NCBI GenBank assembly: GCA_037576195.1 | Contig: CM075101.1 | Coordinates: 10,230,001 to 10,294,000, forward strand | Reading direction: 5' to 3' | Source: Phytoseiulus persimilis | Lineage: Eukaryota > Arthropoda > Arachnida > Mesostigmata > Phytoseiidae | Length of the DNA: 64,000 nt | In this document: positions 1 to 64,000 of the stretch, in pieces | Layout of the letters: each line of letters begins with the position of its first letter | Position numbering within the stretch: the first letter of the stretch is position 1 | Notes under the pieces: generated by a model | Seen by the model: only the letters and a program-made list of their open reading frames with translations | What the model was told of the DNA's origin: nothing | Database searches by the model: none | Program-made: the position numbers and the translations under genes

Positions 1-766
1 ATGACCGAGAGGAGGGCTGAGAAAATTGAGCGCTCTGTCTTCTCGGAGGCGAAGGTGTGACAGAACGAGGAGCAAATGAGAGTGCCAGCATAGCAGCCAA
101 CTTCTCTCACAGCGTACCGGCCGAAGTATCATTGTTTGCTTATTCGGAACGTTGAAATCTTCTTAGAAGACGAAGAAAGATGGGGCCTCTCTAATCAGCG
201 CAGTCATTGAGCTAGGATTGAGGGCTCGCTTGACGGTGCTCCTGCGATGTTTGGCCGCAGGAGTCCGGGTCGTATGTTGTTCTCCTCTGCGTAATTTCTG
301 TCCTCCAGCTCGAACCAATCCTCGCGAGTCGCTCCCGGCATCTCGGACTTCGAGAAAATACTCGGACGGTCGAGATTCTTATTCGATTCCAAGACTTCAA
401 CGTGGGAATGAGGGAGTGGCTCATTCAGCACCGCAATACTCGCTGTATGAGCTCGCCGTGCGATTTTGGTACTTGATCCCAAGCTTCTTCTCCGACCTGT
501 TGAGGCAGGCGTTCGTTCCTGTGAACCATGGTCGAGATCGATTCTCTCCGTAACCTCGTGATATCCATTCGAGACACGCCAACGATCACCTATCCTGGAT
601 ATCCCCGAATCCACGGATGCCGCGGTTAGGAGCGTGCGTGTTCGCGTACGGAGAGCATAGTCATCTGAGGACAAGGAAGCGGGGAGCGATCGATCTGGGC
701 GCACAGCCTCCTTCGATTCCATCGCACTGAATCCAGAAACTATCCGAAAAACGTTGATCTCGAACT
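1..766. other. no gene recognised
   Basis: Both strands were read here. Several open frames exist, the longest about 170 codons on the minus strand near 204-722, but none resembles a known family and opposite-strand frames overlap each other, as expected by chance in DNA of balanced composition. The stretch lies downstream of the former 3' end of the minus-strand BTB-like gene. Confidence 0.5.
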
Positions 767-772
767 TTTATT
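767..772 (-). promoter_or_regulatory. poly(A) signal AATAAA, former 3' end of BTB-like gene 1
   Basis: TTTATT on the plus strand reads AATAAA on the minus strand, about 95 bases past the stop codon (865-867) of the pre-insertion reading frame of BTB-like gene 1. Its paralogue at 5619-7154 has an AATAAA at a similar distance past its own stop, which supports this as the original 3' end. Confidence 0.5.
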
Positions 773-864
773 CCATGAGTGCGGCATTTTTCCGGCAGGA
801 TTGGAGATGAGATATTCTGACGAACGACTCCGGAGTTCACGGTTTTAGATTAGTTCTCAGTAGA

Positions 865-1047
865 CTATGTAGTCCAAGGCGATAGCGAAAGCTCAGAAAC
901 GTTGGCGGATCTTACATCAATCGGTAGAAGAAATGTTCTGCACAAGCCGGGGAAACTCTCGAGCAGGTAGAGGCGAGGGCTATCGACGAGGGAGAAGCTT
1001 CCACCAGCGCTGAACAGATTAATGAAGCCTCCAGAAGATTGAAGTTC
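865..1047 (-). pseudogene. detached C-terminal coding segment of BTB-like gene 1
   Basis: If the transposon at 1056-1735 and one copy of its 8-bp target duplication are removed, the minus-strand frame of BTB-like gene 1 runs through the join without a shift, for 60 more codons and a TAG at 865-867. The peptide includes SAGGSFSLVDSPRLYLLESF, which aligns with DGGSLLLINGGLYLAGGF near the C-terminus of the intact paralogue at 5619-7154. This was therefore the original C-terminus. It is now separated from the main frame by 680 bp of transposon and would be translated only if the element were spliced out. I see no evidence of that. Confidence 0.6.
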
Positions 1048-1055
1048 GTCTAAAG

Positions 1056-1735
1056 CAGAGTTGGGCAGATTCGAATCTCCTCTGATTCGAATCAGATCGG
1101 ATCAGATGTGATTCGAATCATTTTTGATTCGAATCACGTGATTCGATAGCTTCTGTGTCGAATCATTCTGATTCGAATCATTTCTGATTCGAATCAAGTG
1201 ATTCGATGATCCTGATTCGAATCATTTTTGATTCGAACCAGAGGATTCGAATCATGTTCTGATTCGAATCCCAACTATATATGATCGGCTTAGTTTGTCA
1301 GTTTGTCCGCACATTACTTTCCAACTCTGGAGGGGTGATTCCGAGACCAATCTGAGCATTACTTTCCAACTCTGGAGGGGTGATTCCGGGCTCAATCTGA
1401 GCATTACTTCCCAACTCTGGAGGGGTGATTCCGTGACCAATCTGAGCATTACTTCCCAACTCTGGGAACAACTGGGAAGTAATGCTCAGATTGGTCTCGG
1501 AATCACCCCTCCAGCTTTTGAAAAGTATGGTCAGACTGGTCCCGGACTAAGCCGAGTATATGTAGTAAGGATTCGAATCAGAGTGATTCGAATCGTGTGA
1601 TTCGAATCAGATGATCGATCCTGATTCGACGGTTTTTGATTCGAATCACTTTTGATTCGATGTTTCTCGATTCGAATCAGGTGATTCGAATCAAAAGTGA
1701 TTCGACTCAAAGTGATTCGAATCTGCCCAACTCTG
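1056..1735. mobile_element. non-autonomous foldback hAT-like element, copy A1
   Basis: The element starts CAGAGTTGGGCAGATTCG and ends with the inverse complement. It is flanked by a perfect 8-bp direct duplication GTCTAAAG (1048-1055 and 1736-1743); 8-bp duplications are characteristic of hAT transposition. Both arms consist of many copies of the palindrome GATTCGAATC and near variants. Inside them are opposed copies of a TATATGATCGGCTTAGT-like segment, then a 45-bp minisatellite that reverses direction at about 1465, so much of the element can fold back on itself. No transposase frame is present. Copy A2 at 44363-45288 has the same plan in the other orientation. This copy lies inside a host coding sequence. 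Confidence 0.85.
1310..1515. repeat. 45-bp minisatellite core of element A1
   Basis: CCAACTCTGG recurs at 1321, 1366, 1411 and 1456, exactly 45 bases apart. After about 3.5 units the sequence turns around: the segment at about 1434-1458 is the reverse complement of about 1469-1493, giving a near-perfect stem of about 24 bp with a short loop. Because 45 is a multiple of three and the unit has no stop in some frames, the array produces spurious open reading frames that should not be called genes. Confidence 0.85.
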
Positions 1736-2944
1736 GTCTAAAGCTTCTGCATTCTGCGTCGCAATCTGGTGATGATAGAGACCGATACGATCGGAACGAG
1801 ATCGCATTTCCATTGCTGGGTCGACGAAGACACGAGAGGACAAACATAAGCTTCCCTGACAGAACCAAACTCTGCGGTTGTTCGGTTTTCGTTTCGTGAG
1901 AAAAATGGAAGAATTCCCTCTTGAGTTCGAGAATATAAGTACTGAACCTTGCATGAGTCCGATCGCAAGCAGATGGCCATCATCCTCGAAATTCATGTGT
2001 CTTATCTTATCAACGAAATCGATCACTACAACGAAACTCTCGTCGTTGATCCATTGCAGCACAGAATCACTGGGTCCATCGTCTCGCACCGCGAAGACGA
2101 GCTTTTGCCTCGTCAAAATCCGCTTGCATCCACTCAACACTCCCATACGCACTCGCTGGCCATCCAAATCTTTTCGAAAATTTTGGCTGTCCGACTTGTA
2201 GAGCACATAGGATCCATGTTTGAGGTAGAAGAAGTCCTCCATCTTGGTGCTCTCTATGCTGATGTGTTTCCCAAAGAGATTCACACATTTCAGTAGGTCT
2301 CCGTCGAGAATGACTGTTCTCATGTTCTGTGCTCCTCTAAGTGTAAACATAGGCACTGAGCGTCTGTTGAAATCGACAGGTATAGCCCGCAGGTTCAAAT
2401 CGATACCCTCACCCAGCTTTTCTTTGACTAGATTCAGCGCGTTCGACATCACATCCGGATTGATATCGCAATGCTTTGCGATCCGTGCCATCTGCTGTTT
2501 GTAGATGTCGGCTGTCCGCAAAGGACTGTTCGGAAGAAGTCGGAAGCATTGCATCACTGTCTCGCTTGACAACTCTGATGGATAGTCGCTCTCAGAAAAT
2601 CCTCCGATCTCGCAAACTGCCCCGAAAGTTTTCGACGTCAACTCTCTCAGGTGCAGTTGACCACTCACAGCGAACAGATTCAATAAATCCGGCAAACTCC
2701 GAGGGAGATTTCCCTCCGTATGTGCATTGAACAAATGGACCACCGTGCTTTGCGGGACAGTGAGCACAATGTACGAAGTGCCTTCAGCGAAATGTTTCCT
2801 CAGAACTGGCGAACCCTTCCAGACCGCTTCACCGAGGCGTACGATCTCGCCGTCGCTCGTTTGAACGGAGTTTTTGATCGATGCCTCACCAGCAGATGCC
2901 AGGTAAAGCTCGAGCTCGAAAAGGATGTCAGCTGGATTAGACAT
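1691..2944 (-). CDS. BTB/Skp1-fold protein, C-terminus replaced by transposon sequence
   Basis: Single-exon frame of 417 codons. Residues ~27-110 have the shape of a Skp1/BTB (POZ) domain, opening VQTSDGEIVRLGEAVWKGSP, which recalls the SSDGEIF start of Skp1. A helical segment follows around the motif LRTADIYKQQ, in the position of a BACK-like linker. The rest is rich in predicted beta strands. It aligns along its length with the protein at 5619-7154, so the two are paralogues. The last 14 or so codons (after EALD) are read from the hAT-like element and the stop codon lies inside it, so the original C-terminus is lost. BTB proteins of this shape often act as adaptors for Cul3 ubiquitin ligases, but that role is inference. 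The gene may still yield a shortened protein or may be dying. Confidence 0.62.
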   Translation of the reverse strand: MSNPADILFELELYLASAGEASIKNSVQTSDGEIVRLGEAVWKGSPVLRKHFAEGTSYIVLTVPQSTVVHLFNAHTEGNLPRSLPDLLNLFAVSGQLHLRELTSKTFGAVCEIGGFSESDYPSELSSETVMQCFRLLPNSPLRTADIYKQQMARIAKHCDINPDVMSNALNLVKEKLGEGIDLNLRAIPVDFNRRSVPMFTLRGAQNMRTVILDGDLLKCVNLFGKHISIESTKMEDFFYLKHGSYVLYKSDSQNFRKDLDGQRVRMGVLSGCKRILTRQKLVFAVRDDGPSDSVLQWINDESFVVVIDFVDKIRHMNFEDDGHLLAIGLMQGSVLIFSNSRGNSSIFLTKRKPNNRRVWFCQGSLCLSSRVFVDPAMEMRSRSDRIGLYHHQIATQNAEALDQSWADSNHFESNHF

Positions 2945-4864
2945 TCTTCCAGCTGACAGCGAAGGTTCTTGTGATTTTCAGCAGTCGGTGGGCGAACCAC
3001 CTTTGAACAGCGTCCCTGCAGAATCAGACGTCCGATTTACTTCCTGCGGAATCGCACTTGTTTCAGAGCATCGCGTTGCACTGTCCCAAGCAACGTTATG
3101 CGCTCCTCTGGACCCGGATCCCTGTCATCAGTTGGATAAGCAGGAGCGGAGTCTCAACTCAACAACGGAAGCCGATTTCACATCTCTTCCTTGGAAGCTT
3201 TGGTTCTCTTACGAGTTCCGTCGAATATTACCGATCGGCAATGTTCTCTAGATGAGACACATCGATCAGTTCTGAAACTTATGGACCTCAGGTTTGGCTC
3301 AATACCTCAGAGTTCAGTTACGGAGAAGTCTGATCGAGGAATTCGTCCCATGAGGGTGGACTCGAATGTTGACAAAGAGATAGTCATGACAATGTTCATT
3401 CAACTCACAAGCGAGCGTTCCTGGAGACACTAGTGGGTACTCGGTTACTCGGCCCGAGATAGAGCAGCGCCGAAAACAGCCGAAGTGCTGGTTCCAAGGC
3501 GTCAACCGGCGGCGCAGGGAGAGAGCAATACGAAGTACACAGAGAGCATGCTGTGTCCCGCCGCTGCTCATCGCGTGGTGCCCGCCGTCTCAGCCGCCCT
3601 TCTTGTATGATGGCGAGTTGACCGACCGTGTTTTTCGGTCGCTCTCAAAGAGGGGCCCAACAAACAAGTACAAAGTCGTGTATGCGGAACGCATCGGACC
3701 TGGCGAGCACCATGTCTCGGAAATAGAAACGCGCACCCAGCGGTATCCAGACGAATCTTAGGATCATCCAGGGAATCGGCAACCAATCGAGCCAACTCTC
3801 GGTTTGCCGCGCTCGAGGATTGCCAAGAGAGGCAATCACCCTCCCAGCAGCGGAGGGGGAGAGAGCGCGCCGAATCGAAATGTCAAATGACTATATGACG
3901 CATGAGATGGGCTATATCACGAGCATAGCGCGTCTTCCCCCTCTGTTGGCTGAAGACACATTGATACACCATGTGTCGCCACGATACTTCACCAGGGAAC
4001 CGAATAGTAGCGAAGAAGTTGGGGCTTTTCGCTTTTGAGTCTAGCATCGGTTGGATCGATCGCTTGAAGTCTGAACATGGACTTTTCTGCCGTGATATCT
4101 GTGGCGGAGAGGCGTCAGTCGACGAATGAATAGTTGATCGGAGCTCGCAGGATTTTCTCCCCTATCTACTCGCGTCTTTGGCCGATTCCTGAGAAAAAAA
4201 AAATACAACTTCGAGGGAACTCTCGCAAGAATGGACCTGTGGTCGCCCGTTCAGTTCATTGGAAGTCTCATTCAAAGATTCGAGAGTCGTCGGGAGCACT
4301 TCGATGAGCCGATGGAACTCCGGAAAAATTCCGGGGATTCTTTCGGATTGTCTCTCTCAGATAACATCCCTTGAGGAAATTGAGCTCGAGGGAACTCGTT
4401 CGAGAGAGACGTTTTGAATAGACAGTGAGATCCGAGAATATTGACGTAAATCTGACAAAAACCTGATACAGAACTTGACAGTGAAAAACGAGACAGAGAC
4501 ATGGGAGAGTTTTCAGAATTAAGAACCGCCCGGCGAATCCGACCCCGTCCCCGCTTGGCAGGCCGACCTGGCCTGGAGGCTCGGCAAAGACTTTTGAGCG
4601 ATCGGAGCTTGTCGACAAACTCTGGCCTCGAGGCGATGCCCGATGATTTTTCAGAGAATGAGGCTGGATTTGTCTCCGGAAGACATCAAATTCGAAAAGC
4701 AACCCTGCTCGTACCAACGCATACCCGTTGCAGCTGCTGTCGTTCCCGACTCGATAACTCAGATCTGTCATCCCAGATCTGTACGATACTCGTCGGGCCA
4801 AAGTTATGTTTCCAGCGAAAGAATGGTCCGGCCAAGTTTATTCGAAGTATCCGCCCCGTGACTC
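2945..4864. other. intergenic, no gene recognised
   Basis: This stretch separates the first BTB-like gene from a mariner relic. Short open frames occur on both strands. One minus-strand frame at 3645-3839 encodes a hydrophobic peptide, but it has no start context, partner exon or family match that I can support. Confidence 0.4.
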
Positions 4865-5159
4865 TTATAAGATCGCCCATCTATCTGGCAGTCTGGGAGT
4901 ACCTTGGTGATTGAATTCTCCTCCCCCCTTTGGACGCGAACCATTCATCGAGCTATTTCCTCCCAATTTTTCGTATGATATTAAGCGCTGGTAGGAGAGC
5001 GTGTCGCATCGTAACGAAATTTGGAAATCTGTCGGAGCTAAGTCTGGAGACGAAGCGAAATTCAGCAAGCTTCCCCCGAACGGATTTCGAGGTATGACTA
5101 GGAGCGTTCACATGTAGAAAAATCCTTTGAGCTGTCACCGCTGATATTTTGCGCTCCAC
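4865..5159 (-). mobile_element. mariner-type transposase relic (C-terminal part)
   Basis: Two overlapping minus-strand frames carry consecutive hallmarks of a mariner transposase C-terminus. The first, around 5159-5070, has IFLHVNAPSHTSKSVRGKL, like the family's IFLHDNARPH block but with Asn where the catalytic Asp is expected. The second, 5068-4865, has SPDLAPTDF, the SPDLxPxDF block holding the third catalytic Asp, and ends near LPDRW, like the usual LPxRW end. At least one frameshift separates the two halves and I see no N-terminal half or terminal inverted repeats. This is an old, dead fragment of a plain DNA transposon. Confidence 0.75.
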
Positions 5160-5528
5160 GGGTAAAACGGTTGTTGTTTGTTCCGATTCCTATCTCAATG
5201 ACTCTTTTGGACACTTGTTCGCTACGAATATTTGCGAGTGAACGGCTCGCAAACTCACGGCTTCCTCGCTCGAACCGCTGCGAAGACCTGATTCGTTTGG
5301 GTCGCTGATGAGATGTCCCGGACCCCGCTCGCTGACCCTCTCGTGGGCAGCTATATGACTCTAGGAGTTCATATCGTCACTACTCTCCCTGGCTCACCTG
5401 TGCGGGAGCTTCGAAACGGCTGAATCTCACGCATCACAAGCGACTGTGAGCCCATCGCTACTTAAGGATATGCTTGATGAATCTGAATATTCGTTTCCAA
5501 GAAAAAGATCCATTGTTCGTGGCGGTAT
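5160..5528. other. intergenic, no gene recognised
   Basis: Nothing supportable is seen between the mariner relic and the 3' end of the second BTB-like gene. The missing N-terminal half of the mariner could not be traced here. Confidence 0.4.
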
Positions 5529-5534
5529 TTTATT
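5529..5534 (-). promoter_or_regulatory. poly(A) signal AATAAA of BTB-like gene 2
   Basis: TTTATT on the plus strand gives AATAAA on the minus strand, about 85 bases downstream of the stop codon at 5619. This is a normal distance for a short 3' untranslated region. Confidence 0.5.
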
Positions 5535-5618
5535 AACATCCAATGTGAGCGTTCGTCATTCATTCGAGTGGATTGAAGGAGCTCGTTTACCAAGGATGGG
5601 AGCTGGAATTGGGACGTT

Positions 5619-7154
5619 TCAGAACGACAACAAGAGCTCTATGAGAGAGTGACATGAGCCCTCTGTAAGAATTGTTTTCTTCACAGTGAGCGAGGGGAAG
5701 CCTCCGGCCAGATACAGGCCTCCATTAATCAACAGGAGTGAGCCCCCATCAACATGATTCACGGCGCGCAAGGCGCGAATAAACTCGCACGCGTCGCATT
5801 TGAGAAGCTGCGAAAACCTCCTTCCCAAGGCTCGTGCAGAGCAGCCACGTCCGAGAACAAGCTTCGACCGCGGGAAGACGCTCGATTCGACTGCTCGGTA
5901 GGCTTTCAGCAACCAATGCAGCTTCAGTTGCCGATCAACCGCTATTTGCTTCCTCAGCGAGCGGAATTTTTGACTCTTAAGAACCTTGACACAATATTCC
6001 ATTGTCTGCAATCGTCCGTCCCTCAACGGAATCAGGATACGATTCTCGAGCTCGTAGAACACAACCGAATCGGACTGCCGGGCGACCGCAAGAATACCGG
6101 CTTCACAATCGAAATCGACAGCTTCGATTCTGTGTCTGGTTCGTAGTTTTCGCTCAAATCTCTCGTCATCCACCCAAAGCCAAAGGGAATCCCGGTTACC
6201 TTCTCGTCGAACTGCGATTACGAGATCCAGTTTTGCCTGAACGAGCGTACAATTATTGAGAACCTCGACCGAGTCGCCTTTGTCCCTGATACTCTTGCGA
6301 TACACGCGGCCGCCCGACTCATGAAGCACATATGATCCGTATTTGAGGAAGAAAACTCTGGAATGCCCGATTGACTCGAAGTCGAAGTATTTTCCGAAAA
6401 GATTCACGTGGATCAATTTCTTCCCGTCAAACAACTCTGTGCGGAGCTCACCTCTACGTTCACGAATGACAAGCGAAACTTTCCGCGTGTCGAAACCCAA
6501 GGGAATGCCGTCCAGATCTAGCCCGAGGTATTTCTCGACCCTCTCTCTAAGCAGATTGACGACGTTCGTCATGACGTATTGATCTTTTCCGCAATGTTTG
6601 CCGATGCGTTCAAGCTGCTGTTTGTAGATATCAGCCGTCCTCAGAGGACAATCCAGAAGGACTTTGAAACATTGCATCACGGTCTCGCCGGAACACGCTA
6701 ACGGGAAGTCGAGCTCGCCGAAGGCTTCCGTCTCGCAGAGTGCTCTGAAGCATTTGGATCTCAAGGCCTCGAGTTCTAGCTGATGAGTCACAGCGAGGAG
6801 GTCCCACAGAGTGCCTGGGTCCCTCGGCAGAACCTCATTCCTGTGCGCATTGAGCAGAGCCCGCAAACTGCTTCCAGGAATACTGACCCTCAGGAACGAG
6901 GTGGATGCGGTGGAATGCCCCCTCAAAACAGGCGACGACTCCCATAGAGTCTTATCGAGTTCGACTATGATGCCGTCGCTCGCCTGAACCGAGCTTTTGG
7001 TCGAAGTTCCCAAGCCCAAGAACTCTAGCTCGGAAATTATATCATCGAGAGACTTCGGCATCTTTCCACCGCGAGACATATTCGATGGAGTATGACTCGC
7101 TTCGGGAAGTATTGAGAGACTGTGAGATGAGAGAAGTTTTCCGGTTTCCTGCAA
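5619..7154 (-). CDS. BTB/Skp1-fold protein, intact paralogue
   Basis: Uninterrupted 511-codon frame. The first Met is at 7154. Alignment with the paralogue at 1691-2944 favours a start near MSRGGK (7079) or MPKSLDD (7061), since MPKSLDDIISELE matches the other gene's MSNPADILFELE. Order of parts from the first Met: a Skp1/BTB-like domain at about residues 55-145 (VQASDGIIVELDKTLWESSP onward), a helical block with CPLRTADIYKQQ near 173-184, then a long beta-rich region including SLWLWVDDERF and VDFDCEAGILAV, which could be a propeller-like or novel fold. No introns or membrane segments are apparent. A role as a protein-interaction adaptor is plausible from the domain, but the target is unknown. 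With the neighbouring copy and the relic near 23 kb it forms a small local family. Confidence 0.75.
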   Translation of the reverse strand: MQETGKLLSSHSLSILPEASHTPSNMSRGGKMPKSLDDIISELEFLGLGTSTKSSVQASDGIIVELDKTLWESSPVLRGHSTASTSFLRVSIPGSSLRALLNAHRNEVLPRDPGTLWDLLAVTHQLELEALRSKCFRALCETEAFGELDFPLACSGETVMQCFKVLLDCPLRTADIYKQQLERIGKHCGKDQYVMTNVVNLLRERVEKYLGLDLDGIPLGFDTRKVSLVIRERRGELRTELFDGKKLIHVNLFGKYFDFESIGHSRVFFLKYGSYVLHESGGRVYRKSIRDKGDSVEVLNNCTLVQAKLDLVIAVRREGNRDSLWLWVDDERFERKLRTRHRIEAVDFDCEAGILAVARQSDSVVFYELENRILIPLRDGRLQTMEYCVKVLKSQKFRSLRKQIAVDRQLKLHWLLKAYRAVESSVFPRSKLVLGRGCSARALGRRFSQLLKCDACEFIRALRAVNHVDGGSLLLINGGLYLAGGFPSLTVKKTILTEGSCHSLIELLLSF

Positions 7155-8415
7155 ATCATGGATTGTTCTCAGAATACAGGATCGATTACCTCATCATTGG
7201 AAGGAGAGGCAGAAAATTCGCTGCCCGGCAACGCTCCGGATAGGAGCGCAAACGGCTGTCGAGGGGCTGAGATAGCCTGCTGCGAGTTATCGAGATACAT
7301 CAGACCTCCGATGACTGAGCATTTTCTTGTGTTCGAATAAGCTCGGAATCACAGGTTTGTTTTCTACAAAAGAGAGACAGTCGAACGAACGAAAGAGCCA
7401 TACACTAGATCCGATGGATGGCTGCATAGTTTTGGGAAGAGAGCACAGTGGGATGGGTGGGGCGCAGAAAGACACTGTAAATCATCATGATCTGGTGGCT
7501 TACGCTATCGAGTCTGGTCGTTTGCGGCGAAGCGGATGAATCTCGGTTGGTTTCGTCTGTGTCACTGTAGAGCAGCTCTCCTGTATCTTCGGGATCTCGA
7601 GAAAGAGCTCTCAGTTAGAGCAACGGCAATTATTCACTCCGGATGAAGCCTCGCTCGTCTGTTCTTCGTCAACGCGAGACGGCGTTTTTATGAGGAGACG
7701 AGGGAAAGTCCCCTCAACTCGGCTCCTTCTCTGAGGCGCACCTGGATAGCTTATCTATAACGAAAATCTAGCACTGACGTTTATCTGGGGGAATGATACT
7801 GAGAATCTCCGGGAACTATCTACCGATAACTTCCGTTGCTTCACCTGATTGAGACAGTCTCCCAATACGTTCAATCCGAGGGCTAAAGTAATGAACGACT
7901 TGTTTCCGCGGAACTTCTCTAAGGGCCGACTCGTGGTATCACAACGGCGTTTGAAGGCGTCAAAAATCTAGTCACTGGAAGTTCCAGCCAAAGAGACAGA
8001 AGGTCTCGTCAGATAGTTTCCGAACACGAGAACTTTCAGCTCCTGAAATCCATTGTGAGAGCATTGGACTCCGTATTCACGGTATTCGAGGGGATTCGTG
8101 ATACCTTGAGCAGGGAAAATCGATGAGAACCAAGTTTTTTTTTTAACCGAACTCGTCCTGATCAATTCCTGGAAGCTCTCCCGATCAAACCGTAATGCAA
8201 TAATCCAGTAATCAAGTCTCTGGTCTTCTGCAAGGTATGGAGAGACCGACGCTAGAGCAAGAGATCCATCCGCAGATTAGAGTAAGCACTGTCTGGCTGC
8301 CTTCCTCTGTCGGGTTATTGAGCACATTCGGGCAAGTGATTCTTCGATCCAAAGAATGGTGAACCGTGAAAAGCAGTGCCTAACATGAGCCTGAATTAGA
8401 CGAAACCCAACTAAC
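7155..8415. other. intergenic upstream of BTB-like gene 2
   Basis: This region should hold the promoter of the minus-strand gene that starts near 7.1 kb. No TATA-like element, repeat or coding segment could be identified with confidence. Confidence 0.35.
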
Positions 8416-8877
8416 TCAGCGTCTGTTGAATGCGAACGACACAACGGGGGCAAAACGAATCCGCTCGATAACAGTCGAGGATCGGCCCTGCCAGCACTCT
8501 GAGCCCAGCGGATATGCTGAGAAGCAGTAACAGCAGACAAGGCTCCGGACCGGGACGAGAATCGGCTTGCGTGAGATGTGTATCTGGAAGTTCTGAGGCA
8601 CGTCATCTAGGAACGAATCCTCGATGAAGAGGGAACACGTGATCGACTGGGTCTCGACGAGAACCCTTCTGCAGAGATGACAGGTCACACCAAAAGGTCC
8701 AAGAGGTGTGATCACCACTGCAGTTGAAGAAAGAAACTCCTGATGGCCGCTGACCATACTTGCCACTGGAGTGGAAGTATCATAAATATGCATGATTACT
8801 GATGCCGATTCCAGAGTGAACCCAATCATCGCATTGGATGTGAGTTCTACACGGCGATTCGGAATTTCGCCACGCAA
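8416..8877 (-). mobile_element. probable LINE ORF1 (gag-like) relic with degenerate zinc knuckle
   Basis: A 153-codon minus-strand frame ends in a pattern typical of ORF1 proteins of Jockey/I-type non-LTR retrotransposons: a GVT...RRV stretch, a hydrophobic strand SITCSLFIED, a VP.. block, then PVRSLVCCYCFSAYPLGSEC. In the family that last block reads roughly PxPLRCxxCxxxGHxxxxC, a zinc knuckle. Here the knuckle His is missing and the spacing is altered, so it could not bind zinc normally. No endonuclease or reverse transcriptase follows on that strand, so this is a 5'-end fragment of a dead LINE. The match is by pattern only. Confidence 0.42.
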
Positions 8878-9345
8878 TGGGATTCCCCCACTTGTGAGAG
8901 CATCTTAACTTTGCAATGATTTCGGGTTGCCGCTGAAAACGCGGATCCACGATCCTCATAAATTCTGCTCTCGGACATTAGCCGGCCCAGCTTAACTTAT
9001 CTCCGTCCATCTAATTCAACGTGTTCTTTGGAAGGTTGTTTCTGTAAGGTCGAGTGTCGGACTCCCCCTCTCTCTAGAATACGATGTGCAGGTCTACCTT
9101 CTCTCCCATACGGATGAGCACAATGTAAACAATGCTCGATAAGACGCGTTGGTGTTTGTTTACTCCGAGTCGTTGATGATTTATCTGTAGAGAAGCAAAC
9201 TTTCGATTGTTTCCGGTCGGACCGGAGTGCCTCTTCAACAGTTCTCAGTGATTAGATCCGTCAGTCGCAATCGACCTCAGGTGCCAGGGGAAACGCTACT
9301 ATCGAAGACGCTTCTTGAAGATCTCAGAACGAAACACAAGACAGG
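8878..9345. other. upstream region of zinc-finger gene
   Basis: These bases precede the start codon of the C2H2 gene. A non-coding first exon could lie here (an AG falls just before the start region at about 9342), but no splice donor or promoter element can be fixed. Confidence 0.35.
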
Positions 9346-10611
9346 ATGTCGTCCAATTGCTGCAAAAAGTGCGATAAAGTGTTTGCAACTTCCACAAGAC
9401 TCAAGCTACATCTGCGAACTCACGCCGAAGATAAGCCCTTCTCGTGTCCCGACTGCCCCGCCGAGTTCCGTTCGAAACAGCATCTCACGATTCACGTCCG
9501 TATCCATACTGGAGAGAAGCCCTTCTCTTGTCCCGAATGTTCGGCCAAATTCACTCAGAGCAGTAATCTCAACACTCACATGCGAATTCACAGGGGAGAG
9601 AAACCCTTTTCGTGTCCCGAATGCCCCGCAAAATTCACCATGAAACAAAGTCTCGAAGGTCACATGCGCACCCACAGCGGGGAAAAGCCCTACTCGTGTC
9701 CCGACTGTGAGGCTAAATTCAGTGCCAGGTATGGTCTCACTTCCCACAGGCGCATCCACACAGGAGAGAAACCCTTCTCTTGCAATGAGTGTGACAAAAG
9801 CTTCAGCCAGCTATCCAGCCTCAAGGGACATCGACGGACTCATACCGATGAGAGGCCTTACTCGTGCACCGTATGTCCCGAAAGCTTCCGTACAACGGGT
9901 GCCCTTGCGTCCCATGAACGCCGGCATACCGGCGAGAGGCCCTATACCTGTTCTGAATGTGACCGGACCTTCGCCGACTCCAGCCATATGATGTACCATA
10001 AGCGGACTCACACGGGAGAGAAGCCCTTCACTTGTTCCGATTGTCCTGCTGCATTTGTTAACAAGAGCATTCTTACTGTTCACATGCGCATTCACCGCGA
10101 AGAAAAGCCGTTCGTGTGCCCCGACTGTCCGGCCAAATTCAGTGCGAGCAGCGGTCTCACGGGGCACAGGCGCATTCACAGTGGGGAGAAGCCCTATTTG
10201 TGTCCCGATTGTCCGGCGAAATTCAGGTGGAAAAATGGTCTTACACAACACATGCTCAGAAAAACAGGAAAAAAACCGTACGCCTGCGAGGAATGCGGTA
10301 AAAGCTTCATTGAAAAAGGAAAACTCAGCGTTCATCGCCGAATCCACACCAACGAAAGGCCCTACGCTTGCCCTGTTTGTTCCAAAAGCTTCCGCCAGAC
10401 CGGTGCCTTGGATCGGCACAAACTCACGCATACTGGCGAGAAACCGTTTACATGCAAAGAGTGCGGCCGTCGCTTCGCCGATTCAGCTAAACTCAAAATC
10501 CATGTCCGATCTCATACGGGAGAGAAACCGTTCGCGTGTTCCGATTGTTCGGCCAGATTTGCTCGGAGAGATGTTCTCACTATTCACATCCGCAAACACA
10601 GCGAGGAATGA
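9346..10611 (+). CDS. C2H2 zinc-finger protein with 15 tandem fingers
   Basis: A single uninterrupted 421-codon frame made almost wholly of C2H2 fingers joined by TGEKP-type linkers. I count 15: the first starts CCKKCDKVF at residues ~5-26 and the last ends IHIRKHSEE at the C-terminus. Cys and His ligands are present throughout except in finger 11 ([15 protein letters not shown]...), where the last His is replaced by Lys ([10 protein letters not shown]), so that finger probably cannot close. There is no KRAB, BTB, ZAD or other leader domain; only four residues precede finger 1. Such proteins are usually nuclear and bind DNA, but the target cannot be read from sequence. Many fingers begin FSCPxCPAKF, which points to expansion by internal duplication. 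The broken array near 18.2-19.1 kb is a close relative. Confidence 0.9.
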
Positions 10612-10862
10612 CTCTCCCCTTGCGCTCCGATTCTCTGGGCCCAGTGCGGTCTGGCAGGTCCTGACAGCGACCTCCGATTTTTTCTTCTCCGTTGATTTCG
10701 ATGACCATTCCCAATCTTCTCGGGATTCTCTGTATACATTTCATTATCAGGATTCCGTCTTGGAGCAATTTTCCAGAGCCTCGATCGAAGTGCGCTATTC
10801 TCGAAACATCTCTCGTTCGTGGGGAGCTTGTTTCCGGTACATGTATTGAGTAAATTATTTGA

Positions 10863-10868
10863 AATAAA
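10863..10868 (+). promoter_or_regulatory. poly(A) signal AATAAA of zinc-finger gene
   Basis: AATAAA about 250 bases after the stop codon of the 15-finger gene, on its strand. No nearer canonical signal was seen. Confidence 0.5.
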
Positions 10869-13794
10869 ATGCCAGCGCGGCCGAAGTGTATAAAACGGAC
10901 ATTCCCCGTGACGCAGAGATCCTCCCGTCTGTGTCCCGAATTTCTGAGTCAGCATCAAGAACATCTGCTGCGTTCATGTTTCAAACTTTCGTATTCTGTC
11001 GGTTCTACAATGTGAGACACGTCTGCAGTCCATCGGTGCTTCGAATCGAGGATATCTGCATGACCATCCCTCATACAGCACTGTTCGATTTCAGAACTCT
11101 CTCTCTCTCTTTCAGACGTATTAGATACCTCATACCCATGTTGAGCCCTTGCTCCCCGACCGCACTCGAATCGAGTCTCAACATCATGTCCCATCGCAAG
11201 ACGTTTTGTGTCCTGTAACAATGAGACTGGGCTCAGGGTCAATAAGCAAGGAGAAGATAAAATACAACGTTGTAGACTGTCGTCTTTCATGACAAAATCT
11301 GCGTGTTCTGGGGAGTCGAAGAAGAAAGGTTAGGAGAGGCGCTCAAACGCCCGAACGCCCTTGGGCCCGATATTCTTTGAGCGCCGGGTCGCTGGATCAG
11401 AGCCGTCCTTCGGTGGAGCATTTCCTTGTTGGTCCCAACGGTCATCATTAATCCCAGTCGGGGGCTACATTTCGACTCGCAGATCCTCGGCTCTGAGGGA
11501 TAAGCAGAGCTTCGCCGGAGTCTGCGCACGTGGTAAAATCATCTTGAATCTCTCAGAGCACTTAGACGCTATAGAATCTAGGCGATCTCATCCTCCGAGT
11601 CAAGTTGGATGAACTTGGAAGCTGACGTCGATGAATGTCGATTCATCACAGATCTCAGTATCATCAGTTCAGAGTTCGGCTTCTTGAAAGCAGCACCGTC
11701 GCCAGCTAAATCGTGCATGACGAATTGACATGAAAGAATCCTCAGTTCGCAGGCTTTCCTGCAAACTTCAAGACAGGAGTGCTCTAGGGATGAAGTGTTT
11801 CGTTTGGAACTTGGAAGGAACATTGCGAAACTTTAAAGATCCCAGTGTAGGTTTAATCGACCTTCCGCCCTCCTAAGGGCGAAAATCGAAAACACACCGC
11901 TCTAATTAATCCCGCCATCCCGGCTCAAATAGTGATCGACAAATACTAGTTCTCTGAAGAAAGAGCGAACCCTCGAAATAGAGATGGGAAAAGTATTCTT
12001 GTTTCAACCCTTCCCTGACCCGCAGCGATCCTATCAATGTAGCACCTACTGTCGAGCTCACCGATGAGTTCGAGTTTCATCTCGTCCAGTCGAGTCTCAT
12101 ATTTCCAAACACAGTGCTGTCTTTACCGATGTCTCCAATTCCCCTCTTGAATTCCGTCTCTCCTTCAGCGGTGATCGGTACACGCACGAGTCCTTCACGC
12201 CGGTCGACTTGCTCGTCTCCTTGTGATGAACATCCCAGTGGAACATCCTCACCTGCCTTGGAGTTCAATCTCGTGGGTTCCTCCTTGGTTGCTGTTTTCC
12301 TTTCGCAAAACCAATATTTTCCCGAAGTTCTTCCGGGAAGCTTGTCAAAGTCCGCACCGCGATAGGGAGGAGGAATTCCATAAGCTTCAAAACCTGCGGT
12401 TGCGTTAATTCTCATTCGCACCCAACCTTCTTGAGCGCGCCAAAGAGCATTCTTGGGAAGTCCGTCTTGAGCAGGACACCTCCAGATTCGTCATTCCTTT
12501 GAGCCAGGACCGACTCCCCTGCGAATTGCATGGACTTGAATCGAGTGGCTCCGGTGGCAACCCTCCGAGTGGGAAAGCCTCGACCCCCGAGTGCGAGTAG
12601 ACCCAATTCTCCGTGAAGGTGAAAACGCCCTATAGTCCGCCGCAGAGACTCGAGACTTCTGGAGAAGAATTCTGCTTCACAAGTCCCTCCAGATAGATGT
12701 TCCGAGTACGTTTCCAAATATCATCAAAGAGCTTGCTCGCGGAAGTGACGTAAACTCGTTCTCTTCAAATGGAAGGCGTTCAAGGCACGATATATCAGCT
12801 GGGATCGCTCACCCCAAGAGAGACTCGGTGATTCGTGAGTTTGTTTGGAGCTCACTAAATTACTGTTTTCAGAAGTTTCAACAAGGGAGCGCATCGCATC
12901 GTTTCCCAGAGGCGACTACAGCTACATTTGTAGCGCCCCCAACGGGCTTTGATCGTGCCGAACTTCCAAGCATGGGCGTCTCTGGGAAAATCGTTCGTAG
13001 GAAAGTGACATTGGAGCTTCCCGAAGGGATTTTCTTGATGATTTCCCAGTCCACTGCCAGAGAACAGATTCGGTGTTCTCCAGTCAAGCGTGCCTCGTTC
13101 GTGGAAGTGTCCAAACGTACAGAAGGCGGCGCCGGGGGAGCCATCCGAACTGCCGTCGGTGCTCCGCGAAGAACATACATATCAACCTTGCCGGAGCACG
13201 GGGACAGCCTCGTGCCAAGAAGATCTGCGTCGGTGAAAATCCACAGAGTCCGTTCCTGTTGAGGAGTTATTTTTCTCGAACACACGGAGTCCATACCAGA
13301 GGCTTTGCTCATACGCTAGACCTGGTTTCCTGTGGTACGTGAAAACTGATTATGCAGAGAAAACCCTGCAGTCTGCCGCACAAGAAAGACAAGTCTACAA
13401 TACAGCCTCTCTGGATTCCCGAGTGAATGGAACATCTGATACCTATTTTCGAGCTGGAATCTCTTAAACTTCTAGCATCTTCATCCTAGACTTCACCGAG
13501 GGACTTGGAATTGGCCTCGGAGAGCAACTTACGAAGAAATATCCCCGAATCTCCCAGATGCAGTGTCGAACAGAGAGATCCAAAAACCGCCCTGAAGTTG
13601 GCATTGCCGGACCTACTCGCACAGCGATCCTAAGAATCTCGTTGGCCGCCCTGAGGTATTCTTGAAGCTCTCCTGCACTACTTTTCCGTTGGGCGAAGAA
13701 CTTCAATTGGCTCTCACAGCTCGATTGTGAAGCCGCCTCTGTCGATTCTTTCCGGGGCAAGAACGGGTCGGTCAGATAAATTTTCTCGCCTGCA
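10869..13794. other. intergenic; unassigned minus-strand open frames
   Basis: No gene can be assigned. Three minus-strand frames (12878-13312, 12412-12717, 12077-12421) are longer than the surroundings and lie in series. The first contains LWIFTDADL and the second ELGLLALGGRGFP, which faintly recall SLWLWVDDERF and LYLAGGFP of the BTB-like proteins, in the same order and strand. That could mean a very degraded family member, but the match is too weak for a gene call. Confidence 0.3.
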
Positions 13795-13800
13795 TTTATT
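13795..13800 (-). promoter_or_regulatory. poly(A) signal AATAAA of elongase gene
   Basis: TTTATT on the plus strand, read as AATAAA on the minus strand, about 130 bases beyond the elongase stop codon. Confidence 0.55.
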
Positions 13801-13931
13801 ATCTTTCAGTCATAATACGATTTTTCGCAGCCGGCTCCTGTTGGCGGGCGCTTGTTAACGGCTGATTCAATGAAGCAGTCACCTTACAGATTCTCTACGA
13901 GTATATCTATGGGTTAATCTCTACACCGTCC

Positions 13932-14942
13932 TCAACGAAAGCTGTCTTCCCTCTGGCTCGTTGTTTGTAACGGGACCACCCTTCGTAACCTGTTTCCGTC
14001 GAGGCCATTTTTTCGGTCGCTCCGGAGTCCGTTGAGTTGACTATGACCGTTGGGGATCCCGTTCTCTCCGATGCAGTTCTTGATGATCTGAAGATCCTCG
14101 CCATTATTGTTGGCGTCCTTATCAACATTTGACGGAACTCTCCTTCCAAAGTAGGTTTTCCTGTAGAACACGAAGAACAGGCACCAGAACAGCACCGCAT
14201 GGGCTCCGATCCACCACATGAAGCCACGTGGATAGTCACAGTCCGGCCGGAACAGAAGCTGGAACGAGTGCAGGAAGATCGCTATGAACTGCAACATCTG
14301 GAACGAAGTCACGTGCTGCTTCCACCAAAGATACTTCTGCATCTGCGGTCCAATAGCCGCCATCGCATAGTAGGTGTACATGATAACATGAACCAGCGAG
14401 TTGATAAACGCGAAGAATAATGAGTGCCCGCCGGGCGTGAATTTAACACCCCACCACACAGACATCGGCATTATTCCATGATGGATCACGTGCAAGGTGG
14501 AAATCTGGGAGAACTTTTTCCGGGCGACGAAGAACAGTGTGTCCGCGAATTCAATGAACTTGGATATGTAGTACCACCACGCGAGATGAGCATTCACGAT
14601 GGAGTCTCTCGAATCGCTGTAGTCAACCGGTTGGCAATACCAGTTGTACGTGCCGAACCATCCGTAGAATCCCAGTCCGACGAAGATCACAAGCGAATAG
14701 ATAACCATGGTGAAGTTGTAGGCAATCATCAATCCTCGAAGTTCCATGGGCTTGCGATTCCTCATCAACCACGGTCCGAGAAGCGTGACAAAAATCGCGT
14801 ATAAGATGCATACACACAGTGTGGGCAGAGGCGAATGCATCAGCGGCCATTCCGAGGTCCGAGGGTGTCCTCCGCTGAGTACCCGGTCATATAGATCTTG
14901 CGCCGTATGCAGCCAATGAGACACGATCTCCAACCCGCTCAT
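13932..14942 (-). CDS. ELO-family very-long-chain fatty acid elongase (ELOVL4/7-like)
   Basis: This enzyme catalyses the rate-limiting condensation of acyl-CoA with malonyl-CoA in the endoplasmic reticulum membrane. The 336-codon frame carries the family signature in order: KFIEFADTLFF (~128-138), the histidine box HVIHH (151-155) followed by GIMP, NSLVHVIMYTYY (~181-192), then YLWWKQHVTSFQMLQF (~204-219). About seven hydrophobic helices are visible. Length and the HVIHHGIMP/GVKFTPGG pattern fit the ELOVL1/4/7 branch. The start is set at the Met of MSGLEIV, since the extra upstream Met at 14996 adds a Ser/Lys-rich stretch unlike the family and CCGACAG just before the chosen start could be a splice acceptor, so a 5' exon may exist. 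The hydrophilic C-terminal tail (from ~270) is poorly conserved and has no evident di-lysine end. No introns lie in the coding part. Confidence 0.95.
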   Translation of the reverse strand: MSGLEIVSHWLHTAQDLYDRVLSGGHPRTSEWPLMHSPLPTLCVCILYAIFVTLLGPWLMRNRKPMELRGLMIAYNFTMVIYSLVIFVGLGFYGWFGTYNWYCQPVDYSDSRDSIVNAHLAWWYYISKFIEFADTLFFVARKKFSQISTLHVIHHGIMPMSVWWGVKFTPGGHSLFFAFINSLVHVIMYTYYAMAAIGPQMQKYLWWKQHVTSFQMLQFIAIFLHSFQLLFRPDCDYPRGFMWWIGAHAVLFWCLFFVFYRKTYFGRRVPSNVDKDANNNGEDLQIIKNCIGENGIPNGHSQLNGLRSDRKNGLDGNRLRRVVPLQTTSQREDSFR

Positions 14943-17900
14943 AGCTGTCGGGCTTGTGGAGCTCTTCAACTTTGGATCCCTTGATGAGGAGCACAACAGC
15001 GTTGCTATGGATCAGCGACGTAATCTCACGACTTGGTAGTACTTCACGAGTATAGCGCACGAAAAGCGAAACGGAGCTGTCTGGAGCTCTGTCTACGAGA
15101 ACACAATGGCGCAAGCAGCACGATGGGAGCCTGAAATACATCTTAGGTTATAGACCAGAGAGAGCCAGAGAGCCTCTCTCTGAAGTTATTCTCAAGCCAT
15201 CAGATCCAGTTGTAACCTAATTACCCATCTTCAAGTGACGCGGTCCGAGCCCATAGGCGGAAACCACCGGCAGACATAACGGTCCGAAGCAGGTGCGAAC
15301 CCCAGATTGGATGGCTCGAGCCGCTCAAATAAATGAGACTCGCCGGCATCGGAATTCCTAAAGATGAGTAACGGGGCTGACTTCACACCGCAGGTCGAAC
15401 TCTCGATGGAGGCAAGCCAAAAGTCAGTCAAGGCTCATCGTGCGCAACTCAGATCATCCATGGTCGTTGTCACACACATTATCCTGTTCGATCACTCTGA
15501 ATATTTCTCTTTCCTAGCTTCATGTGGCCTCATTCGCCCCTCGTTGACGGCGACTCTCCGAAAGCGAGCACGGCTGCAGCGCGCGTTTCAAGCAATACCA
15601 ACCAATGGGAGCGGCCCCCGCCCGGGACCTGAGGAGAGTTACGCTCGAGCGAATTACCTCGGTTACCTGCTCGGTTACCTCCAAAACGGCACCCCGACAC
15701 ATAAATCGAATCCAAGGGTACTTTCAGAGCACCTTCCGAGAACGTCAAGAAGAAGAAGAGAAGAGGTACGAAACCACACGATCTCAGTGTAGCGGAACCA
15801 CACAATTTCAGCAGGGCTCTGGCGCATCGATCGGAATCCACCCGATCGTTGGTGGTTTCTCTTGGAACACGTGCTGCTGGTTTTCATAACGCATGTTCTT
15901 GATGGTTTCGCCTACGACGGGCTAACCGGATCACTCCTTGCACGGGACCGATTCGCGGATCCTCGAATCTTTTGGCCGAACCTCCTCCGTAGTGAATCGA
16001 GCGAAAGGTCGATTTTCTATCAGTGATTCATTCCGAGGGCCAAGATTCTCCCGTCTCGTGCATTCACCTGTTGCAAGATTCCGGAACCCGAGAAGCTGTC
16101 GGTATCTGTGTGGGCCAAACGCGGCAGTTTTCATTGAAAACAGTAATGAAGAGGGAATGCGCGGGATCAGAAGAAAGAAACAGCTGGGTGATTCTTCGGC
16201 AGAGGCGAATGACCGATGCGATAGCTCGGACTGAAATGGACGGACGGAATGGAGAACATTTGCTCTGAGGCTCGAGGGAGACGCGCTCTTCCGTGTTTCT
16301 GCTGTTTCCACATCCAGACCACACGGAACTTTCACGGGTTGTGCTATTTGGAGAAGTAATCAGGGAACGATACGACTCGAGTCGATATCATTGGGAACGA
16401 CTGAGCCGCTCCAGAGTGTGTTTCCTGGGAAACTGGAATAGAGTGAACTGGAATGGGATGGGAAATCGCAGTCAGTCCGAGCAGTGTGCTGGCCCACGAG
16501 AGGGGCGTCGCAAGGCCTTTGATTGCGGCTGCCTGGCTCGGCAATGTACCCGAGCAATATCCCGAGAGTACGCTGCCGCATTGCAGGAGGCACCGTCGCG
16601 AAGTTCGACAGCGCTCCGAAACAAAGGACGCTCTGGGGTTCGCGAGCTTCAGGATCTCCAATACGAGAAGAACCGAGTTCCAAAACATCGTCATAACACT
16701 CCCTTGCTTCTGTGAGGTGATCGAAGAAAATGCGGGCGCTGTCAGAGATCGCAGTTCGGAATCGATGATAGGGCGGATTCTCTCTGGGAGATGCAAAATG
16801 ATGATACAGAAAGTTTTCTGCCACCAAATCAATGGGGGGATTTTAAGGGTCCGCTACGAAACTTTGTCAGCCGAATGGGGGCCGCGGGCTCAGAAAGTTT
16901 GAGGAGCACTGCCATTGAGCCTCCGTCGCGCTCAACAACTGCCGCGGCTCTATGGTAGTGCGGGGGCGCGCTGATAGGGTTTGCTCAGGAAATCTGAGGG
17001 ATATTATGTGAGGCTTCCTCAATCGCCTCATTCGGAGACTTGATGCATGGTGACCAATGGATATCGGCCTGTTCCAACTCCGAAATGGTTCCTCTGAAGA
17101 AAAAATCGATGCCAGTCAACTCCTCATGGCGACCTAATAGCGGTTCTTCCTCTAGGCCGGAACGCGATCCCGAAGCCGCGGTTTCCGAAATGCGGAAACA
17201 TCAACGAATTCCGCTGATTTCGTACTGCTGCCGCCAGAGGAATGGGTCTGTACTTTATTTATCCCGCTCGATTCTTGGAGGGACCCGCGTCGCCTTCGCT
17301 CTGTTGTCAGAAGGAATTCATTCCCTCAACAGAATGTCGGACCATGGTCGGAACGTTATACCGAAAATTCGGACCGCTGCAGGTTAGCGAGAGAGCGCGA
17401 TACCGACAAGCTCAAGGATTCCCGGCGTACGGCGGAGAAACGCGCATGTTCCTGCCTGCCCCTGTCAGCAATTTTCGTTGTTGGATACTCAGAACATGAG
17501 ACTTGCTTTCAGAAAATAAGGCGACGATGGCGCCATCGATTCCGAATCATGAGCAAGAGGACGTTCGTGATTTTTCCGGCGCAGGACTGGGCTCTCGAAC
17601 AGAATCGGCGCCATTCACGAAAATGTGAAGCTTTCTGACTACATTTGATCGCTTAGTTCAGAATTACTTTGAGCGGGGAGGGCCTCGCTAGGTTCTCGAT
17701 TCTGTTCTCCACGATAGGTTGCAGTGACCGCGGCCGAGGATTGAGGGTTGAAAACTACAATGCCGGAATGCTGGGACGATCGGAAGGATCGCACGCAGTT
17801 ATCTGCTGCTTATAACATCCGATCGTACCGGGAGAGAATATTTTCGGATGGAGAGTTCCCAGATGCCATGATTAGAGATGTATTCCGCATATAAAATCGG

Positions 17901-18234
17901 ACCAAAGCCGCGAGAGAAACAGGGACCAGGGAAAAAGAGAGTTTGTCTTTTATTTCAATCTGATCCTCCTCTTGTCTGCCGATACAATTCTCATTTTCCA
18001 AGAAGGTGTCAGGAGTCAGACGAGGAGAATCCGGAATCTTTTTGGAAATAGAGGGAACCATGTCCGATAGGGTCCTCGCTTATCGATCCTCTGTGGACGC
18101 ACTGGTGGGAACTGAGCGCCACGCTTCTGACGAACCTCCGTTCCCGTTATTCGAGGGAGTCGAGTGGTCGCCCACCATCTTGGGTGCAGAGTCAAGTGCC
18201 TTCTGCTGGTGAATTTCGCGATTCTGCATTCGAG
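14943..18234. other. intergenic, no gene recognised
   Basis: Several overlapping open frames exist on both strands, notably around 16344-16902 where frames of about 150 codons overlap on opposite strands. None shows domain patterns, splice structure or family resemblance, so I treat them as chance frames. The 5' exon and promoter of the elongase may lie near 14.95-15.2 kb. Confidence 0.4.
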
Positions 18235-19145
18235 AATGCTTATTTGTCGGTGTGTATGCATTGGTGACGAACGAGACCCGAGCTCGTAACAAACCTGGCG
18301 GGACACTCGCTATAAGCGTTTCTCTCCGGTGTGTGTTTGCCTGTACCTCCCAAGGTTTATGGAGGAGGCGGAACAATTTTTGCATTCAGAGCGAGCGCAC
18401 GGCCGCTCGCTCGTACGGATGCGTTCGTGAACTTTCAGAGCCGAATTCTCTTCCGCATCTTCTACAAGAATATGGTTTCTGGCCCGTGTGGGTGCACGTA
18501 TGGGCTTTGAGATTCGCGCCTCCTCTCGAGCCTCTTGAGACATTAGGAGCAAAAGAGAGGTTTCTCTCCGGTGTGGACCCGCTTGTTATTAGCCAGACTC
18601 GAACGAGGGGCGAATTTCGAATAGCAATCGGTACAGAGATAAGGTCACTCTTCGCTATGTCTCCGTTTGTGCTTAAGGAGACTTGCGTTCCTGCTGAACA
18701 TTGACGGACATTCGGTACAAGAGTATGGTTTCTCTCCAGTGTGAACCCGCCTGCGTGTACTCAGATTTGATCTGACGGCGAATTCGGCGGGACATTCGAA
18801 ACACGAAAAATGTTTTTCTCCGGTGTGGGCTCGCCTGTGCACAGCTACACCGCCGCCAGTACTGAGTTCCGAGGGACATTCGGGACAAGAGAAAGGTTTC
18901 TCCCCGGTGTGGACCCGCCTGCGTGTAGTTGGACCCGAGCGATCAGCGGGATCTGACGGCGAATTCGGCGGGACATTCCTCACAAGAGAAAGGCTCATCT
19001 CCGGTGTGCACCCGCGTGTGTTAGGCGAGACTGCCACTAGTACTGAATCCCGGGGGACATTCGGTACAAGAGTATGGTTTCTCTCCGGTGTGTATCTGTT
19101 TTTGTTTCTCGAGGTCGCCCGCGTTTGTGAAGCGCTTATCCGGTC
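18235..19145 (-). pseudogene. broken C2H2 zinc-finger array
   Basis: At least ten finger remnants can be read in succession on the minus strand, such as YSCTECPPGFSTSGSLA, FSCPECPSELSTGGGVAVH, YSCTECPSMFSRNASLL and, further down, YLCTDCYSKF and YSECPARFVTSSGL. TGEKP linkers remain between several. They lie in more than one frame. In-frame stops interrupt at least three places, one replacing a linker after RRHSEE (stop at 18645) and another within the second finger (about 19022). Many ligands are lost (for example STRRRVH, NNKRVH). The PxFSCxECPxxF style matches the intact gene at 9346, whose C-terminus also reads HSEE-stop, so this is probably a duplicated relative that lost function. Confidence 0.85.
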
Positions 19146-20717
19146 TCCCGCTTAGCGATTTATTCAGATTTTAGCGTTAGTCACCATGTGATCTCAAGGA
19201 ATTTCCGGATCAAGAATAGGGAGGGATCCTTGAAAACTGAGGTCTCCCCGGCCGCGGAACTCTCGAGATCGAGTTCAGCTCCGTCGTTCTTACCGGCTCC
19301 GCTACATACACGTACCTAATCACCCATTCAACACGATTCTTCAATGGAAGCGAACGGTCTATTCCCGTTTCAGTTCGAATGTTTTGAGACCAGTCGCAGA
19401 CGTTGTCCACCATGAGCTCAAATGACTGTTCTCCTTTCGCAGTTAAGAAGCGGCGGCGAGAGATAGAGAGAGGCATGACGGTCTGCGATTACGGCCGGCG
19501 GATATGGGGGAAGAAAACATGAGGACGGGGGCTGGGCCTCCAACGCTGACAAATGCGAGTGCTGAATCGGCATGAAGTGAAGATGAGAATGAAAGCAAAC
19601 GGAATGTGATTGGGGATGGAAAGAACCAAGCGCAGCCAGGTGGATCGCAAGAGGCGGAGCCTCTGTGAGGAACGGACATCGACATCTGCCCCAGAAGCGA
19701 TGGCACCACGATAACATGGCTCACGTTGATCTTCTCAAGTCGCACACCCGAGTTGCGTCCTGAGTCAGGACTCCTGACTCGATATTGACTTTACGATACC
19801 GATTGGTGAGTATTTTCGTGGAACAGGTCCCGGATTCTTCCTTTGAGACAAGCAATGACAATGTTACTCGCGATTCCATCTCTCATGGGAAATCAATGAG
19901 TCATGAGAGTTCCGATCAAATTCCGGTCTCGGGGAGCACCTCTCTCTCTTAAGGAAGGCTTCTTTGAGCGCGCGAGATCAGGTCACTTTGAATCGACCCG
20001 AGCTCCGAGAGAATGCTGACCAGAGACTCCGATTTGGCGGCAGTCAGGTTCTCGACCCCCGGGAACCCTCGGGCGCCGAGCAGAGATAACGGCACAGATC
20101 CCTCGCAGACCTCTCGGAATCTCCCGCCTGCGCTCCCGAAACGGTGTCGCCAGCTAAGTCGTCTGTCGTCGAGATCCCCCATTCTCCTGAACTGAATTGA
20201 TACTTCATCGGCTTGTGATTACGATTGCTGCTTCGATGAGATGTTGACTCTGGCTCAATCTCGGGATGATCTCCTTGGCCAGGTCAAACCAGGGCACTAC
20301 CGGAGGTCAGAGTGGCAATGCTCACGTCGCAATGATCCACGAGGCTAAATGCTGGGATATTTATCGTCATCAGTTCGATAAGAATATGGACATGCTTGGT
20401 TCTCCATCCTGAGATGGAACGAATCGCGGAGATCAGAGCAAAAACCCTGGGTCGGGATGCCGCCAAGTCTCTGCTCTGTTGCATCCAAAAGTCGATTCCA
20501 TCTGGTGCTCAGCACCCAGACAAAATCTCTACGAATCGAGAATCTCCGTTGAAGAAACAAAGGGAATCACTCCTGGCCAGATACGCTGCTTCCTATAGAG
20601 CGTCTGACAATGTCATCAATGGAGTCGAGCGATACCCATCGCTCCCTATGGGAGTGAGTTGAAACGGAGATCGAGAATATGAGATCTTGCGATGGTGGTC
20701 AATCAACTCAAGAAACA
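19146..20717. other. intergenic, no gene recognised
   Basis: No supported gene. A minus-strand frame at 19949-20182 contains VPLSLLGARGFPG, faintly like the C-terminal motif of the BTB-like family, but it is too short to call. Confidence 0.35.
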
Positions 20718-20835
20718 GTCGACTTTATGCTCAGATTGGTTCCGGGATACCCCCACCAGACTCGGGAAAGTATTTTCAGATTGGTACCGGAATCATTCGT
20801 TCCAGATTCGGAAAAGTATAAGAGTTTGGTTGCAC
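20718..20835 (+). repeat. solo array of the 45-bp module
   Basis: Three diverged units read ATGCTCAGATTGG, TTTCAGATTGG and AAGAGTTTGG, at spacings of exactly 45 bases (CAGATTGGT or its equivalent at about 20732, 20777 and 20822). Order and wording (CTCAGATTGGT, CCGG, TCNNTCCAG, GGAAAAGTAT) match the minisatellite core of the foldback hAT-like elements at 1.3 and 44.9 kb. No GATTCGAATC arms or terminal repeats flank it, so the module exists here alone. Confidence 0.7.
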
Positions 20836-23019
20836 ATAGGAGCTATGAGAACTATGCTCACAGGGGAAGGTTCTAATTGTACAACTCCAATTCTGACCAG
20901 ATATATTGCGATCAGTGGGCCCACCAGAGACATGAAAAACGGCTAATGAAACTTTACCTGATGGGCCGTCGCTTGCCAGCTACAGCGCCCTCGAAACTTG
21001 CAGTTTAACATGGGCTTCCATAGGAGCCTGTCGGATTTGTGGGAGCCAAGGCCAAGCGAGCTCCCGAAATCGTTGGGAAAGGTTTGTAGTACCAGGTTAT
21101 GTCCTGGAAATCTCACAACGCGATGGCAGTATCACCAAAGCTCGGGTTTCATTAGCGATTTTCCGGGACGAGGTTCTGTTCGTATTTCTGGATTAAGAGA
21201 TCCGAAAATGACAAGCCGTGATGTCGCTCATATTCAGCTCACGAGCTTTCCGGACGGCCCGTGTATTCTCATGATCCGATGGTGAATGAGAAGTCCATTT
21301 GCCCGCGAGACGTCAAACATCTGCTTGCAGTGTTCAGATATCTTGAGGCGATCCCTCCGGGTTCCCATTCGTTCTCTGTGGAGTCTAGACCTCGCGATGT
21401 AGTCCGGCTGCCGTACACGTGGGAAATTGTGCCGTGTTGATTTGAACTCCCAGTTTGGGTTGGCGTCAATGCATTCCAGGATCCGACAGATTAGCCCGAA
21501 GTTGAACAGTCCTTGCGGTCCCGCCGTGTCCAGGTCTTCTATCAGAGGCTAGTCTTCGACGCCATGGCCGCTCGGCTCCGACGGTTCCTCGGCCCCCTCA
21601 ACGTCTTCGGAATCATTGTTCGCGAACTCCTACACCGGTGACACGATATCAGCCGCTGGTTTCTTCCCGATCTCCCGGGCGTCTTCTCGAGCACTTGGGG
21701 CGATATGCAAGGCTCCACCTGTTGCTGAATCAGCGAGACCAATGCATTGATTCTGATCGGCATCACAGTGACTGCTCCAACGACGATCCTAGTTTCAAAC
21801 AGAGATCCCAAAAAAAGCTTCAGCTAATGCCCCACAAAAAGAACAGACCACACAGAGAGCAGATAACTCGTTTATGAGAATGGAACCAGAGCTTTGTTGG
21901 CACCACCGGCGCGATTTTCAGGACATTCAAGGACATTTCAAGTTCTGAGGGCGCTGTAGCTCGCGAACGATGTCTCACGTGGACCTACTTATCGCAATCT
22001 ATCTGGTTGGAATCGAAGTTAAGCGATTCGGAACCTTCCCTTTTCAGCTTCGGCGAAAACTGACTACGTCCAGAAGAGCGTTCGGAACATGAACCCCTCA
22101 CAAGAATCTGAAGTGTGGTAAATTGTCTTGAGGAACGGGATCGTTTCCCTGTTGACGGATGCGCGTGTGGATGGACAAATCGAGCTTCTCGGTGCGGATT
22201 CCGCGAATCTCCGCTTCTCAATTCGAAGCTGGAGAGCGAATCGAGAGACTTGCTCCTCCTTAGCAAACTAGCTCGAATCGTCCATCCGAGCAACCTCAGG
22301 AGAGCTGGAGAGGGGGTTTCCTTTCGTAGGAGTTTTCTGTGGCCTTGCTCCGGTTCTCCGCGAACTGTACCAAGAACGAGATTTTCGGCGCATCCACCAC
22401 GGACGTCTACACTTATTTCATGTAGAGACTTTCACGTTCCGGATTCGAATCAAGACTCCAATCCAGATTTGAGTGTTTTTCTCCTGAATCAGCATGTGCT
22501 TGTGGAATGAAACGTCAATCATCCGTACTCGAATGCTCGAAGTTCGCTGCTTATCAGAGGAGGCGCATGATGAATCAATATTGTATCATCGTTCCCGCGA
22601 CCATCAAGTTGCTAGGAACTCCTAAGGAGGGGTCTCGGGGAATTCTTCGCTGGGATCCCAATTCATTTCCCGGGGACAAAATCATTGCCATGGTTTCTCC
22701 CTTTTCTTGGGAACGATCTCGGAACTCAGCAATCGAGTCCGTCTTCCTCGTCTCTAGTGCAGAAAAGTCCTCACGATTCGATTCGATACTAACTCAATTA
22801 TGTCGAGCCGAAGTGGACGCTCCATGATTTCTATGTCACCCAAGGGGTTTCGAGTCAATACTTCTAGGACCGCCCCCAGGGGCGTAACCATGGGCAGGGC
22901 CCCCTTGCCTCCCTGGGTACGCAACTCCCCCAACCCCCTTTGTGTCACTCCTAGATCCGCTACGATCCAATTCTGATTTTCGATTACGGAGACTCTGTGC
23001 CCCACCGCTCCTTGTGCGT
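20836..23019. other. intergenic; small inverted-repeat relic at 22877-22925
   Basis: No gene was recognised. Near 22877 the sequence CAGGGGCGTAACCATGGG is followed about 25 bases later by CTGGGTACGCAACTC, a rough inverse complement. The same end motif (CAGGGGCGTACCCAG on the minus strand) borders an insertion at 55479. It resembles the ends of small non-autonomous DNA transposons common in arthropods, but no target duplication could be confirmed. Confidence 0.35.
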
Positions 23020-23575
23020 TAGTTTGTTGTTCCAGATATCGGCTGTTCGAAGGGCATCGCTTGACGGAATATCGGAACACTCAAGAATGGTTTCTGAGGA
23101 ACTTCCAGGATGTGGATGAAATTTTTCATCCCGCAGATAGCATCCGCATATTCGGGACATGTTTCGAGACACAAGGATCTTGACGAACGTATCGTCACCT
23201 TCCCGGGAACGGGTGCAAGTAACTGATGATAGGAGGGAATATCTACTGTTCTATCATAGGCTCAATATGATTCTTCTGATTCCAATTTCAATAGTTTTGC
23301 CTCCTCAGATCACTTCCGTTATCGTTCTCAGGTTAACATGGTGCTCGGCTCCTCCTCTGATCTTAACGTCTCGTCAAGGCGTGAGCCTAGCGCGGTGGTT
23401 CCTATTCAGTGTCTCCACTCCCGCCGCATCCCTGAACAATACGTGCTGCACTTTCTGGAAGCCCACACTCAGAGAAAAAACGTGTTGAGGGACGGGTCGC
23501 ACTCATGCGGCCTGATACATGCCGGATTGCTTCATCGAGACTCACCATCTCGCCGGCACTGCTTTCCACGGCGTT
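23020..23575 (-). pseudogene. decayed third member of the BTB/Skp1-like family
   Basis: Two separated minus-strand stretches match the paralogues at 1.7-2.9 and 5.6-7.2 kb. Around 23572-23450 the peptide SSAGEMVSLDEAI parallels TSDGEIVRLGEAV of the BTB-like domain. Around 23103-23023 SSETILECSDIPSSDALRTA continues into DIWNNKL, paralleling SSETVMQCFRLLPNSPLRTA and DIYKQQM. The interval between them is about 170 bases longer than in the intact genes and carries stops, and nothing recognisable follows downstream. The gene is broken and old, and shows that the family was larger. Confidence 0.6.
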
Positions 23576-24619
23576 TCTCGATGAAGGCTCAGGGATTGAC
23601 ATCACAGTTCAGGCGAGAAAGAAAACCGAGGTCGAGCTGACTCCCCACCCTTTTCGATTTCACATTTCCGTGGCTCCTCTACCTATTCCAGAACTCCCCA
23701 CCATTTTGGCCGCGACCCGGCAATGGTTCTAGCTATTTTCTCTCGGTGCACTGACTCCTCAAAGCTGCCATAAAATGTGTCGATAATCATCGAAAGGATA
23801 ACCAACTGGATCGCGGCTGCTTCAACCCTTAGGCGAAGAGATGAGTTCGCGAAGAGCGAACCTGAACGTGCCTAGGATTCGAGTCGCGATATCGCGACAA
23901 GATAGTTGAAGTGGGAACAGCAAATTGAAATTCGTCATCCTTTCGTTCATGTTCTCTCGGTAGTTCAAGAGAACGAAGTCTTCCCGCGTGCCCCGGTGAG
24001 AGCCGAGTCAGAATTTATCCTCCGGAGCTGCATTGCAACGCTCCGGAAGCCGGAGGCTTTCAGAGAACTGAAGATTCTTGCAGCGGGGAATTCCCGGTCA
24101 GGGGATCCAAATGACGGTGCACGGGTGCTTCACGTTCTCTTGCGAACTGCACGTCGATCATGATGGAGGGTGCAAGTTTGTATGTCATCGCGCCATACGC
24201 CGTCTCGAGCTGTTTACTCCAGATCATTATCGGATTCGAATGTTGGTGGTATTTCCGCCTCGAGGCCGATATGTTGTGAATCTGGGAGGCCCTCTGTTGT
24301 GTTCGCTTTGTCATTTTAAAGCTCCGGAGGTAGGTACCGTTCCGGCGTCCTCGTCGAAGAAAGGTGTCCTCATCGCTTCATTTTATCACAGCAGCGAATC
24401 CGGGGCTCCGCGCGGCCACAGCGGGAGCAACTGAGTTTTACATCGACGCGCTGCGCTGGTGAACGGAGCCAACAGATAAAAATCTTCCATCCGGGCGGCA
24501 CTGTCTAATGGGTCTCATCTGTTGCAGAAGTGGAAATGGGTCCGTTCAAAAGATGCCACTGATGACTGAATACAGATAAAAAAAAACTTCTCAGTCTCGT
24601 GTGACTTCTCTGAGTCCAG
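23576..24619. other. intergenic, no gene recognised
   Basis: A plus-strand frame at 24078-24434 (118 codons, Cys/His-containing) has no family match. The run ending GAGTCCAG just before the ATG at 24620 is a possible splice acceptor, so a 5' exon of the next gene may lie here. Confidence 0.35.
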
Positions 24620-25393
24620 ATGCCCACCAGAATCCACAAAGATCTGCTCGAGCAGCACAGGACTTTTCTGTCTAGCGAGTACAATCAGGGGAGAACGGAA
24701 ACCATCACAGAATGGGTCGAGAAAGAACTGCTCCGACGGTCGTCCGTTACCTCGAAGAGCAAATTCGCTTTCTTCGAAGCGCAGAAAACGCTTCTAACCG
24801 ATTTCATAAAAGCCAACGATCTCGACGGGGTCGTCATCCTGATGCAGGCCATCGACCACGCAGATTTCGATAAAAAGTTTGGACCATTCAGCGTGAATTT
24901 GATCAAGTTCAGAATCAATCAATGTGTGGTTCTTTCGAAAGCAATAATCGCAGCCGAAAACCATTTGAAGACCGAAACGCGCCTTCACCGAAGCTTGGGG
25001 AGGATGCTTTACAACAGATTCAGAAAACAGCAGGAGACGGATACTTCGATGTGGAGACCACTCCTCCACGAAAAGGTCCCTCGCGCGTTGGGTATTGTGC
25101 AATTTAGGAGCCCTGTGAAACTCGGCGAATGTTCCCGAGCTGCAGGAACCTCTTCGGGCGAATCCAAACGGCGTTGCAAAGAGGAGACAGGCCCTTCGCA
25201 GAAACTCCAACGACCTTCCACTTCAAGCGCTGCTGACAGCGAAACGACCACGGAAGGCGCACAGCCGAGTGGAACACCGGAACACCGAGTTCAAGCTGCG
25301 GAACAAGATTCCGGCGAGACAGACCGTCAAGTCTTGTCGAGCGCCGGAGATACAAAAAGCGGGGAGGCAGAAAAGGGTCCCAGAACCCCCTAG
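24620..25393 (+). CDS. unrecognised 257-aa protein, helical N-half and disordered C-half
   Basis: I do not recognise this family. The frame is uninterrupted for 257 codons. Residues 1-150 look alpha-helical and amphipathic, with segments such as EAQKTLLTDFIKANDLDGVV and INQCVVLSKAIIAAENHL. From about residue 165 the protein is rich in Ser, Thr, Glu, Gly and Lys with repeated SS/ET/GE pairs, as expected of a disordered tail. There is no signal peptide, membrane helix or cysteine pattern. The ATG directly follows a plausible acceptor (TCCAG), so this could be the last exon of a longer gene. An AATAAA lies about 300 bases past the stop. It could also be a domesticated or lineage-specific gene. 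Confidence 0.5.
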   Translation: MPTRIHKDLLEQHRTFLSSEYNQGRTETITEWVEKELLRRSSVTSKSKFAFFEAQKTLLTDFIKANDLDGVVILMQAIDHADFDKKFGPFSVNLIKFRINQCVVLSKAIIAAENHLKTETRLHRSLGRMLYNRFRKQQETDTSMWRPLLHEKVPRALGIVQFRSPVKLGECSRAAGTSSGESKRRCKEETGPSQKLQRPSTSSAADSETTTEGAQPSGTPEHRVQAAEQDSGETDRQVLSSAGDTKSGEAEKGPRTP

Positions 25394-25693
25394 CTCGATT
25401 CCGGAGCCCAGTTGGTTTCGTGTGAAGCCATGCAACCAGGAGGATGTGACGCTCGAGGGGTCCGCAAGGTTAAAGGAACGTTCGAACGAGCGGACGCGCC
25501 AGAAAATGAGGCAGACCTGAGTGGTCAAGATAGAGACGTGGAATGATCGAAATTCAAAATTGTGCGACGTTTATTGATTTTTTCGAAACTATGATTAATT
25601 ACCTCATGGAAGTCCTTGGTAACGAGGAGAATTGGACTGCGATGAATGCTGGAACTGGAAGCTCATCCTTTGGATGGGAGATCTGAGGCGCAA

Positions 25694-25699
25694 AATAAA
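25694..25699 (+). promoter_or_regulatory. poly(A) signal AATAAA after the 257-aa gene
   Basis: AATAAA on the plus strand about 300 bases downstream of the stop at 25393, the first canonical signal after that frame. Confidence 0.4.
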
Positions 25700-28600
25700 T
25701 TTGGACGAAATTCGATAAAACGTCGACCGATTTCTCGACTCTGGTGGGTGTCCTTTCGAATTCATTCTCCTCATAATAGGCTATAGCCCACCACGATTTG
25801 GTTGTTCGAAATGAATGGACGAATCTCTCGACGGATAGACGAATACATCGGAGAGTTGCAGAGCGTGCGTGGAGATGCGCAGAGTCATGTTCAAGTCCAA
25901 CGGACTGTCCACGAGAGCTCCATTCCGTGCACAGGGATTCATGGAATCGGGAAGCGATTCTGGGAGCTGGGAACTCATAAGCATGAGCGATTGAGACTCG
26001 AAAGCTGGTTTCTCTTGCTGGTCTCCCAGCAGACATCAACGTAATTTTTCGCGAATCAGAAGACTGAATTCACAACCAGGATGGAGAACACATCTTTGGA
26101 GGATTCGAGAGGTGCGAAAACATTTCTCTGTCGCTGGAAATCGTTCACTGTGCCATCGAGGCGATCGCAGCCAGGCAGTGTCTCCCGGGCTCTGTGCTCT
26201 CGATTTGGACCGAAAAGATAAGGCCGCATACGATATCGTACTCTCCCCATTGAAACTCTTGCTTGTTATCCACTTGAAGCGTATTTGATTCGATTGTAGC
26301 CGTTCCGCCATAATAAAACGATCATCCTCATTCGCACTTCTGTATCTGTCTCCGCCGACTCTTTCACTCCAGGTCCAGTATCATTGATAAAGATCTCTAC
26401 GTGTGCGAAAGACTGAGCTCGGGGCTTGATGGATCAGGCAAAAACTCTAGCGAGCATTCGCTTTTGTGAGAGCACAGCTAGCATAACTCCCGTGGTCCAT
26501 GCCCCATGTGCCAAAACTGTTCGCAACGAAGACCCGGAGGGCCGAGAAGATAGCCCATTGCAACGGAAACCCTTAGGGCCGAAGGGAAATCCTTTAGGAC
26601 CGAGAGCCCTCCCCCTGTTCTAGTGGTCGAGCCGATCCGGCCGAGTTTCGATGCAAAGCACAAAGTCTGAGGTTGAACTCGCAGGAACGAGAAGAGACCT
26701 AAAGATAAATCACCCAACTTGAACGAAAACAGTAAGCTTCAAGGGAAGCCTCTCCTCTTCGGTTCGCACGATGGGGTGGGTTTCTGTTGCGAGGTCGCCG
26801 CGAATTCACAATGTATAAAGCTACGGGATATATGTGTGTACATGGAATCCTGAAGAAGACTGTGACCGTCGGTTCAACCGAGGGAATTTGAGCGCGATCG
26901 AGAGCTATGTATAATTGGAGCGACGTGGACGTTCTGAAACCGGTTAATCGCGGAAGATTCACTTCAGACTCATGGTGGTATCATGAAGCTTCCCTTCTCA
27001 GCTCCGAATATGTCTCGAGACCATTCAAAACTCAGACCCCAAGCTTCTCATAATCTACTCGGTATCTCGCTCGCTGATTGAGAGAACCCCAGTCAGACTC
27101 AGTGTGGTGCACACCTCGCTGTGATGTCCTCCGAAAACCCGTTATATCATAGGTCAGGAGCCTTCACAGCTCGGCTTCCGATAAACTCTGGCATCATTCA
27201 GGTACACAGTTTATGTTGGTTCACTCGATTCCTTTTAGCACAGCTCGTCAGCCCCTGTTCTGTGCATAGAAGCTTAGCTCGATCCGCTCGACCGTCGAAA
27301 CGAGGGGAATGGTTTTCGGCCCTCCGGGATATCTTTTCGGCGAAACGGGCCTTCGTCGCAACGGGCTTTTCTTCGACACTCCCGGTTTTCGTTGCAATCA
27401 GTTTCGACACGCCGGCGAAACCTTCGTCGTTCTCGGAGATATTCTTGGGCAATGTCTCCTGGAGGCTTTCCGAGTATCCGGATACCCGACCTTCGCATGA
27501 TTATTCTACTTCTGCCTCCGGGGCAATCCGTATGCCTCGTGGCGTCTGCTCTCGGGGGTTCGCAGTCATCAACAAGGCAGCGTGATCTGATGATTGGTCG
27601 TTGACTTTTCTTTCCCGGAAGTGTGGTTCGCAGTCTGTTCTGTCCATATATATCATTGGCTATCCGTGCGAACGAACAGCATCGGAACACGACGTCCTGG
27701 CCGGCTCTGGAAGCAGCTCGGGTCGATCTACCAGTACCGTGATGCCAGAGCCTTAGATAGTGAACTCATTACTGCATTAATGCGGCTCAATAAATCAGCA
27801 GCGGGCGAAGCGGCCAAAAGTTTCAACGGAGTGGAAGCGGCAGGTTCTTCTTCATGGAGCCCTTAAGAGGACCTGGCGTGTATTTTAGCTCAAAACACGC
27901 ATGTTCAATTAGATACTCCTAACTGTGATGGATTCGAGCGTGATGGGAAGAGCTTTCCGCATATTCTCCCGCATGTTTTCGTTTTGAATCCTGTATCCCT
28001 ATATCAACCATGTTGAAACGGTCCCGCTTAACGCGGTTTCCCGCGGAAGTTAACCCCCGCATCAAGCGCGGGCTCGGTGTTCAGGAAATTCTCACCAGTA
28101 GAGGAGTTATCCTGCTCATGAATTTTCATGGATCTGAGGCGAAGTTGGATCATGCAACGGGTAGAGTCACGAAAATACGAACGATCGATGTAACAGAGAA
28201 ACAAGAGGAGACAACTTTCTTGTCGAATCGCGAATTCTTCCGGCAGCGCTTCGTAATCAGTATATGATCTTTGCCGTCTCAGCGGGAATAGAGTCATGAT
28301 GAGCGGATCAGAATTCCTCTTTTTCGAAGGGAGTACCCTCGTTGAGCTTCCGATTGACTCGATTCCGTTCCAAGACCTAGGTTAAGTTTTCTGAACAGAA
28401 ACCAGGAGCGTACCAATAAATCACTCGAGGTTCCAAGCACATGAGCTCTGTGATTCTGAACCGTGGTTCCGCTGTGTTGGAAAATGGAGATTTCAAACAA
28501 ATACTGGGAAGTAACGCTAGTAGTTCGCTACTCTTCTATCCCACATGCGCTTATTGAACACCAGTCAATAATGTTGCTGCTTATTCTCATTCCCCTTGTT

Positions 28601-31600
28601 AGATTCCTTCAGATGAAAGTACCGCAGAGCCAGCGATACGGGTTTTTCTCCTCTATCTGACAATGAGACTAACCGAGGGTATCCGAGCATGGGATACTTC
28701 TTGCAGAGTCGATGCTGTGATCGAAATCGGAAACAACCCCCGAAAACTGGCATGAAGCCTCGAGTCCCAGTCCATTGGGCAGCAAACGAGCGACCTCAGC
28801 TCGATTCGTGTGCATCCATCCATTTCGAAGCTTCCAAAGAATTGTACCTCTCCCATACATGAGGGTTGCTTCCATTCCGCCTTATCCTTGACGACTTTCA
28901 GACGGAGTGCGCGATATACAACCTACGCAAAAATGATCACTGAGAGGATGCGACCATGCTGTGAGAATGCTCAGGGAGATTCGGCGGCCGGCCACCGAGA
29001 ACTCGAGAACCATGTACGAAACTCCTGTAATGAGTTGTAGATGTTTTTCTGATATCTCTGCGACGAATTCATCTTGTAGAGGGACGCAAAAACGGTTGAA
29101 TAAGATCAGGATGCTCGGAAGCAGTCCTGGATCCTGACGTCCGAGTGTCAGGCCCGCCGCGGTTCCAATGTAGCCGTAAAGATCAGGTACGCGGGTATCA
29201 ATTTCCCGGAGTCGAGACAAACAGTTATGACCGTGCGAATCACATTTCGGAACCGATAGGAACTGACGGGCGAAGTTGAGTTCCGACAGCTGCGGAAGCT
29301 GGTTTGGAAAATTCAGCGCACTACAGGAGGAAAACTATCAGAGTTACCCAGAGAATAGCTGCAGTACCCGACGGACCTGCGAAATATTCAGGCGAAAGAC
29401 AGAGATGGAGAACCACTTTGCACGAGAACGACTCTGCAGCCATCGTTTAAACGAGAGGACCAGATGCCATACTAGGCGAGAAATGAGAAGTGAGCATCAG
29501 GGGTCTGGTAAGTTGGGAGATCCCTTCATTGGGCTATACAGTGAGTTTCACAAATGCAACCATCACGCTCCATTATGTAACATCTGCATGAGGCAACCGC
29601 TCTTGCTCGGATTCGCGAGTCGGGATAACCGATCTCGATTAGTGCTTTTCGCTCCTATTCCCAGCAGAGAGATGATGAACTGGGATCGATCAACTCACAG
29701 TGACTTTTCTTCAGATGTCCCAACCCAACCCAATCTGACCCAACTGTCCCGATAATCTTCAGTGTGACTCGCTCTGGTTTTTGTGCAACTGACTTCCACT
29801 GACGTATCTTTGGACTTCCGAAATGTGTCTCTCAACGATTTCAATATTTTGTGCAAATATGTGCCACACCTTAAATCCAAGTTTTTAGCTCTGTGGGTTT
29901 TCTCCCGATAAGTGCGTCCTTCCACAGGACGACTCACAGTATCGGTCAGTATCCGTGACCTGGTACGCCCCCATCACGATTTATGGCTCGACACAGTGCA
30001 GTTTCAATCGATTCGACGCAATGCTGAGAAATCCAAGACGGGGAGTCCCAAGCGTCAAGCTGCCGACATTTCAGTCCGTCGAAACTCTGCACCCGTCATC
30101 AGTGAACGGATCGGAGCATTGTGTTTGGATTAGCATTCGTGGTGAGATGACGTTTTTACGAATCACAGGTGTGAAGCGGAATATGGGACGGATTTCAGAC
30201 ATTTCCGGATGATTAGCTCTCGAATGCCAAAAGACTGATGAAGGGTGGAGTGGGCACCGTTTTCATTTATGTGTCGCTCTCCGTTAAGCCCGAGATCCTC
30301 CATACTCGGAACTGCCCCAGCCACGACGACCGACCCGAGAAAAAACGAAGTGGCTCGATGCATCGTGTGGAGAACGGGGTTGACGTTGGTCGATCATTAA
30401 GCCTGCGTTGGATCCTCCTCCTATCACTCCATGCTCGCGGAGAAGATGGGGAACAGCTGATGAACAGCGTCACAGCTGCTCGGCCCCGGTGGTGGACGGC
30501 TCACTTCCGGTAATCAAATTAGCCGATAGTACTTCCATGCCGATTCGTCAGGAATCGTGTTCTGACCGTCGGGAATACCAGATCAGTGATAGTGGTTCGA
30601 GTGCCCCGGAAATCGGGTAAGTCAGATATTGTCAGTATCAGTCACCTGGGAGCCGAATCACCCCAAGCCCAGGAGCTGCAATGCCGGAGACGATGCCCCC
30701 GCGAAATAAGCGCGCTCGTCCTTGGGAAAACCTTTCTCTCCGAGTGAGCTGAGATCGGAGCAGGATCGGTCGGGAGAGAGATCGGAAGCATTCCAGTGCA
30801 AGACTGGGGCCATCGATATCAACCGAGCGGCGGAGTGAACGGACAGCAAAACTGTCGAAATTGAGAAGGAACCAAAGTATGTTCTTCTTCCCTCAGAAGG
30901 GTCAGAGATTTCTGTCCCTCCCATACTCGGACCTCCTCGGGCGCGTTGTTCTCCTTTCGACGGTCATATTGAATGCTTCTTTGGGGCCAGACCAGAGCTG
31001 GGAGTCTGACGGTCACAGAAGGTCCGTAATCATCGGTCTGTGACTCCGAGTTGTTGTAGTTTCGAAAGCTTCCGAAACGTAAGCCAGATGGTGTAGGTCA
31101 TGGAGGTCATCTTGAAACGGGAATTTCCTCACACTGTCGCCTTTCCCCCATTACTCGGTGGAGAATCATCGGGCCTTTTTTTAGCGATCGCTAGATTTCG
31201 CGAAGATCCAGTCCTTCCTTCCACGGAGATGAGCCTGGAAAAACTCGATTTTCGCGTGAAAAATAACGGTCGGATCTTCCCAGCAACTCCGTCTTGGAGT
31301 AATTTGGACAACTCGGAGAACTTTTTGCCATCGGAACTCTTTTCGAATCCGGCTCCCTTGACGAGATGAGGGTGAAGGTATCGAGGACGAGACTTCGTCG
31401 AGAAATCAGCGATTTTCGTGAGGCTCGTCAGATCGGTCGCGCTTCTCGAGCTCTGGATCGATTCTCGCCATCTCTGGCGACGAGTTTATGGAATCTTTCC
31501 CCGGGTCCAATGGAACCAATACGAGCTCGGTCAGTTTTGTGAAACAAGTGAGAAAAACCCTGGAATGGTAGTATTGCATACTACCGCCTGTTTTGCGTGA

Positions 31601-32884
31601 GAACGTGAGGTGATTGTTGTTTTGTCTTTGGTGAGGTGAGTTGCGAACCAGTCATGATTTCCCCTCCAATCTCGAGGGGACGATTCCAGGAGCAGTTCAT
31701 TGAAATCTCCTCCGGCTCCTTCGGTGGTCTCAAGTTCTCAGCTCTCCGCTTTGCCTGAGTACTACTAGCGGGTTTCGGGTGCGGCAATCCAATGTGGGCA
31801 GAGAAGGCGAAACTGACCGAAACTCTTGGGTCTCTAGCACGATCTCAACAGCTCCACATCATTCGAGCAGGAACCTCGTTATTTGATCATCGATCCTTTG
31901 CTCAGACAGCTGAGCTTCGTGATTCAGATGGCCTCGAGATTTAATTTTCCCCTACTCATCAGTTTGCTTCCATTTTGTTCAATATGAATTCACGGCTCGA
32001 GACCTTGAGACTCGGTAGAAATTCACAGCCCTGCGTCTGAGACGCCGATTGTATTCAATTTATCCGATCAAATTTCGAAGTTCGGCAGATTTGCGGGGTA
32101 CAGATGATGGATTGAATGACCTGGAAGAGAGATGAGGAGCGGTGCGAAAGGAGCTCATATGGGCGTGTACCGGCCTGCACGACTGATTCCACTGCGTCTC
32201 TCGGCAAGTGGAAAAAAGGTATTCAAGCTAATTTCCGAGCTTTCCGAAGGAGTTCACATATCGTTTTCGGACTCATTCTTCAACTGCTCGAATTAATGCG
32301 GAAATTGAATGAGGGCTTCTCCCGTGAATTTTTGAGCCTTTCGGAAAAATCTGAGCGTTCTCGGTTCATCATGAGCGAAGTTTGGGGACAAATCGTAGCC
32401 TCAAATTCGTTACCTAAATGACGAAGTACTAGCAGAGTGCACCAAAGACGTTCTCATGTCAAAAGGGTAATTCTTCCGAGCCGCTCGAGATCAGGGGTCT
32501 TCAAAGTCCAGGGACACCGATGCCCGGGGCCGGAACTCTTAGGCTCCGGGCATCGATTTTGGCTGTAGAGAAAGAGATCCTCAACCGATTGATGCGGTCA
32601 GAAGAGAAAAGATGCGTCATGCTTCCAGCTATCGATCGCACGAAAAAGATCCAGATTCATTTCCCACAGAGTCATGAACAACTATCTGAGCCTCTCACTA
32701 TCTGGGCCACCCTTTCCTCCGTTGTTCGCCAGACAAGTGGACATAAGGATCAACCTCCCGCTGGATGAAGAACGCTTCGAGTGAACTTCAGCAGCCTAAT
32801 GATGTAAATTTCAAAGGCTCTAGCCGGAGGGTTAAGGTAGGGTCAGATCCCCCCCCCCCCCTCCACTCGACGGATCTCCCCTAT
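25700..32884. other. long intergenic stretch, no gene recognised
   Basis: I could not support any gene over these seven kilobases. The most protein-like frame is on the minus strand, open from about 29347 to 28882 with hydrophobic stretches such as LLPSILILFNRF and ITGVSYMVLEFSV; it could be one exon of an unrecognised gene. Another overlapping pair of frames near 27121-27690 sits on opposite strands in a locally repetitive GC-rich patch. No intact repeats with duplications or inverted ends were found. Confidence 0.35.
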
Positions 32885-33081
32885 GTTGCCTATGTGGAGG
32901 AACGTATTCTTGAAGTTTTCAGCCTTCTCCGTCACCCAGATCCAGATATATCAACATTCATTGAATTTGCTCTTGGCCATGCGGATTCGAATGAACAGTT
33001 TCTAATTATTGTTGATAGTTCTGGACCCAGGTAATTGAAAAGGCTGAAAACTTCAGGAATAAGTTCTTCTACACTGGGAAC
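32885..33081. repeat. imperfect inverted repeat, ~45-bp arms
   Basis: The arm 32885-32929 is the reverse complement of 33037-33081 at about 37 of 45 positions, including an uninterrupted run AAGGCTGAAAACTTCA. The arms enclose about 107 bases. Outside the arms the similarity fades. This could be the remains of a small foldback transposon or a transcribed hairpin. An open frame (32765-33034) crosses the left arm, probably by chance. Confidence 0.6.
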
Positions 33082-33613
33082 AAGATACTACTGTTTCCAG
33101 GAGGCTCCGTCGAGATGGGGCGAGACCCTCTGAAGCGCAAAAAGAAACTCCGCAACGGCAGAAAGGACGCAAGCGGCTCCTTCCCCAGATTCGCTAATAG
33201 GACACTTCCCTCGATTCGGTACCTCCTTCTTCGAGCAAGGGCTCAGACAATTCAGCGACTGAGTTCCGGAAGCGTCCACAATACTTCTGGTCCTATTTGG
33301 CGATTCGTCCGAGTGGAAGAATTCAATCCATTCCTATTTGAGATCGTGCTCTGCTGAGAGGTGTCGGCTGGTTCTTCAGCTGCTTCTGCTCAGCTTGACT
33401 CGCCAGAAAAACACAGGTCCGTTGGGTCGTTTGTGAGAAACTAGATGACGGTGCTCGCTTCCGATGGATCCCCCAATAGAGTTCGAGTTCAGGACTCTCG
33501 ATTTCCTTGCGTCTTTCACGCTCATTTATTTGGAAGTTTGTGACTCTTATGGGTGTGAACCCAAGACGTACTCCCTGTTTTGTTGCCTGATCGCTTGAAG
33601 TAGCGTGTACTCG
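33082..33613. other. no gene recognised
   Basis: Nothing supportable lies between the inverted repeat and the MITE. Confidence 0.4.
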
Positions 33614-33621
33614 CTCTTAGC

Positions 33622-33833
33622 CAGTGGTTCTCAAAGTGGTCGATATCGACCCCTGGGGGTCCATGGCCGATCTCCGGCTTACAGAGGTGATACCGGGGTG
33701 GATTCGACCATGCTTCTTGGCGTCCACGTAGGCAATCAAAGCTCGACGGTCGACCCCTTGGGGGAAGGCAGTCCATAAACTTCAACAAAGTCGCCGAGGG
33801 GGTCGATGGGTCAGTGGAGTTTGAGAACCACTG
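33622..33833. mobile_element. hAT-type MITE, copy B1
   Basis: A 212-bp element with matching inverted ends CAGTGGTTCTCAAA / TTTGAGAACCACTG, a common hAT end sequence. Flanks CTCTTAGC (33614-33621) and CTCTAAAC (33834-33841) agree at 6 of 8 positions, fitting an aged 8-bp duplication of the NTCTAGAN type. It has no coding capacity. Internally it contains a reversed copy of the GAAGTATGGTC-type module seen in the 45-bp arrays. A second copy in the opposite orientation is at 62308-62520. Confidence 0.88.
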
Positions 33834-33841
33834 CTCTAAAC

Positions 33842-34441
33842 GATTAAGTGCACTCACTCACGCATCCAGGACAAAGACAACATCATTTTTATGTCCTGGA
33901 AGCGGCTACCTATCGCTGTGCCCGTTCATTGAGTTTGAGGCCCCGCAGGCCTGCATGTTCATGTTTGCCCCACGTTCCATAGAAGCGCTCCACAAAAGCC
34001 GCTATGAGTAGTGAAGAAAATCGAATACTACGAGCAACCTCAGCCAGCTAAGTGAGTTTTCCGGATGAGAATCCAATGTTTTGACCCCCTTCTTCCCGAT
34101 CCGACATCTGGAGAGAATATGAGACGCAAGAGGACCCTTAGAACTCGATGTGGCACCGGAAAACCGTTTTTCCCATGAAAACCTAACGGAAGCATCTGAA
34201 GTTAACAGATCAGGGTTGATGAGAGCAACGTTTTTTTTTATGCCAAAACTCGCGTTGCTCGACGATGATGTGAGTTCAGATGGGACCTTCTACGGAGCAA
34301 TCTTCGATTAACGCGCCCAACCGATTTCACGAGAGGTCTCCTTCGCAGAGAACGCAGCGCGTTCCACCGAGATCATCTTTCGACGGAAACAGATCTTGTC
34401 AAACTCCCATCGAGCACCAGCTCCTGCTTCCCACGCGGTCG
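33842..34441. other. upstream region of TMEM68-like gene 1
   Basis: Probable promoter and 5' untranslated region. The exon-1 frame is open back to an earlier ATG at 34280, but the added 54 residues are Pro/Arg/Ser-rich and unlike the family. Confidence 0.35.
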
Positions 34442-36140
34442 ATGGGGGCCACCAAACCAGGAGGGAGCGACATGAAAGTCCAACTCGTCTTCTATATAGC
34501 GGTCTTCCTGTCTTTGCTCAACGGGCTCGCAGTTTTTCCATTATGCTATGTGATCTATAGGATCGTACCGAACTTCCTTCTGTTCATCTTCGTGGTGAGT
34601 CGAGAGATCTTCATTCTGTCTTCCTCGGGAGAATGTGGGAGTCAATGGGTACCCACATAATGCGGAAGATCGAATTCAGAGAGGGAGATTTCGAGGGAGA
34701 CTCGGGAGACTCAAGCGCACAATTTGCAGGCAACATTTATGACCTGCACCGTTTTCCAAGGAACGATGAACTTATTCAACTTGATGGGTGTGCTCGCATT
34801 CCTAATCGAGAAGAAGTTCCCTTGGAGTCCTATATCTGATTTCCTCACATTCCTCGGCTCGTGGATTCTTGTCATCCAAGGGAAAATCCTCCATGGTAGG
34901 CCTGCAACTAAGACCCCGTCCCGCCAAGGAGCACGAACATCTTCCAAGCCTATAAACTCTTCATCAGGTTACGAAATCCACGGTATGGAGAATTTACCCA
35001 AGAAAACAGGCGCTCTGTTGGTCTATCACCACGCGCTGGTGCCATACGATGTTCTCTATCTCATGGCCGATTACTACCTTGAGCGTCGACGGAAGTTGGG
35101 TGGAGTGATTCACGAGAATTTGCGCATTTGCCTGTTTGGAGTCAGCAAGGTAAACCTCAAAGAGGCTCGAAAGGAACACCTATCGAACGAGAGTTGGAGA
35201 GAGGGTAACTAACCAAACGAATCCCGCTCGCGCTGAGCGGATCTAGCTATTCCACTTCATCAGTGAGCGCGATCAACTCACTCAAGAGCTGAAGGATGGA
35301 TATATCCGCACTGTGGCCCCGGGCGGCAGCAGAGAAGCAGTCTTCAGTCAGAATTACGAGTGAGATCGTTATTCTTTTCACGCAGCTTTCGATGAAAATC
35401 ATAGATTGCTCCTCACCGCCTCTCGGGAAGCAAGATCGAATCTTCGGCTTTCTATTCCTGCCCCTTTCAGACTTATGTGGAACGGCCGCAAGGGGTTCGC
35501 TGAGGTGGCCAAGCAGACCGGCGTTCCAATAATCCCGATGTTCGCGGTCAATGGTCAACAAGCTACGCCGATCTCGACTTTTGGATTCGAAGGTCATTTT
35601 CTTTCCGTTGGGAATCCGTACTATCATAATACGAATCACGCCCCATTGTTGAGTCATGCACTTCTGCGAACAGTTCTCGGTAAAAGCATAACATATCGGG
35701 TGTTCTCCCGGAAAAGGAGCTTTCAGAGAGGTCTGTGAGAAGAAGAAATTTGCCGTCTATTTCCCGGTGATCTCTTTTCCCGTGAAAATTCGCATAATAA
35801 TTGGAAAACCCATCTTCTGCGGAGCTGATGAGAGCGCCGAAGATTTCGCACAACGGGTGGGTTCAGATCTTCGGAAAATATTGCAGACGACAAGATGTTA
35901 TGAAGTGTACGTTCAATAGAGCTACGAAACACGTAGGCTCTTGCGTTCGTTCCATGATACGTCACCAGGACCTTCCAAGTGAACTCACTGCGATAACTGA
36001 TTGAATTTCAGGCCCGAGCTGCGGTCGAGGATTTGCGGGACAAGCATCAGAAGATACCCGGGAGCTTCATCTCGGCACTCATGGAAAGATTCAACTCAAA
36101 GCCGTTTCACTCCGGTAGAGGCAAGCGGGAAGCCAAGTAA
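34442..36140 (+). CDS. TMEM68: TMEM68-like ER acyltransferase, copy 1
   Basis: Seven exons: 34442-34594, 34730-34895, 34968-35149, 35247-35359, 35471-35592, 35729-35856 and 36012-36140, all with consistent phases, joining to 330 codons. TMEM68 belongs to the DGAT2-like/LPLAT acyltransferases and makes triacylglycerol in the ER membrane. Exons 1-2 give hydrophobic segments (VFYIAVFLSLLNGLAVF; FLTFLGSWILVI). Exon 3 has GALLVYHHALVPYD, the His-x5-Asp active-site region. Exon 4 has TVAPGGSREAVFSQNYE, matching the family SPGGxREA block. Exon 5 has GRKGFAEVAKQTGVPIIPMF, and exon 7 DKHQKIPGSFISALMERF, close to the vertebrate C-terminus. The exact acceptor of exon 6 (TTTCAGAG) is uncertain by two bases, and an upstream in-frame ATG at 34280 is possible. 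A paralogue lies about 8 kb downstream. Confidence 0.88.
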
Positions 36141-36377
36141 AACCCATTCAATGTGATACCTCGTAGGTTTTGGGTACTTCTGCTGATTTTGTCGGCCTGA
36201 GTATGAGGGACTCCGTCCATTGCTCCTCATGCTGGGGTATCTCCGGTCTCCGTACAATGCCCATGGAAGTCAGCGTCGCGGAGGAGTCTTCACGTCCACT
36301 ACAACCCCGCTTAGCCGCTCTGTTCGGTTGGAAACCTTTGCCGATCCCAACTCTTCTCGAAAGACCCGACCTGTGAC

Positions 36378-36383
36378 AATAAA
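36378..36383 (+). promoter_or_regulatory. poly(A) signal AATAAA of TMEM68-like gene 1
   Basis: AATAAA about 240 bases after the stop codon, on the gene's strand. Confidence 0.5.
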
Positions 36384-39300
36384 AGTTCCAGCCTCTCGAG
36401 CCGAGACTCCTCATTGAGAAGCCCTGGTCAGTCATGACGATAGTTTATTCCGTGTCTCATGAATACCTTCCATATGCCATATGTGGAGCTCCATCCAAGT
36501 TCACCAGTCCGTACCCTGATCTCGTCCAATGGGTTCCCTGACACCATTCCTGAAGACGCTCACAATCAGTCGCTGATCTGGGCTCCACCCGTAAGCCAGA
36601 AGCTCATTCTGGGAGCTACATCTCTTCGTCGTCGCATTTTCCTTGCTTTGGAGTCGCGATGACCTCCATCTTCTTCAACCCGCCAACATGAGCCCAAAGG
36701 AATCTTCGATTTCCATGTCCGCGGCTGCGACTGATTTAAGGGTAAACACAATCCTCGGAACCCATTGCCCGAACCGCGCAGAGCGCAGGTTTCGACAAAT
36801 TCGTGGGACGAGATCATCTGCAGATGTTCCCGATCTGTTGAGTTCAACGAATCGGAGTATCAAGATGCATGTGGTGCTTATTCATTTTCTTAGTGTACGA
36901 TGCAGAGGCCGCAGCGGAATCGGAAAGCTATCGAATCTTCATAGCCCAGAATATCTGGAACTCGTGCTGTTAAACCACGGAAGATGGGTCGAAATTTGGA
37001 CTGCTCTTCGAGAGAGACGTCCTCTGCTCCAAGCAGCGTCTTCTCTTACTCCGTATCCTGAGAGACACATCGAAACCTGCGATTCGCTTCACCATTTCTC
37101 GTCCAATGCTGTCTTCAGTTCAGTCGAGATTCCCATCCGTGTTCAACGGTGCTCCACGAACCGACTTCCGAGTGGAGCCCGTTGCATATCTCTTTCTTCT
37201 GAAGTACTGTACAGTATCCTGGTGATATCTTCTTCTGAACTACCGAGGCCAAGGAAATCTCCCGTCCTTAGAGATGGGCAGAGAGTGCCGCATATGACGC
37301 TGGCTTCCTCGTTCGCGTTCATCAGTGTTTAAACGGAGAAGGACGAACTTTGAATCATTCTATGGGGTCCAGGGTGTTCATGTTGCATCTAGTTTTCTGG
37401 GGTTTGTTTCGTTCGTATAACGAATGAGGGGTCTCTCATTTTCTCCTGGAGGCCCCTAGGAGGGAATACTTATCCGTGTGGTTTGCATCATTGCAGTCAT
37501 GAATCACGCGATCCAAGGTTTCTTCATATGAAGAGCCGCGATGCAAAACGTCGCAACATCAAATTTCTAGATGTCAAGTCGTCAGTCATAACTTCATCGA
37601 ACCCAGTTTCGACAACATTATTTTGAGCTTTCCTTGGCAGCGCAAAAAGTGGAGGGAAACAGGGAGTGAAGGGTTTTGGGAAAAAACGCAAGATAACGTT
37701 ATCGGAAATCCGTTCGAGGAATTTCTGACTGACAACTCGTGTTTCAAAAATTTGGAGTTACGACTCCTCGCATTTGGGGTCTTCATATATACTGCATCAG
37801 TGGCAAATGCGTCTGTTCTTATTTACGTCATCATTGAGCTGGTCCTGCCTCCCATGGCGCTGTCTGGGTTTTTACCGACTCTTGCCATGGCCCGGGGAGC
37901 GTCGCCTCTCCGGGTCTCGTAGAGGAAGGATTTCATACCGAGGTACGTTCAGGCTCAGGAATTTCGGAATTCTCCTATTTCTCTCACGACGATGTGTTAT
38001 TTTGCCGTCGACGAAGAAGAGGCAACGGATCTTGAGTTAGCTCTTTCCTTCAGATTCACTATCCATTTCTTCGTCCGAGCTAGGAAACTTCCTTTGTCCG
38101 TAGCCTGTTTTCTGGGTCCGCCATCTGCAGCGTGAATAGGACGCTCGATGATGGGCAACCCTGCTTCTGTCCCTTGTGGTTGGTGACCCATGGGGATTCG
38201 ACTCCTCCGTCGATTGTCGTCATGTTACTCTAGGAGTACGGGGTTTTGAGTGTCTCGATCCAGCCTGGGTCCATTCTCCGATTTCGAAGAACGGTACGGA
38301 GTTTCTCCCGACCGATTCTATCGGATGCTCTCGTTGCGTCCACAAACGGACAGATTCTTCCTATTGTCTGCGTTCTCGAGATTTCAACGGCAGAGGTGGG
38401 AATGGAAAGCTCTCATCCCCTTCTCTCTTGAGCCTGAATATGAAGTGCGGTGCAGCCGATTACGACATCCCCCGATTTCCGCGGAATCGAAGAATCTCGA
38501 GTACATACGGCGGGAGGTGTTGGCTGACAAGAAGGAAGACGATAACTGACTCAGGGAAATATCAATAACCGCGCCCTGACTCCCGATCCAGGAATTTCAG
38601 CCGCCTTCTCGTAAGATGAGGCTGGAGCACATCATAACGTCACCCATGTGGAACAGAGCAAGTAGAGGGGGCCGTAACCACCCCCACTTGAAATTAACTC
38701 AATGCCCCGCATCTCCACCCTGCTGATAGTTCTTCGTACGCGTGTACCCCGAAGCTGTAATATCTATGCATATAAAAAAAGTCTCTGGCCGCTCGTACGA
38801 GATGAATCCTCGCGCCAGTTACGCTTGGAAGCTGGACAAAACTTACACAGTAAGTTTCTGAGCGCGCTAAAAAAGGACCTCCATCCATACATATTTGTCA
38901 ATATACTTGTCGTCGCATGCTGAAGAATTTCCCTGATCGAAGGAGCGCGCCAACGGACCATGGCGGTGTAAAAATCGCGTTGCACAGCGGCTGGAGTGCG
39001 TTTGCTCGTTCGACGTGTCCGATTGACAGCGCTCGCATCGAGCTGCTCGCTCTATCAGGCTCGGTCGTCGCTCGAGTCCTAGACGATCACCCTTACACGA
39101 TGCACAGCGAGGGAAGCCGGACGGTCACCCGCCCGATACGGGTAGTGGACATTGCGCTAAGGTCGCCTTCGTTCCAAGCACGGGAAGGTTCACCTGCGAC
39201 AGTCACTTCCACATTCTCGAGCGCCAACGCTCTTCCGCCGATGCGAACTGGTATCCCCAGCATTTTACTTAACCAACGTAAAAATGTCGAGTAGGTGGAT

Positions 39301-42070
39301 TGCAATTGATCAACTGCCAACATTGGCGTCCTCGAAGGGAAAGCAACCCTTCTCAAGTACTCAAGTATACCGATTGATGGCAATTCCTGCTCCAGATCCT
39401 TCAAGTGAGAGAGTTCAACCGTTGACTCATGACGTATGGGTATTTACTGATGCAGATTTGAGCGATTTGTATATTCACCTTGAGCTCTTTTCTGCCTCCC
39501 ATGTCAGGTGCTTTCGCACCTTGCCCGTATCCGTTGTCAACGACGACGGACGTTATCTTCTGCCAACTGTACCGAGTGACAACACCTCATCCTGAATCCG
39601 CCCAGAGGACAATTCGAGAGGATTCACCTACGACAAGAGTGGTCCCCGCACCGGTCACCCGAAGACCAAGATTCGCGCGATGAAACCATACGTCGCAAGG
39701 CATTGCGAACACTATTTCGCAAGGATGATTTCGAAAGTACATATTGGCTGAAGGGAATATCTGGGAATATGAGGAAGTAATTAATCGTTCCTGTAAATTT
39801 CGCTGGATGCAGAAAAACCGGTAAACGACAAACGTACAGACGAACGAGCAGGCGGAATTTCCCCCCGAGTTCTGATGATTCGAGACGCTTTCTCATGTGT
39901 TGTAATCCATATTGTATCCGCACTCGAAAAGTTCAGTCTTTCACGTCACGGACCTCTCATCGGACGTTTAACTCCAAAAAACGCCTGTTAGACTTCCGAC
40001 CCATTTCCGCAGCCATGACACGACTCCATATCACAACTGACACCTGATTCAATGGCGCCGTGCAGCTGTGCGAGAAATTCGAGTTAGATACTCTCTGTCG
40101 AAACTCGGACAAATCCAAGGTGATCGTATTCATACTCGAGCTACTACTAGTTCCCAATCGCTGGCTCGCTTCATGATGTATTTGATCTCTCACGATCGAT
40201 CGTTGTCGGATGCATCCGCGTGGGATCATTTGAAACCTGATTGCTCCCCAGTGAGGGTCAGGTTCTTTTCTCTCCATCCGCTGGTCGAAGCAGTTTGTCT
40301 GGGGAGTTCTCAAGCGCTCGCTGTACCTTCCGATTCCGGAATGCCTTGCCGTGTACAGCGCTCACAGTAGGAGTGATCGTTGAGCTCGGAACGCTTGTTC
40401 CTTCATCGGCTGCATGATTAGGCGATCTCCGAATGATTTTCGATCAAAGCCTCAGAATGTCCTACTCGGCGTTGATAGAACGAATGCGACGTTTCGTTCT
40501 GATATGCAGCCGCACAGACATGTTTTTCGACTTTCACTCGAGAAATCGGCAATGTTTTTCCCCAGTGTACGCCCTTAGACTAGAGCCGGACGTCCACCTC
40601 GGCATTTTGACCGGCAATTCGCGGCGTGATGGTGGGTTTTCGACGAAAATTGCGAATGCCGCGGAATCCACAGCGAATGGTGTGGGGGAGGGGACAGACA
40701 CAATGCATCGTGACAACAACCCGCCAAAACAGTAAGATTTCATATTCATTTCAGATTCTCGACAAACTAGAAGTTCGGATTTAATACCACGGGACAAGTA
40801 TCACGAGTTGTAGCAGATTGTTCTGGTATACTAAGTTGTACATTGAGAGCTTGTCGCCCTTAATCGAGCACGAGCCATCGCGTCAAACAACGGCATATTG
40901 GCTGAAGGACCTCTCTCTGCAGCGACGCTTTTGATTGGCACTTTAAAGCTATTTCGGAGAGCTCTGCCGATTCTCGGTCAATCGCTCTCTTTCTTTGTTA
41001 TTCTCCGGTTCTCTCGATGCCGCGGAACATTTGAGCAGGGTATCTTTTCGACTTCCAGGAGAATTTCAGCAAAACATCATCGTCAAAACTGTAGTCGTCC
41101 TAGAGAGCCGAAATTCGCGGGAGAAATACAATACCGCGAAATTTCGCGGTGCACGTCAAGCCCGAACGTAAACATACGTTGGAAGAGGCCACTAAAGGCA
41201 TTGCTGGAAACGCCGAGGTAAAGCACGATTCTACGGGAATCGATACACCGGGTCAGATAGTCCACAGGCGGACCGCTCAAGAGCCTCGAGTTTCGGTTAT
41301 GAACTTCAGGAATCGATCTTTCGCGACCGCAGCTGCTTGAAAGGTGCATTGGCACCGATACCCAGAACAGTAACGAGTCTTATCTCTCAACGATTCGGCG
41401 TCTTGCTCCCAAATCAAGCTTCTGTGGACAGTTTCTGGGAGGAACGGCAGTGGATATCGCCTCGTGTACGCTCAACGAAGGCCGCAGAGCCTTCCTTCCC
41501 ACAATGCAAGGGCTCTAGGGCTTGAACGTCATGACGAGGTCCGCATGGGTAGATAATGAGAAAGCGTCAAGGGATGTTGGCAGAGTTTGGGAATCCAAAC
41601 AGAGCTCTAGACTAGCTCGGATGATACCGACCATGGCAACGGAATTTATTTTGAATCGTACGTGAGCCATTTCCATCATTCCTCTGACTTAGCAGTCAGG
41701 AGAAACTTCGATGCGTTCCATCTCGAAACCGTATTTTTTTCCACTGCGGGCAATGAGAGTCTGGTAACGCTACAGATATTTTTCATTCCGCTGACAGCTG
41801 CTGTAGAGTGAGCACCGTCAAGCTTCACACTAGAATTGTGGAAATCCTCAACCATCCAACCTACCATATGTAAGGGTGGGAATTCGCTGGTCGACAGAGA
41901 AAAGGAACGATAATTTTTTTTTCTTTCGGCAATTCATCTCGTCCGCTCGCGATCATTCTAGTGGGGACTCACAGTACCGTCGGGGGAAATTCATGGGCCG
42001 TTCCGTTGATGATAACAAAAATAGACCATCGAGACAATTTTTTCCTCTCCCGGAAAAAGAGCTTAAAAAG
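36384..42070. other. long intergenic stretch, no gene recognised
   Basis: Many moderate open frames are present (for example 36643-37332 plus, 38917-39294 plus, 39957-40313 minus), but none shows a family pattern or supported exon structure. At about 39430-39480 the plus strand encodes VWVFTDADL, nearly the same as LWIFTDADL on the minus strand near 13.24 kb, hinting at one repeated sequence of unknown origin. Confidence 0.35.
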
Positions 42071-42195
42071 CGCAGTCGGAGGCGAAGTTGATTCGAATTA
42101 GATCTGATTCGATGATTTCAGATTCGATTCGTCCGAGTCGTCGTCATGTGATTCGAGGCTGAATCTTCGTTCTGATTCGAATCAGCCCAACTCTG
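42071..42195. mobile_element. short degenerate copy of the foldback hAT-like family, copy A3
   Basis: The right end GATTCGAATCAGCCCAACTC + TG matches the inverted end of copies A1 and A2, and the interior has several GATTCGA variants. The left end is eroded. Flanks TTAAAAAG (42063-42070) and TCAAAAAG (42196-42203) agree at 7 of 8, consistent with an old 8-bp target duplication. The 45-bp core is missing, so this is an internally deleted derivative of about 125 bp. Confidence 0.65.
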
Positions 42196-42203
42196 TCAAA
42201 AAG

Positions 42204-44132
42204 CAAGCTTTCGATCGCGCAAAATGACATCGAATTGAATGACCTTCTTCGTTGTGGAAGAAATCCGGAACATCGTGGAATTACACTGAAAAGTATTAAA
42301 GAATGAAGGCAATATATGTCGCGAGTCGCATAATAGGTGTTTGGACACTAACTGTAAGTGTCACGCGGAACGGTCACGTCTCTGCTAAGACTGACCCATG
42401 GGGCACGCCTACCGAATGGGCAAATGTCGGCTCGAAGGCCCTGAGCGTTCACCTTTCAAACAGAGCTTTTCAATGAATGAACTCGATCGAACGAGCCTGC
42501 ACTGTATTCTTGCGCGTCAACAACGCCCAGTTTCTAACGGATATGGAGTTTAGACATGGCTCAGGGATATCGAAGGCTGTCCGTGTGCTGCGGTCCCGCG
42601 AGCCGAAATCGTGCGAGCCCAGAGGCTCTTTCGCTCGAATTCAGCCTTGAAGAATGTCGAACCGGAAGACATAGGCGAACCGGAATCCAGCTATCGGGCT
42701 AACCCCATAGATTTCGCTGACAGTTGGTATTCATATTCTTATTCTACCGAGCGGAAGCGAATTCCACTTCCGCACCAGCTTTGCACCACAACAGCATTTC
42801 CAGAACTGATGGACTAGTACAACAGATGAAGACCATGGAAATTCTTCCTTTCCAGGCCTCACCGTGCTTGGAACAAAACCGTACCCTCCCCGAATGATTT
42901 TAATTTTCATTTCGTCCCACAGATATACTTGTCATTGTGCTAGGGCTGAGTTGTCAGATCCAGAAGTTTCGAAGCGAGATGTTTGCAGCGTGTCTTCTTG
43001 CCGCGTCTGCGTGGTTTTTCATTCTCAAAGTTGAACTGGATTCAGACATTTGAACGGACCATATCTAGGATTTTGATTGCGAATCTGACCACGATGGGTG
43101 CCCCAGCACTCGCACTCCGGCATCCCAAACGTTGTGGTATGAGACTCCTGCGCAGAGATAGAAGCTTCGTCGACTTCAGTTTCCCATTGAGGGCAAGGGT
43201 CCTCGGGCTCGAAGGATTGCCTCCTGATTGGAATGAGCGACAGCTTCGACGTGCAATGAATAGAACTCAAATAAGAACACTTCAAATTCGCGCTACATGT
43301 TGCGGTTTCTTCTTAAAGAGTTTCGACTCACCCCTCAAGACTTTCGCCGCCTGTCGGCGCGACCGCGAAAGGGCAATATTCCGATACTCAGTGAGTTTTC
43401 CAGGATTCTCAGAGAGTACAAGTCGGCAGCTTGGTGAGCTGTTCCGAGACTCGAAATATTCCGCTGGGATTCTCGGGAGCGGCGCCGCTTAATCCCTCTA
43501 ACCGACCATCTTCGTAACATGATTGACTACTCGCCCAATATCCGAATCAGACCTCGCAGTGCTCGCGAAAATGCCGATTTTTACCAAGTGCTGTTTGTTG
43601 GGCCAGCACCCTAATGATGTTCGTCTCTCTCGGAATTAGCCAGGCAACATGTTGATCCATCGGTCTGCACGATTCAGTGACAGTTTGACCAAACGGGAAA
43701 ACGGAAACTGTCTTTGATTTTCAGAGGCAGAACGCATCAGGTCAACCGGACACATCGACTCGCTGTCTGCATCGACGAAGATCTTTTTTCGTGGCTATTC
43801 TGATATCTGTTCTCCACAGCTCGTTGGGAGTCATGATGAGCATGTGGCTTCTCCCCGTCATTGGGAGAGGAGTTCTCTCTCAACGCTGATGATGCCCTCA
43901 AGTCCTAATAGCATTCAACAGCTCTCGCAATCGTAACAAGACCTCTCGAATTGCAGCTTCACATATTCGGGAAAGTGGAGGTGAGTTCCCAAAGTTCCGA
44001 TGCTCTTGATCTTTGGTCGAGACCTCAATGCGGCACGCCCCATCACCAAGTTAATGATTCCATTGAATAATCCCAGAGAGCGAACGATTGGAGAGCCGCT
44101 TCTTGCTTCGCTGAATCTCGTGCGGCTCCAGG
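42204..44132. other. intergenic upstream of TMEM68-like gene 2
   Basis: No gene can be supported. A plus-strand frame at 42983-43492 (169 codons) has no recognisable domain. The promoter of the next gene is expected near 43.9-44.13 kb, but no core element stands out. Confidence 0.35.
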
Positions 44133-47100
44133 ATGAGCAAGTACAACACATACAGCCCCAGATTGATCGCCTTGATGCACTCTCTGCTGGTATTCGTCCA
44201 TAAAACTCTTCTGATCTTGATCATTGTATACTGCGCCTTCATCTGGATGCTATCACCCAACAAAGTTGTAGCTCTCGCTTTGGTAAGTGCTGGTAGAACT
44301 ATCTTCCTCGCTCGTCGCAAAGTTGGATGGAATTTATATATTTATACATATATACTTTATATCAGAGTTGGGCAGATTCGAATCACTTTGATTCGAATCA
44401 CTTTTGATTCGAATCAAGTTGATTCGAATCACCTGATTCGAATCAAGAAACATCGAATCAAAAGTGATTCGAATCAAAAACCGTCGAATCAGGCTGATTC
44501 GAATCAAAAGTGATTCGAATCATTTTGATTCGAATCAGGATGATTCGAATCACATCTGATCCGATCTGATTCGAATCCAATGATTCGAATCAGAAGAGAT
44601 TCGAATCACACGATTCGAATCACTCTGATTCGAATCAGAAAATGACTCGAATCAAAATTTGATTCGAATAATTTTCTGGTTCGAATCCTTACTACATATA
44701 ATCGGCTTAGTCGGGGACCAGTCTGACCATACTTTTCAAAAGCTGGAGGGGTGATTCCGAGACCAATCTGAGCATTACTTCCATACTCTGGAGGGGGTGA
44801 TCCTTCAGAGTTGGAAAGTAATGCTCAGATTGGTCTCGGAATCACCCCTCCAGAGTTGGAAAGTAATGCTCAGATTGGTCTCGGAATCACCCCTCCAGAG
44901 TTGGAAAGTAATGCTCAGATTGGTCTCGGAATCACCCCTCCAGAGTTGGAAAGTAATGCTCAGATTGGTCTCGGAATCACCCCTCCAGAGTTGGAAAGTA
45001 ATGTGCGGACAAACTGACAAACTAAGCCGATCATATACAGTAGGGATTCGAATCAGAAAATGATTCGAATCAGCATCATCGAATCACTTGATTCGAACCA
45101 GAAATGATTCGAATCAGAATGATTCGACTCAGAAGCTATCGAATCACGTGATTCGAATCGAAAGTGATTCGAATCATTTTGATTCGAATCACATCTGATC
45201 CGATCTGATTCGAATTCAATGATTCGAATCAGAAGAGATTCGAATCAAAATGATTCGAATCAAAATGATTCGAATCTGCCCAACTCTGCTTTATATATAT
45301 ATCACGGATGCTGCGAGTGATTTTGCTCAAGAAGTTTTATCTCTTGGGAACTGTCTGACTCGCCTCTCCCGTAATCGCAGATATTTTGCACCACAACCTT
45401 GCCGCTCTTCCTCGTTGCGTGCATTTCCAATGGTCTTGCATTTGTAGCGCTTAAGCACGAGGAGGTTTTCCAGTCAGATTTTCTCTGTGTACTCGTGAAG
45501 CGCCTCTTCGCGTTGTCGGTCGTGCTTTATGGAAAACTCCTACACGGTAAGGAATAAGACGGCACATTTCCTAATAGTTCAATTGACCAAGGAACTAAGC
45601 CTTGAGCAGATTGATACAGTTCCGATTGAGCAGCTTCTCGAGTGGACCCACCCAGGTTACGAGATCTTTGGAGAAGATGAACTTCCGGAAACGACTGGAG
45701 CACTGTTGGTGTACTATCACGCGTTGTTACCGTTGGATTGCTTGTATCTAGTGAGTGAATCATACTTGAAAGGACGTAGACAACTGAGCGGGATCATGCA
45801 CCGGCTAGTGATGAAGCAAATCCCTTGCTTGAGTAAGGTAAGCTCCTGAGCATATCGGAAACCCTAGAATGCTTCATTCCCATTGCCTTCCGTCGGGAGA
45901 ACGCTCTCGCACCCTATTGCTCCTCTTGACACTTCTGTTCCAGCTTTTCGATTTCCATGGCGATAGAGATCGCCTCGTCAAGGATCTCAAACAGGGTCAA
46001 CTGTGCTCAGTGGCCCCGGGAGGTGGCCTTGAGGGAGCGTTCAGCGAGAACTATGAGTGAGTCATTCAATCTATAAACCTTCTTCACGAACGAGCTCTCA
46101 TCCATCCGAGCAAATTCATCTCAAACGATGCGCCTTCATGGTCGTTCGTCCATCGGCTGCTTCAGCTAGCCCTCTGAGTCTCTTCTTGATAGATGTGGGG
46201 ATGTAACAGCATGATTCTACGAGCCACAGAAAGGCACGCACATAATTCGTTCATGCTCGCGTTGCACGGATCGAAAAAGTAAGGGAAATATATTTCAAAC
46301 GCTCAACTCAGCTAAGGGTGAGAGCGGACCCCGATAAGAGAATCCGATTGCACGTGGCTCCCGTGGACGAATCTTGAACAGGTGGCGTCAACTTCCATCA
46401 ATTGGCCGCTGGCGTGGCTGATTCCGCGTGACCGAAGTCCCAATTAGAGCGAGCACCCCATCCGGGACGACGAACCGTTTTGAGCGAAGGCTACATTAGA
46501 GCGGAAGCCAACAGCGGCTGTGGTACTGGGGCTCGCGCCGGATTGGGGTCCTGGCAGCTTTCGGTGGCAATCTTGACTAGAAAAGGGTTTTGGCCCTCGT
46601 TTCTTGAGGCTCTCGTGGACAAAGTGAATGATCAGGATGAGGTGCAATCGCGCCGATCAACTCTCCGCTCGAATAAGCACTGCTTGCGGCATCGACGGAA
46701 ACCTACATGCTCCGAGTTCAATTGTTTGAGGGAATTCATGTCATCGAGCGCTACCGATGCCGAGCGAACGATGAGCAGACTATCGACGCCGTTCGCTACG
46801 CTCGCGGGCCTTTCCGGTTCTCGGTGGTCGGTGGGTTCCAATTGGCAACAACGGCGGAGACGCATAGAAAAATAGTTGCCAGCGATGAGAGGTCGCCCTC
46901 TGGTGGAGTCCAGCGGCATACTTGTTTTGCACCCTGAAATCACGCGGTCCTGCACTCCTGCCTGGCTCAACGTGGGAGCTATATATTCCAATGGAACGAA
47001 GTGGAATAAGTTCGAGCCATACCAGTGTCTCGAGCGCCACTGCTGTCCGCTCTGATCAGGCCCCCGCTACAATCGGGCTTCCGCTGAAATCGGGCTCCCG

Positions 47101-48007
47101 CTCAAACTGTACCTGCGATCTATTCGGGACTCCGCTCAAATGTAGCGGCACCGACGGGATCTACCTCCGTGGATTCTACCTGTTCCGAATTGAGTTTTTC
47201 CTCTTTCACGCTTTGCAGTCGTTGCCAAAATTCGTATTTCAGGATTTTTTGGAATGGCCGCATCGGATTCGCAGAAGTAGCCAAGGAATGTGCAGTACCT
47301 GTGATACCCATGTTCACGGCCAACTCTCGAGAAGCGATGCCAGTGACTACATACGGATTCAAAGGTTCTTTCAGTTCCGAATCTCCAAATTAGCTTTTCA
47401 GTAGGAACCAGTGGTTCAGAATAACTGCACAGAAGCTCTGGGCGAGTTCGGATGTTATGCAATAGCTTTGAGCTTGATCCTTGCGGAATCCTTGAGTCGT
47501 AGTGCACAGCAACGAGATCTCAGATCTTGATCGAATGAGGCGAGATTTTCAAAGCTAAGATGGGTTTCACCTGGGCCTCTCCCGCAGATCTCTTCAGAGC
47601 AGTTTACGACGGAACGAAACGGGTCATATTCCTGCCTCTACTATGTTTCCCCGTGAAACTGCGAATATTTGTTGGAAAGCCCCTGTACTGTAAGGTCGAT
47701 GAGAGCCCCGCCGAGTTCGCTGAGAGGGTGAGTCGAAAGTCTCCCCATTGGAGGACGACCGCGAAAGTATCATCCTCTCGCGATTGCGCGGTCGACGGAG
47801 CCCTATTCCTCGCCGTCATTTCCATAGAGGGTTGTATTCCAGTAGGAACGCCACCCCGAATAACCTTCATTTCAGGTCAAGGCTGCAATTCATGAGCTTC
47901 GAGACAAGCATCAGCGGAGTCCCGGAGATTTGATCTCAGCACTGCTAGAACGTTTCGGATACAGGCCATTCGTCAGTGAAGCTCATTGTCCCGGGACGGA
48001 TTGCTGA
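44133..48007 (+). CDS. TMEM68: TMEM68-like ER acyltransferase, copy 2
   Basis: Seven exons: 44133-44282, 45381-45546, 45656-45837, 45944-46056, 47243-47364, 47600-47727 and 47876-48007, joining to 330 codons. Exons 2-6 have exactly the same lengths (166, 182, 113, 122, 128) and phases as copy 1, so the pair arose by gene duplication. Visible motifs: VYYHALLPLD in exon 3, CSVAPGGGLEGAFSENYE in exon 4, GRIGFAEVAKECAVPVIPMF in exon 5, FPVKLRIFVGKPL in exon 6, DKHQRSPGDLISALLERF in exon 7. The block that reads PGGSREA in copy 1 is PGGGLEGA here, losing the Arg, so activity or substrate may differ. Intron 1 (about 1.1 kb) contains foldback element A2 and intron 4 is about 1.2 kb. The frame is intact throughout, so the gene is probably expressed. 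Confidence 0.8.
44363..45288. mobile_element. non-autonomous foldback hAT-like element, copy A2
   Basis: A 926-bp element bounded by CAGAGTTGGGCAGATTCG and its inverse complement, with a perfect 8-bp duplication CTTTATAT on both sides (44355-44362 and 45289-45296). The arms are arrays of GATTCGAATC. Inside each arm a segment like ATATAATCGGCTTAGT appears in opposite orientation, then the 45-bp minisatellite, which is longer here than in copy A1. There is no coding capacity of its own. It sits in intron 1 of TMEM68-like gene 2 and leaves that gene's splice sites intact. The perfect duplication suggests a fairly recent insertion. Confidence 0.9.
44776..45017. repeat. 45-bp minisatellite core of element A2
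   Basis: ATGCTCAGATTGGTCTCGG begins at 44821, 44866, 44911 and 44956, exactly 45 bases apart and nearly identical, with a partial fifth unit from 45001. A single reversed unit lies just before (about 44770-44800), so the array turns around as in A1. The near identity of the units indicates recent amplification or homogenisation. Open frames across it (15 codons per unit on both strands) are artefacts of the period. Confidence 0.9.
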
Positions 48008-48445
48008 GAAAAGCCGATCTTGGCAGAAAGGCAACACTCTCCAAGCCTTGTCTGAAAACCCCTGTCGATTTGCCCAGAGTTGGCACGTGCTTCGTTGAGC
48101 TCAACTTGCCCCACGACGAGCTCAATTTGCCCCACGACGACCTCATACTCTGAGCTCACTCTTTACTGCTCTTCGCTTGCTCTTTCAAGTCGCGCAGAGA
48201 TCTGTTCCGTCACCCCTGAGAGTTCAAGGCGAGCCGGAATGGCATTATCGCAGCGCTATGTTCATCCGGCTGGAGGGGTCGGATGGTCCGCTGCATTTAA
48301 CGTCCACTTTGGGAATATTCCTCACAGCCCAGCTGAAGGCCTCGAGCTCGATATTCGTCGCCACTTTCCGGCTGTGATCTTAATCCCCACATTCAACTCG
48401 ATTCTAATTTGTTCTCTTATCCAATCAATATAAAAGTAACTTGAT

Positions 48446-48451
48446 AATAAA
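48446..48451 (+). promoter_or_regulatory. poly(A) signal AATAAA of TMEM68-like gene 2
   Basis: AATAAA about 440 bases after the stop codon, in an AT-rich patch; the best candidate 3' end for the gene. Confidence 0.4.
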
Positions 48452-49242
48452 AGTCAACTCTGCCTGCCACCGCAGACCTGCCCCACAGTTGTGCCGGATC
48501 ACAAGAGAGTAATAAGGCTGCACCAATACCGCGAAGTTGTGCCCTGAACCATGCCGGTTTCAATCCTAGTCTGATTGCAATCCTATGTTCTTTCAACTAC
48601 AACAGAGTTGTGAAGAGACCTGCTTGTTCCCGTTGAACGAAACTGAAATTCATAATCTTGGAAGCACCCAAGATAGACGATGAAGTCCCGGAGCGAATTT
48701 GTTCCCCTTGTTGCTTTCCTCATCTTAGTCCTATCGCTTCGTGGACAACTTTTGTTCACCTCATGTGCTGCTCGACTTCTGACTTGACACTTTTGCGTCT
48801 ATCTCTCACCATCCCAGTACAAACTTGGAAAACTCGTGGAAACGTAAAAGTCCGATTTTCGCACTCGGAATTTATAGCTTGAATCTTGACTTTTTTCCTT
48901 TCTGAGTTATCAAGAGACGCAACGAGTTTCTCGAGCGATGGTTAGTGATAGAGAGGAGAGTGTTGATACCGAACGTGTTCATCACAGTGCGCTGGCCAAA
49001 ACTGATCTCCATCGTTTTCTCCTATCTGGCACCATGACGAAGAAAACGAGGACGGGAAAAAGTGAACACAGTGTAGCAATATTTCAGAGCTCGTTGCACT
49101 GAACATTTGCTCTCACGGGACACAGTGGTCCGAGTTCGATCCGATCATATGCCCGGGGTCCCGTGGAGGTCATTCCGCTCTCCCCCCTCCCCAACCTCTC
49201 GATCGGATCCCGGGCGTCAGATTCGCTGTGCACTCGATATCT
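48452..49242. other. intergenic, no gene recognised
   Basis: Nothing supportable is seen on either strand. Confidence 0.4.
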
Positions 49243-49314
49243 CGAAAACCCGGAATACCGAGCGCCCGAGAACCTGGAATGCCGAACGCGCGAAAACCCG
49301 ATATACCGGGAAGC
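49243..49314 (+). repeat. 24-bp tandem repeat, three units
   Basis: Three consecutive 24-base units begin CGAAAACCCGGAATACC, CGAGAACCTGGAATGCC and CGAAAACCCGATATACC. In one frame they read ENPEYRAP, ENLECRTR, ENPIYREA, because 24 is a multiple of three. The surrounding frame has no other sign of being a gene. Confidence 0.65.
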
Positions 49315-50560
49315 CTCTCCGTGTCATACTACATCAACCGAGGCTTCCAAGCGGAGCACGGATTCTGATCGCAAACCACAGATGCCATGAGTTATGAAAA
49401 GTGTGAGCCCGAATATATGAAGCGGAATGAAGTTTACTCGCTGGTCGAGAAGACATTGAAAGTGCCGGAAGCTCAAAACAGCAGAGCCTCCCGAGCGCGA
49501 GGCTCTCGTTCAACGTGAGAGAGCATCGAGGATTCAAAGACAGGCGACCATCTGACAGAGGTTCGCTTGTCCTGGAGCACACAGGGGATCTAGGCTCAAT
49601 TACAAGCTAGCATTACGGAAGGATGGTCGTCAAACTCTCAGAACACGCTCATAATACCCGTTGAGTGGAGGGAAGGACTGGTACCGCTGGCAGCCGTCTG
49701 CGAGAAATGAGGCAGGCCCGCCCTGTCGGGGCAACATGGAAGACCAAGAAGAAAACGATGTTCCAGCATGACCGTACTCAGCGCTCGACACAGAAGTCTT
49801 AACTGCTTTCCGCCGGTGAGGAACAACGTTCGGCATTTCGGGATTTCCAGCGTTCGTTATTTTTGATTTTTCGGGATCTCGGACCCAAACCGTCAGAATC
49901 AGCTTAATCCCGAGGTAATCCGGTATTCCACTGCCGACGTAGCGCTCTCATTCTTCCGGACAGCACGGTTTTGATCTTCATTTTTGAGTTCAATCGTTGT
50001 TGGAGAGGCCTATCGACCAACGTGAGGAATAGAGAATCCAGTATTGCACCTACCAACAGTTCTCTTTCACAAAGCGCTCAAAATGATTGCCGTTTCGCTG
50101 GTCAGTGATGAGAGCAGCGAACGATTATCCTCCACGTTACGCCGACTGAAAACCTATTTACGCACGATCATGTCGGGAGCTCGGTTGACTGGTCTTGATG
50201 AGCATCAACAGGGAACCAAGCATCGGAGTTGGAAGTGTCATCGATCGATTCGGCTCGCATTGAGGCCGAAGAGTTAATTTAAATCCTGAGGCAGTGTCAA
50301 TGGAGAGAATGGGTGAGATGTGTAGCCCTCAGAAATCCAAAGCAATATCTCATGCGGAGATGTGATTTTAATATTTGGAGAAAGAATGCTCCGATATCAA
50401 TACAATAAGCAACACATGATGAAACGAATATGCAACGAAACTTTGAAGAGCTTCAAGCTACACATTCGAGTGCTCATTCCTCCGGTTGGACAACACCATG
50501 CACTTTTGCTCTTCGCCGCCCCCCTAGCGAGATTTCTGCACACGCCACTGAAACCCCTGA
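49315..50560. other. intergenic, no gene recognised
   Basis: Nothing supportable is seen on either strand. Confidence 0.4.
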
Positions 50561-50690
50561 AAGTGTGGTCAGATCGACCCCGGAATCGCCTCTGTAAATC
50601 GGAGGTCGGCCATCGACCCCTAGAAGTATGGTCCGATCGACCCTGCAATCACCTCCATAAATTAAGGGTCGACCCTGGAATCGATGCGCC
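50561..50690. repeat. fragment related to the hAT MITE B interior
   Basis: GTGGTCAGATCGACCCCGGA followed by ATCGCCTCTGTAAATCGGAG and GTCGGCCATCGACCCC closely parallels the interior of MITE copy B2 (62430-62490), then the module recurs at about 50627-50690. The CAGTGGTTCTC ends are absent. It is either a truncated MITE or an independent copy of the shared module. Confidence 0.6.
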
Positions 50691-52464
50691 AGTATGCGCT
50701 GTCCGACCGGAGAAGAAGACACCGTTGATCAGACACTGCTGCACTGCGATGCCTTCGCAAGAGAGAGACTATGCTGATGCAAGTGGAACACCCGAACACG
50801 GCGAGAAAATGATGAGCGGCGAAGAACAATGGAGAAGAATCCCCAGTTTCATCGGAAAAGTCATGTCGAAGGAAATAACGCTATCAAGGAGAAGATTGAC
50901 CAGACTGGGCCTCCCAAACTCCGAAAATCCCCCGCTGAGAGACATGCCGAGCCCCGAAAATCAAACTAGAATACATAGAACTCGATCGCGTACTATCTCA
51001 GGGTACATAGACATCGAGTGAAGTGCGACTGTGGAGGATTCGGAAGTAATAGACAGGACAAAACTCCGAGTCCCGGCTCCTTGACAGCGGAGATATAAGG
51101 TTTCAGTGGATCCGATCCCTGCTGCCCGAAAGGGTTTCCTCAGACTCCATGACAAGAACAACTGTATACGCGCCTGAACACACTCAGGACGAACATGAGT
51201 CACTCACGAACTCCCTCTCACAGCGGAGAAGCTCTCTCACATCGATCGAGCAAATCTCCCCGGAAAACAACAACAACCACGCACGGCAAGAGCAAACACA
51301 GCAAGGGCGTTATAAGCCATCTCTAACAACACTTACAACCCGTCCCACCAAAGCTAAAATTGGAGCAACCGAAGGACCCCTGCTGTTCGGTTGCGCAGCG
51401 GAGGAGCGGCTGGGCCGCAAATCAGCGGGTGGCGAAGAGCGAAAACGGATGAAAACAATCTATCCCTCAGAAAACCCGGGATAACGACGTAACCGAACGC
51501 GATAATAGGCAAGCAACTAGCCAACCAACCACCGAGCAGAGAGAACATCCGGCAAAGCGGAGAAACAGAACAATCGTTGCTTTTCCGTTTGGCGCTCGGC
51601 GAGCTGAGCTGACAAAAATGGACAACTAATCGAAGTATATTCATGGCATCACGTACGAACATCAGAACACCGGGACGGCGGACTCGGTCATGAGGGAAGA
51701 CGAATGCGGGATTTGAATCGGATTAGTGAGAATGGGTATGCAACCGAACGGATGCAACCGCAACAGCATCATCGGAGTCTGGAACGGAAGGGAGCGAGGC
51801 TCTTGTGCAGTCAGTCAGGCTGACAGAGAAGCTGCTCGAAATCCACCCGAACCGATATAAAGAACCATACCAAGATTGTCTGCGACGAATCTCAGGAAGT
51901 ATCTAAACTGGCCTTACGGCAGCTAAAAATGCTGCGCAACTGCTAGCTGAGAAGAAGCTGTGCTATAACCTCCTGCTCGAATAACGAAAAATCATGTAAA
52001 ACACGAAACAACCGCTCGGAACAGACGATAAAACCTAAGACATCAGCTCGAATCCCGGTGGTCATACATGGCGTGACACTGCTGTCTGAACGTCGCAATA
52101 CGGGAATGCAGGCTGGAACAATGCGAAACCCGCGATTGCGATGCAATATTCTGCAATGGATCTCAGCTGTGGTGGTTCGGAGGGCTTCGGCAGCTCGATC
52201 GTACGTGGTTGGCACACAAGATGGACAAGAATTTCGAAGAAACCGAATCCTTCTTTTTTTTCCGGAGTCCGAGGGGATCCCTCCGGACACCAAGGATTTG
52301 GACCAAAGTCTTCAACCCTGGTAGTGTGGTGCATCCACTGAAGCCTAATGTCTTCCTAGCTCCGCGAATTCCCGTCACGGAATGAACTCCATCAGACTCG
52401 AGGGGGATGTTCTCTGAATGTTATCATAACCAGTCATCATCAAAGTAACTCCATCGTCAGATTC
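50691..52464. other. intergenic, no gene recognised
   Basis: Open frames are short and patternless. Nothing supportable on either strand. Confidence 0.4.
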
Positions 52465-53015
52465 TCTCTGTGTTACAGTAAAGCGCATCTTCGCCTCGCC
52501 AACGGTACTTCAAGGAAAAGTCGTACAGGCTGAGGAGTGAGACTGACCATTCCTCGATAGTTCCGTTCACCGAGAATAGGAGCCTCGGGGAGATCGATTG
52601 ATCAGGTCGTCGAAAGAATGCGTGCGGTTTTCACCCTAGATTCTACCCTGAACAACACGAACATTCTTGACGACGCTAAAGCTCCGATGGAGCAGCTCCT
52701 CGAGCCCTCCCAGGTTACGAAATCTTTGAAGAAAATTATATTCCGGAAACAGCCAGGGCGCTATTGGTGTTCTATCACGAGTTGTCACCGTTTGATTGCT
52801 GGTATCTAGTGTTTGGATTATACTTGAGAGGAGGTAGACAGCTGAGCCGGATTACGCATCGGCCTATGGCGAAGCAAATGGGTGATTGGGGTTAGCTTCT
52901 GAGGATATCGGAAACCCCGGTATGCTCCATTCTGAGAGCCTCCCGTTGAGAGGTCCTTATTGCCCCTCTTGACACTTCTGTTCGAGCTTCTCGATTTCCA
53001 TGGGGATAGATCGAT
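52465..53015 (+). pseudogene. TMEM68-like copy 3, 5' part (dead)
   Basis: DNA similarity to TMEM68-like gene 2 (about 45480-45980) runs through exons and introns alike. It includes the end of exon 2 (TTCTCTCTGTGTTACAGTAAAG), exon 3 (from 52714, reading YEIFEENYIPETARALLVFY), the intron phrase CATATCGGAAACCC/GATATCGGAAACCC, and the first bases of exon 4 at about 52983. The exon-3 donor is lost (GGGGTTAGC where gene 2 has AAGGTAAGC) and exon 4 is cut off after about 35 bases by foreign repeats. Because introns match, this is a segmental copy of gene 2 rather than a retrocopy. No first exon is seen. Confidence 0.85.
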
Positions 53016-53045
53016 CCCAGATCCGCCTCCTCAAACTCTCACAGA

Positions 53046-53350
53046 TATGGTCAGATCCCGAAGCGTCTTTCTTGAACTCCGAACTCCGATGGTCAGCTCG
53101 ATTCTGTAACCACGTTCAGAGTCCCAAAAAAGTATGATTGGATCGATCCCGAGTTCACCTCCTTCAACTCCAAAAAGGGTGCTCAGATCAATCCTGGAAG
53201 CACTTTCACAGTCCCCAAGAATTATGATCAGATCGATTCCAGAAGCACCTCATTAGACTGTCAAAGTTATGGTCAAATTGATCCCGAAGCCACCTGCTTC
53301 GAATCCATAAAGGACGGTCAGATCGATTGCTCAACCACCTCCGTAGTCTA
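53046..53350 (+). repeat. diverged 45-bp array inside the dead TMEM68 copy
   Basis: Seven units aligned on GGTCAGATC or variants start at 53049, 53091, 53136, 53181, 53226, 53271 and 53316, so the spacing is 42 and then 45 five times. Each unit contains a CGATCCCGAA-like and a CACCTCC-like block in the same order as the minisatellite of the foldback hAT-like elements, but no GATTCGAATC arms flank it. The units differ more from each other than those at 44.8-45 kb, so this array is older. Confidence 0.8.
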
Positions 53351-54102
53351 TTAGGGAGGCCGGACAGAAATAATGACAAAGGGTCAGACGAAGCAGATAT
53401 ATAGTAAAGATCGATGGAATCTATCCACTCATGGAGTCCAGTCTGAACACTGGGATCGCCTTGTCACCAACAACACGAGGGCTTACGTCCGAGATGAACG
53501 CTGGGAAGCGAGGCTTTCCAAGTTTTCGCCTCTAACATTCTATATTATGAATTGCTACATTTCGAGGGGCTGATCTCCGGGAGAAGGAAGAGTTAGACCT
53601 GCCCAGCCCGAGGGCGGACATGCCCCCCTAAACTCCTCGATTATACTAGAGAGGTGGATTATATTCTACTTTTATGGATGAAAGTATAGCGCAAGGATCC
53701 AGTCTCACCAGAAACCGAAAATTTCCGGCGTATTCGACGTTTTTCTCCTCCAGAAACGCGGACTCAAATCAAGGATGCGTCTACGCAAATGATTTTTGGG
53801 GGAACGTATTATCTGATGAGCATCCTGGGGAGGACTGAGGTATCGAATTTGGCGCTTAGAATTGAACAGAAATGAACTGACAGACGTTGAAGTTGCTCTC
53901 AGAATTCAGCTCGGTCTAGCAAATGTGCAGAGACAATGTTACGGGGAAATGTGATCTAATGATAATTGAGCTGAGCCGTCGGAAACTATGAGACGATCGA
54001 CTCCGCTCGACATATCTGGTTCGCTCGCCGAACTAGTGAGATGGTGTCACTGACATCTCGTGTGATGGCTCCCGTTGAACGAAGTTCGGACACGCTTCCG
54101 AA
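53351..54102. other. no gene recognised; inserted sequence within the dead TMEM68 copy
   Basis: This stretch has no counterpart in TMEM68-like gene 2. It probably includes non-coding or eroded parts of the transposons whose coding remnants follow, but no ends could be defined. Confidence 0.35.
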
Positions 54103-54306
54103 ATGAGGACTCGACCAGCAATCATACCTGGAGATCTCATGCATCACCTGCAGGCTCTTGATGCTCCAATTCACAAGCCGTCCAAGGACTTTACGAGAGA
54201 GCACCGCACGCGGTGGACTCAATCTTCAAGACGGGAGCTCTACGCATCCGGTAAGATCAAGAAACCAAGCACAGTGGAAGTAGCTACAATGTGCGTCGCA
54301 CCCGCA
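54103..54306 (+). mobile_element. Tigger/pogo-type transposase relic
   Basis: The plus-strand frame reads AIIPGDLMHHLQALDAPIHK followed by PSKDFTREHRTRW and, further on, GKIKKPSTVEVATMC. This is the C-terminal part of a pogo/Tigger DDE transposase, where the family has xVIPGGLTxxLQPLDVxxNKPFK, then an Arg/Trp block, then a GxxKRPS motif before the final WV..AW. Here the end reads MCVAPAC and a stop follows. Only this part is recognisable. It is a dead fragment of a plain DNA transposon. Confidence 0.8.
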
Positions 54307-54941
54307 TGTTGAGGCATCTATTGAAGAATCGTGATAGGATCCCTCGAGTAAACGGAGATCTCTAATCCACTGACACAGCAACGATGATCTCAGAGCCGAA
54401 AGCAGCGACTTGGGGTCAGCGAAAAGTGGAAGCAGCTCGAGGGATGACATCAAGGATTGCAATGATAGGTTGAGACTGGTTCCCAATGAGAAACGAGAGA
54501 ATCAGGACGTCGAGAAATCTGTAGTTCTAGATCATGAAATTGTGTCAAAGATATGGGGTGGGGCTACGAGAAACTGAGTTGTCGGTTCTATTCCCATGAA
54601 ATCAGCTGGTTCCGGACGTCATTGCCGTGGAAATCTTTGCAAAATATCCTAGCCATGCCCAAGATCACTTTATGAAGCCCCAGTTATTTGCAAAGCCAAG
54701 TGACCACTGAGGTCTCGGGAAAACATCATTCCGAAATAGATGAGAAATCTCGCAAAATGTCCATCGAACCTCCCAACTCGCAGTTCGTCGGCGCCGAGCG
54801 ATGGGTGTTTTGAGTGGATGCCTGGACAATGAGTTTTCGGAGGACCGGTCACGCACAATCCATCCGGGCTCAGCGAAATCACCACATACATTTATTGAGC
54901 ACGTATAGTTGGTGAAATGAGTTGAAGCACTATCATTGACG
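54307..54941. other. no gene recognised; probable eroded transposon sequence
   Basis: Lies between the Tigger and hAT coding remnants. A 148-codon minus-strand frame covering 54665-55111 is the antisense of the hAT transposase remnant in part and is not a gene. Confidence 0.4.
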
Positions 54942-55206
54942 TGCACCGCGAGGCTGCTCGAGGAGGACCATCCCAAAATCTCGACCCTGCTCCAAATTTT
55001 CGCAACACTGCCGGTGACAACTTCAACTCTCGAACGTACTTTCAGTGTGCTGGACATGCTGAAAACACACCTGCGAACCTCGATGAAAGAATAGAGACTC
55101 AACGGTCTCACAGCGATGAAGATTCACCGGGAAATTCCTATCGCCGTTGAGGAGGTCGTTGAACTACTCGCTGCTAGCTCACGAAAGCTCGATCTTGTCC
55201 TATAAA
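54942..55206 (+). mobile_element. hAT transposase relic, C-terminal dimerisation domain
   Basis: The frame reads EEDHPKISTLLQIFATLPVT followed by TSTLERTFSVLDMLKTHLR, RLNGLTAMKIHREIPI and EEVVELLAASSRK before a TAA at 55204-55206. This matches the conserved hAT C-terminal domain (ILxTLPVTTATAERSFSxLRRLKTxLRSTM...RLNGLALLxIHRDI), in the ZMYM1/P52rIPK-like branch. One in-frame TAG interrupts it, where Glu is expected before RLNGL (about 55089). The rest of the transposase is not readable upstream. This is a dead plain DNA transposon and could be related to the autonomous partner of the local non-autonomous hAT-like elements, but that is unproven. Confidence 0.85.
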
Positions 55207-55445
55207 CTCTTTTACATGCGGACCTCCCAATACGAGTTGTGTACGTGAAAAACTAAATGGTTCCCTCTCAATTGTGGAGAGATATCACGGAATCGCAGTC
55301 GTGCCTCTTTCCCTACCGTTCCAATAGTTTTAATTGCAATGAGCGTAGCACAAGGCACATACGCACAAGAAAGCCCACAAAGTCATACGCTGGTCCTCAG
55401 AATCTACGGCATGATGATGATCATCATCGTCATCACATCCCTTGG

Positions 55446-55479
55446 CCCCCTCCAAAAAAAAAAACTGGGTACGCCCCTG
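55446..55479 (-). mobile_element. end of a CAGGGGCGTA-type DNA transposon
   Basis: On the minus strand the sequence starts CAGGGGCGTACCCAGTTTTT, a form seen at ends of small arthropod DNA transposons. Directly to its right the sequence resumes homology with exon 5 of TMEM68-like gene 2 (GTCACACCCATG against GTGATACCCATG). The junction at 55479/55480 is therefore the exact insertion point. The opposite end was not found. Confidence 0.5.
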
Positions 55480-55790
55480 GTCACACCCATGTTAACGGCC
55501 AACTCTCGAGGAGCGATGCTGGCGACCACGTATGGATTGAACATACGGTTCTTTCGGAGAACCTGCAAATAAGCTATTCAATGTGAATCAGGGGTTCAGA
55601 ACAACTGCACAGAAGCTCTGGTCAAATTCATACGGGATGCAATAGCTTCGAGCTTGATCATATGAATTTACGAAGAGATGCTTCGGAATCGAGAAGTCGG
55701 AGTGTCACACAGCGATGAGACCCCAGATTTGACCGAATTAGGGGGGTTTTCTGAAGCGAAAATGAGTTTCACTTCCGCCTCTACCGCCGG
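55480..55790 (+). pseudogene. TMEM68-like copy 3, 3' part (dead)
   Basis: Similarity to gene 2 resumes in the middle of exon 5 (ACGGCCAACTCTCGAGGAGC against ACGGCCAACTCTCGAGAAGC) and runs on through intron 5 (CAGAACAACTGCACAGAAGC, GCAATAGCTT) to just before exon 6, near 55790. The Lys codon ahead of the exon-5 donor is changed to an Asn codon and exons 6-7 are missing. Together with 52465-53015 this is one copy opened up by about 2.4 kb of transposon material. Confidence 0.85.
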
Positions 55791-57124
55791 CCCACACGCG
55801 CACTCTCGTCCAGGACCGGCTCCGCTAACATGTCTGTTTGCTCTGGACGAGAATCTGTGGCCTCCAAAAAGCCCCGATCTGCATCCGCTGGATTTCGGAA
55901 CGACATCGTGATGAAGTCAAACAAACGGGTGCACAGGAATGAGGAGGAGCCGAAGGAGGCGATCCGGGAAGCGTCCGCCGCCACTGCTAGAGATTAACGG
56001 TTTGTGGTTCGAATGAGAGACATCTATTCCTCGCTTCTCTGTTGAGCTGTTATTCTCGGCGCGAAATCACGTTCCCTGACGAGTCGAGGGCGATTTGTCA
56101 CGGTGGCGGTTCGGAAGGCTGAATTCAGTCGTTTCATGTATCGAGTGCTCTTTCTACGATTCGCAACTAATTTGCGCGTTCCGGCTGAGGCCTCGTGCTG
56201 AGATAACGTTTGTTCTACATGTTCTGTCCGCGGACCCGGTTTAGCATGGAAAAACCCGAGGACACGCCTCGTCGCTCAGGCCATATTCCGTTCCGATCAA
56301 GTATTTCCTCAAGTTGCTCCCGGGGGTCCAAGACATGGTCTCAGCTCCAACAGCTTCTGGAGATTGCGTTCGACAAGAAAAACTCTACCCTTGATCAAGC
56401 AGTCTACTTTGCCTCCACGCTCCCGGAGCTTCTTGTCATTTGAATACCCCTTGCTTAGATATCTCCTCATAGCATCTCTCTCGAGAAATTCGGGAAAAGA
56501 ACTCCCTGTGTATCCAAGACACTAAGTCGCAAGTACCTGAAACCGTCGTTTGAAAATTGACACAACAGATGGAAAATGCCTTGCCCTGCCTTCTCGGAAC
56601 ACCACCCGGGCGAGATGGACTCTGGCGCAAATTTAGAGCGCAAAACGCACATGCCGACCGATAGTATATCATGCACCACCGAATCCACCACGACTGGGAG
56701 TCGCTTCAGACGGGCACTATTAGAAGACCAGCTGATAAGAGCGCCACGAGGAATGTCTCATATTTAATTCATGGAACATCAATCTAGCCGTTATGATAAG
56801 TACGATCAAGGACAGCACATTACGGACATGATTGAGCCGCAATCATCACAGGCTACATAGGTCACTTTCCGAGTCCTTCACCACAGATTGTGCCGAGATG
56901 AAGTTCATAGAATTATCGAAAATAGTGTACATATATGCTTATCGATATTATGACTGACCTCCGCCTCATCCTTACTTGACAAAAGTCATTCTATCTCGGC
57001 CGAATCAGAAATTTCACGAAAGTCCTGGATATCCGGCATCCACTGGCGCACCGAAATCCACCCAGAAACAGACCGTGACCCCATCACTTCACAGAGATCG
57101 CGATTCCAGTATCATCGGCCTAAA
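55791..57124. other. intergenic; possible ACSF3 3' untranslated region
   Basis: No gene was recognised. A minus-strand ATTAAA (plus-strand TTTAAT at about 56763-56768) lies about 360 bases past the ACSF3 stop codon and may be its poly(A) signal, as no AATAAA is nearer. Overlapping minus-strand frames at 56436-56691 show no family pattern. Confidence 0.35.
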
Positions 57125-60100
57125 TCAACCGAACAGCTGCTTGACTAACTCCTTCTTGTTAACCTGGAAGAATGGATTGGAAGTATCGGATCAAGGCTCT
57201 CACCATCGCCTACCGGTAAGTGATTCAGACTTCTGAGGGTCCTTACTTTGCCTAGATAATTCCTGTCAAGTTTGTCAACGACTTTGAAAATCGTTGGAGC
57301 CTGGTAATGGGCCATCCTCTCTTTGCACCAAGCGCGCAGAGTTTCCGCTTCGGGGATCTGGAGCATTGTACTCGGTGAATTGACTCCATCAATCTCTAGA
57401 TATTTTGAATTCAGCAATAAAAAAAATCTTTCCGTTGACCAGAGGAAGCATACCTTTGCCACCTCTTTGGGGACGAGGACGGCGGCCACTCTCTCACCCC
57501 ACTCCTGATCTGGTACACCGACCACGACGCATTCTTCGATATCTGGATGTTGTAGAAGATATTTTTCGACATCAAGAGCCGAAATTTTGTAGCCTCCCGA
57601 TTTGAGAATATCAGCCGATGTTCGTCCTATGAAGGAAACGTCCTTAGTCTCTCTCCCTGAGCATAGAAGGCAGAAAATGGTGACCTGGCAGTTAGACGTT
57701 TGGCGTCGAGAAATCCTCGGGATTCTCAACAAGGGCTGTAGGTTTCTCCATGCGAACTCACCACGAATTTTATAAACGCCATCCTCAGAAACCTGAGCTT
57801 CATCGCCAGTGATGAACCAGCCGCATTCCGTGAACGTTTCCACAGTTTTCTCCTTCTTGTTCCAGTAGCGATTGAAGACGAAAGGTCCTCGGAGGAGGAG
57901 ATCTCCGCTGACGTCTTCACCCACCGAGAATCGTGTGAAATGTTGAGAATGAGTCGAAATGCTCCATCCTACTCCGACAGAGGCTCATACGGGAATGTTC
58001 TGACACAGGAGCTCCACCTTTTTCGTGTATCGTAGTTCCGTTGAAGTTTCCCTCCGCGATTTTCTTGACGATTTTGCGTTTGTCAATTTGAGCGATCATG
58101 GTCTCCGTGCCGCGCGTGGGATACCCGACGCAACCTTAGTTAACGAAACAAAAGCGGATGGTTATGTTCCTAAGTACCAGCATCATTGGCTCCTCTTGGT
58201 ACAGACGGACTCCGTCTTTCGCGAGCCTGACGCTCTCGCGAAATAGGAACTAGAGGAGAGAGGCAGTCTCAGGGAGACGATTATGGAACACACCTGGGAA
58301 TCGTTTGCCGTTGAGCCTGTTCGACAGTGGGATTCCCACTTCCGTCATACCGTATCTCTCAAGAATCTCCATTCCGGTGATTTCATGCATTCGATGATAA
58401 ATAGGCTCAGGGAGAGAGGCCGAACCACTAATGAGGAATCTGCAAATCGGACAGTTGGTTGGGAAGCCGTTCGGGCGAAACATTCTCAGAAACGTCTAAT
58501 ATTTTCCGAAATATCCCGATTTCCACTTTTTCGGAATCTCGCTCGAGTTCATGACAACGAGTCTACATCGGAGCGAATCCTCTAAGAGCATGCGAGCGAA
58601 GGCTTCTCTCATCCGGAAAGTGTTCATCATCGATAGATAGTGAATCATACCTTATGTGTTTCCCGATGGCTTCCTGGAACTGTTTGAGGTCGACTTTGCC
58701 TTGCAGATTTTGTTCATAATAAGCGATGAGCTTGACGTACATCGTTGGCACCCCCATGAATACAGAGACGGGGTCCACGCCGTTAGCGGTGATAAAGTCC
58801 CAGATCTGGAAAGAAGCCCTCTCTTCTGGAAAAGGCACTCCGAATCCAGCAGAGCGAATGTTCCGATTCTTCAAGAGGATAGCTTGCCAAAGAGGTTTGA
58901 CTCTTAGAGCGCTCGAAAACTCACCCTTCGGGCGTCAAACTTGGGCAACATCCGTATCGTGCAGCCTGAGTATAGTGGCGTGAGTATGCCTGTGGAGAAT
59001 GATCGAATAGAATCTTCCTTCGCCGCACGGCCAATGGGGAGCAAACTTCAACTCGGGGAACACATGATTTCGTGCTAACCAGATACGATTCCGTGGGTGT
59101 GGTGCAACGGAAGGGCGTGCAGCATGATGTCTTTCTCAGTCCATTCCCAAGCGTCTCTTATTTGGTTCGTTTGGAAGCGCAAGTTAGCATGCCTCAGAAC
59201 AACACCCTTGGGAGGTCCGGTTGTGCCTGATGTGTACAGCATGAGGGCATCTAGGTTCTCGAGAGCGTTCTGTCAGTGTGAAGATCGATTTTGAACGAGT
59301 CGCTTCCGTAAGAGGACGCATGCGCGGTCACATATCCTCGAGAGTGAAGCTCCTCTAAGTGGTCGTTGGGGCGCCATCAGAATTCAAAAGCGTTAATTGG
59401 GCCTCATTCGAATTACGATCAGACAGAGGGAAAACCCCGAACAGAGGGGAAAAAAGGAGACCAGAATGTGTTTCGAGGGCGGTGAACATATTCCGACCCA
59501 GAGCTGGAATCATACCCATTTGGGAGAGTCATCCCAAGCTTTCCCGGTTCCAATGGCGTCCACGTCTGGCAAGATCACATACCGCGTGCCCGTCTTCTCC
59601 GCGAGCTCTTTCAGCTTGGTTTCGAATTCTCTGGTTCCTGAAAACATGGGACGATACGTTCGATGAATCACTCCGAATCATCGGAAAAAAGGACGCGACT
59701 CCATACGAGTGTCATAATTCTCCTGGATTCGCCGCATCATCACCAACCTATGATCACACTGGCCTGGCAGTCTTTAACGTAATACTCCATCAGATTCACG
59801 GGATGCTCATGGAACAGAGGAACGGCCGTGTTCCCCCCAAGCCAGATCGCCCATAAGGTTGCTACGAAGCGCGTGTCGCCGGGACACAAGAAAGCAACCC
59901 GGTGACTTTTTTTGGGATCGGCTCCACCCTGAATGAGTAAACCAATGATTCACTGCTTGTTTATAGATTACTCTCAACTTTCCCCATGGACGGCCCCGAG
60001 GCATGCGCTGTCTGAGCCAAGGGGGGTACCTGTATGTGAGCGAGGAAACGAAGGCACGATCGAGGTTCATGACAAAGTTACACGGTTTAGACTTCTGAAA

Positions 60101-60866
60101 ACGTTTCCTCTGCTTCAATCTCTTCGGGTGATCTCAAGAGAGATAGCGGTTGGAATTAGACTACTGGCGTTGGTCCGTGCCGTGCTGGCCTGTCAGGAAA
60201 GCTCACACCAGAGAGACAGCAACCTGCCGTTGAAGAGAACCAGTCGAGTTCGCCGCTCAAGCGCGCGACGATGGCTCCTTCCGATCGCTGACATGATTGT
60301 TTAACAAATTGTTGCAGGAGACGTAGCACAATTTCCCAGTGTTTTGTATTGCCGACCCGGGCCTTGGATGGATTGAGAAACTGATTTCGTGAGAAATTAA
60401 GGACATTATTGACACTCCACGGCCGTCAATGTACTTTTCGAGAGCTTTGGCGAGCTCGCCACAGGACTGTTTGCGTTTCATACCAAACCGCGGATCGAGC
60501 CCGACTCGTTCCAGCGAATCGGCGTTTTTATTCAAGAGTATATGCTGCCCGCCGGACTGTTCCTCCGCGGTGCCAGGAGTCGTCGATTCGATCCGCTATC
60601 AATCTAAAAATCAGTTTCGTTTCAAGCACGTGTGATACCACACTGACCTTATTTACAAGCTGTTCATGGATAGCTCCGGCAACCTTGAACACATCCGAGT
60701 ATGTGTATGATCCCCGATCGTCAACAACCGCTGGGTTCTGAAGAACTTTTGACAGATGGGATCCAAACGACGGTTCGAATTTGTCCGCGAATACCGCACA
60801 GCTGAATTTCCGTGGAACTTGACGAGAAGTTGCTCGCAGGCCTGCAAGACACCTTAAAGCCAACAT
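57125..60866 (-). CDS. ACSF3: ACSF3, mitochondrial malonyl-CoA/methylmalonyl-CoA synthetase
   Basis: Thirteen exons on the minus strand: 60648-60866, 60416-60544, 59748-59928, 59516-59637, 59080-59269, 58925-58989, 58651-58805, 58294-58439, 58018-58134, 57762-57968, 57454-57626, 57247-57357 and 57125-57163. Phases agree at every join and give 617 codons, near the usual ~580. The enzyme activates malonate and methylmalonate to CoA thioesters in the mitochondrial matrix, feeding lipoate and fatty acid synthesis. Exon 1 starts with an Arg-rich amphipathic presequence (MLALRCLAGLRATSRQVPRK). Adenylation motifs appear in order: LYTSGTTGPPKGVVLRH (exon 5), PLHHTHGIVS (exons 5-6), VFMGVPTMYVKLIAYY (exon 7), LISGSASLPEP and LERYGMTEVGIPLS (exon 8), GWFITGDEAQ (exon 10), RTSADILKSGGYKISALDVE (exon 11) and the C-terminal LGKVNKKELVK (exons 12-13), whose first Lys is the catalytic one. 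The exon 9/10 boundary rests on a short 49-base intron and is the least certain. Confidence 0.93.
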
Positions 60867-62307
60867 TCTAACACTGTGAATGGCAGTTCTCTAAGAGGAA
60901 TCAAAGCGAGCTGTTTGGGACGCTTCCCTGATGCCAGCTGACTGTTCCAACTCAGGGCTACGGGCAAGACCCAGCGGTCAATGACGATGATGCCGGGCCT
61001 CTCAAAGCGGAGAGAGGGTTACGGCGCATGTCCACTGCACGACTTACTGTTATGATTTCCGCCGCAGCAGCGTTTCCGTTAAACAGCGACAGCATTGAAG
61101 GACTCGCCTCAAGGGTTCGCCGCGGCTTGATACAGCAAAAATGGAGAGGATTCGGGATAATACTTGGAGACGAATGTTGCCCGAGACTTTTGAAGGGTAG
61201 AGAACTGTGACGCTCCTGGAAGCATCAAAGAGCTCACAAACTACCTGAGAATCGGTTCGTTTGGTATGAATCTAGAGCGCTGAAGTGGGTGTCGAGGGCG
61301 CAAGAGACCGTCTGGCCTCCTGGGCTAGGGGACGTTTCGCACCCATGGTTTCGGTTAGGATCTGCCGTTGATGTGGTGGTGTTCCGGGTGGAAAGACCAG
61401 TGACCGATGATCAATACCATCAACGTGATCGATATCCCCACCCGATGGCTGGCCTTGTCCAGCGCCGGTGGCTCGCTGAGGCGAGATACCAGACCTTCCA
61501 ACTCACTCTCTCCCGCTAATGCGTCCGAAAGTCCAGGACTTTATCATCCTTAGCTTGAACCTGAGCGCAGGAGTCGGGCATCTCGGGTTTGGCTATATCC
61601 GAGCCATATCCTCTTCCATATCCGAGAAGTTTTTATTCTTCGATTCCGACGCTCTCACCACGCATAGTAGGTGGAAACATCCTGCGCCGAATCTCACTGC
61701 TCTCGTGTGCGGATCCGAAGACTTCCGGAATCAATTATCATCAATGTTCCAAAGCTGGAACTCGGGCCCTCCATATCAGCTCTGAACGCAGGCGCTGCTA
61801 TGCGGAATAGCATTAAGAAGATTCTGCAACTCGAATTTCGGGACTTTACGAGGATTCAGCAAACCATTTTCGCTCGGGGTCGGATTCAAGAGGTGATCCC
61901 AGCCCTAGGGCGCGGCCCCCCGAAGCGCCCTCGAGATCGATTTCGTATCGTTGTTACTGGCGGTTGAGCACGCCTGTGACTTCAGCTACTCTTAGATCAC
62001 AATATGTGCTGTTGCACATCGCAGTGCAGTGTAGACCCAAGCTCTGAGCCGGGTTGTCAAACCAATGGAGGATTTTGTAGACACAGGTTCTCCGATCGCT
62101 CCTGTTGAAGGTCTTCGGCAACTCTACCGGAGCACTCGTTGACATCTCTCAAAATCGGACTTTCGGTGAAAGTCGTCGATTTGAGACTCGAGGAGCATCG
62201 GGATTTCGAGGCTGTATGATTCCAAGGTGAGCAACCGACCGGTCGCTCAATTATAACAATGAGAGCCAGGATCCCGAGAGCTTTGACCTGCAACGAATCG
62301 TATGAAA
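60867..62307. other. upstream of ACSF3, no gene recognised
   Basis: The ACSF3 promoter should lie just beyond 60866. No further gene, transposase or RNA gene was recognised on either strand. Confidence 0.4.
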
Positions 62308-62520
62308 CAGCGGTTCTCAAACTCCACTGACCCATCGACCCCCTAGGCGACTTCGTTGAAGTTAATGGACTACCGTCTCCCAAGGGGTCGACCGTCGACC
62401 CTTGATCCACCTACGTGGACGCCAAGAAGTATGGTCAAATCCACCCCGGCATCACCTCTGTAAACCGGAGATCGGCCATCGACCCCCAGGGGTCGATATC
62501 GACCACTTTGAGAACCACTG
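62308..62520. mobile_element. hAT-type MITE, copy B2
   Basis: A 213-bp element with inverted ends CAGCGGTTCTCAAACT and (right end, complemented) CAGTGGTTCTCAAAGTGG. It is the same family as copy B1 at 33622-33833 but inverted. The right flank CTCTAGAA fits the hAT target preference; the left flank GTATGAAA matches it at only half the positions, so the duplication is eroded or the flank was rearranged. The interior includes GAAGTATGGTCAAATCCACC, the same module that forms the 45-bp arrays. Confidence 0.85.
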
Positions 62521-64000
62521 CTCTAGAAGATAGGAAAGCGGGTGGAAACCAAGCGAAGAGCCCTTCTCTTCACTCGCCCAAGCTGAGATCGGATGGAATC
62601 CTCGAAACATCTTTTTTCTTCGCTTTTATTCGCTCAGTCCCACAGTATACTCTATTTCGGTTCTTTATTCACTGAGTCTCTATTTTTTTTCGTCACAATA
62701 ACGTCGGTTCTGCCGTGTTCCTGGATCATTATTACAATCATTGAATTCTTCATTTTCGTTCACAATATCATTCTCTACCTGAACATATCTTCTGCGAATC
62801 TGGATGGATGAATGGAATCATGAAAAGTTGAACGGATGAGCTCGCATTGCGTATGATGAAATGGTTGAGTTCGAAATTCGCCCGATTTGAGAGAAACGAG
62901 GACTCCATGAGGTGCTTTCCCGGTGCTTCTTTTGGGCGTGTACGAAGAGATCCTTGCCGGAGCAACAGGACACGAGAAACTCTCCTCCTAGATCACGTTG
63001 GGTTTCGAAGCCATCCTCGATCAAAAGCATTATTCACCACTGTACATGTTCCTATGGCACGCCCGCGCGTCTATCAGTCCACTGTATATTCACCGTCCGT
63101 GACATCGATTCAACCTTCGTCGTCTCCATCGGTTTGTCGTTCTCTTTCAAATCACAATCGTCCTCGAAGATTCCATAAGCAGTTCATTCCACTGAACATG
63201 GTCAAATCAAAGTTCGTTCCAATGTCGATGGTGGGACAGAGGGTTCAACAACGGCAGTTAATGAGAACACAACATCACAAAACAAAAGAAACCCGAGCGG
63301 GTCGATTCAAATATTCGCTGGAACAATGCTTGCACTCAACCAACACTCTGGCTGACTAGGGGGGAGGGAGGACAACGATTCCATCGGAAAATGCCGGAAG
63401 CAAGTTCCAGTAACACGCCGTCTCAAACATTCTTCTGTTTTCGGTGTCACCGGAACCTTCAATGGAACTATGGTTCGCGCGGAATCTCCTTCCGGGCGCG
63501 AGTGCGTTTGGGAAACCTCCGTACGCGATATGCATCGAAACCCACGGATGAGGGAGGGAAAGATCATCGAGAAGCTGAACGGTGGCCACCGAATCATAAG
63601 ATCATGAAAGCATTCGTCAATTCGGTATTTAGTTCGGCGCGCAACTCTCGGCTGGACACGGAAATTCCCGGAACGAACCGGGTCGCTCACTCGCGATAGA
63701 AACGTGAGTTCACGGACGGATGAGCAGGAGCGAAAGCACAGATGATTGAATAGCGTTCAAATATCCATCGAAACAGCCAAGTTCCAGAAGGAAGCGTTTT
63801 CCGGAAAAAATGGATTCGAGAATAGTTTGACTCCTTTGTAAGAGCGTAAAAACTCCCTGCTTCCGCCGCCACGTACTCAAGTAGCGCATCCTGAGAGCAG
63901 TTGGATGCTCCCTGGGAACCTCAGCACCGCATCCTACACGGGACCTGGGGCTCAATGGCGGAATCACGTGGCAATGCGCGCGGCCATGAGAGCGCAACCG
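62521..64000. other. no gene recognised
   Basis: Includes an AT-rich stretch around 62620-62810 with overlapping short hydrophobic frames that I take to be compositional. The plus-strand frame at 62847-63359 is Arg/Ser-rich and matches no family. The window end may cut into a neighbouring gene that cannot be recognised here. Confidence 0.4.

Follow-up and report, generated by a model that had tools for sequence, protein, structure and literature searches.

One of three tandem genes, probably of the BTB-BACK-propeller type, has very probably been truncated by the recent transposition of a non-autonomous hAT-like foldback element. The gene lies in a stretch of 64,000 nucleotides from Phytoseiulus persimilis, referred to here as the window (Table 1). 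The element would have entered one member of the array at about codon 401, creating an 8-bp duplication; this duplication, and the family to which the element belongs, argue for transposition. A first-pass annotation had proposed that a foldback transposon truncated the gene and left its prior state readable. At the level of sequence, the proposal was supported by the duplication, the ends of the element, the reading frame and an adjacent paralogue (L030).

Table 1. Positions of features in the window
Feature	Positions	Strand	Remarks
Severed 3' coding end	865..1047	-	60 codons + TAG (865-867); matches the L030 C-terminus
AATAAA 3' of the severed end	767..772	-
Target-site duplication GTCTAAAG, left copy	1048..1055	.	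reads CTTTAGAC on the gene strand
Non-autonomous hAT-like foldback element	1056..1735	.	680 bp; 22-bp perfect terminal inverted repeats
Tandem 45-bp units, core of the element	1312..1465	.	unit also forms arrays at other genomic sites
Target-site duplication GTCTAAAG, right copy	1736..1743	.
Truncated frame as it stands	1691..2944	-	417 aa, final 14 residues element-coded; TGA 1691-1693
Tandem paralogue named by the first-pass annotation	5622..7079	-	486 aa; 41% identical over residues 6-338

The interrupted frame

The element was placed within the coding frame, between perfect copies of the duplication, at the same coordinates as previously given. On the minus strand, the frame opening with the ATG at 2944 reached codon 403 before passing into the element, where exactly 14 residues preceded the stop codon, compared with an earlier estimate of about 14. 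When the flanks were joined by a script, leaving out the element and one copy of the duplication, 463 codons were open as far as the TAG, and so the expected continuation of 60 codons to a stop at 865 was recovered. The AATAAA previously reported at 767 was found at 772-767; it was the sole AATAAA or ATTAAA on the minus strand of positions 701-3000, and lay outside the element.

Similarity between the severed end and the C-terminus of a paralogue was upheld, although not by the paralogue that had been named. Against the gene at 5622-7079 the severed end produced a Smith-Waterman score of 38, which was equalled in 13 of 2000 shuffles; the last 62 residues were matched by BLASTP with E = 0.062, and the whole-protein BLASTP alignment ended at residue 338. 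This marginal similarity was too weak as proof of the lost end, and L030 was used in its place. Here the Smith-Waterman score was 110, with none of 2000 shuffles as high, and BLASTP aligned 49 residues at 51% identity (E = 5.7e-12). On the basis of this tandem paralogue, the pre-insertion frame is well supported. Neither an empty site nor an orthologue was present in the single genome searched, where the next match after the gene itself was only 66% identical.

Another reading, considered very improbable, is that the element is spliced out, with a donor GT in the end of the element and an acceptor AG in the left duplication (CTTTAG), to leave a protein of 465 aa, two residues longer than the original. 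Removal of this 682-nt intron (1731-1050) would keep the frame and let translation run on to the original end, and its acceptor scored 5.67; against this, the donor GTTGGG scored -0.8, both values deriving from approximate matrices that were not fitted to this genome. Six further frame-restoring pairs had both scores at 2 or above, but used donors deep in the gene and left 79-352 residues. Rescue of the frame by splicing was rejected because the donor was poor. A fainter chance still is that the insertion arose very recently and is segregating, and that the duplication acceptor and the weak donor in the hAT end allow some transcripts to lose the element in frame, such that it is becoming an intron.

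The element and its family

The element, 680 bp in all, contains inverted pairs of 81 and 49 bp, and its long, inverted and internally repetitive arms are of foldback type. A genome search with the element listed 189 matches (40 scored out of 1514 candidates), while its exact 22-base end occurred 105 times in the genome and the reversed control never. The loci examined comprised the 28 best-scoring in that search and 19 taken from the list of exact ends; since most of these 19 were chosen because both ends were exact, the sample is biased towards intact ends. One left and one right end, following the pattern of the script, were found at 45 of these 47 loci. The two omitted were L009 and L022, where the sequence retrieved contained no left end; L022 and L069 are one copy, counted as L069.

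Perfect 8-bp duplications flanked 42 of the 45 two-ended copies, with mismatches at 4 of 360 positions, and because of this the chance origin of the duplication in the window was excluded. The non-redundant perfect sites numbered 41; T at the second position and A at the seventh occurred together in 24 of them, and either or both in all 41; L027 repeats L026 and was dropped from this count only. Duplications of 8 bp and ends 10-25 bp long are described for hAT elements (PMC3942097), and the target pattern nTnnnnAn for Hermes, a hAT transposase (PMC10368747). The family displayed the same length of duplication and the same target preference, and the perfect 22-bp inverted repeats of the window copy fall within that range. 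The duplications and target pattern of the 45 copies therefore support assignment to a young, non-autonomous, hAT-like family and, combined with the inverted repetitive arms, agree with the hAT-like foldback identity originally suggested.

Several copies were noted for their positions. A second member occurred within the window at 44363-45288 (926 bp), with the perfect duplication CTTTATAT. L026 (C3:23541137) and L027 (C119:27328) represented one insertion with matching flanks, the first on a contig of chromosome size and the second on one of 40 kb; these may be an unmerged haplotype or a duplication. Two copies, L096 (C3:16816505-16817626) and L098 (C3:30350411-30351300), sat in retrotransposon frames, one of these with a Pao peptidase domain and the other with integrase and more distant reverse transcriptase domains.

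Age of the insertion

Copies of the element varied mostly through repeat-number indels in the arms, while the non-repetitive cores were near-identical in most. Core alignments included 44 of the 45 copies on the right and 40 on the left. The right core of the window copy (about 116 bp) was identical to those of the five nearest copies listed (L002, L003, L004, L006 and L007), as was its left core (49 bp) to those of the five nearest listed on that side (L003, L005, L008, L074 and L075). Right cores had a mean distance of 0.094, a figure that takes in L067, L070, L071 and L086, in which the core is missing or misaligned. The identity of 73-87% across the 20 best matches after the element itself was rejected as a sign of age, given the near-identity of the non-repetitive cores and because copies differ mostly by indels in repeat number. 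Gene conversion among copies could have produced identity of the cores; however, the perfect duplications are independent of core identity, and speak against great age. Judged by its lack of divergence, then, the insertion is young, and it may be polymorphic.

A candidate source of transposase

The same genome contains another young hAT, whose frame encodes 647 aa and was located at C3:12964062; it is represented by L102 (C3:12962800-12967000) and L103 (C3:17508000-17512200). These were 99.5% identical over 2451 bp, and each was situated between equal 8-bp sequences. The ends of this hAT (CAGGGGTGGGCA / CAGAGGTGGGCA) are similar, not identical, to those of the foldback element; across the outer 12 bases, 10 are equal at the left end and 11 at the right. 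On this resemblance, the 647-aa hAT is a candidate mobiliser of the foldback element. No transposase-bearing relative with identical ends was seen among 30 hAT-domain matches fetched, out of 145 listed. At 27 of these 30, foldback-like ends were absent from the 1.5-kb flanks, and an end-like 12-mer occurred at the other three, with two mismatches each. An autonomous partner at C3:23465080 was rejected; the end observed there was part of a copy of 154 bp, and the neighbouring frames that resemble transposase were bounded by other ends, CAGGGGTGGGCA and TTTGCCCACCTCTG.

The tandem array and its predicted fold

A whole-genome search with the interrupted gene listed eight matches, the gene itself included, and L030 (C1:10227333-10228391) was the next best. 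L030 has an open frame of 461 aa, 66% identical to the window gene, and starts 1.6 kb to the left of the window. Because it is adjacent and on the same strand, L030 was taken to form a tandem array of three with the window gene and the paralogue at 5622-7079. Elsewhere in the window, a weak match to the gene family was observed on the minus strand at 23020-23175 (30.8% over 52 residues, E = 0.013).

The 45-bp unit at the core of the element was also observed near L030, where at least seven tandem units lay at L030:2821-3150 (C1:10228653-10228982), starting some 260 bp upstream of where the gene begins. GATTCGAATC was absent from the whole locus holding this array. The array matched 185 places, itself included (40 scored out of 957 candidates), and at least one of these lay in a copy of the element.

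The description of the gene as 'BTB-like' fared unevenly. No Pfam BTB hit was obtained at E up to 1 for either the window gene or the paralogue at 5622-7079; two propeller profiles fell below cut-offs (E = 0.0078 and 0.012), and there were no BTB or Kelch hits. The predicted fold of L030 was more favourable. The AlphaFold2 model, built on an alignment of seven family members from this genome, had a mean pLDDT of 72, with a helical N-terminal half and a beta C-terminal half; its last beta-strand was at 450-458, and segments between 341 and 446 had pLDDT below 50. When the model was compared with the PDB by Foldseek, the 22 best of 1492 matches were KBTBD4, KBTBD2 or KLHL22 entries (E from 1.4e-10 to 5.7e-7, query-normalised TM-scores 0.23-0.37, identity 8-14%). 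From the entry titles, the matched chains appear to be these proteins themselves. The L030 model resembles BTB-BACK-Kelch proteins in its best structural matches and in the order of helical and beta halves, but Pfam gave no BTB or Kelch hit, and identity in those 22 matches was just 8-14%. As a guess from this model, the most likely type is BTB-BACK-propeller.

Consequences for the gene

If translation were to read into the element, the protein would gain 14 foreign residues and then stop, without the final 60 of its 463 residues. The lost end matches the C-terminus of L030, which in the model finishes with the strand at 450-458. As this last strand lies in the lost part, the truncated protein probably cannot close its sheet or propeller and is probably impaired. 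Conversely, residues 339-400, which precede the insertion and are coding, were less like L030 (19/55 identical) than the severed end itself (29/60). This half of the protein is therefore under little constraint, and losing its end may have a mild effect. Additionally, the adjacent tandem copy, with its open frame, could buffer the loss.

The severed 60 codons are probably still open because little time has elapsed, to judge from the low divergence of the element. For the same reason, the open frames on either side are uninformative on present function. The intact frame of 400 codons was accordingly set aside as a sign of such function, only 0.14-0.93 nonsense changes being expected at 0.3-2% divergence. 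Relaxed selection after the insertion, as read from dN/dS of residues 401-463, was also rejected; residues 339-400 are more diverged, and yet still coding.

An insertion that came as a passenger into a pseudogene, with decay of the gene already under way, is unlikely. A nearby tandem copy could have rendered the gene redundant, and dN exceeded dS in the severed end (0.46 and 0.385 respectively); however, the 400 codons before and 60 codons after the insertion were open, and over residues 1-338 dN was 0.19 and dS 0.41 relative to L030. Nor did the window gene differ significantly from L030 in number of changes across residues 1-400, with either L031 (29 versus 21, p = 0.32) or L032 (17 versus 28, p = 0.14) as outgroup. 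These comparisons showed no sign of decay in the gene before the insertion.

The RNA of the element on the gene strand was predicted to fold at -366.8 kcal/mol, compared with a mean of -179.5 for shuffled sequences (z = -26.8, 0/20 shuffles as good), and a transcript, unless ended otherwise, would carry this hairpin. Transcription through the element might then supply a long hairpin RNA to a small-RNA pathway that silences the host gene together with the related genes of the array. Such folding is expected of any foldback element, and a silencing role was thought very unlikely; simple truncation is preferred.

Comparison with known systems

As a type of mutation, the shortening of a coding frame by a non-autonomous foldback element, here hAT-like, is ordinary and known, and taken alone the case opens no long-standing question. 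It is a fresh and unusually readable example, a clean disruption of coding sequence by a young non-autonomous hAT-like family in which the ends, target sites and prior frame are all legible. The element itself joins hAT-type ends to a foldback structure, in copies distinguished mainly by how many repeats they hold, and its 45-bp unit recurs in arrays at other places in the genome. No title described a hAT foldback element among the literature matches listed, which in two of the searches were 20 of 34 and 15 of 37.

The closest parallels lay on two sides. With non-autonomous hAT elements such as the MITE-like BuT2 (PMC3942097), the family shares 8-bp duplications, short terminal inverted repeats, the lack of a transposase and recent spread, and the target pattern nTnnnnAn of Hermes (PMC10368747) is common to it also. 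It differs from elements of the BuT2 type in its long, internally repetitive foldback arms, the copies spanning 60-1441 bp (n = 45). Such arms, and structurally varied copies, are instead shared with the foldbacks Galileo (PMC3573991) and Tetris (PMC4079207); the repeats of Tetris, in Drosophila, also form satellite-like arrays, as does the 45-bp unit here. Galileo, however, is described as belonging to the P superfamily (PMC3573991), whereas the ends and target sites of the window element point to hAT.
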